DNA of 34,518 nt from Planctomycetales bacterium (GTDB lineage: Bacteria > Planctomycetota > Planctomycetia > Isosphaerales > Isosphaeraceae). The DNA is taken from the NCBI GenBank assembly GCA_027449865.1, contig DAIDKV010000065.1, positions 1 to 34,518 of the forward strand. Direction: 5' to 3'. The notes beneath the pieces were generated by a model. It was not told where the DNA came from and ran no database searches. It worked only from the letters and a program-made list of their open reading frames with translations. This document shows, one piece after another, positions 1 through 34,518 of the stretch (positions are counted from its first letter, which is position 1; every line of letters begins with the position of its first letter). Made by a program: the position numbers and the translations under genes.

Positions 1-217
1 GTTGATGTCGACCTGGTCGCTGGACATGACGACCTGCACCACCGGGGGTTGGGTGTCCTGGACCACGGTCAACGTATAATCGAGCGGGGTTGGCGCCGTC
101 AAGCCGGCGGGGTTGGTGGCCTGGACCTCGATGGTGTACGGGCTGCCGGCGATGTCGGCGGCGGAGGTGGCCCAGGTGATCAGGCCCGAGCCGTCGATGG
201 TCATCCCCGATGGCGGC

Positions 218-483
218 GGGACGACGAAGGAATACGTCAATGGGTCGCCGGCCTGGACCTGGTAGGAGTAGACCTGTCCGGCGGTGACGGTTTGAGCCCC
301 GCCCACCTATCCCCTCCTGAAATACCCCAGACTGCCCAGGTCGCGTCAAGATCTAGGGATGTCCCCTTTCTTTTCCCCGGGACGACGAAGGAATACGTCA
401 ATGGGTCACCGGCCGGATCGCTGGCCTGGACCGGGTAGGAGTAGACCTGTCCGGCGGTGACGGTCTGGGCGCCGCTGGCGACG
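218..483. repeat. Two near-identical copies of an Ig-module segment
   Basis: Copy one (218-303) and copy two (379-483) both start GGGACGACGAAGGAATACGT and both contain GGAGTAGACCTGTCCGGCGG. Copy two has about 18 extra bases that restore the residues ASDPAG missing from copy one. The copies are separated by the foreign segment at 304-378. They are most simply adjacent modules of a tandem-repeat protein. Confidence 0.75.
304..378. repeat. Foreign 75-base insert, likely dispersed-repeat remnant
   Basis: This block interrupts the Ig-repeat reading frame and differs in style from both flanks. On the minus strand it starts GGGGAAAAGAAAGGGGACAT and ends with GGAGGGGATAGGTGGG. It codes for nothing recognisable. 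The GGGGACAT-type opening resembles short dispersed sequences I associate with planctomycete genomes, but that family assignment is memory-based inference. No target-site duplication could be defined. Confidence 0.45.
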
Positions 484-528
484 ATCGAGGGGGGCTGCGA
501 ATCGACGATCGTCATCGGAACGGCGGTT

Positions 529-692
529 GTTGCTTTATCTCAATTCATTCCCGTTTACTCCATTTATTTGGTTCCTGACCCCTTATTCCCTCCCTAACGC
601 GCACGTCCGGACCTGTGGGAGCCCTGGGGGGCAATCCCCCAGGGCGACCCGGCCCGTTTCCCGTCTATCGTAGAAAATCGCATATGTGAGTT
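529..692. repeat. Repeat-like non-coding block with perfect hairpin
   Basis: This gene-free stretch joins the broken Ig gene to the end of the DUF4276 gene. On the minus strand it carries GGGGTCAGGAACCAAATAAA at 588-569, followed by AT-rich sequence, much lower in GC than the surroundings. It also holds the perfect 10-bp hairpin listed separately. Sequences with GGGGTCAGGAACC next to a GC-rich hairpin look like a dispersed REP-type element. No transposase lies in the window. Confidence 0.4.
621..645 (-). terminator. Perfect 10-bp hairpin after the DUF4276 gene
   Basis: Arms GCCCTGGGGG (621-630) and CCCCCAGGGC (636-645) pair perfectly around the 5-base loop GCAAT. The hairpin starts about 48 bases past the stop of the DUF4276 gene, so it could end that operon's transcript. 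No T-run follows on the minus strand. It may equally be the folded part of the repeat element in which it sits. Confidence 0.4.
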
Positions 693-1322
693 TCATTTGC
701 GTTCCCCGGCCCACGGTTCCGAGCGACTGGAGGCGGTGGCCTGAATCAGGTTGGTGATCTCGCGAAGGCATTTCTCGAATGAACGGGACCGTGTCGCGGC
801 TAAATCCAGATCAAAGGTGGCAGTGAGTGCTGCCTGGTCGAGGGTCTCCCTGTAAGTGGACCCATCGATTCTGTGCCGTGTCATCCATTCCTTGGCCCCT
901 CGGATCGATTCGGGATCGGTTGGTGGGTCCAGGTCATCTCTTAATCCGCGCTTGCCCCGGATCGACTCGGCTGAGGCCAGGAACCAGCCTTCGAATTCGC
1001 GATTCGCCAGGACAAGGCCGATCACACGGTCGCTGCGAGCACGGTTCAGGAGCTGGGGGCCAAGCGTTGCCGGGCAATCATCATCGCTATCAAGCAGGAT
1101 CAGGATGCTTCCTTGCGGGCCGACCTGTCGTGCGCTGAATTCGACGGCTCTTTCGAATTCGCCGCCGCGGAGGAGCGTGGATCGGGAATACCTCAGAGGG
1201 CGGTTGATGACAATCGATAGGGACGGATCGATCCGAGTAGCGATTCGCCGGATCAGGATCGGTACGGCCTCGACTTCTCCATGGCCCTCCACGATGCAGG
1301 CAATCGACCGGGGCGCCTTCAC
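693..1322 (-). CDS. DUF4276 family protein (TOPRIM-like partner of ATPase)
   Basis: 209 residues, a normal length for DUF4276. The N-terminus IACIVEGHGEVEAVPILIRR (about 8-27) matches the family's first strand with conserved Glu and Gly. ILILLDSDDDCPATLG (about 73-88) is an acidic strand end like the metal-binding DxD of TOPRIM folds, and NREFEGWFLAS (about 107-117) is a further family landmark. From established knowledge, DUF4276 proteins occur next to ABC/SMC-type ATPases, as here. Relation to TOPRIM nucleases is inference from these acidic motifs. The start is a GTG whose bases overlap the ATPase stop as GTGA (1322-1319), so translation is very likely coupled. Function is unproven; a nuclease or effector role in a defence pair is the leading idea. 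Confidence 0.85.
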   Translation of the reverse strand: MKAPRSIACIVEGHGEVEAVPILIRRIATRIDPSLSIVINRPLRYSRSTLLRGGEFERAVEFSARQVGPQGSILILLDSDDDCPATLGPQLLNRARSDRVIGLVLANREFEGWFLASAESIRGKRGLRDDLDPPTDPESIRGAKEWMTRHRIDGSTYRETLDQAALTATFDLDLAATRSRSFEKCLREITNLIQATASSRSEPWAGERK

Positions 1323-2545
1323 GATTCGCCCCCTCCGTCGAAAAGCTGTGGCGTGGAGGCAAACTGTGCTTCGGCGGGCTTCCTGGGTCGAAGTTGATCG
1401 AGCCTCAGAAGTTCTCCTGGCGTGTAGAGTCGATCTCGGATCGCCTCTTTTCCTGCGTCATCCAGGGCGGCAATCCGGGTCTCGCCCTGTTCCGCGACCA
1501 CGGGGAGGATCTCTTCGTTGCGGATCTCCGGGTCGTCGAGGAGGTCTGGACTATGGCTCGTGACGAGGACCTGGGTCTTCCCGCAGGCGTCTCGCAGGCT
1601 GTCACGCAGCACACCCGCGGCAGCGGGATGCAGGGCGATCTCGGGTTCCTCGATTCCGACGAGCGGGACACGATAGGCGGAGGCTGGGTGGTCGGTGGTC
1701 TGGAGGAGCGCAACAAGGATACCGAGTGCCCGTAGCGTTCCATCGGACATGTTGGCCGCGAAGAAGTGCCAGGGCTGTTTGCTACCCGCCACCTCCTGGC
1801 GGAACACGATCGATTCCTTGGGGCCGACCGGCTTCGCCTCGAATCCCCGAATCCCGGGGACGACCTTCGAGAGATATTCCTCGACGCGTGCTTTCAAGGG
1901 CGGACTCTCACGCTCCAGCCGCCCAAGGACACTCGCCAGATTGCTACCATCGCGTCGAAGGATTTCTCCGGCGTCGGGGGATTGAAGATCGCGGATTCGG
2001 TCGGGATTCAGGTTGTAGAACGCCATGTGAGTTAGGGCGTTGTATACCGGACGGAATTCCTCGAGTCCGGAAACATTCACGAGATAGAGGCGATCACTGG
2101 ACGCGACTGGGGCTGTGGAAAGGCTGGTGTTGCTGACCTTCCCGGCCTCGACGCGATAGAAAGATTCCCCACAGAGGGCGATGGGGCGACTCAGGCGGCA
2201 CTCCTCGCATTGGACCTCGTATCCTCCCTGCGGACGAGCACCGATCCGAAATGAGTATTCGCCTGCTTCTCCACCCGGCAGGCGAAAGTGCAGGCTGATG
2301 CTGAAGTGATTGGGATGCCCCCCGGAGCGGCGACGAACCTCCTGGATGCCTCCTCGGTCGCGGAGTGCATGGTCGAGCGATGTGTTGAGCGCGTCGGAGA
2401 CGAAACGCAGGGCGTCGAGAAAGTTGCTCTTGCCTGAGCCGTTTGGTCCAACCAGGAACATCAGTCTTCGTAGCCGGACATCGCATCGGGCAATGCTCCT
2501 GAAATCCTTCAGGACGACCCGCGTGATCAGGGTGGGATCGCTCAT
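1319..2545 (-). CDS. ABC/SMC-type AAA ATPase, partner of DUF4276
   Basis: 408 residues from the chosen start. ATP-binding motifs are complete: Walker A GPNGSGKS at 33-40, signature MSDGTLRALG at 266-275, Walker B PLVGIEEPE near 294-302 and the switch His in SHSPDLL near 331. The order and spacing fit the AAA_21/RecF-like group, related to the ATPases of OLD and PARIS-type defence systems. The middle part (about 80-260) has no recognised motif. I chose the ATG at 2545 over the in-frame ATG five codons upstream because GGAG sits seven bases before it. It is the first gene of a two-gene operon and overlaps the DUF4276 gene by four bases. About 200 bases separate it from dabA, so it probably has its own promoter, though no clear one was seen. 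Confidence 0.85.
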   Translation of the reverse strand: MSDPTLITRVVLKDFRSIARCDVRLRRLMFLVGPNGSGKSNFLDALRFVSDALNTSLDHALRDRGGIQEVRRRSGGHPNHFSISLHFRLPGGEAGEYSFRIGARPQGGYEVQCEECRLSRPIALCGESFYRVEAGKVSNTSLSTAPVASSDRLYLVNVSGLEEFRPVYNALTHMAFYNLNPDRIRDLQSPDAGEILRRDGSNLASVLGRLERESPPLKARVEEYLSKVVPGIRGFEAKPVGPKESIVFRQEVAGSKQPWHFFAANMSDGTLRALGILVALLQTTDHPASAYRVPLVGIEEPEIALHPAAAGVLRDSLRDACGKTQVLVTSHSPDLLDDPEIRNEEILPVVAEQGETRIAALDDAGKEAIRDRLYTPGELLRLDQLRPRKPAEAQFASTPQLFDGGGES

Positions 2546-2744
2546 CTTGATTCTCCGCATGGAAGTATTTTCGATTTACGATCCCTTGAATCTGTTCGGT
2601 GTTCGATCCGGCGTTTTCTCTGGTCGATCGCTCTATCCATTGTGGTCGACATGGGACGATCAGTCCAGTTGGCGAGGTGGCGAGTCATCGAGAGCGATCC
2701 ATTGATGTCGAGCGCCGGGCCTCGGGCTTTCCGAAGTTGATGGA

Positions 2745-5123
2745 CTATCCCTGCTGATCTTCCCAGCCTCGGCCCGGTATCCATCGCGCGGCGTTTGACC
2801 CCTCGGGGTCGATCGCGAAGAGGCGGACCCATCCGTTGTTGACCAGGTCGCGTGCGGTCGGGCTCTTCGAGAGGGCCCGCTCGATCCGGTCGCGGGGCGC
2901 CTCGACGATCACCTGGAGCCGGATCGGGTCGTGGAACCATCGGCCGTCGGGCGCGTGGACCGACTGGATCGAGAGCCCGGCGCGAAGGTCGCCGCCATTG
3001 CCCACGACCACCCCGTGCGTTCCCACCCGGTTGTGCAGCGCCTTGGTTCCCGAGCCGAAGTTCTGGTTGTCGACCGTTGAGGCGAGGTATTGCCCGCTAA
3101 TCCAGGCGGCGACCACCATCGGCGCCGAGAGAATCGCCGTGAGGGTCGAGCCTTCCGGGTCGGCCGTTGGGTCGTACTCGTGCAGGAAGGCCCGGCCTTC
3201 AAGGTCGACGCCAAGGGTCCGGGCGCGCCGGGCGGCGATGAAGGCGGCGTTGCGAGCCAGGCCCCACTCGGGGCGGACCTCGCCGCCGTCTCGGGCGCGT
3301 CGGTCGAGGATGCGAGCCAGGCGACCCCCCTGCCCCGGGTCGAGGCCGAGCGCCCCGGCGCGCTCGATCCGGACCCGCGCGCCGGCTTCCTCCAGATGAG
3401 CCCGAAGACGATCGACGTCGGCCCGGTGCGAGGTCGGGAGCCGGTCGAGGTCGAGGAGCGTCAGGCGGTCGACGGTCGTCTCGTGGACCCCGGCGAGGAA
3501 GTGCGTGTCGACAGGGATCGGACGCCCGCGCTGGGCGAGCGCCTCGCGAACGTCGGGATCGTTGAGGATCGCCGCGGCGATCCGGGCGTTGAGCGCCCCG
3601 CCGTGCCCGCCGCAGGCGCCGCAGTGCAGGGCGGCGGCGTGCGGGTTGTTGGCGCTGGTTCCTTCGTGGCCGAACAGCACGACCAGCCTCGCGATCGGCC
3701 CGTGCGGGCCCAGGCTCAGGCCCGCCAGCAGGCCCAGGGCCAGCTCAACCCGGCGCTCGATCGAGAGCCCACCCCCCTGCCCGTCCGGGTGCAGTTCGAC
3801 CGGGGTCTCGGCCTCCGAGGGCCCCACCCGCCGGCCTCCGGCGATCGCATCGATCGCGAGGCCGACGCCGGAGAGCGCCCCCAGCAGCTCAACGGCCGCG
3901 AACGCCGACGCCGGCGCCGCCATCACCGCCTTCCAGGCCGAGGCGATCGTTGATCGCCAGGTCCTCGGCGCCGGTTGGCCGATCGCGATCGCCGGACGCA
4001 GAAGCGCCGGGCATCGCACCGTTCCGTCACCCCGCCACTCGACCGGGATGCCGAAAAATCCCGCGAAACCCAGCGTCTGGATGCCCGGGTCCCGCGCCTC
4101 GAGGTGACGCCGAATCGGCTCCGATCGGACGTCGATGCAAAAAACCGCCTGCACCGTCGGCCGATCGCTCGCGTCGGCCCGGGATGTCGTCGAGAGGATT
4201 CGGCGAAGAAGTGTACGACTATAAGAATCCTCAAACGCTTCCTGAAACGCCAGCCGGATCGATTCGTCCTCGACACCGGCCGGCGCGGGCGGGGGTGCGA
4301 GGGTTCGCCTGGGAGCCAGCTCGAAGGCGGCGGCGTCGCCGACGATCCGGATCGCGAGCAGGTCGAGCATGGCGCCTGGGTCGTTGGACCCGTCCTGCCA
4401 GCCCTCTCGGCGGAGGTACGAGGCCCAGCCGCGCAGGCCGCCGAGCAGGCGGTGGAAGTAGGGTTCGAGGTCGTCGACGTCGAGGCCCAGCCGGGCGACC
4501 ATCGCGGCGATCGCGGAACGGGCGTCGACGGGAACCTGGTCGAGCCAGGCCCGCCATCCGCGGAGTCCGTCGATCTCGGGCGATCGGTCGGCTCGCGCGG
4601 CCTCTCGCCACGATGCGAACAGGCCCTCCATCGGATCGATCGGCCAGAACGTTCCGCCGCCGCCGGCATGCACGGCGCACCATCGGGCGGCCTGTCGGAT
4701 CACCAGGCCGTGCCAGGGTCCTCCGATCCGTTCGGCGAACGTCGGGAAGGTCTCCGAGGGCCGGGTCGGCGGCTCGGCCCGGCCGTCGAGGATCGCCGAG
4801 AGCCGGTCGGCGTCGTGTCCCGATCGGGCCGAGGCGTGGCGGAGGTTCTCGGCGTCGATCGATCCGGCGCGCCAGAGGGCTCGATAGGCGTCGACCCTCG
4901 GCAGGATGTCGGCGTCGAGGGCATCGGCGACGTCGGCCGCGGCCTCGGCGATCGGCTGTCCGAGGTGTCCGAGAAACGGGTGGACGGCGATGAAGTTCGG
5001 CAGGTCCCAGAGCGGCGGGAACCGCCGGCAGACGGTCTCCATCGCGCCCGAGAGGGCGTCTGCCTCAACGATCGCTCCGCGAGGCTCCGCGATCGGACTG
5101 GTCGGTTCGAGCAGCTCAGGCAC
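2745..5123 (-). CDS. dabA: DabA, inorganic carbon uptake subunit (DUF2309)
   Basis: 792 residues, full length for the DUF2309/DabA family. DabA is a carbonic-anhydrase-like cytoplasmic protein that works with a membrane partner to accumulate bicarbonate. The proposed zinc and active-site residues are all visible: C329, D331 and R333 in AVFCIDVRSEPIRRHLE, and H486 and C501 in FGHEGTSANNPHAAALHCGA. The 15-residue His-to-Cys spacing equals that of the characterised Halothiobacillus protein. CGACGGHGG follows. It starts with GTG, six bases after GGGAGG, and overlaps the end of dabB by eight bases, so the two are one translationally coupled operon with dabB first. No frameshift or missing residue was seen. 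In a heterotroph its likely job is supplying bicarbonate for carboxylations at low CO2. Confidence 0.95.
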   Translation of the reverse strand: MPELLEPTSPIAEPRGAIVEADALSGAMETVCRRFPPLWDLPNFIAVHPFLGHLGQPIAEAAADVADALDADILPRVDAYRALWRAGSIDAENLRHASARSGHDADRLSAILDGRAEPPTRPSETFPTFAERIGGPWHGLVIRQAARWCAVHAGGGGTFWPIDPMEGLFASWREAARADRSPEIDGLRGWRAWLDQVPVDARSAIAAMVARLGLDVDDLEPYFHRLLGGLRGWASYLRREGWQDGSNDPGAMLDLLAIRIVGDAAAFELAPRRTLAPPPAPAGVEDESIRLAFQEAFEDSYSRTLLRRILSTTSRADASDRPTVQAVFCIDVRSEPIRRHLEARDPGIQTLGFAGFFGIPVEWRGDGTVRCPALLRPAIAIGQPAPRTWRSTIASAWKAVMAAPASAFAAVELLGALSGVGLAIDAIAGGRRVGPSEAETPVELHPDGQGGGLSIERRVELALGLLAGLSLGPHGPIARLVVLFGHEGTSANNPHAAALHCGACGGHGGALNARIAAAILNDPDVREALAQRGRPIPVDTHFLAGVHETTVDRLTLLDLDRLPTSHRADVDRLRAHLEEAGARVRIERAGALGLDPGQGGRLARILDRRARDGGEVRPEWGLARNAAFIAARRARTLGVDLEGRAFLHEYDPTADPEGSTLTAILSAPMVVAAWISGQYLASTVDNQNFGSGTKALHNRVGTHGVVVGNGGDLRAGLSIQSVHAPDGRWFHDPIRLQVIVEAPRDRIERALSKSPTARDLVNNGWVRLFAIDPEGSNAARWIPGRGWEDQQG

Positions 5124-6573
5124 CTTGCACCTCCCGGAGGCCGAAAATCCGAGCGACGCGGTCGACCAGTCGGTCCGCGATCGCGCCGAAATAGAAGCCG
5201 TTCAACGCGTGGACATAAAACGCTCGACCGGCGGCAGTCCGCCCGAGTGCGGGGAACATCGCCCGGACGACGATCAGCGCGGCGAACGTGGCGACCGGGA
5301 TCGTCGCGGCGACGATCGCCGTTGAGCTTTCGATCGGCCGGCTCTCGCCCAGCACCGGCGCCAGGTAGAGATCCGCGCCCCGGTAGAGGGCGAAGGCCAG
5401 AATGGCCGAGGCGGGTGTTGCGATCGCCGCCGAGACGACCCAGCCCGGCCGCCACGACCGGCCGATCGCGACGCCCCACCCCTGCCCGATCGCCATCGCC
5501 AGAATCGCCGCCATGGCCCACTCGCCGGGCGATTCGCCGGGCGCGAAGCCGGTGACCCTCGCCGCGATCATCATCGCCGGGACGGCGGCCGCGGTCCCGA
5601 TGAGGGCGGCCATCGGCGACCTTGAGGGATCGAGCTTCGGCCCAGGCGCGGGAAGCTCGCCGATCGTCAGGAAGGCGCGGGCCTTGTACCAGCCGTGGCC
5701 GAGGATGTGCAGCATCGCCGCCGGGAAGGCGCCCAGACCGCACTCGATCATCAGAAAGCCCATCTGCGCGACCGTGGACCAGGCGAGCGTTCGCTTGGCC
5801 TTCGCCTGAGCCCACATCGCCAGCATCCCAATCGCCAGCGTGCTCGACCCGATCGCCGAGAGGATCAGCAGCGCCGCCTCAGACTGCCCGACGATCGGCG
5901 AGGTCCGGATCAGTAGCGCTCCGCCTGCGTTGATGACCCCGGCGTGCATCATCGCCGAGACGGGCGTCGGGGCCTCCATCGTCTCGGGGAGCCAGCTATG
6001 GAACGGGAATTGTGCCGATTTGGTCAGCGCCGCGATCACGATCAGGACCGCCGCCGCATGGGCGGCCGTCGCGTCGGCCGGGGCCGGGGCGCGGTCGATC
6101 TCGAGCAGGTCGGTCGTCCCCCAAGCCTGCACGGTCGTCGCAATCGCCCCGATCAGCGCCGCATCTCCGATCCGGCTGATGAGAAACTTCTTCCGCGCCG
6201 GTCGGACCGCCTCGGCCCGGTCGGGATAATGGGTGAGGAGCCGGTGCAGGCCGAAACTCGTCAACGACCAGGCGATAAACAGCGGGATCAAATCGGTCGC
6301 CAGCATCAAAAGCCCGGCCGAGCCCACCGTGAACGCCAGCCAGCCCAGGAACCGACCCCGCCTCGGGTCGCCTTCCAGATGCCGGACCGAGAACCGAAAC
6401 ACCGAGGCGCCCACCGTCGCCACCAGCATCGCCATCGCGGCGCCCAGGCGGTCGACTGTGAGCCCTCCCAGATGCCAGGGCCTCGCCCCGATCGCCTGCC
6501 CAACCACCGCGACCGCCGAAAACCCGGCCAGAACCGCCATCGCCGCCGTCGCCCACCGCCACGAACGTCCCAT
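5116..6573 (-). CDS. dabB: DabB, NuoL-like ion-conducting membrane subunit
   Basis: About 485 residues of nearly continuous hydrophobic helices, shorter than respiratory NuoL as expected for DabB. The proton-channel core of the NuoL/MrpA family is clear: ALTKSAQFPFHSWLPETM followed by EAPTPVSAMMHAGVINAGG (about 185-222), including the channel Lys and His residues. A second conserved stretch, KRTLAWSTVAQMGF, is followed by HILGHGWYKARAFL. In DAB complexes this subunit is thought to couple cation flow to DabA. The start is ATG at 6573 or GTG at 6585, four codons apart, with similarly weak ribosome-binding sites. Its pairing with dabA rules out a stray Complex I subunit. No other nuo or mrp genes are near. 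Confidence 0.93.
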   Translation of the reverse strand: MGRSWRWATAAMAVLAGFSAVAVVGQAIGARPWHLGGLTVDRLGAAMAMLVATVGASVFRFSVRHLEGDPRRGRFLGWLAFTVGSAGLLMLATDLIPLFIAWSLTSFGLHRLLTHYPDRAEAVRPARKKFLISRIGDAALIGAIATTVQAWGTTDLLEIDRAPAPADATAAHAAAVLIVIAALTKSAQFPFHSWLPETMEAPTPVSAMMHAGVINAGGALLIRTSPIVGQSEAALLILSAIGSSTLAIGMLAMWAQAKAKRTLAWSTVAQMGFLMIECGLGAFPAAMLHILGHGWYKARAFLTIGELPAPGPKLDPSRSPMAALIGTAAAVPAMMIAARVTGFAPGESPGEWAMAAILAMAIGQGWGVAIGRSWRPGWVVSAAIATPASAILAFALYRGADLYLAPVLGESRPIESSTAIVAATIPVATFAALIVVRAMFPALGRTAAGRAFYVHALNGFYFGAIADRLVDRVARIFGLREVQGA

Positions 6574-6653
6574 TGGATCCCCCACGCAATCCCAGGCCCC
6601 CGTTCCCCGCGGCCGACTCCGCCGGTATAGTCATCGGGTGGGGTGTCGCTGTG

Positions 6654-6695
6654 ATTCACGAAATTTGAGTCGTGTATTCTGTATCGCATTTTATA
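6654..6695 (+). promoter_or_regulatory. Candidate promoter and operator between dabB and regulator
   Basis: An imperfect palindrome, ATTCACGA (6654-6661) and TCGTGTAT (6670-6677), has CACGA/TCGTG arms around an 8-base AT-rich centre. A candidate plus-strand promoter overlaps it: TTGAGT (6665-6670), an 18-base spacer, then TTTTAT (6689-6694). A site here could serve autoregulation of the small regulator and control of dabB. The minus-strand promoter could not be placed beyond a weak TATACC at 6628-6623. Confidence 0.4.
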
Positions 6696-6737
6696 GGCGG
6701 TCCGTCAAGGGGCATTGGGACGGCCGGGGGGTGGTGC

Positions 6738-7031
6738 ATGTCGGATGTGCCGGACTGGACGTTTCTGAGCAATCACGCGCATGTGCTGCTTTGTATTGCG
6801 CAGGAGCCGGGGGTTCGGTTAAGGGACGTGGCGGAGCGGGTGGGGATCACGGAGCGGGCGGTGCAGCGGATCGTGGCGGATCTGGAGGCGGGGGGCTATC
6901 TGTCGAGGGTCCGGACGGGTCGTCGGAACGTGTACGAGGTCCACGCGGATCGACCGCTCCGGCATCCGGTTGAGGCGCACCGGCAGGTGGCGGCATTACT
7001 GGATCTGGTGCTGGGACGGGGCGGGGCGTGA
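6738..7031 (+). CDS. Small winged-helix transcriptional regulator
   Basis: 97 residues from the ATG at 6738; a longer in-frame start at 6672 adds residues unlike the family. WTFLSNHAHVLLCIAQEP (7-24) and RLRDVAERVGITERAVQRIV (about 27-46) form the helix-turn-helix. DLEAGGYLSRVRTGRRNVYE (about 48-67) is the beta-wing, as in MarR/ArsR-like winged helices (HTH_24 type). No ligand or metal-binding cysteine cluster is present. It is transcribed away from dabB across about 160 bases, the usual layout of a local regulator, so control of dabBA is the natural inference. Known DAB operons often have LysR-type regulators, so this would be a different arrangement. Confidence 0.8.
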   Translation: MSDVPDWTFLSNHAHVLLCIAQEPGVRLRDVAERVGITERAVQRIVADLEAGGYLSRVRTGRRNVYEVHADRPLRHPVEAHRQVAALLDLVLGRGGA

Positions 7032-7202
7032 GGCCGAATGGGTGAAACGGGAGGGTTAGGCTCCGGCCGAGCTACAGTCGTTCGCGGAGACGGCTCGCCG
7101 GGGGCTCGATCTACCGGATGCTGCGGACTTTTGGTTGAACGATTTAGCCCCGATTCGGTAGAAAATAGAGGATGGCCATAGATTTTGGGAAATGCCTGGA
7201 CG

Positions 7203-8972
7203 TTATACCTCGATCAGCTCCTGCTCTTCCTCCTCCAGCGCAGCTTCTCCGAAGTCGAAGGTCGCCTGTTCCGCCAGCCATTTCCGCCTCAACTCGCTAT
7301 CCGACTTCATGGCCTGCTCCAGCGCCAGCGTCTCGCGATACTGAGCTGCATCGGCAGTCAGCGTCCAGGTGGCTTCAAGTTGCAACTCGTCGGCCACTGC
7401 CCGGATCTCTGCCAGGCTGACTCGGAAGAATTCCTTCCGCTTGTTCACCTTGTTGACCTGCCGTTCCAGGAACCGCCGGTGCAGTGCGGCTTCCAGCGCG
7501 GGGGCATCCTCCGAGGCGAGCATCGCATGCACATCGAACGGGAAGGGCACGCTGGCGTCGCCGAGTTCCCGCACCCGCTCGTTCGGGTCGAGCCGGCGGG
7601 TCAGACCGATCTTGTACACATCCTCGCCGAACGAGCCGAGATTGGAGATGATGTAGACATGGCCCCTCTTCGTTTGCTGGGCCATCGACAACGCCTTTCT
7701 ACCTCGCTCCTCGGCCTCAGAAAGCTTGACGTTGAGGTCGGCAAGTTTGGCCTCCAGCCGGGCTTTTTCCGCCTCGCTCGCCTCTTCGACCTGCTTCTTG
7801 ATCCTCGCGATTGCCTTGTTGACCAGATCCTCCTCGCGTGCGGCCTGCTTGAGCGCCCGCTCGATCTCGCGCTTGGCCTGCTCCTCTTCCCGCATTTGCT
7901 CCCGGATTGCCCGCTGTTCCTCCCGGGTCTTCTCCTTCACCTTCTGGACCGCTATGGCCCATTTCAGCTCGTCGAGCCGCGCGTCCAGGTATTCCTCCGC
8001 GATCCGGGCGTTCTTGTAGACCTCGCCGTCCTTGTTGACGAGGGCATAGGCGTCCTTCATCTCCTGGATGAGCCGACCCTGGTTTCCGGGCTTGACCCTT
8101 GCCAGGATGGTATCCACCTTCCCGTTGAACGTGCTGAGGACGAACTTCAGCGCGTGGTCTTTCTTCCAGCCGTCGGCGTAGCCGCAGCTTGCGGCGGATC
8201 CGTTCGCCTGCATGAGTTTGGTCCGCTCTCGGGCAAGTTTCAGCTTCTCGCCTGCCTTGCTGAAGCCGAACTCTTCGACGAGTTCGTCGAGGATATGGGC
8301 GGGAGGGACGAGGTAGACGCCCTCATACTTCGCGATCCGGTTTTGCAAGGCCTGCACCGCAGCCTCGTAATCCTTGACCTTACCACGGGCCTCGTACGCT
8401 TCCCCGGCGATCTCCCGCGCACGTTGCTCGGCCCGATGCCGGATTTCTGTCGCGAAGCCCGAGGCCAGCACCAGCGCTGCGTCTGCCTTCGCTCGCTTCT
8501 CCTTCGCGTCCCTTCTGGCCTTTGAGGCGATCTCTCGGGCCTCCTTGTCCGTCTCTTCAAGGAGGGTTTTGGCCTGCGATCACGCGGACCTCAACGCTTC
8601 CTCGGCATCGGCCAGGAGACGCTGACGCTCCGACTTCGCCTCCGATAGTTGGGTCTCGGCCGCATTCAAGATCCTCCGGCTCTGGCTCTGCGCTTCTGCT
8701 GCTGCAAGTTGAACGATCGAGTCCGCCCGCTTCTGCGCCTCGGCCAGCTTCGCCTCGACCTGCTCCTTCGACCGACGCACCTTCTCGATGATGTCGGGAA
8801 TGTGCCGGATCGATTCCAGCCGAGCCAATTCGGATGTGAATTCTTTCTCATTATCCCTCCACGCCTCCTCCGCCTGGCGCATTTGCGTGCGAAGCTCGCT
8901 CGACCAGATAAAGAAAAACAACGCGAGGCCCGTTAGCGCGGCAAACAGCAGGAAGAGGAAGGCGTAGAACAC
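7203..8972 (-). pseudogene. DUF4041 / GIY-YIG (T5orf172) protein, split by in-frame TGA
   Basis: One frame runs from a GTG at 8972 to a stop at 7203 and is interrupted only by the TGA at 8582-8580, after 130 codons; 458 codons follow. The N-terminus has a membrane segment (YAFLFLLFAALTGLALFFFI, 3-22) and a long charged coiled coil that continues across the stop with unchanged character (LRSA, stop, SQAKTLLEETDKEA). Next comes a DUF4041 core (YEGVYLVPPAHILDELVEE; RIAEEYLDARLDELKWAI), another coiled coil, then a GIY-YIG-like T5orf172/MUG113 domain (GHVYIISNLG, VYKIGLTRRLDPNERV, LHRRFLER, KEFFRV). Such proteins occur in phages and mobile regions; their job is unclear. A C-to-T change of an Arg CGA would explain the TGA. 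Otherwise a shorter 422-residue protein could start at the GTG at 8471. Confidence 0.8.
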
Positions 8973-9325
8973 ATCTTCGTTCCCCGGGGTCGGCGGAGAT
9001 GGCAGCGGGAACCTGATGCGGCCCGTGTTCCCGACAAGGATGTGATTGTCCGCGCAGCCATGCGTTCCTGCAAGACGTCAGTGTTCGAGTGGACCTCAAA
9101 CGTCGTGGCATCAAGCAGTTCGTGACCAGTTCTGGGGACATCCTGAATCCGCAATACGCCGGCCACTGAATTCGATCGTTCGGCGACAGGACGCGATGGC
9201 AACGATTCTCAAGATTGCCGGCTGCACGTGGGCTGGTCGTCAATCGAGGCGGTGTTCGGGCGTGCGCGATCTATGGTAGGATCGAATCGACGTCGTCAGA
9301 AGACCTCTCTCCAGGAGCCCATAGC
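8973..9325. other. Gene-free stretch between DUF4041 gene and 75-aa gene
   Basis: About 350 bases without a convincing gene. Short open frames exist on both strands, but their translations have no domain-like character. It must hold the start signals of the divergent DUF4041 gene (minus) and the 75-residue gene (plus). A TAGGAT at 9277-9282, preceded by TATGGT at 9273-9278, is a plausible minus-10 box for the latter; no good minus-35 was found. Confidence 0.4.
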
Positions 9326-9553
9326 GTGACGGTCCAGCAACTCCGGGCGGCCTGGCGTGCCGTGCCCTTTCGCCCGTTCACGCTCCACATGGCCGACGGC
9401 CGCTCATTCACCGTCCCTCATCCCGACTTCCTATCGATGTCGCCGACGGGCCGGACGGTGATCGTCTACCAGGAGGACGACGAGTTCAGCATCCTCGACC
9501 TGCTGGTCATGACAGAGATTGCGTTCCCCAGGACGGCGGCATCCAAGTCATGA
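9326..9553 (+). CDS. Small conserved hypothetical protein, 75 aa
   Basis: Function unknown. The chosen start is GTG at 9326, with AGGAG about eight bases before it; the frame stays open upstream but reads unlike protein. The product has no signal peptide or membrane segment. It begins VTVQQLRAAWRAVPFRPFTL, then HMADGRSFTVPHPDFLSMSP and GRTVIVYQEDDEFSILDLLV, a compact alternating strand pattern. From memory, very similar short proteins (PFRPFTL, ADGR, VPHP, DLL) are widespread, often in many copies, in planctomycetes. It stands alone, facing the VapC gene. Confidence 0.75.
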   Translation: MTVQQLRAAWRAVPFRPFTLHMADGRSFTVPHPDFLSMSPTGRTVIVYQEDDEFSILDLLVMTEIAFPRTAASKS

Positions 9554-9569
9554 TCGGTCGGCATTGCGG

Positions 9570-9584
9570 CGAACGAGGCGTTCG
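9570..9584. terminator. Small hairpin between convergent genes
   Basis: CGAACG (9570-9575) and CGTTCG (9579-9584) pair perfectly around AGG. It lies between the ends of the 75-residue gene and the vapC-type gene, so it could act for both. The stem is short and no T-run follows. Confidence 0.25.
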
Positions 9585-9644
9585 GCGTATTGAGACTCGC
9601 AGGAATACGAGGTCGATTGGTGTCGGTTCCTTTTCCAGGCTCCA

Positions 9645-10022
9645 TTAAGCGGCAATGTGGGCGACACCATAGCTGAGGACGTGGCGATCGCGGCTGACGA
9701 GTGTGAAGCCTTCGTGGCGGGCCTGGGCGATGATCAGGCGGTCGAACGGATCGCTGTGGATCGGCGGCAGGAGGGCGACGGCCAGGGCATGGGCCACGGT
9801 GATGGGGAGCGGGAGGAAGCGATTGGCGGCCATCATCGCTTCCAGGTCATCGGGGGCGTCGAGGTTGCCCAGCGCTTTCTTGATGGCGATCTCCCACGCG
9901 ACGGCCGCGCTGATGTAGACGGCGTTCTTGCCGTCAGCGACGGCCTTGCGGGCGGCCTTCGATAAGAGCCCCGGGTCTTCGAGCCACCAGAGCAGGGTGT
10001 GCGTGTCGAGCAGGAGCGTCAT
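9645..10022 (-). CDS. vapC: VapC-family PIN-domain toxin ribonuclease
   Basis: 125 residues, a complete PIN domain. The metal-binding acidic residues are D6 (LLLDTHTLLWW), E44 (VAWEIAIKKALG), D94 (HSDPFDRLIIAQA) and D112 (LVSRDRHVLSYG), in the usual order and spacing. The opening LLLDTHTLLWWLED is the sub-type usually paired with Phd/YefM antitoxins, as here. PIN toxins are Mg-dependent RNases that cut specific RNAs when free of antitoxin. The ATG overlaps the antitoxin stop by four bases (ATGA), so the genes are co-translated. All catalytic residues are present and the toxin looks active; the RNA target cannot be told from sequence. Confidence 0.93.
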   Translation of the reverse strand: MTLLLDTHTLLWWLEDPGLLSKAARKAVADGKNAVYISAAVAWEIAIKKALGNLDAPDDLEAMMAANRFLPLPITVAHALAVALLPPIHSDPFDRLIIAQARHEGFTLVSRDRHVLSYGVAHIAA

Positions 10023-10258
10023 GGCTGCTCAATGCCGAAGGCGTCGGCGATCTCGGCGGGGAGGGAATCGAAATCCTCCGCGATTCGGACGCGGCCCTTC
10101 CACTGACCGCCGAGGCGTGGCGACGCGTCGGCCTGGATGGGGACGAGGCGAACCACGGGCTGGCCCGCCCTGGCGATGATGACCTCCTCGCCATTGATCG
10201 CCTGCTCGATCAGCCGGGAGAGCTGCGACTTGGCTTCGTGAATATTGGCGATTGTCAT
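10019..10258 (-). CDS. Phd/YefM-type antitoxin
   Basis: 79 residues. The N-terminal MTIANIHEAKSQLSRLIEQA and GEEVIIARAGQPVVRLVPI (to about residue 41) is the Phd fold, which dimerises and binds DNA. The acidic C-terminal half, IAEDFDSLPAEIADAFG, matches the toxin-binding tail of such antitoxins (DFD followed by P and F). It is the first gene of the operon, as usual for antitoxins. A GGGAGA stands five bases before the ATG. Autoregulation through the nearby palindrome is likely but not shown. Confidence 0.92.
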   Translation of the reverse strand: MTIANIHEAKSQLSRLIEQAINGEEVIIARAGQPVVRLVPIQADASPRLGGQWKGRVRIAEDFDSLPAEIADAFGIEQP

Positions 10259-10273
10259 GGCTGTCTCCCGACT

Positions 10274-10285
10274 TAACCAGGGTTA
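10274..10285 (-). promoter_or_regulatory. Possible antitoxin operator palindrome
   Basis: TAACC (10274-10278) and GGTTA (10281-10285) form an inverted repeat with a 2-base centre, 15 bases upstream of the antitoxin start. Phd-type antitoxins bind short palindromes at their own promoters, so the position fits. Five-base arms alone are weak evidence. Confidence 0.35.
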
Positions 10286-10362
10286 GCTCATCGCGTCCGC
10301 GATCGCAAGGCCGAATGCCCTGAGCGGATGAAGGAGAAGGGAGGAAGAAGCGGAGGATTCTG

Positions 10363-10411
10363 TTGGTTTCTTCGACCTTCCGTGATAGGGTGGACATAAA
10401 TTCCGTCCACC
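10363..10411 (+). promoter_or_regulatory. Promoter with overlapping inverted repeat before DUF5131 gene
   Basis: TTGGTT (10363-10368), 17 bases, then TAGGGT (10386-10391) makes a reasonable sigma-70-type promoter. A 7-bp inverted repeat, GGTGGAC (10389-10395) and GTCCACC (10405-10411), overlaps the minus-10 box and the expected start of transcription, ending just before the AGGA ribosome-binding site at 10412-10415. The placement suggests a repressor site. Confidence 0.4.
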
Positions 10412-10424
10412 AGGAATGGTCGAG

Positions 10425-11276
10425 ATGGGTGACAAGTCGAAAATCGAATGGACTGACGCCACGTGGAACCCCATCCGAGGTTGCACGAAGATCAGTCCCG
10501 GCTGCGCCCACTGTTACGCGGAGACGTTCGCCGAGCGGTTTCGTGGCGTCCCGGGTCACCCCTACGAACAGGGCTTCGACCTCAAGCTCATCCCCGAGAA
10601 GCTTCTCGAGCCGCTCCGCTGGACCCGGGCTCGGATGATCTTCGTCAACTCGATGAGCGATCTGTTCCACAAGGACGTCGAGGATGCCTACGTCGATCTT
10701 GTTGCCCAGGTCATGAAGGCGGCGAACTGGCACACCTACCAGGTGCTGACGAAGCGTTCCGAGAGACTCTCCGAAATGCTTCGAGGACCACTCCGCGACG
10801 CTGCCGAGGAGGCGCACATCTGGTGGGGCGTCAGCGTCGAGAACCGGCGTCACGGCCTGCCCCGGATCGATCATCTCCGAGAGACCCCCGCCGCGGTCAA
10901 ATTCCTCTCGATCGAACCCCTCCTGGAAGACCTTGGCCCTCTGGATCTCTCTGGCATCTCGTGGGCGATCGTTGGGGGAGAGAGCGGACACGGGGCCCGG
11001 CCGATGGAGGCCGACTGGGTTCGGAGCATCCGCGATCAGTGCAAGGAAGCGGGCGTCCCGTTCTTCTTCAAGCAGTGGGGAGGCATCCGGAAGAGCCAGG
11101 CTGGGCGCGAACTGGACGGCTCGACCTACGACGCGAGGCCCGCTCCAGGTTCCCATCCCATCCCGACGCCCGATCGGCGAACAACCCTCATCCGTGAGTT
11201 GGAATCCCAGATGGCAGGAGCGATCAGACAGAAGGAGCGACCCACCTGGATTCCGGCAATCCAGCGGACCCGCTGA
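10425..11276 (+). CDS. Phage Gp37/Gp68 family protein (DUF5131)
   Basis: 283 residues. The family opening MGDKSKIEWTDATWNP supports the ATG at 10425, nine bases after AGGA, over the ATG at 10416. Cys20, Cys27 and Cys30 (GCTKISPGCAHCYAE) are the conserved family cysteines, set like an Fe-S cluster ligand group, though cluster binding is inference. Other family landmarks are RMIFVNSMSDLFHKDV, WHTYQVLTKR, WWGVSVEN, FLSIEPLLEDLG, WAIVGGESGHGARPM and VPFFFKQWGG. Homologues are found in phages and mobile islands, often beside a three-Cys-motif partner (TcmP) that is not seen here. The biochemical role is unknown. The last 50 residues are less typical. Confidence 0.9.
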   Translation: MGDKSKIEWTDATWNPIRGCTKISPGCAHCYAETFAERFRGVPGHPYEQGFDLKLIPEKLLEPLRWTRARMIFVNSMSDLFHKDVEDAYVDLVAQVMKAANWHTYQVLTKRSERLSEMLRGPLRDAAEEAHIWWGVSVENRRHGLPRIDHLRETPAAVKFLSIEPLLEDLGPLDLSGISWAIVGGESGHGARPMEADWVRSIRDQCKEAGVPFFFKQWGGIRKSQAGRELDGSTYDARPAPGSHPIPTPDRRTTLIRELESQMAGAIRQKERPTWIPAIQRTR

Positions 11277-11310
11277 TCTTCTTCGTTAGCGAGTGCGGGG
11301 AGGCGGGGGT

Positions 11311-11613
11311 TTGATCGAGCAACTATGGCGTGAGCATGAGGCCGCACGGTTCCCTCGGGCATCCCCTGGTCGCGAGGTCGCCGGCTATGATCTCGTGCTC
11401 CTGGACTCGACTGCCGCCGGTTGTGTGAGCACCTTCGTTACACGCGGCTCGCTTGACACCCGGCGCCTCGCGATCCTTGGCCTGTGTTATCATGGCCTCG
11501 GTCTCGTCGTCGCCGAAGTTGAGAACGAGGAGCGGGCGTACTTCGGTCGTCTGGAGAAGTTAGCCGGTTTGGTTCTCGAAGCGGTTCGCGACAACAGCAA
11601 ACTTGTCGAATGA
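11311..11613 (+). CDS. Small conserved hypothetical protein, about 100 aa
   Basis: Function unknown. The TTG at 11311 is preferred because GGAGG lies eight bases before it; a GTG at 11293 would add six mostly glycine residues. The core reads GYDLVLLDSTAAGCVSTFV, then LDTRRLAILGLCYHGLGLVV and YFGRLEKLAGLVLEAV. It appears soluble, alpha/beta, with two cysteines. From memory this resembles a short orphan family recurrent in planctomycetes. It follows the DUF5131 gene by 34 bases on the same strand, so the two may share a transcript. Confidence 0.65.
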   Translation: MIEQLWREHEAARFPRASPGREVAGYDLVLLDSTAAGCVSTFVTRGSLDTRRLAILGLCYHGLGLVVAEVENEERAYFGRLEKLAGLVLEAVRDNSKLVE

Positions 11614-11632
11614 GGTCTTGGGCCAGACCCGT

Positions 11633-12364
11633 TCAGACCAGTCGGAGGATGCGGCAGGTCTCCTCGTAACTCTCTTCCAGTTCGAGGGGAACGGCGAGAT
11701 CGTCGGCCAGCCAGAGGGGCAGGGTCGGCAGCGGTTGGCCGAGGGTCAGGGTGTGGTTCCAGGTCTGGAATCGCCAGGTCTCGCCCGGATGCGTTCGGCG
11801 ACAGGCAGCGGCGTAAGTCCCGGGCGGCTCGGCCGATAGTGCGGGGTCCGTCTGGCCGATCAATTCGAGCAGGTCGCCGTACAGATTGAACTGGCGGGTG
11901 GTGACCAGGTCGACGATCGCCACGGAGACCCGTTCCTGGAGCAGGGCCGCGCATTTGGAGACGAACGCACGACGGTTCTCGGGCCGGTCCTTGTTGGCGG
12001 GGCTGACGATCTCGACGGCGGCGACCAGGCGTCGGTGCCGCTTTGTGTCGTAGACGCGGACTTCGTAGGCGTCCTGGTCCGGCAGGTCGGTGGCGACGTC
12101 GAGCGTCGGCCGAGGCGGGGCCCAGGTCGCAGTCGCGACCCCGCCTTCGACCCTCGTCCGGCCGAATGAGGCGGACTCGTCCTGGTCGTAAGCGGAGACA
12201 TCGATCTCCATGAAGGCCCCGAGATGGACGCGCGGACCGGCGACGTAACGCGGCGGGAGCTGCCGATTCAGGGCCATCACGATCATGGCCGGCCACTGGC
12301 CATGAAGTTCCTCCCACGAGGCGATGTTATCGAGGGGCGGGCGAAAATGGTCGCGCATCGGCAT
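11633..12364 (-). CDS. DUF4058 family protein
   Basis: 243 residues, full length for DUF4058, known from cyanobacteria and planctomycetes. Seen are PMRDHFRPPLDNIASWEELH at the N-terminus, YVAGPRVHLGAFMEIDVSAY near 40-60, VRVYDTKRHRRLVAAVEIVS and PANKDRPENRRAFVSKCAAL near 100-145, and ERVSVAIVDLVTTR after it. The VEIVSPANK stretch, with an acidic residue ending a strand and a Lys shortly after, resembles PD-(D/E)XK or Uma2-like nuclease cores, but that is only a resemblance. A GGAGG stands just upstream of the ATG. It is convergent with the 100-residue orphan, whose stop is 19 bases away. No function is established. Confidence 0.88.
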   Translation of the reverse strand: MPMRDHFRPPLDNIASWEELHGQWPAMIVMALNRQLPPRYVAGPRVHLGAFMEIDVSAYDQDESASFGRTRVEGGVATATWAPPRPTLDVATDLPDQDAYEVRVYDTKRHRRLVAAVEIVSPANKDRPENRRAFVSKCAALLQERVSVAIVDLVTTRQFNLYGDLLELIGQTDPALSAEPPGTYAAACRRTHPGETWRFQTWNHTLTLGQPLPTLPLWLADDLAVPLELEESYEETCRILRLV

Positions 12365-12666
12365 GGCACGGTCCTCCGTAAGGCCATTGTAACCGCGGGC
12401 CCGCTCCCCGCCATGCGACCCTCGCGGTCGAGTCGTTCCGGGGAGGAGCCGACCCGATGGTCGCGCCCGATGATCTCGGCATCCCGATGGTTACCTCGTC
12501 GAAGGCGACCCTGTCACCCCGCCTGTCCGGTTCGCCGGCCGGCCGGAGGTGGTTCTCTGGACGCTGGCCTGAGCCGGATGGGTTCGATAGGATTGGAAGC
12601 GGCGGGCTCTCTCGCCTGGGTCATGAGGTCGCCAGGTTGTGGGCCGGTGTGATGTGATGAGGCGCG
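12365..12666. other. Gene-free stretch between DUF4058 and HEAT genes
   Basis: About 300 bases between divergent genes. A 66-codon open frame (12457-12657, plus) ends nine bases before the HEAT gene, but its translation is rich in Gly, Arg, Pro and Ser with no recognisable pattern. No clear promoter boxes or repeats were seen. Confidence 0.4.
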
Positions 12667-13038
12667 ATGGCAAAGCACATTCGCAAAGGCGATGAGACCC
12701 ATCGACGCTGGAAAATCATCGACGCCTCGCGGTCTCGCGATGTAAGCCTACTACCCCAACTCTTGGCCCGGCTCGATAGCCGCGAGACTTATGAGAACCG
12801 GCGTCATATCGTCCGGGCCCTCGGCAACATCGGCGGTCCGCGAGTTGAGGGCAAGCTGCTTCAGTTGCTCAGTGTCGAGCGCGGGCTGATCCTCGGAGAT
12901 ATTGCTCAGGCTCTCGGCAAGGTCGGTTCTCGGCGCGCCGTTCCCATGCTCGGGGCGCTGCGCGACCACGAATCCGAGTGGGTTCGTCAGAATGTCCATT
13001 TCGCGCTCCGGCGTCTCGCGAGCTTGGATCGGGGCTAG
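12667..13038 (+). CDS. Short HEAT-repeat protein
   Basis: 123 residues made almost wholly of HEAT/PBS-lyase-type helical repeats: DVSLLPQLLARLDSRETYEN with RRHIVRALGNIGGPRVEGKL, then GDIAQALGKVGSRRAVPMLG and WVRQNVHFALRRLA. The RxxxxxALGxIG spacing is typical. Such small proteins are protein-binding scaffolds, and the partner here is unknown. GAGG lies four bases before the ATG. It is convergent with the RND operon across a candidate terminator, and neighbours give no further hint. Confidence 0.8.
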   Translation: MAKHIRKGDETHRRWKIIDASRSRDVSLLPQLLARLDSRETYENRRHIVRALGNIGGPRVEGKLLQLLSVERGLILGDIAQALGKVGSRRAVPMLGALRDHESEWVRQNVHFALRRLASLDRG

Positions 13039-13113
13039 AGCGCTTAACGGTTGCCTGGACGATGCCGGTGGGAGCGGACTCCTCCTATCAACCCGACGCG
13101 CCAATGGGGAGCG

Positions 13114-13139
13114 GAGCCGTTCTCATGCGAAAACGGCTC
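13114..13139. terminator. Hairpin between HEAT gene and RND operon
   Basis: GAGCCGTT (13114-13121) and AACGGCTC (13132-13139) form a perfect 8-bp stem with a 10-base loop. Flanking GGGGAG and CTCCC stretches can extend it imperfectly. It sits between two convergent gene ends and may serve both strands. No clear T-run follows. Confidence 0.45.
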
Positions 13140-13200
13140 GCCCTCCCAGAGCGGGTGACGCACGCGCATGCGGTTGCCGCCGGGGGATGACCAGTCCGCT

Positions 13201-16200
13201 TCAATCGAGCGAGCCGGCGGGCTCGACGAGGTCGGCCATCTCGTCGTAGGGCTTCGGAGCGAGGTCTTCGGGCCTCGGGTGCGTCGGGGCGTGACGGCGG
13301 CGTCGGGCGCCGATCCGCTGGATCGTCTCGAAGAAGACCGGCGTCAAAAAGACACCGAAGAGCGTGACGCCCAGCATCCCGCCGAAGACCGCCGTCCCCA
13401 GCGATCGCCTCATCTCGGCGCCCGCTCCCTCGGCGATCACCAGCGGGACCACCCCGAAGATAAAGGCGAACGACGTCATCAAAATCGGGCGCAGCCTCAG
13501 CCGGCACGCCTCCAGCGTCGCCTGCCGGACCGGGACGCCCGACTCCTGCGCCTGCTTCGCGAACTCGACGATCAGGATCGCGTTCTTGCTCGCCAGACCC
13601 ACCAGAACCACGAACCCGATCTGCGTGAAGAGGCTCACGTCCATTCCCGCCAGGTTCACCCCGGCCAGCGAACAGAGCAGGCACATCGGCACCACCAGGA
13701 TCACCGCCAGGGGCAGCGACCAGCTCTCGTATTGCGCCGCCAGGACCAGGAACACGAAGATCACCGCCAGCGCGAAGACCCCGATCGCCGTTCCCCCCTG
13801 CTGCAATTCCATGAACGCCAGCTCGGTCCAGTCCGACGCCATCGACCTCGGCAACTCCTCGTCGGCGATCTGCTGCATCATCGCGATCGCCTGACCCGAG
13901 CTCGTCCCAGGCGCGGGGTTGCCGGTGATCGCTGTCGAGGAGTACATGTTGTATCGCATCTCCGCGACCGGCCCGCTCGTGTCCCGGACGTCGAGCAGCG
14001 TCCCCAGCCGGATCATCTGCCCACGGTTGTTCCGCACCTGAAGCTGGCGGATGTCCTGAGCGTCGCCTCGGAATCGCTGGTCGGCCTGCACGTTCACCTG
14101 CCAGGTCCGGCCAAACTCGTTGAAGTTGTTCACATAATACGAGCCGAGATACACCTGCAACGTGCTGAACAACTCGCTCACCGGCACTCCGAGCGCCATG
14201 CACTTGGTCCGGTCGATGTCGAGATACAGCCAGGGCGTGTTGGCTCGCGAGCTGTTGAAAAGACCCTGCAATCCCGGTGTTCGGTTGCCGCGCTCGACGA
14301 TCGCGTCGCTCACGCGCTGGAGCGCCTCTCGGCCGAGGTGGCCCCGGTCCTCGACGATCAGTTTGAAGCCGCCCGTTGTTCCCAGGCCGTCGATCGGAGG
14401 GGCGCCGAAGATCGTGACGACGGCGGCTCGGATCTCCCGGCATCGCTCCCGGATTTTCTCGGCGATCGCGTCGGCTGAGAGGCCGGGCCCTCGCCGGTGC
14501 TCGAACGGCTGGAGCATCACGTAGAGCGAGCCCAGGTTCGGCGCGTTGGCGCCGAGCAGGAGCGACTGGCCGGTCACGCCGACCGTGTGGGCCACGCCGG
14601 GGGTTTCTCGGGCGAGGGCCTCGATCCTCGTCATCGCGCGCTGGGTCCGCTCGACCGAGGCCGAATCGGGCAACTGGACGTTGAGGAGGAGGTAGCCCTT
14701 GTCCTGCTGCGGGACGAAGCCGGTCGGCGTGGTGATGAACTCCCAGTAGGTCAGGCCGAGCAGTCCGGCGTAGAGGATCAAGACCAGGGCGCCGACCCGC
14801 AAAACACCGCCGACCATCCGGCCGTAGAGCGAGGTCATCCGGTCGAAGCCCCGGTTGAACCCTCGGAAGAGAGCGCCCAGGACCACGTTCACCGGGCGAA
14901 TCACGATCAGGCCGACGATTCCCCCCGCGATCGCTCCGGGCGCGAATGCCGAGAGCCAGGGGAGCCAGGTCATCCAGCCGGGGATCGTTCCGTCCTCGAT
15001 CGCCTCGGTGGTGATTCCGAATCGTTCGGTCATCGTCGCCTGGAGGAGCCGGACCCCGATCAGGCCGCCGACCACGGCGAACGACCACCACGGAAGCGCC
15101 TCCCGCTTCAGCTCGTGGCCGCCGGAATGCCCGTGCTTCGCCTCGGTCTGGAAGATCAGGACGGCCCGGCTCGGCGTCATCGTCAGGGCGTTGATCGCCG
15201 AGATGATTGTCGAGACAGCGATCGTGACCGCGAACTGGCGGAAGAACTGCCCCGAGATCCCGCCGATGAAGCAACACGGGATGAAGACCGAGCTCAGCAC
15301 CAGCGTGATCGCGACGATCGGCCCCGTGATTTCCTCCATCGCCCGGATCGTCGCCGTGCGCGAGTCGAGCCCGGTAGCGATCAGCCGCTCGATATTTTCC
15401 AGCACCACGATCGCGTCGTCGACCACGATCCCGATCGCCAGAACCAGGCCGAAGAGCGTCAGGTTGTTCAGGCTGAACCCGAGCGCCGCCATCACGGCGA
15501 ACGTCCCAATCAGCGAGACCGGAACGTCGATCATCGGCAGGATCATCGCCTTCCAGTCCTGGAGGAAAATCAGGACGACGATCCCGACCAGGATCACGGC
15601 ATCGCGCAGGGTGTTGTACACTTCCTGGATCGACTCGTGAATGAAGGGCGTGGTGTCGTAGACGATCCGGTAGTCGAGTCCGTCGGGGAATCGGGTCTTC
15701 AGCTCTCGCATTTTCGCGTAGACGCCCTGGGCGGTCTCCAGCGCGTTGGAGCCGGGAAGCTGGTAAACCGAGATTGCGACCGAGGGTTTGCCGTCGAGCG
15801 AGCAGGACTGATCGTATTGCCGCGATCCCAGCTCGACCCTGGCGACGTCGCGAAGCCGGACGATCCCGGTCGCCTGCGAGAGCATCGGAGCCTGGCTGTT
15901 CGAGCCGCCCCGGTCGGCCGAGCCTCCCTGAAATCCCTGCGAGGTCGCGCCGTTGGTGGCCGTTCCGCCAGCGGCGCTGGTGCTGGTTCCGGCGTCGGGC
16001 GCGTTGGAGGCCTGGAACGTATCCTCGCCCGCCTTTAAAATGATATTCTCAAACTGCTCGGGCTCGACCAGCCGCCCCAGCGTGTTGATCGTGAGCTGAA
16101 ACTGCTGGCCCCGAGGGACCGGCTGCTGACCGATCTGACCGGCCGCCACCTGCAAGTTCTGCTGGCTAATCGCGTTGATGATGTCGGTCGCGCTCAGCCC

Positions 16201-16794
16201 GAGCGCCGCCATCTTCGCCGGGTCGAGCCAGGCCCGAAGGCTGTAATCTCGCTGCCCGAGGTACGTGATCCCCGCCACTCCCGGCAGCCGGCCCAGCTCG
16301 TCCTTGATGTAGATCGTCGCATAGTTGCTCAAGAACGTGTTGTCATACTGGCCCTCGGTCGCCAGCAGGTTGACGATCATCAGCGTGCTTGGCGACATCT
16401 TCTTGACGCTGATCCCCTCGTTCTGGACGAGCGGCGGGATGACCGGGAGCGCCAGCGAGACCCGGTTCTGCACCAGGACCTGCGCCATGTCGGTGTCCAT
16501 CCCGAGGCGGAAGGTCACCGTCAGTTGATAGGCGCCGTCGTTCGTGCATTGCGACGACATGTAGAGCATGTTTTCGACGCCGCTGACCTGCTCCTCGATC
16601 GGAGCGGCGACCGTGTTCCGCACGGTCTGCGCGTTGGCGCCGGGGTAGAACGCCGTGACCGTCACCGTCGGCGGCGTCACCTGCGGATACTGGGCTACCG
16701 GAAGCATTCCCCACGAGACGAACCCCGCCAGTACAATCACCAGCGAAAGCACAATCGCGAAGACCGGCCGATCAATGAAGAATCTAGATAACAT
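13201..16794 (-). CDS. RND efflux permease (HAE1/AcrB type), distal copy
   Basis: 1197 residues, longer than the usual 1030-1050. The opening MLSRFFIDRPVFAIVLSLVI is classic HAE1. Proton-relay residues are present: D459-D460 in GIVVDDAIVVLEN and K1070 in GLASKNAILIVEFAK. Two additions stand out. A Gly/Ser/Ala-rich insert of about 44 residues (about 260-306) precedes GIVRLRDVARVELG in the porter/docking region. After the first six core helices, about 90 residues add two hydrophobic segments (about 568-585 and 610-640). It drives proton-coupled export from the periplasm or inner membrane with the adaptor encoded upstream. It starts nine bases after the other permease's stop, with no evident ribosome-binding site. 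Substrate unknown. Confidence 0.93.
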   Translation of the reverse strand: MLSRFFIDRPVFAIVLSLVIVLAGFVSWGMLPVAQYPQVTPPTVTVTAFYPGANAQTVRNTVAAPIEEQVSGVENMLYMSSQCTNDGAYQLTVTFRLGMDTDMAQVLVQNRVSLALPVIPPLVQNEGISVKKMSPSTLMIVNLLATEGQYDNTFLSNYATIYIKDELGRLPGVAGITYLGQRDYSLRAWLDPAKMAALGLSATDIINAISQQNLQVAAGQIGQQPVPRGQQFQLTINTLGRLVEPEQFENIILKAGEDTFQASNAPDAGTSTSAAGGTATNGATSQGFQGGSADRGGSNSQAPMLSQATGIVRLRDVARVELGSRQYDQSCSLDGKPSVAISVYQLPGSNALETAQGVYAKMRELKTRFPDGLDYRIVYDTTPFIHESIQEVYNTLRDAVILVGIVVLIFLQDWKAMILPMIDVPVSLIGTFAVMAALGFSLNNLTLFGLVLAIGIVVDDAIVVLENIERLIATGLDSRTATIRAMEEITGPIVAITLVLSSVFIPCCFIGGISGQFFRQFAVTIAVSTIISAINALTMTPSRAVLIFQTEAKHGHSGGHELKREALPWWSFAVVGGLIGVRLLQATMTERFGITTEAIEDGTIPGWMTWLPWLSAFAPGAIAGGIVGLIVIRPVNVVLGALFRGFNRGFDRMTSLYGRMVGGVLRVGALVLILYAGLLGLTYWEFITTPTGFVPQQDKGYLLLNVQLPDSASVERTQRAMTRIEALARETPGVAHTVGVTGQSLLLGANAPNLGSLYVMLQPFEHRRGPGLSADAIAEKIRERCREIRAAVVTIFGAPPIDGLGTTGGFKLIVEDRGHLGREALQRVSDAIVERGNRTPGLQGLFNSSRANTPWLYLDIDRTKCMALGVPVSELFSTLQVYLGSYYVNNFNEFGRTWQVNVQADQRFRGDAQDIRQLQVRNNRGQMIRLGTLLDVRDTSGPVAEMRYNMYSSTAITGNPAPGTSSGQAIAMMQQIADEELPRSMASDWTELAFMELQQGGTAIGVFALAVIFVFLVLAAQYESWSLPLAVILVVPMCLLCSLAGVNLAGMDVSLFTQIGFVVLVGLASKNAILIVEFAKQAQESGVPVRQATLEACRLRLRPILMTSFAFIFGVVPLVIAEGAGAEMRRSLGTAVFGGMLGVTLFGVFLTPVFFETIQRIGARRRRHAPTHPRPEDLAPKPYDEMADLVEPAGSLD

Positions 16795-16803
16795 TGTAAT
16801 TTA

Positions 16804-19800
16804 TTACTGGTAATGGGTGGGGGCGTTCGCTCGGGATTCGTGGGCGGCGGCCGACTCCTCTTTTGCGCGGGCGATCCTGTGGGGTATTTCCGGCGAGCCG
16901 ATCGAGGATCTCGGGCCGCGCACCCTCCGGTGGATGCCCAGGACCGCGAGCGTCGCCAGGATTCCCGAGGCGCCTCCGATCCAGAGGGCGCGATCCAGGG
17001 CGACCACTTCCGCCCTCGCCATCAGGTAGCCGAGCCCCGCGCCCGAGAGTCCGCCGATGAGGGTCGACACGGTCCACCGGGCCGCCGTCGTCACCAGCCG
17101 CCAGGCTTCACTCAGGCCGAGAATCACGTGGAAGAAGACCGGCGTCAGGAAGATCCCAAAAAGCGTGACGCCCACCATTCCGTAAAAGACCGCAATCCCG
17201 AGCGACCTCCTCATCTCGGCCCCCGCGCCCGAGGCGATCGCCAGCGGAATCACCCCGATGATGAACGCCATCGAGGTCATCAAGATCGGACGAAGCCTCA
17301 GCCGGCAGGCTTCCACCGTCGCCTCGGCACGCGACCACCCCTCGGCGTGCTTCTCCTTCGCGTATTCGACAATCAGAATCGCATTCTTGCACGCCAGGCC
17401 AACCAGCACCACCAGGCCAATTTGCACGAAGATGTTCACATCGCGGCCGGTCCACAAAACACCCGCCAGCGAGCAGAGCAGGCACATCGGGACGACCAGG
17501 ATCACCGCCATCGGCAGGAGCCAGCTTTCATAGAGCGCCGCCAGCGCCAGGAAGACCGCGACCGCCGAGAGTCCGAAGGTGAACGCCGCCGGGTTGCGCT
17601 CCTCGGCCCGAATCTGGAGGAACATCACCTCGGTCCACTCGGCCTTCATTGAGAGCGGGAGCCGTTCGGCGGTCATCGCGTCAATCGCCTGGATGGTCTC
17701 GCCCGAGCTCACTCCCTGCGCCAGGTTGCCGGTGATCGCCGAAGACCGATACAGGTTGTACCGCGTCACGCTGATCGGGCCCCCGATTTCGCGGATCTTC
17801 AGCAGGGTTCCGAGCGGGACCATTTGCCCCCACTTGTTCCGGACCTGGAGCATGTGGATCGTCTCGGGGCGGGCCCGGAATGGGCCGTCGAGCTGAACGT
17901 TCACTTGCCAGTGCCGGCCGAAGGCGTTGAAGCTGTTCACATAGAGCGAGCCCAGGCCCATCGAGAGCGTCTGGTTCACGTCGTCGAACGAGAGTCCCAG
18001 CGCCTCGGCCTTGGTCCGATCGATGTCGAGGTAAAGCTGTGGGACGTGCGAGCGAAACTGGCTCGACGCGGAGTTCAGCCCCGGCTGGCGCTTCATCGCA
18101 TCGACCAGGTCGTCGGTCTGCTCCTGAAGTGCGGCGAGGCCGCGGTCGCCTCGGTCCTCGATGATCAGTTTGTATCCGCCGGCGACGCCCAGGCCCGGGA
18201 TCGGGGCCGAGTTGCGCACGACCACGTCGGCCTCTCCCACCTGTTTCGCAAACTCCCTGCGAAGCTTGCGCATGATCTCCTCGGCGTGCAGGCCCGGCTT
18301 CCGCCGATCGGGGAACGGGTCGAGCACGATGAACATCGAGCCGAAGTTCGAGGCCGTCGTCTGGAGCAAAAACGACATCCCGGCGATCGCGACCGTGTGC
18401 CGGACTCCGGGCGTCGCCTGCGCGATTTTGACCACCTTCGCCATCGCCGCCTCGGTGCGCTGGAGCGACGAGGCATCGGGGAGTTGCACGTTCAGAATCA
18501 GCCGGCCCTGATCCTGCTGCGGGATGAATCCCTTGGGCGCCCGGTCGAGCGCCCAGACCGTTAGCCCGAGCAGGCCGCCGTAGACGATCAGAACCAGGAG
18601 GCTCACACGCAGCAGCTTGCCGACGATCCATCCATAAAGATCAGTCGCCGCGTCGAACGCCCGGTTGAAGCCGCGGAAGAGCGCGCCCAGCGCGGCGTTC
18701 GTGGGGCCGATCACGACCCGGCCGACCAGTCCCCCCGCGATCGCCCCGGGCACGAACGCCGCCAGGTATCCCCACGAGAACCACTCGGCCTCCGTCGCCG
18801 GCGGCAGCCCGAGTCGCGCCGCGATCCACTCGCGGCCGAGCCGAACCGAGATCAGCCCGCCGAGGATCGCGAACGCCCACCAGGGGAGCGCCTCGCGCTC
18901 CAGCCCGTGAGAGTGGGCCTGGCCGTTCGCGCTTCCATTGGCCTCGGGATGTCTTCGTCTCGCCTCCTGGGTCCGGAAGATGATCACGGCGCGGCTGGGG
19001 GTCATGGTCAGGGCGTTGACCGCCGAGATGATCGTCGAGACGGCGATCGTGACCGCGAACTGGCGGAAGAACTGGCCGGTGATCCCGCTGAGGAAGCAGC
19101 AGGGGACGAAGACCGAGCTGAGGGCCATCGTGATCGCGATGATCGGCCCGGTGATCTCTTCCATCGCCTTGATGGTCGCGGTTCGGGCGTCGTACCCTCG
19201 GGCGAGCATCCGCTCGGTGTTCTCCAGAACGACGATCGCGTCGTCGACCACGATCCCGATCGCCAGAACCAGGCCGAAAAGGGTGAGGTTGTTCAGGCTG
19301 AAGCCAAGGACGGCCATCGCGGCGAAGGTGCCGATCAGCGAGACCGGAACGTCGATCATCGGCAGGACCATCGTCCGCCAGTCCTGAAGGAAGATCAGAA
19401 CGACCAGGCCGACGAGCAAAACGGCGTCGCGGAGGGTGAGGAAAACCTCGCCGATCGATTCGCGGATGTAGGGCGTCGTGTCGTAGCCGATCACGTAATC
19501 GACACCCTCGGGGAACCGCTTTTTGAGCTCCTCCATTCGGGCTCGAACCCGATCGGCGACGTCGAGCGCGTTGGTGCCGGGGAGCTGGTAGAGGCCCAGT
19601 CCGACCGACGGCCGACCGTCGAGCGTGCAGGAGAGGTTGTAGTTCTGGGCTCCCATCTCGATCCGGGCGACGTCGCGAAGCCGGACGATCCCGGGCGCCG
19701 GCTCCCGGTCGCTCGCCTGGCCGACCTTGACGACGATCTCGCCGAACTGCTCGGGCGTCGAGAGCCGGCCCATGGTCTCGATCGGAAGCTGAAACGGCTG

Positions 19801-20487
19801 ACCCCGAGGCGCGGGAAGCTGGCCAATCTGGCCCGAGGGGGCGTCGAGGTTCTGCTGCCGGATCGCATCGGCGACATCCATCGCCGTCATCCCCCTCGCC
19901 GCCAGCTTCTGCGGATCGAGCCAGGCCCGGATGCTGTAATCGCGCTGGCCGAGGTAGAAGATGTCGGAGACCCCGTAGACCCGGAGCAACTCGTCCTTGA
20001 CGTTGATCGTCGCGAAGTTACTCAAATAGATGTCGTCGTATCGCCCGTCGGGCGAGAAGAAGTTGACGATCATCAGCATGTCGGGCGTGCGCTTCCGGAT
20101 GGTGATCCCCTGGTTCTGCACCTGGGTGGGGAGCATCGGCATCGCCAGGGCGACGCGGTTCTGGACCATCACGAGCGCGGCGTTGACATCGGTCCCGATG
20201 TCGAAGGTCACGGTGAGGGTATAGGTTCCGTCGTTCCCCATCTGCGAGGTCATGTAGAGCATGCCCTCGATCCCGTTGACCTGCTGCTCGATCGGGGCGG
20301 CCACGGTGTCGGCAACAACCGGGGCACTGGCGCCTGGGTAGTTGATCGAGATCGAGATGCCCGGCGGGGTGATCCTTGGATACTGGGCCATCGGCAGGCT
20401 ATAAAGCGCGATGGCGCCCAGCAGGGTGATCACCACCGAGAGGACGGTGGCGAAGATCGGCCGGTCGATGAAGAACTTCGAGAGCAT
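16804..20487 (-). CDS. RND efflux permease (HAE1/AcrB type), proximal copy
   Basis: 1227 residues. The N-terminus MLSKFFIDRPIFATVLSVVI, relay residues D415-D416 (GIVVDDAIVVLEN) and K1034 (GLACKNAILIVEYAK) mark a working HAE1-family proton antiporter. It aligns closely with the next permease but lacks that protein's Gly/Ser-rich insert. It shares the extra double hydrophobic segment in the middle (about 533-550 and 570-600, with ALPWWAFAILGGL and AAFVPGAIAGGLVG). Its own oddity is a C-terminal extension past the last core helix, with two further hydrophobic stretches (about 1140-1156 and 1167-1185) and a charged tail. It lies 30 bases after the adaptor gene. Two tandem permeases behind one adaptor recall MdtABC, where the two pumps form a mixed trimer. 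Confidence 0.93.
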   Translation of the reverse strand: MLSKFFIDRPIFATVLSVVITLLGAIALYSLPMAQYPRITPPGISISINYPGASAPVVADTVAAPIEQQVNGIEGMLYMTSQMGNDGTYTLTVTFDIGTDVNAALVMVQNRVALAMPMLPTQVQNQGITIRKRTPDMLMIVNFFSPDGRYDDIYLSNFATINVKDELLRVYGVSDIFYLGQRDYSIRAWLDPQKLAARGMTAMDVADAIRQQNLDAPSGQIGQLPAPRGQPFQLPIETMGRLSTPEQFGEIVVKVGQASDREPAPGIVRLRDVARIEMGAQNYNLSCTLDGRPSVGLGLYQLPGTNALDVADRVRARMEELKKRFPEGVDYVIGYDTTPYIRESIGEVFLTLRDAVLLVGLVVLIFLQDWRTMVLPMIDVPVSLIGTFAAMAVLGFSLNNLTLFGLVLAIGIVVDDAIVVLENTERMLARGYDARTATIKAMEEITGPIIAITMALSSVFVPCCFLSGITGQFFRQFAVTIAVSTIISAVNALTMTPSRAVIIFRTQEARRRHPEANGSANGQAHSHGLEREALPWWAFAILGGLISVRLGREWIAARLGLPPATEAEWFSWGYLAAFVPGAIAGGLVGRVVIGPTNAALGALFRGFNRAFDAATDLYGWIVGKLLRVSLLVLIVYGGLLGLTVWALDRAPKGFIPQQDQGRLILNVQLPDASSLQRTEAAMAKVVKIAQATPGVRHTVAIAGMSFLLQTTASNFGSMFIVLDPFPDRRKPGLHAEEIMRKLRREFAKQVGEADVVVRNSAPIPGLGVAGGYKLIIEDRGDRGLAALQEQTDDLVDAMKRQPGLNSASSQFRSHVPQLYLDIDRTKAEALGLSFDDVNQTLSMGLGSLYVNSFNAFGRHWQVNVQLDGPFRARPETIHMLQVRNKWGQMVPLGTLLKIREIGGPISVTRYNLYRSSAITGNLAQGVSSGETIQAIDAMTAERLPLSMKAEWTEVMFLQIRAEERNPAAFTFGLSAVAVFLALAALYESWLLPMAVILVVPMCLLCSLAGVLWTGRDVNIFVQIGLVVLVGLACKNAILIVEYAKEKHAEGWSRAEATVEACRLRLRPILMTSMAFIIGVIPLAIASGAGAEMRRSLGIAVFYGMVGVTLFGIFLTPVFFHVILGLSEAWRLVTTAARWTVSTLIGGLSGAGLGYLMARAEVVALDRALWIGGASGILATLAVLGIHRRVRGPRSSIGSPEIPHRIARAKEESAAAHESRANAPTHYQ

Positions 20488-20517
20488 GGAAATGACCCGA
20501 CTTCCCTCGGGAGAGGT

Positions 20518-21810
20518 TCAGCGTCCCGCCGATCTCGAGGGTGGTTCGTCCGGCCTCTTTTTCGGGTCGACAGGGCCGGTCGCCTCGGCCTTCTTCGTCG
20601 GCTCGGGTGCGACAACGCCCGGGACGGGGATCGGCATCGCGATCGGCTCGGGTTCGACGGGGAGCCTCGGCCGGACCTGCTGCAAGGCACCGACGACCAC
20701 CCGATCGCCCACGCCGAGGCCCTCGTCGATCACCCGAAGTCCGTCCTCCTGAAGCGAGCCCGTCTTGACCCGGCGGGTCTGAACCACGTTCTTCGCGTCG
20801 AGAACATAGACAAACTTGGTTCCCTGGTCCGACCCGATGGCGCGGTCGATGACCAGCACCGCGGGGTGGGGCAGGCCGATCGGCAGCCGGATCCGGACAA
20901 ACATTCCCGGCGAGAGCAGCCGGAGCCCGCCCTCCGGCTTCGGATTGGGAAAGAGGCCACGGACGAGTATGCTCCCGGTCGTCGGGTTGACCTGGTTGTT
21001 GATGAAGTTCACCGTCCCCTGGTGCGGAAAGCCCTCCTCGCCCTGAAGTCCCATCAGAACCGACATCTTGCCGTCGGTCGGAACGCGCACCTTCTTCTCG
21101 TTGATCGCCCGGCGAATGCGGAGCAGCGTCGGCTCGTCCATCTCGAAGTAGGCATACATCGGGTCCACCGAAACAATCGTCGTCAGCAAGGTCTGGTCCT
21201 GATTGACGAGATTTCCGCGCGTCAAATAATATCGGCTGATCATCCCGTCGATCGGCGAGGTTACCCTGGTGAATTCATGCTGGAGCGTGTAAATTTCCAT
21301 GCTCTTTTCGAACGCCTTGACCCGCGCCTCGGCCTCGTCGACGACGGCCTGTTCCTGGTCGAACTGCTGGAGGCTGATGGAACCGGGCGAGCGTGCGTTG
21401 ATGGCTCGGTCGCGGGCGAGTGTCACTCTCGCCAGCTTGAGCGAGGCTCGGTACAGGTCAACCTGCCCCTGCGCCTGGTCGAGCTGAGCCTTGTAGGGGC
21501 GTGGGTCGATCACGAACAGCAGGTCGCCTTTCTTGACCTCGACGCCTTCCTGAAATGGCATCTCGACGAGGTATCCGTTGGCCCTTGGCCGGATATCGAC
21601 CGAATGGATGGCCTCGGTCCGGCCGGTGAAGTCGACGTAGTCGGTCACCTCGCGAGCGACGGGCTGGGCCACCGGTACCACGGGGGGAGCCGCCGGCGCG
21701 ACGGCGGCCCGATTCTGCTGGCATCCCGCTTCGGCCGCCGCCGAGATCGCCACCATTATCAGGACGACGGTTCGTCTCCGGTCGCGGCTCATGGTTGGTT
21801 TCTTGGTCAT
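20518..21810 (-). CDS. RND periplasmic adaptor lipoprotein (AcrA/MexA type)
   Basis: 430 residues. The N-terminus has a charged start, a hydrophobic stretch (TVVLIMVAISAAAEAG) and a lipobox-like AEAGC with Cys30, so it is probably lipid-anchored. Next come the barrel-sandwich half-motif VDFTGRTEAIHSVDIRPRAN, the lipoyl-like GVEVKKGDLLFVIDPRPYKA, a coiled-coil hairpin (about 110-180) and beta-barrel and membrane-proximal domains (SPGMFVRIRLPIG). The C-terminus carries a low-complexity Pro/Glu/Lys tail. Adaptors link the RND permease to an outer-membrane channel, for which no gene is seen here. It is the first gene of the three-gene operon. ATG at 21810 was taken; a second at 21792 is equally possible. 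It is divergent from the DUF6263 pair. Confidence 0.92.
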   Translation of the reverse strand: MTKKPTMSRDRRRTVVLIMVAISAAAEAGCQQNRAAVAPAAPPVVPVAQPVAREVTDYVDFTGRTEAIHSVDIRPRANGYLVEMPFQEGVEVKKGDLLFVIDPRPYKAQLDQAQGQVDLYRASLKLARVTLARDRAINARSPGSISLQQFDQEQAVVDEAEARVKAFEKSMEIYTLQHEFTRVTSPIDGMISRYYLTRGNLVNQDQTLLTTIVSVDPMYAYFEMDEPTLLRIRRAINEKKVRVPTDGKMSVLMGLQGEEGFPHQGTVNFINNQVNPTTGSILVRGLFPNPKPEGGLRLLSPGMFVRIRLPIGLPHPAVLVIDRAIGSDQGTKFVYVLDAKNVVQTRRVKTGSLQEDGLRVIDEGLGVGDRVVVGALQQVRPRLPVEPEPIAMPIPVPGVVAPEPTKKAEATGPVDPKKRPDEPPSRSAGR

Positions 21811-22017
21811 CGATTGGGGGAGAGTGGTCGGTAGTCAGCGGGGTGATGGTCTGCCTAGAGTGTATCAGGGTCGGGCGGTAGGGTCACAGTGGGCAGATCG
21901 GAGCAAGGGTCCATGAAAGATCCAGGCGATTTCACGGCTCGAACCGGCCCGGCTTTTCGTCGCGGTCGCACTCATCTCCAGGGTAAAGACCAGAGGCTCG
22001 GGGACTCAAGAACTCAA

Positions 22018-22977
22018 ATGAAAAGAATCGGATTGGTCGCGATCGCGATCCTGGTATCGGCCCCGGCCTGGGCGGCGGGGCCTGTCGAGGTGAAGCTCGA
22101 GGCGAAATTCCCGGAGGGTCGGGCGCTCCGATACCGGGTGCGCACATCGAAGAACCAGCTTGTAAAAAACCTGGGGATGGAGATGCCCTCCAACCAGGAT
22201 CGAACGGTCGTTTACGCGATCGAGGCGGGCCAGCGGCGGGGCGATGCGACGCGGCCCGTCTCGGTGAAGGTGGAATCGCTCCGAGAACGCCAGCGCCTTC
22301 CCGGCGGTCGCGACGTCCGACACGACTCAAAGGATCTGTCCGCCGACCGGGTCGCGCACCCGGACCTCGAATTCTTCAAGCCGATGTACCGGGTCGAGGA
22401 CAGCCTCGCGTTCACGGCGATCCTCGACGGCAAGGGGCGTCTCAAGGCCGTCGAGGGAGGCGAGGCCGTTCGATCAAAGCTCAGCACCCTCGACCCGGTC
22501 GCCGTCGACCTGCTCAAAAGCCGGCTCTCGGACGACTCGCTCGCCCGGGAATTCGAGCGGGCTCTCGGCCTCTCGGCCCTCCCCGACGGACCGGTCAAAC
22601 CGGGCGCCTCCTGGGAAAAAACCGAAACCGTCGACGTCGGCGCTGGAATCGAGCTGGTCCTCAAGAAGAAGTACGAGTACACCGGCGCCGAGAAGAAGGG
22701 GAATCGCGAGATCGACCGGATCAAGAGCCAGGTCCTGGAGGTGCATTGCCGGCAAGACGCCGACTCGTCCTCGCCGATGAAGCTCGCGAAGGAGGAGATC
22801 AAGGTCAGCTCGTCGGAGGGCTTCGTCCTCTTCGACCGGAGCGAGGGCCGGGCGGTCGAGGTTCGCGACCGGGTGCAGCTTGAAGGCCGGTTGACACTCG
22901 GGCACGACGGCCGGGACCAGCAGGTCGGGTTCGAGCTCACGATCCGGACCGAATCGCAACCGGCCGGAGGGTCGTAA
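22018..22977 (+). CDS. Exported DUF6263-type protein, first copy
   Basis: 319 residues from the ATG at 22018, which begins a clear signal peptide (MKRIGLVAIAILVSAPAWAA); the open frame upstream reads as non-protein. The mature part starts VEVKLEAKFPEGRALRYRVR, then mixed beta strands with a central DSLAFTAILDGKGRLKAVEG, and a late VLKKKYEYTGAEKKGNREID. It matches what I know of DUF6263, a planctomycete-rich family of exported proteins of unknown role. The next gene is a paralogue in tandem. No membrane anchor, lipobox or catalytic motif is seen. Confidence 0.75.
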   Translation: MKRIGLVAIAILVSAPAWAAGPVEVKLEAKFPEGRALRYRVRTSKNQLVKNLGMEMPSNQDRTVVYAIEAGQRRGDATRPVSVKVESLRERQRLPGGRDVRHDSKDLSADRVAHPDLEFFKPMYRVEDSLAFTAILDGKGRLKAVEGGEAVRSKLSTLDPVAVDLLKSRLSDDSLAREFERALGLSALPDGPVKPGASWEKTETVDVGAGIELVLKKKYEYTGAEKKGNREIDRIKSQVLEVHCRQDADSSSPMKLAKEEIKVSSSEGFVLFDRSEGRAVEVRDRVQLEGRLTLGHDGRDQQVGFELTIRTESQPAGGS

Positions 22978-23116
22978 GCCACGCGTGAAAATATCGCCGG
23001 TCCCCGGGCGAATCCACGGTCAATGGCGATCGGGACGACGGCCCCGACCGGGCGATCGATCGTCCCAATCCACCACGATCCGGCCCCGATCCGATCCGAG
23101 ACGCAGGAGACGACCG

Positions 23117-24070
23117 ATGAGGACCATTCGAGGCGCGCTGGCGACAGCGGCTCTGCTCGTGACGACCGCCTTGCCCTCGGCGCGGGCTCAGGTGAAGCTC
23201 GAGCACAAGTTTCCCGAGGGCCGAAAGCTGTCCTACAGCTCGGGCCTGAAGATCCACCGAATGCTCACCGTCGCCGGGATGGAGTTCCCGACCGACGTCG
23301 ACCAGGTCGTCGTCATCGCCCGGACGACAGGGAGCCGGGCGGCCGACGGTTCGCTGCCGGTCCGCGAGAAGATCGAGTCGTTCCGGGCCGAGCTCACTCT
23401 CCCAGGAAACATCCGGGTCGCCTTCGACTCGAAGGACGGTAAGCTCGAAACCGACGAGAAACAACTGGAATTCCTCGGCGACGTCTACCGGTTCATCCCC
23501 GGGATCGAGTACACAGTCGTCCTCGACACCCAGAACCACGTCAAGGCGATCGAGGGCGCCGAGAAGATCCAGGAAAAGGCCGAGAAGCTCGACCCCCAGG
23601 TACGCGACGCCCTCCGATCTCGGCTCTCGGCCGAGAAGCTCCGTACCCGGTTCAATCAGGAGTTGCAAATTCTCCCCGACGTCCTCGCCCGCCCCGGCGA
23701 GCCCTGGGAGCGAACCCTGCTCACCGAGGTCGTGGACATGGAACTGGAACTCCGCCAGAAATACGAATATATCGGCACAGTCAAGAAAAACGACCGGGAG
23801 CTGGATCAAATCTCGGTCCGAACGATCGGGGCGACCTACCGGGACGATCCGAACTCTCAGGCCCCATCCAAGGTGACGAAGGCGGATCTGAAGGTCGAAT
23901 CGTCGGATGGCACGATCCTCTTCGACCGGATGACGGGCCGGATCGTCTCGGCGAAGGAGAAGTTCCAGCTCAAGGGCACGCTCAGCTTCTCGGCCCAGGG
24001 GCAGGAGTTCCCCGGCGAGCTCGACGCGACGGTCGAGACCAACCAGGAGTTGCAAACGCCGGCGCGTTGA
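23117..24070 (+). CDS. Exported DUF6263-type protein, second copy
   Basis: 317 residues. The signal peptide is MRTIRGALATAALLVTTALP then SARA, cut before QVKLEHKFPEGRKLSYSSGL. It shares order and many words with the first copy: KLEHKFPEGR, the VDQVVVIART strand, YTVVLDTQNHVKAIEGAEKI, RQKYEYIGTVKKNDRELDQI and a C-terminal GTILFDRMTGRIVSAKEKFQ. The pair therefore arose by tandem duplication, then diverged well beyond half of positions by eye. The 139-base gap suggests a joint or closely linked transcript. Function unknown; an envelope role is inferred from export only. Confidence 0.75.
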   Translation: MRTIRGALATAALLVTTALPSARAQVKLEHKFPEGRKLSYSSGLKIHRMLTVAGMEFPTDVDQVVVIARTTGSRAADGSLPVREKIESFRAELTLPGNIRVAFDSKDGKLETDEKQLEFLGDVYRFIPGIEYTVVLDTQNHVKAIEGAEKIQEKAEKLDPQVRDALRSRLSAEKLRTRFNQELQILPDVLARPGEPWERTLLTEVVDMELELRQKYEYIGTVKKNDRELDQISVRTIGATYRDDPNSQAPSKVTKADLKVESSDGTILFDRMTGRIVSAKEKFQLKGTLSFSAQGQEFPGELDATVETNQELQTPAR

Positions 24071-24071
24071 G

Positions 24072-24242
24072 GATGGAGGCTGGGAGATCGCGAAGGCGCC
24101 GAGCAGCAACCATCCCGGCGGCTGCAACGCCGTGTTTGCCGATGGCTCGGTCCATTTCATCAAGAGCACGGTCAACCAGTTGACCTGGATGGCGCTGGGA
24201 TCGACCGACTCGGGCGAGACAATTTCCAGCGATTCCTATTGA
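24072..24242 (+). pseudogene. C-terminal fragment of a DUF1559 protein
   Basis: Right after the DUF6263 stop, an open frame without a start codon reads APSSNHPGGCNAVFADGSVH, then FIKSTVNQLTWMALGSTDSG and ETISSDSY before a TGA at 24240-24242. NHPGGCNAVFADGSVHFIK and the ending GETISSDSY are hallmark C-terminal residues of DUF1559, the abundant planctomycete prepilin-like proteins. The N-terminal prepilin signal and most of the roughly 300-residue body are absent. The 5' boundary of homology is near 24090. It is a relic, not a working gene. Confidence 0.85.
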
Positions 24243-24279
24243 GAAATCCGGCCTCGGAGCCTGGATTCACCCTTTCTCG

Positions 24280-24317
24280 ACGGCCGAGGGCGACCCTTTT
24301 CGGGTGCCCTCGGCCGT
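24280..24317. terminator. Strong hairpin between DUF1559 relic and CheA gene
   Basis: ACGGCCGAGGGC (24280-24291) pairs perfectly with GCCCTCGGCCGT (24306-24317). Inside it ACCC (24293-24296) pairs with GGGT (24302-24305) around a T-rich loop, with one bulged G. It lies between convergent gene ends and is followed on the plus strand by TTCCGCTTT. It is a good candidate two-way terminator and the best one in the window. Confidence 0.75.
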
Positions 24318-24345
24318 TCCGCTTTCCAGGATTGTGCCAGGCCGA

Positions 24346-26853
24346 TCATCCCCTCGGCTCGCCGATCAAATCCGCGACCGTCGCCAGGAATGTTTTGTCC
24401 TGGAAGCTGCTCTTCGTCAGATAGGCGTTGGCGCCGGCGTCGAGGCCCTTGATCCGGTCCTCCTCGCGGTCCTTGTACGAGACGACCACCACCGGGATCG
24501 ACCGGAGCCTTGGGTCGTCCTTGATGTGCCGGACAAGCTGGATGCCGTCCATTCTGGGCATATCAATATCACTGACAACCAGGTCGTATCGTCCCGATCG
24601 AACGGAGTTCCAGCCGTCGACGCCGTCGACCGCGGTATCCACGAGGTAGCCTCGGCCTTCGAGCAACTGCCGCTCCAGCTCGCGGACGGTGATCGAGTCG
24701 TCCACGACCAGGACACGGCGAGCGGCGTGGGTCGGTCTCTCGGCGGCCGAGATCGAGGCCCCCTCCGCTCCCAGCCGGCCGAGGCGGCGGCCCGAGAGCA
24801 GGTTGTCGACCGATCGGATCAGATCCTCGACGTCGACGATCAGAACGGGCCAGCCGTCTTCCAGAACCGACGAGCTGCTGAGGTTCGGCACCTTCCCGAG
24901 TCGGGCGTCGAGCGGAGAGACCCTCAAATCCCGCTCGCCGAGGAAGCGGTCGACCACCACGCCGAAGCGATGGCTCCGGTCGCTGGCGACCACCACCGGC
25001 ATCGCCTCGCCGGGCCTTCGACCGGGCGCCTCGGGGGACGGTTCGAGGTCGAGAACCCGGGTCGCCTCGACCAGCCCAACAAGCTGCTCGTCGAGCATCA
25101 CGTGCGGCTTGCCTTCCAGGTCGCGCACATCGCCGGGCGCCACCCGGAGGATCCGGTCGATCCGGCTGAGCGGGAAGGCGTAGGGCTCGCCGGCGATCTC
25201 GACCAGCAGCGCCCGGATCACCGAGACCGTGATCGGGAGTTGCAGGATGAACCGGGTTCCGCGGCCCGGTCGGGTCGCGATCCGGACCGTCCCGCGCACC
25301 GCTTGCACCATGCTGTGAACGACATCCAGCCCAACCCCCCGGCCCGAGACCGAGGTCACCTGGTCCCGCGTCGAGAAGCCGGGCAGGAACAGAAAGTCGA
25401 GCAGCTCCGACTCGCCGAGCCGGCGCGCCATCGAGGGCTCGGCCAGCCCTCGCTCGACGACCTTCGCCCGAAGCCGGTCCAGGTCGATCCCCCGGCCGTC
25501 GTCGGAGAGGACAAGCTGCAACATCCCCGCGCGGTGGCGCGCCTCCAGCCGGATCGTCCCGGCGGGCGGCTTGCCGAGGCGCCGGCGCTCGTCGGGCGCT
25601 TCGAGGCCGTGGTCGATCGCGTTGCGGACCAGGTGATTCAGCGGCGCTTCGAGCCGGTCGAGAATGTCGCGATCGACCCCGGTGGACTCACCGGCGACCT
25701 CGAACCGCGCCTCCTTCCCCAGCTCCCGGGAGAGGTCGCGGACCAGCCGGGGGAAGCCGCGGAGGCCGTCGGCCATCGGCCGCATCCGGCTGGCGAGCAC
25801 CTCGTGATGCAGGCGGCTGGAGAGGTCCTCGCTGTCTCGCGTGAACGCTTCGAGCGATTCGACCACCTCGGCCATCGCCTGCATGCTGTCGGCGGCTCGC
25901 CCCCTCGCCCGGGCGAGCCGCTCGCGCCCGGCGGCCGTCGACGCCGAGCCGATACCCCCCTCGGCGCCCGCCATCCGGTCCTCCAGCACCTGGAGCGACT
26001 CGATCAGCCGAGACTGCCGCTCGCGCATCCGCCAGAGCGAGGCGACCATCGGCCGGAGCCGGTGGCTCTGCACCAGCGCCTCGCCAGCGAGACCCAGGAG
26101 CCGCGTCAGGCTCTCGGCCGAGACCCGAACCACCCGGTCGGCCTCGGGCGCCGGGCCAGGCTCGGGCTCGGGCGCGACCAAGGACGCCGCGGGTATCGCG
26201 GGCGAGGGAGATTCAGCGGGCGGGAACTCCGAGGAATCCGCGGGGGAAGCCCCGCCGATCGGCCGATCGGGCGAGGCTCCAGCCGATCCACGGGCTGGCT
26301 CAAACGCCTCGACGGGAAGCTCGTCCCTCGGGGATACCGACGCGGACGGCTCGCCATGCGACTCGCCCGGCTCGACCACTTCTGGGAAATGGGTTTCGGT
26401 TCCATCGCCCGTTATCCCCGGCTCCGATTTCTCCACCGATTCCGCCCGGCCATGCTTCACCGCGTCGAGCGCGACGACCAGCGCGTGGACCTCCTCGGCG
26501 TGCGACTCCTGCCAGGCCGGCAGCTCATCCTCGGCGACCTCGGCGACATTCACCAGGAAGTCGACGCCCCGCAGCAGGACGTCGACGGCCGCGGGAGTCA
26601 GGACGAGCTGGCCCTTCTGTGCCTCGACGAACGCGTCTTCCATCGCGTGCGCCACCTGGACCGCCGCGTCGATCCCGACAATCCGAGCCGCCCCCTTGAG
26701 CGAGTGCGCCGCTCGCATCAGCGGCTCGATCGTCGCCGCGCTCGCCGACGAACCCTCCAGCTCCACGAGCCCGGCCGAAAGCGCCGCCGTGTGCGCCTCG
26801 GCCTCCATCCGGAACAGGTCCATCAGCGAAAAGCCGCTCAGATCGTCGCTCAT
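24346..26853 (-). CDS. CheA-type hybrid histidine kinase with receiver (WspE-like)
   Basis: 835 residues. Order: Hpt domain with phospho-His50 (LMRAAHSLKGAARIVG), a Pro/Ser/Glu-rich linker (about 120-230), dimerisation helices (about 240-400), an ATPase domain with N-box LVRNAIDHGLEAP, then DDGRGIDLD and SGRGVGLDVV, a CheW-like domain (FPLSRIDRILRVAPG), and a C-terminal receiver with phospho-Asp762 (VVSDIDMPRMDG), Ser in VVVVSYKD and Lys in YLTKSS. All key residues are intact. It lacks a separate CheY/CheB-binding P2, as in WspE. It is the last gene of the chemosensory operon. The start has GGGAG nine bases upstream. Its usual output partners, a CheB and a GGDEF regulator, are not in the window. 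Confidence 0.94.
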   Translation of the reverse strand: MSDDLSGFSLMDLFRMEAEAHTAALSAGLVELEGSSASAATIEPLMRAAHSLKGAARIVGIDAAVQVAHAMEDAFVEAQKGQLVLTPAAVDVLLRGVDFLVNVAEVAEDELPAWQESHAEEVHALVVALDAVKHGRAESVEKSEPGITGDGTETHFPEVVEPGESHGEPSASVSPRDELPVEAFEPARGSAGASPDRPIGGASPADSSEFPPAESPSPAIPAASLVAPEPEPGPAPEADRVVRVSAESLTRLLGLAGEALVQSHRLRPMVASLWRMRERQSRLIESLQVLEDRMAGAEGGIGSASTAAGRERLARARGRAADSMQAMAEVVESLEAFTRDSEDLSSRLHHEVLASRMRPMADGLRGFPRLVRDLSRELGKEARFEVAGESTGVDRDILDRLEAPLNHLVRNAIDHGLEAPDERRRLGKPPAGTIRLEARHRAGMLQLVLSDDGRGIDLDRLRAKVVERGLAEPSMARRLGESELLDFLFLPGFSTRDQVTSVSGRGVGLDVVHSMVQAVRGTVRIATRPGRGTRFILQLPITVSVIRALLVEIAGEPYAFPLSRIDRILRVAPGDVRDLEGKPHVMLDEQLVGLVEATRVLDLEPSPEAPGRRPGEAMPVVVASDRSHRFGVVVDRFLGERDLRVSPLDARLGKVPNLSSSSVLEDGWPVLIVDVEDLIRSVDNLLSGRRLGRLGAEGASISAAERPTHAARRVLVVDDSITVRELERQLLEGRGYLVDTAVDGVDGWNSVRSGRYDLVVSDIDMPRMDGIQLVRHIKDDPRLRSIPVVVVSYKDREEDRIKGLDAGANAYLTKSSFQDKTFLATVADLIGEPRG

Positions 26854-26965
26854 CGCCGTGGCTCCCAGGGGGATTCGGATCGCGCTTCGTCCGCGGCTTT
26901 CGAGGATTTGGGGGATTTTGGAGATTCAAGATCTTTATTGATTAGCGGATCGACCTTCGGGACTT

Positions 26966-27685
26966 TTAGCCGTTGATTTCGCGAAGGCCGTCGAAAACTC
27001 GGCGCTCGTCGAGCAGGCCGATGGCGCGACTGTCCCAGGCAAAGACCGCCTCGCTGAAGCCGACGGCCGGGTTCGCGAGTGTCGAGGGAACTGGCTGCCA
27101 CTGGTCGCGAGGGACACGGCGGATGCCGACGATCTCATCCGCGCCGAAGACCCAGAACTCGGCCCGCCGTCGGTCGCGCAGAACAATCAGCCGCCGCGGC
27201 TCGCCCGTCGGCTCGATCCCAAGCAGTCCATGCAGCGAGACGCACAACTGCGCCCGTCCTTGCAGGTGGACCAGCCCGGCGAGCAGCCGTCCCGATCGGT
27301 GCGGGACCCGGTGGACCGGCCTTGGCGTCGTGACCTCGGCCACGGCTCGCGTGCGGAACGCCAGCGTTTCCTCTCCCAGCCGGAAGATCAGGACACTCGT
27401 CCCCTCGCGACGCGCCACTCTCCCCTCGTCGTCGTCTTCAGCACCCGATTCCCCGCGATCGGCCCGAGAATCCGCGTCGACGTCCGAGAGCCAGCTCGAC
27501 CACTCGGAAAGATACCCTGCTGGTGCCGGCCGGTCGAAGAAGTCGCGCGCCGCCGCCGCGAACGCCGGACAGTTCCGGCAATGCACGTAACGCTCCAGCT
27601 CCGGACAACTCCGGTCCCCGTTGACCCCGATCCGGTGCCAGCAATCCGTTCGGTCATTGGTTATTGGTAATGGGTCATTGGTCAT
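26966..27685 (-). CDS. CheW-domain coupling protein with Cys motif (WspD-like)
   Basis: 239 residues. The N-terminal segment CWHRIGVNGDRSCPELERYV and HCRNCPAF, with four cysteines, is the mark of WspD-type CheW proteins. An acidic linker follows, then a CheW domain (about 95-235: VLIFRLGEETLAFRTRAVAE, LLAGLVHLQGRAQLCVSLHG and RRLIVLRDRRRAEFWVFGAD). It should couple MCP arrays to the CheA kinase. The start is uncertain: ATG at 27685 has GAGG nine bases ahead; ATG at 27706 or GTG at 27721 would add 7 or 12 residues. The first residues, MTNDPLPITNDR, are encoded by a heptanucleotide repeat, so part of the N-terminus comes from repeat DNA. Confidence 0.88.
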   Translation of the reverse strand: MTNDPLPITNDRTDCWHRIGVNGDRSCPELERYVHCRNCPAFAAAARDFFDRPAPAGYLSEWSSWLSDVDADSRADRGESGAEDDDEGRVARREGTSVLIFRLGEETLAFRTRAVAEVTTPRPVHRVPHRSGRLLAGLVHLQGRAQLCVSLHGLLGIEPTGEPRRLIVLRDRRRAEFWVFGADEIVGIRRVPRDQWQPVPSTLANPAVGFSEAVFAWDSRAIGLLDERRVFDGLREING

Positions 27686-27688
27686 GGT
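27654..27688. repeat. Heptanucleotide tandem repeat at the WspD-like gene start
   Basis: Five in-phase heptamers run TCATTGG, TTATTGG, TAATGGG, TCATTGG, TCATGGT. They span the start codon at 27685 and the first codons of the CheW gene. Such degenerate AT-rich heptamers resemble the STRR repeats known from filamentous cyanobacteria. Their composition differs sharply from the GC-rich coding sequence around them. Confidence 0.7.
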
Positions 27689-27763
27689 GGTAACGCCTCG
27701 GGCCATTTCCGATCTCTTCACCTTCAGCGACTGAATGCATGATCCATAAAGACCGGCCAGTGA

Positions 27764-29020
27764 TCACTGACCACTGGATCGCGAAAGGCGTCGGCGGTAG
27801 CCGGCGGCGGCGGCGTGGTCGCCTCGGCGGTCGGCCAGGAGGGCCAGGGCGAGCAGGGCCTCGTCGTGGCGAGGGTCGAGATAGAGTGTCTTGTGGAAGC
27901 AATCTTCCGCGGCGCGACTGTCGCCCGCGGCCTGGCGGATCATCCCCATCAAAGAATACACCGCGGCTCCCGGTCCTTTCTGGCGAATTTGCCGCTCGCA
28001 GGCCGCGATCGCCTCGTCGTATCGGCCCAGGTTCGCCAGTTCGGCGGCCTCCTCCATCGGCGATCGCGGCGGGGATGGTGGAGGCGGAGCGGCGGGCTCG
28101 GGCCTGGGCTCGGACTCAGGCACCGGGAGCATCCGGACCAGCGGCGGCTCGGGGAGCATTCGCTCGGCGAGGATCGGCGTTAGCATCGGCATCGAGAACG
28201 GAGCATGGGGGGGATTGGGGTGGGTCGCCCTCCGATGGCAGAAGCAGCCCGACTCGCCGGTCGGGAGAAACCTCGGCGCCTGGTCGGGATCGTCGATCCG
28301 GTCGGCGTGACCGAGGAAGAGGACGCCATCGTCGGCCACGAGGCGATCGAGCGTCGACAGCACCCGGGCGCGCGAGGGGCGATCCAGGTAGATCAGCAGG
28401 TTCCGGCAGAAGACCACGTCGTACGGGTCGGAGCCGGCCAGAAGCTTCGGGTCGAGAGCGTTGCCGTGGACAAACCGGACGGTCGATCGGATCGCCGGGT
28501 CGAGCTCGAAGCCACGCGCGACCGGCCGGAAATGACGACGCCATTCCCCCTCGCCCCGGAAGGCGTTCGCCGAGTAAACCCCGCGCTGGGCGATTTCCAG
28601 AGATCTTGTGCTGACGTCCACCGCGTCCACCCGAAACCGGCGTGCGGGGAGTCCCGCGTCGAGCAACGCGATCGCGATCGAGTACGGCTCCTGCCCACCA
28701 GCACACGGAATCGAAAGCGCCCGGAACGCCGGCCGACCCGGACGCCCTACCCATCCCTCGCGCACCCGGTCGGAAAGCCATCGGAACGGCCGATCGTCGC
28801 GGAAGAACCAGCTCTCCGGAACCACCACCTCCTCAATCAACGCCTGCTGCTCAGCCTCCGATCCGCTCGCGATCGCCGCGTATTCCGAGACCTCGCGAAT
28901 CCCCAGATCCGCCATCCGACGCCGCACCGCTACCCCAATCACATGCGGACCCGTCGACGTCGGGTCCAGCCCAATCCGCCTCGCCAGCAGCGACTCGATC
29001 TCCTTTTGATCATTAGACAT
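27764..29020 (-). CDS. CheR methyltransferase with C-terminal TPRs (WspC-like)
   Basis: 418 residues. The CheR core has PESWFFRDDRPF (68-79), the AdoMet-binding IPCAGGQEPYSIAIALL (104-120), the ribose-binding acidic strand VDAVDVSTRSLEIAQRGVYS (131-150) and FCRNLLIYLD (204-213). It should methylate glutamates of the MCP encoded two genes upstream. A Pro/Glu-rich linker (about 280-330) leads to TPR repeats (about 335-410: LANLGRYDEAIAACERQ; RAAEDCFHKTLYLDPRHDEA), the WspC architecture. The start ATG at 29020 follows AT-rich spacer DNA without a clear ribosome-binding site. No CheB is present to remove the methyl groups. Confidence 0.93.
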   Translation of the reverse strand: MSNDQKEIESLLARRIGLDPTSTGPHVIGVAVRRRMADLGIREVSEYAAIASGSEAEQQALIEEVVVPESWFFRDDRPFRWLSDRVREGWVGRPGRPAFRALSIPCAGGQEPYSIAIALLDAGLPARRFRVDAVDVSTRSLEIAQRGVYSANAFRGEGEWRRHFRPVARGFELDPAIRSTVRFVHGNALDPKLLAGSDPYDVVFCRNLLIYLDRPSRARVLSTLDRLVADDGVLFLGHADRIDDPDQAPRFLPTGESGCFCHRRATHPNPPHAPFSMPMLTPILAERMLPEPPLVRMLPVPESEPRPEPAAPPPPSPPRSPMEEAAELANLGRYDEAIAACERQIRQKGPGAAVYSLMGMIRQAAGDSRAAEDCFHKTLYLDPRHDEALLALALLADRRGDHAAAAGYRRRLSRSSGQ

Positions 29021-29059
29021 TCTTGGAAGACTTTGAAATTTTTAAATAGTAACCTATAA

Positions 29060-29536
29060 TTAGTTGATGGTCGATGCCTCGTTCGATGGGTCGGGGCGGA
29101 TGATCGAGGCGAGGCGATCCACGGCGATCATTGGGACGAAGCCCCGGTCGAGGCGGGCGACTCTCGCCAGATAAGGCGCCCTGGGCAGTTGGACCGGGGC
29201 CGGCTCAACCTGTGCCGGGTCGATTGTCGTCAGATCGATGACATGCTCGGCGATCAGGCCCGCGAGTCGGGGATCTTCCTCCCCTGAATTTTGACGGCTC
29301 TCCGCCATTTTGACCAGGATGATCCGCGTGCTGAGCCGATTCTCGGATGGCGACGAACCCAGCAAGAGCCCGAGGTCCACCACGGGAACGACCTTCCCGC
29401 GATACGAGAGCAGTCCCGCGACAAACCCCGGCGCATGCGGGACCACCCGCAACTCCACCCGCGGCACCACCTCGATCACATCCACGACGTCCACTCCATA
29501 TGGCTCGCCGCTCACCGTGAAGGTCAATAGAAGCAT
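29060..29536 (-). CDS. CheW coupling protein (WspB-like)
   Basis: 158 residues, nearly all one CheW domain: MLLLTFTVSGEPYGVDVVDV, IEVVPRVELRVVPHAPGFVA, GLLSYRGKVVPVVDLGLLLG and a final RGFVPMIAVDRLASII. I chose ATG at 29536 because CheW proteins start at this strand; upstream in-frame starts (29569, 29614) would add residues encoded by AT-rich spacer DNA. It links MCP and CheA. It stands between the MCP and CheR-TPR genes, exactly where wspB lies in wsp operons. RxILVKM plus a charged loop (SRQNSGEEDPR) is a small local insertion. Confidence 0.9.
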   Translation of the reverse strand: MLLLTFTVSGEPYGVDVVDVIEVVPRVELRVVPHAPGFVAGLLSYRGKVVPVVDLGLLLGSSPSENRLSTRIILVKMAESRQNSGEEDPRLAGLIAEHVIDLTTIDPAQVEPAPVQLPRAPYLARVARLDRGFVPMIAVDRLASIIRPDPSNEASTIN

Positions 29537-29659
29537 GGTTCTTTGTAATTTGTGGTTGCTGGATTCCATCGCGTGTCGAGCGTGGATCAAGGATGCACTG
29601 AGACGATCGACCACTAGCTAATTTCAGATGCCAGATGACTAATTACAAAGAACAAGGAA

Positions 29660-31681
29660 CTAAGAGAGGGTAAATCGGGAGACTTCTTCCTTGAGTTCGC
29701 CGACGGCTTCGCGGAGGCGTTCGGTGGCCTTGTTGAACTCGCGGATGGAGGTGGAGGTCTGACCGGCGGCCTCGCTGAGCCGGGTCATGGCCTCTCGGAT
29801 CTGATCGGCGCCCTGGGACTGGACGCGCATGCCCTCGGTGACCTGATCGAAGCGATGGTGCTGGGCCTGGACGCCACTGATGATCTGACCAAGCTGGGCG
29901 CCAAGCTGGCCGACGTCGCCGACGACCTGGCGGACGTTTTCACTGAATTTGTCCATCTCCATCACGCCGGCCGAGACGCTGTACTGCATTTCCTTGACCA
30001 TCCGCTCGATGTCGAGCGTCGCCACGGCGGTTTGATCGGCGAGGCGGCGGATCTCCCGGGCGACGACCAGGAAGCCCAGGCCGTACTCGCCGGCCTTCTC
30101 GGCCTCGATCGCGGCGTTGATGGAGAGGAGGTTCGTCTGGTCGGCCACCTTGGTGATCGTGGTGACGACCAGGTTGATGTTGGCGGCTCGCTCGCTGATC
30201 ACTGAGAGCTTCGAGCCAATCGAATCGGTCGACTCGGCAAGCTGCCGCATCGTGCCGTCCATCCGGGTCAGACCCTGCTGGCCCGTCACCGCCATCCGCG
30301 CTGCCTGGTTGGCCGCCTGGTTCAGCTCGTTCATCGTCTTGAGCAGTTCCTGGCTCGTCGCCGAGATTTCATTGACGGCCGCCGCGGCTTCGTTGGTCGA
30401 GGCGCTGTAGTCGTACACCGATTGCTCTTGCTGGCGAGAGGCCGCCGAGATCTCCGTCGCGGTGGATAAAAGCGCGATGCTCGACCGCTGGATCCGGGCG
30501 ATCAGCGAGCGGAGATCCTGGATCATTTTCCGCATCGCCTGGAGGAGCGTTCCGACCTCGCCGGGCGCCTCGGCGTCGGTCGTGGCGGTCAGGTCGCCGG
30601 CGGCGATCCGTTCGGCGACCATCGCCGCTTCTCGGATCGGGCGAGTCAGCGCTCGGGCCACCATCAGCGCCACGCCAACGACAATGAAGGCCGTGGCGGC
30701 GAGCAGAATCGCGACGATGATGGCCTGGCGACGGGTCAGCGCGTAGGCCTCGGAGACGTCCTGCTTGACGACCATCCCCCACCGGTACGAGGGAAGATAC
30801 GACCAGACGGCCACCGTCTCGACGCCCCGATAGTCGATCTCCCGGCCATAGCCCCGCTGGCCGCGGAGGGCGCTTTGCATCGCGGTGGCGCGGTCGGATC
30901 CCATCTCGCCCTCGTGCCGAAACCCGCTCCCCGGGTCGTGCCGCGGCGGTGCGATGAAGGCAAACCGTCGCCCCTCCAGTGTCGCGACCATCGCCTCGCC
31001 CGTGTCGCCCAGGCCACTGTAATCGGTGAACGCCTGAAAAATCTCGTGGTTGCCCAGCTCCAGCGCGATGTAGCCGACAATCCGCCCCTCGGGATCGTAA
31101 ACCGGTCCCGAGAGGAAGGCGGCCGGCTCGTCGCGGCCCGGATAGATCTGGTAGTCGGATAGATCCGGCTGGAGCAACATCCGCACCCGGTCGAAGACCT
31201 CCGCCAGCTCGGTCGACCGGAGCGGACCCGTCAGCAGGTTGGCGCCGGGATCAATGTCGGAACCGTAGTGGAGCAGCGTGTTCCCCTCGGGATCGAATAA
31301 CAAGGCATTTTGATACCCATAGGTCTCGATAAATCCGCCCAGAACCTGACGAGCGCGGTCGATGAGCTCGACGCGTTCCGGTGAGCCGGCCCGGCTTCTG
31401 GCGAGCTTCTGTGCGGCCTCCATGACCGAGGGAGACCGGCCGAGAATCGCGAGGTCGCCCCTGCGCTCGCGGATGAACTGTTCGAGCTGGAGGGTCTTGG
31501 CCTCGGAGATCGCCAGGAGGTTGCGGCGGATGGTCTTCTCCAGCGACTGTGCCGAGATGGCCTGGGTCAGCAGGGTGAGCACGCCGCAGGGGATCAGCGA
31601 GATGCACAAAAAGAAGAAGAGCAGGTGCGCGATGATTCGCGTGCGGGTCCACCAGGCTCGGAGCAACCGGGGCGGCGTCAT
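29660..31681 (-). CDS. Methyl-accepting chemoreceptor with Cache domain (WspA-like)
   Basis: 673 residues from the ATG at 31681; upstream in-frame sequence is Arg/Pro-rich and unlike protein. TM1 is at about 17-41, an extracytoplasmic Cache-like sensor (about 45-315) contains [20 protein letters not shown] and [22 protein letters not shown]2 is at about 319-343, then HAMP ([20 protein letters not shown]) and the signalling domain. The hairpin tip [20 protein letters not shown] then [20 protein letters not shown] (509-546) closely matches WspA-type receptors rather than the flagellar E. coli class. It probably senses an envelope or surface cue, possibly through the binding protein encoded just upstream (67-base gap). 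Confidence 0.93.
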
Positions 31682-31748
31682 CTCGGGTCGAGCCTCGATC
31701 GGGTCGGGGGGTTCAGGGCAAAGGTTTTCGATCGGTGGTGTTCGGGGC

Positions 31749-33098
31749 CTACGCCTTCTTCTCGGCCTCGGTCTTCGCGGGCGCGGGCGATGGTGATGGC
31801 TGGGGCTTCGGCCGGGTGGGTGTCGATCCGGCCGCGGCGGCCCCTGTGCCCGGGTTGGCCCAGCCGCCCCATTGCTGGTGCAGGCCCTCCAGAAACGCCT
31901 CCCAGACCACGCGGGGACGCGAGGCCGGATACGGCAGCGGACGGACCGTTTTGCTGCTGGCCCAGACAACGTCAAACTGCCCGTCGGCCCGGATCTGACC
32001 GATATAAACCGGCCGCCAGGTGTGGAGCGACCGTCGGGCCACGGCGATGATCCCCTCGGGAGCGCTCATCGTCTGGCGACGCACCGCCTTGATGACCGAG
32101 GCGATCTCGTCGGTCTGCACCTCCTCGACGGCCTGCGCCCAGAACTTCACGCTGTTGTAGGCGGCGACGATCACGTCGCTGGTCACCCGGTCGCTCCCGT
32201 ACCGGGCACGGAACTTCCGGACGAACTGGCGGTTCTCCTCGTTGTCGAGGCTCTGGAAGTAGTTCCAGGTGGCGTAGTTGCCGACCATCTCGCGGAGCGG
32301 CAGGTGCCGAAGCTCGTCCTCGGCGATGCTAAACGAGATGACCGGCACCACCTTCGGCCCGACGCCGGCCTCGGCCAGCTTCCGATAAAACGGTGCGTTG
32401 GTGTCGCCGACGACCGTGCTGATCACCACGTCGGGATGCGCCTGCTTGATCGCGCCGACCAGCCCGTCCACGTCACTGGTCCCGTAGAGAATATATTCCT
32501 CGCCGATGACCTCGGCCCCCAGCGCCGTGATGTAGTCGCGAGCGATCGCGTTGACAGCGTGCGGCCAGACGTAGTCCGAACCGGCCAGGAAGAATCGACG
32601 AGCCTTCAGCCGGTCGTACGCCCACTTCACCGAGGGGATCACCTGCTGATTGGGCGCCGCGCCGATGTAAACAATGTTCGGCGACTCCTCCAGCCCCTCG
32701 TAGGCCATCGGATAGAAGAGAAGGTGATGCTCCTTCTCGACGATCGGCTTGACGGCCTTTCGGCTGGCGGAAGTCCAGCATCCGAAGATGGCCGAGACCT
32801 TTTCGTCCTCGATCAATCGATCGGCCTCGCGGGCGAAGGTGGGCCAGTCGGACCGGCCGTCGGCCTTGACCCACTCGACCTGCCGACCGCCGAGCAATCC
32901 GCCAGCCTGGTTGATCTCCTCCAGCGCGAGGACCTCGGCGTCGATCATCGACTCCTCGCTGATCTTCATCGGGCCGGTCCGCGAGTGGAGCAACCCGACC
33001 TTGATCGGCGCGAGCCTGCCGGTTAGCCGAGGCGCCGCCCAGATCGCCAGACCCGCCGCGACGATCAGCCCGATCAGACCCGTCAGCCACCATCGCAT
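31749..33098 (-). CDS. UrtA/AmiC-like substrate-binding protein heading the chemosensory operon
   Basis: 449 residues from the ATG at 33098, preceded by GGAGGGAG; a longer frame start at 33170 lies upstream of the promoter box and is unlikely. A hydrophobic N-terminus ([20 protein letters not shown]) with no clear cleavage site suggests a signal anchor. The body is a type I periplasmic-binding fold of the urea/short-chain amide group: [81 protein letters not shown] Pro/Ala-rich tail ends it. No ABC permease or ATPase is near; the next genes are an MCP and Che proteins. I infer a ligand sensor, not a transporter part. Confidence 0.9.
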
Positions 33099-33147
33099 AC
33101 CGGGACTCCCTCCGCCCGTGCCGTCAAACGGGACGTAACCCGCATAG

Positions 33148-33153
33148 ATTATA
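33148..33153 (-). promoter_or_regulatory. Perfect TATAAT box upstream of the chemosensory operon
   Basis: On the minus strand TATAAT occupies 33153-33148, 50 bases before the binding-protein start. No good minus-35 hexamer is found at 16-18 bases, so an activator may be needed. A six-base match can occur by chance, but it stands in an intergenic region of otherwise GC-rich DNA. Confidence 0.5.
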
Positions 33154-33219
33154 GCCGACGCCCACCCCAAGGCGCGGACGGGCGCGCCTCGCCCTGGTCG
33201 ATTCTATTGATGTGACCGC

Positions 33220-33225
33220 TATAAT
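33220..33225 (+). promoter_or_regulatory. Perfect TATAAT box upstream of coiled-coil gene
   Basis: Plus-strand TATAAT at 33220-33225, with only weak minus-35 candidates (TGGTCG at 33195-33200, 19-base spacer). It would give a leader of roughly 100 bases before the ATG at 33336. It is divergent from the other TATAAT box 67 bases away. Confidence 0.45.
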
Positions 33226-33335
33226 CCAAACCAGGACCACGCGCCCATATTCCCAAACAAGAATGGAGGCGATATGGTGTGGGCATGCCCGCGGGAGCGG
33301 GTCCAATTCATGGGCATCAGCTTGAGGAGGAAACC

Positions 33336-33842
33336 ATGCGGATGCGAATCGTTTCGGCGACGGCGGTGACGATGGTGGCGCTGGGCCTGGTGGGGATCAC
33401 GATGGCCCAGCCGTCCGGAGAGCAATCGAGAGATCAGGGCGACAGGGTCGCCTTGCGGGGCCAGGTGGCGAGGCTTCGTGCCGAGGTGGAACTCCTGCAA
33501 ACCGAGCACGACGTCGATCGGGATCTCCTCAAGAAACTCATGACCGACGTGAAGAACATGGAGGGGCTGGCTTCGCTGAAGGCGTCCGCGGAGCCGCAGT
33601 TGAAGTCGATGCCGGGGCAGAGCACTCCGGAGGTCTTGCAGGGCATGCCCTTTGGCGAGGCCATCGCAAAGCGCCTTCAAGAAGATGCGAAGGCAGAGGA
33701 CGCCCTGATGGATGTCACGGCCAGGCTGTCGCGCACTCTCCTCGACCGCCTCAAGAAGGAATTCGTCAAGAAGGCAGCCGAACTGGACGAAAAGCGGCTG
33801 GAGCTGGCCGAGGTCGAGAAGGCGTACAACAAGGCCCGGTGA
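33336..33842 (+). CDS. Small exported coiled-coil protein
   Basis: 168 residues; ATG at 33336 follows GAGGAGG by five bases, better supported than the longer in-frame start at 33279. A signal peptide (RMRIVSATAVTMVALGLVGI, TMAQ) leads to a mostly helical, charged protein: DRVALRGQVARLRAEVELLQ (about 33-52), LLKKLMTDVKNMEGLASLK, and a C-terminal LLDRLKKEFVKKAAELDEKR LELAEVEKAY written here in two parts. No domain recognised. A periplasmic scaffold or OmpH-like chaperone role is conceivable but unsupported. It is divergent from the chemosensory operon. Confidence 0.75.
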   Translation: MRMRIVSATAVTMVALGLVGITMAQPSGEQSRDQGDRVALRGQVARLRAEVELLQTEHDVDRDLLKKLMTDVKNMEGLASLKASAEPQLKSMPGQSTPEVLQGMPFGEAIAKRLQEDAKAEDALMDVTARLSRTLLDRLKKEFVKKAAELDEKRLELAEVEKAYNKAR

Positions 33843-33849
33843 GGCGGCC

Positions 33850-34518
33850 TCAATCGGTCGCCTGGAGCGCCTCGCTTGCCGCCCGGAGCCAGAGGGAAAC
33901 CGCGACGGCGCCGGGATCGGGTCGGCCGAGGGCGCGGTCGCCGAGGTAGCTGGTCCGGCCTCGCCTCGGCGACATCGATGCGGTCGCTTCGGCCCCGTGT
34001 TGGGCCGCATCGACCGCCTCAGCAAGGGCGGCCATCGCCGACTTCCCGGAGCGCGGGCCCGAGGCGAGCGCCTCGGCGGCCGGGAACAGGGCGTCGAGCA
34101 TCGTTCGTTCGCCGGCACTGGCTCCGCCCAGCTCGCCGATCCCGACCGCGCCGGCGTGGAGGGCCTCGGCCCAGGTCGATGCGGCGGCGGGATCGTTCGA
34201 TCGCAGCGTGGCGGCAGCGCGGAGGAGAAGCATCGCATAAAGCGGACCCGACGTCCCGCCGAGGGCTCGCTGGAGCGTCAGGGCGAGTTCGTGGAGGGTC
34301 GCGGCGGGGTCGTCGAGCGGGCAGGCGGGCAGGGTCTCCAGAACGGCCCGGGCGCCTCTGGTCAGGCTGATCCCGATATCGCCGTCGCCGACGGCCTGGT
34401 CCAGCTCGGTCAGTTGCGGCTCGGCCTTGATGAGCGCCTCGGCCGCCGATCGAATCGCGGCGCCGAGGCGACGTCCGGTCGCGGTTTGAGGCGGCCCGGC
34501 CGCGGGCCTCGGCGCGGG
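33850..34518 (-). CDS. Dihydroxyacetone kinase, DhaL (nucleotide-binding) domain, partial
   Basis: At least 222 residues, cut by the right edge on its N-terminal side. The DhaL pattern is clear: ELDQAVGDGDIGISLTRGA (Mg-ATP-binding Asp residues; the usual His after GDGD is Ile), ALGGTSGPLYAMLLLRAA, GELGGASAGERTMLDALFPA and a C-terminal RGRTSYLGDRALGRPDPGAV. The domain phosphorylates dihydroxyacetone bound by a DhaK domain. A Pro/Ala-rich linker (PAPRPAAGPPQTATG) precedes the first helix, suggesting a single-chain DhaK-DhaL enzyme using ATP, with DhaK beyond the edge. Its stop lies eight bases from that of the convergent coiled-coil gene. Confidence 0.9.
   Translation of the reverse strand, partial: PAPRPAAGPPQTATGRRLGAAIRSAAEALIKAEPQLTELDQAVGDGDIGISLTRGARAVLETLPACPLDDPAATLHELALTLQRALGGTSGPLYAMLLLRAAATLRSNDPAAASTWAEALHAGAVGIGELGGASAGERTMLDALFPAAEALASGPRSGKSAMAALAEAVDAAQHGAEATASMSPRRGRTSYLGDRALGRPDPGAVAVSLWLRAASEALQATD

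Follow-up and report, generated by a model that had tools for sequence, protein, structure and literature searches.

A planctomycete wsp-order chemosensory operon led by a UrtA-like binding protein, with probable adaptation and phosphatase output genes at a second locus

The six-gene operon, its sensing head and its 3' end

The window analysed here is the entire contig C65 (34,518 bases) of a draft planctomycete genome of 8.48 Mb that is 99% complete. All six genes of the wsp-order operon are present and all of them lie on the minus strand, encoding in turn a UrtA-like binding protein (SBP), a chemoreceptor (MCP), a CheW, a CheR with a TPR region, a second CheW with a Cys motif and a CheA with a receiver (REC) (Table 1). 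The order MCP-CheW-CheR(TPR)-CheW-CheA(REC) on one strand is the Wsp order and matches the loci of Azoarcus (L119) and Mesorhizobium (L120), and WspD-position proteins of Azoarcus and Novosphingobium likewise carry the Cys motif, CPELERYVHCRNC, found in the second CheW. The gene calls, with strong Pfam support, confirm the wsp order and domain make-up that the initial annotation had assigned to the six genes, as well as its statement that CheB and GGDEF genes are lacking: neither these nor a second REC gene appears in the gene calls for the 34.5 kb of the window.

Table 1. Genes and features of the operon and of the region 3' of cheA
Feature	Position	Strand	Support
UrtA-like SBP (Peripla_BP_5/6)	31749..33098	-	Pfam Peripla_BP_5 493 bits
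Chemoreceptor MCP, WspA position: dCache, HAMP, WspA-like signalling domain	29660..31681	-	Pfam MCPsignal 104, HAMP 38 bits
CheW, WspB position	29060..29614	-	Pfam CheW 91 bits
CheR methyltransferase with C-terminal TPR, WspC position	27764..29020	-	Pfam CheR 125, TPR_1 29 bits
CheW with N-terminal CPELERYVHCRNC motif, WspD position	26966..27721 (or start 27685)	-	Pfam CheW 64 bits
CheA: Hpt, HATPase, CheW, REC; WspE position	24346..26853	-	Pfam
Strong stem-loop lacking a U tract, located where cheA and a DUF6263 gene converge	24280..24317	-	fold z -5.3
49-aa C-terminal fragment, presumably DUF1559-type, no N-terminal part	24093..24239	+	homologous C-termini elsewhere, 52-58% identity

Examination of the first gene product places it in the UrtA/AmiC family, its best relatives in the PDB being 8tg1, 7s6e/7s6f and AmiC (1pea), and its score against the NCBIfam UrtA model (456.8 bits) falls below the cut-off of 492.75. 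In Methylumidiphilus, a homologue of the SBP precedes apparent transporter permeases. The N-terminus of the window SBP looks by eye like an uncleaved membrane anchor and has no lipobox, and no paralogue was found in the genome, the window copy being the sole homologue. Urea is no more than a candidate ligand, because the GCWTSASRK stretch that the SBP has in common with UrtA is altered in the close relatives L050, L052, L053 and L060. A function as a urea transport protein (UrtABCDE) was rejected in view of the sub-threshold score, the single genome copy and the MCP gene that comes next.

In the case of the MCP, the dCache_1 match of the window protein (38 bits) is under the cut-off of 45, and that of its orthologue L251 reaches 51 bits. 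The signalling tip closely matches that of Azoarcus WspA, whereas the sensory part consists of dCache and HAMP where Azoarcus WspA has 4HB_MCP_1. The SBP adjoins the MCP in about 20 relatives, SBP and dCache receptor are also paired without a cheA nearby in further genomes of the Planctomycetota, and once, in an Elusimicrobiota genome, the SBP is paired with a dCache-HAMP histidine kinase. Such a portable pairing supports the role of the SBP as a co-receptor of the dCache chemoreceptor, with which it presumably makes contact. As far as domain composition can tell, a dCache domain together with a UrtA-like SBP points to a dissolved ligand and not to surface contact as the stimulus, and the surface sensing at first suggested for this operon finds no support in a sensor of this composition.

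At the other end of the operon, the strong hairpin announced after cheA is indeed there: a 116-nt stretch 3' of the gene has a minimum free energy (MFE) of -61 kcal/mol (z = -5.3), which no shuffled sequence equals. An intrinsic terminator was nevertheless rejected, because the hairpin has no U tract. Between this hairpin and the convergent DUF6263 gene lies the truncated fragment listed in Table 1, possibly a scar that a rearrangement has left there.

Kinase class and the CheB and REC-PP2C genes of a second contig

In the CheA tree, a Wsp-class clade of 96 rows holds the window CheA along with WspE-position proteins of Azoarcus, Cupriavidus, Burkholderia, Novosphingobium and Mesorhizobium and is split (SH-aLRT 100) from the remaining CheAs that these genomes encode. 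Identity between the window CheA and the WspE-position proteins of Burkholderia, Azoarcus and Mesorhizobium amounts to 44-53%, and the CheAs encoded on contigs C274 and C15 of the same genome fall outside the clade. This placement rejects membership in an ordinary flagellar chemotaxis class, the alternative that the initial annotation had set against its own proposal.

The supposition that adaptation and output are encoded elsewhere proved correct. On contig C143, a CheB-REC gene (CheB 185 bits) is followed by one for a 400-residue REC-SpoIIE protein (133 bits), that is, a receiver joined to a PP2C-type phosphatase. The CheB shares 57% identity with the one encoded next after cheA in relatives, and the REC-PP2C protein shares 68-73% with the product of the gene after that. 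Across 14 sequences, neither the catalytic aspartates of the PP2C domain nor D63 of REC varies. The genome encodes seven CheB domains altogether, and four GGDEF proteins, two of which have an FHA-like N-terminus (by eye), one being a REC-GGDEF (contig C79) and one divergent. The receiver of CheA is hence the only visible phosphate acceptor, as had been claimed, inside the window but not in the genome as a whole. The counterpart of the WspF-type CheB, missing from the window, is the C143 orthologue that in relatives stands beside cheA, and the regulator carries REC-SpoIIE/PP2C in place of the REC-GGDEF of WspR, though its receiver belongs with those of WspR. This multidomain response regulator and the CheR-TPR are features of the ACF chemosensory class as given in PMC3447774.

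To what extent the two loci belong together can be judged from 45 genomes of the order, 28 of which have a window-type CheA. Orthologues of the C143 CheB (at least 51% identity) and of the REC-PP2C protein (at least 57%) are both found in all 28, and the CheB orthologue in none of the 15 genomes devoid of this CheA, with G016 and G018 set aside as incomplete assemblies that hold the pair and in which CheA was not detected. Nine relatives (G004, G009, G010, G015, G023, G024, G027, G037 and G038) have the pair directly 3' of cheA, three (G021, G028 and G030) a few genes from it, four at 14-42 kb within one contig, and eight, the window genome included, on a different contig, while in the four g20 genomes CheB alone stays with the wsp operon. 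In the closed or near-closed genomes G001 and G031 the pair is 20-42 kb from the operon. Because the orthologues of the C143 genes adjoin cheA in relatives and both are present in every genome with CheA, we regard the operon as split and not as truncated; and because the directly linked state is spread over deep family branches of the CheA tree and recurs in other phyla, we regard the separation as the derived state. With respect to the window genome itself, the 24 kb of C65 lying 3' of cheA are without the pair and the flanks of the pair on C143 (about 8-12 kb on each side) are without the wsp operon, on which grounds we take the two loci to be truly separated, within the limits of a draft assembly.

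These results bear on two further points of the initial annotation. The survey of related genomes that it proposed found the six-gene operon widely conserved in the order, extended in the nine relatives by CheB and REC-PP2C. It had also reasoned that a CheB and a GGDEF regulator beside the operon in relatives would indicate recent local loss. That case is partly realised: a CheB-REC and a regulator do lie directly 3' of cheA there, but the regulator is a REC-PP2C protein and the genes have moved to C143 instead of being lost.

In the receiver tree, the receivers of the REC-PP2C proteins, which were collected with a PP2C query, form one clade (99/95) with those of WspR, and outside it fall the REC-GGDEF of the window genome, a further REC-PP2C protein beside its C15 che cluster and the receivers of CheA and CheB. 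The C143 receiver is 55-64% identical to four of five WspR receivers and 47% identical, over a longer aligned stretch, to that of Novosphingobium. In one tree WspR is nested within the PP2C branch, but a tree that forces the PP2C rows into one group fits equally well (p-AU 0.51), so that the exchange between PP2C and GGDEF outputs may have gone in either direction.

A split pathway and the alternatives to it

We consider it likely that the window genome holds a Wsp-class (ACF) chemosensory system which is split over two loci and whose output is a REC-PP2C phosphatase instead of a diguanylate cyclase. The window locus would provide the sensor and the kinase (the tethered SBP, the dCache-HAMP MCP, two CheWs, the CheR-TPR and the CheA with its receiver), and the C143 locus would provide CheB for adaptation and the REC-PP2C response regulator for output. 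In such a scheme, the SBP, once loaded with ligand, would make contact with the dCache domain and thereby alter the activity of CheA. Two proteins would receive phosphate from CheA: CheB, which would consequently reset the methyl groups that CheR has placed on the receptor, and the REC-PP2C protein, at its WspR-type receiver. Once phosphorylated, the regulator would remove phosphate from an anti-sigma-factor antagonist of the STAS type, or from some other Ser/Thr phosphoprotein, leading to altered gene expression. The genome has 10 STAS domains, none linked to the C143 pair, and no anti-sigma gene linked to the pair was found. The scheme is built upon the components, orthology, co-occurrence, ancestral gene order and receiver kinship with WspR that the sequence comparisons establish; from these we infer the SBP-MCP contact, the phosphotransfer to the unlinked pair, the target of the phosphatase, the ligand and the physiological response. 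The predicted wiring of CheA to the pair, which lies on another contig with no physical linkage, derives from orthology and co-occurrence.

The REC-PP2C protein may serve another CheA too, because G005 and G008 have it without a window-type CheA and in genus g20 it stands beside a different che cluster. Taken further, the protein would be an output shared between systems, integrating the signals of the Wsp-class CheA and of a second che cluster as the hub of a network and not as a dedicated equivalent of WspR. The genomes G039-G041, in which the orthologue is beside another che cluster and CheB still accompanies the Wsp operon, agree with a hub, as do G005 and G008 and the split itself, which removes the pairing at the operon level. 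In most relatives and in other phyla, however, the REC-PP2C protein is the sole response regulator of the Wsp operon besides CheB and the CheA receiver, and we judge the hub unlikely.

A genuine Wsp pathway, with the stand-alone REC-GGDEF of C79 as its output and c-di-GMP as its messenger, appears quite improbable. The genome does combine one REC-GGDEF with a Wsp-class CheA, and the C79 protein could in principle be a target of that kinase, but its receiver is placed outside the clade of WspR and REC-PP2C receivers, for which reason we rejected it as a relocated WspR. Moreover, scanning the surroundings of cheA (up to about 10 kb per side, less at contig ends) in the 28 genomes of the order and in 16 other loci of the Planctomycetia (see below) revealed no REC-GGDEF, whereas REC-PP2C adjoins in many. 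As for a degenerating or truncated remnant, which either lost CheB and output and no longer signals or uses the receiver attached to CheA as sole sink and output, the window taken alone, without a CheB or output gene and with a truncated DUF1559-like fragment at the 3' end of cheA, would fit it, but six intact genes widely conserved in the order and a pair retained by 28 of 28 genomes with CheA, G001 and G031 among them, make it highly improbable.

Wider distribution and comparison with known systems

The distribution beyond the order was surveyed in a class sample (Planctomycetia) and in one profile scan of the contigs of named genomes. The 16 other Planctomycetia loci were picked through CheA, hence not selected for output domain, and have REC-PP2C beside the cluster in 12 cases and REC-GGDEF in none; REC-PP2C is usually their first gene and CheB the last. 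Scanning the named genomes with a REC-PP2C alignment yielded 80 loci, 33 of which, from ten named phyla, have the regulator gene behind that of a Wsp-type CheA and in the same orientation; made with a phosphatase query, the scan shows spread and not relative frequency. The order MCP-CheW-CheR-CheW-CheA-CheB-REC-PP2C was seen in Lentisphaerota, Thermodesulfobacteriota, Ignavibacteriota, Acidobacteriota and Elusimicrobiota, and likewise in Verrucomicrobiota, Chlamydiota, Myxococcota and Pseudomonadota. Two operons encode, beside the REC-PP2C protein, a second regulator with the same type of receiver and an HD or nucleotidyl-cyclase output. Tentatively, we suggest that wsp-order REC-PP2C systems could be a widespread and undescribed branch, present in at least ten phyla, that connects arrays to partner-switch control by Ser/Thr phosphatases, the c-di-GMP Wsp system being one output-swapped offshoot and the Isosphaeraceae form being led by SBP and dCache and split. 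In the open-access papers searched we found no description of this branch, its breadth, the receiver common with WspR or the SBP-led split form. That a common receiver is joined to PP2C, to GGDEF and, in genes nearby, to HD or nucleotidyl cyclase makes this exchange of outputs a natural experiment in signalling modularity.

Several known systems resemble parts of the one described here. The window SBP belongs to the same family as the UrtA/AmiC binding proteins and differs from them in its score below the UrtA cut-off, the lack of a paralogue, the membrane tether and a chemoreceptor as partner instead of permeases. A survey of CheR-TPR proteins lists the family-2C phosphatase among the output types of the multidomain response regulators of ACF clusters (PMC3447774); these clusters are alike in joining CheR-TPR to REC-PP2C regulators, the survey giving architectures only. 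The Che1 system of Shewanella oneidensis is thought to act on RpoS via CrsR, a REC-PP2C-kinase protein engaged in a partner switch with CrsA (PMC9855816, PMC6482189), and is alike in that a che cluster encodes a REC-PP2C-type regulator, giving a chemosensory route to a partner switch. Unlike the window system, Che1 is of class F7, and CrsR combines REC and PP2C with a kinase/anti-sigma domain and is linked to an antagonist, CrsA, whereas the regulator described here is REC and PP2C alone with no linked STAS gene. Since both the PP2C regulators of ACF clusters and the connection between Che1 and CrsR have been reported, the principle is not new. For planctomycetes, a group in which few studies have addressed chemosensory function, the proposed pathway makes a testable prediction, namely phosphotransfer from CheA to REC-PP2C followed by dephosphorylation of a STAS protein.

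Wsp is regarded as a surface-sensing pathway with c-di-GMP as its messenger. The Wsp systems of Pseudomonas, Burkholderia and Azoarcus (WspA-F and WspR) agree with the system described here in the order and domains of A to E, the tip of the MCP, the class of CheA, the CheB in the F position (in relatives of the window genome) and an output regulator whose receiver falls in the WspR receiver clade. They differ in having GGDEF where the output here is PP2C and a 4HB sensor where dCache and SBP are found here; in the window genome, moreover, CheB and the regulator lie apart from the operon. A phosphatase output on what is otherwise the array, kinase class and receiver of Wsp would mean that the Wsp chassis is separable from its messenger.

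Variants of CheA among relatives

The CheA of the window carries one Hpt-like stretch, and in several relatives the same protein carries two in tandem (loci L029, L031, L035, L039, L042, L044 and L045). Other genomes of the family (L076, L077, L158 and L159) have a second class of CheA-REC, 33-40% identical. It is accompanied by CheR, CheW, MCP and CheB, whose order differs, and was placed outside the Wsp clade.

Genes flanking the operon

Two related DUF6263-type genes stand in tandem 3' of the operon. Because homologues occur in genome G019, 2.5 kb away from the pair of CheB and REC-PP2C genes, and in G021, just upstream of the gene for the UrtA-like binding protein (SBP), DUF6263-type genes and the operon and CheB/REC-PP2C modules seem to be old neighbours. 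The partial gene at the contig end presumably resembles a DhaL-type (dihydroxyacetone kinase) domain.

Coordinates of the features discussed
Feature	Locus	Position	Strand
DUF6263-type genes	window	22018-24070	+
DUF6263-type	L150	5187-6158	
DUF6263-type	L057	18299-19210	
Partial gene	window	33850-34518	-
CheB/CheR/STAS genes	L078 (own-genome contig C116)	9409-13548	
HD and cyclase response regulators	L243	6563-7753	
	L229	7362-8822	
SBP and histidine kinase	L255	9362-12696	

Related outputs and sensors

In genus g20 (L142, L143 and L144) the REC-PP2C orthologue adjoins a different che cluster; CheB remains in the Wsp operon. Response regulators in which the WspR-type receiver is fused to an HD domain or to an adenylate/guanylate cyclase domain (L243 and L229) also adjoin REC-PP2C, each within one operon. 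On C116, a STAS protein adjoins a pair of CheB domains and a protein that contains CheR; these form a cluster of their own that might itself feed a partner switch. At L255 the SBP is followed by a dCache-HAMP histidine kinase, which is a sensor pair as in the Wsp operon but with a two-component output.
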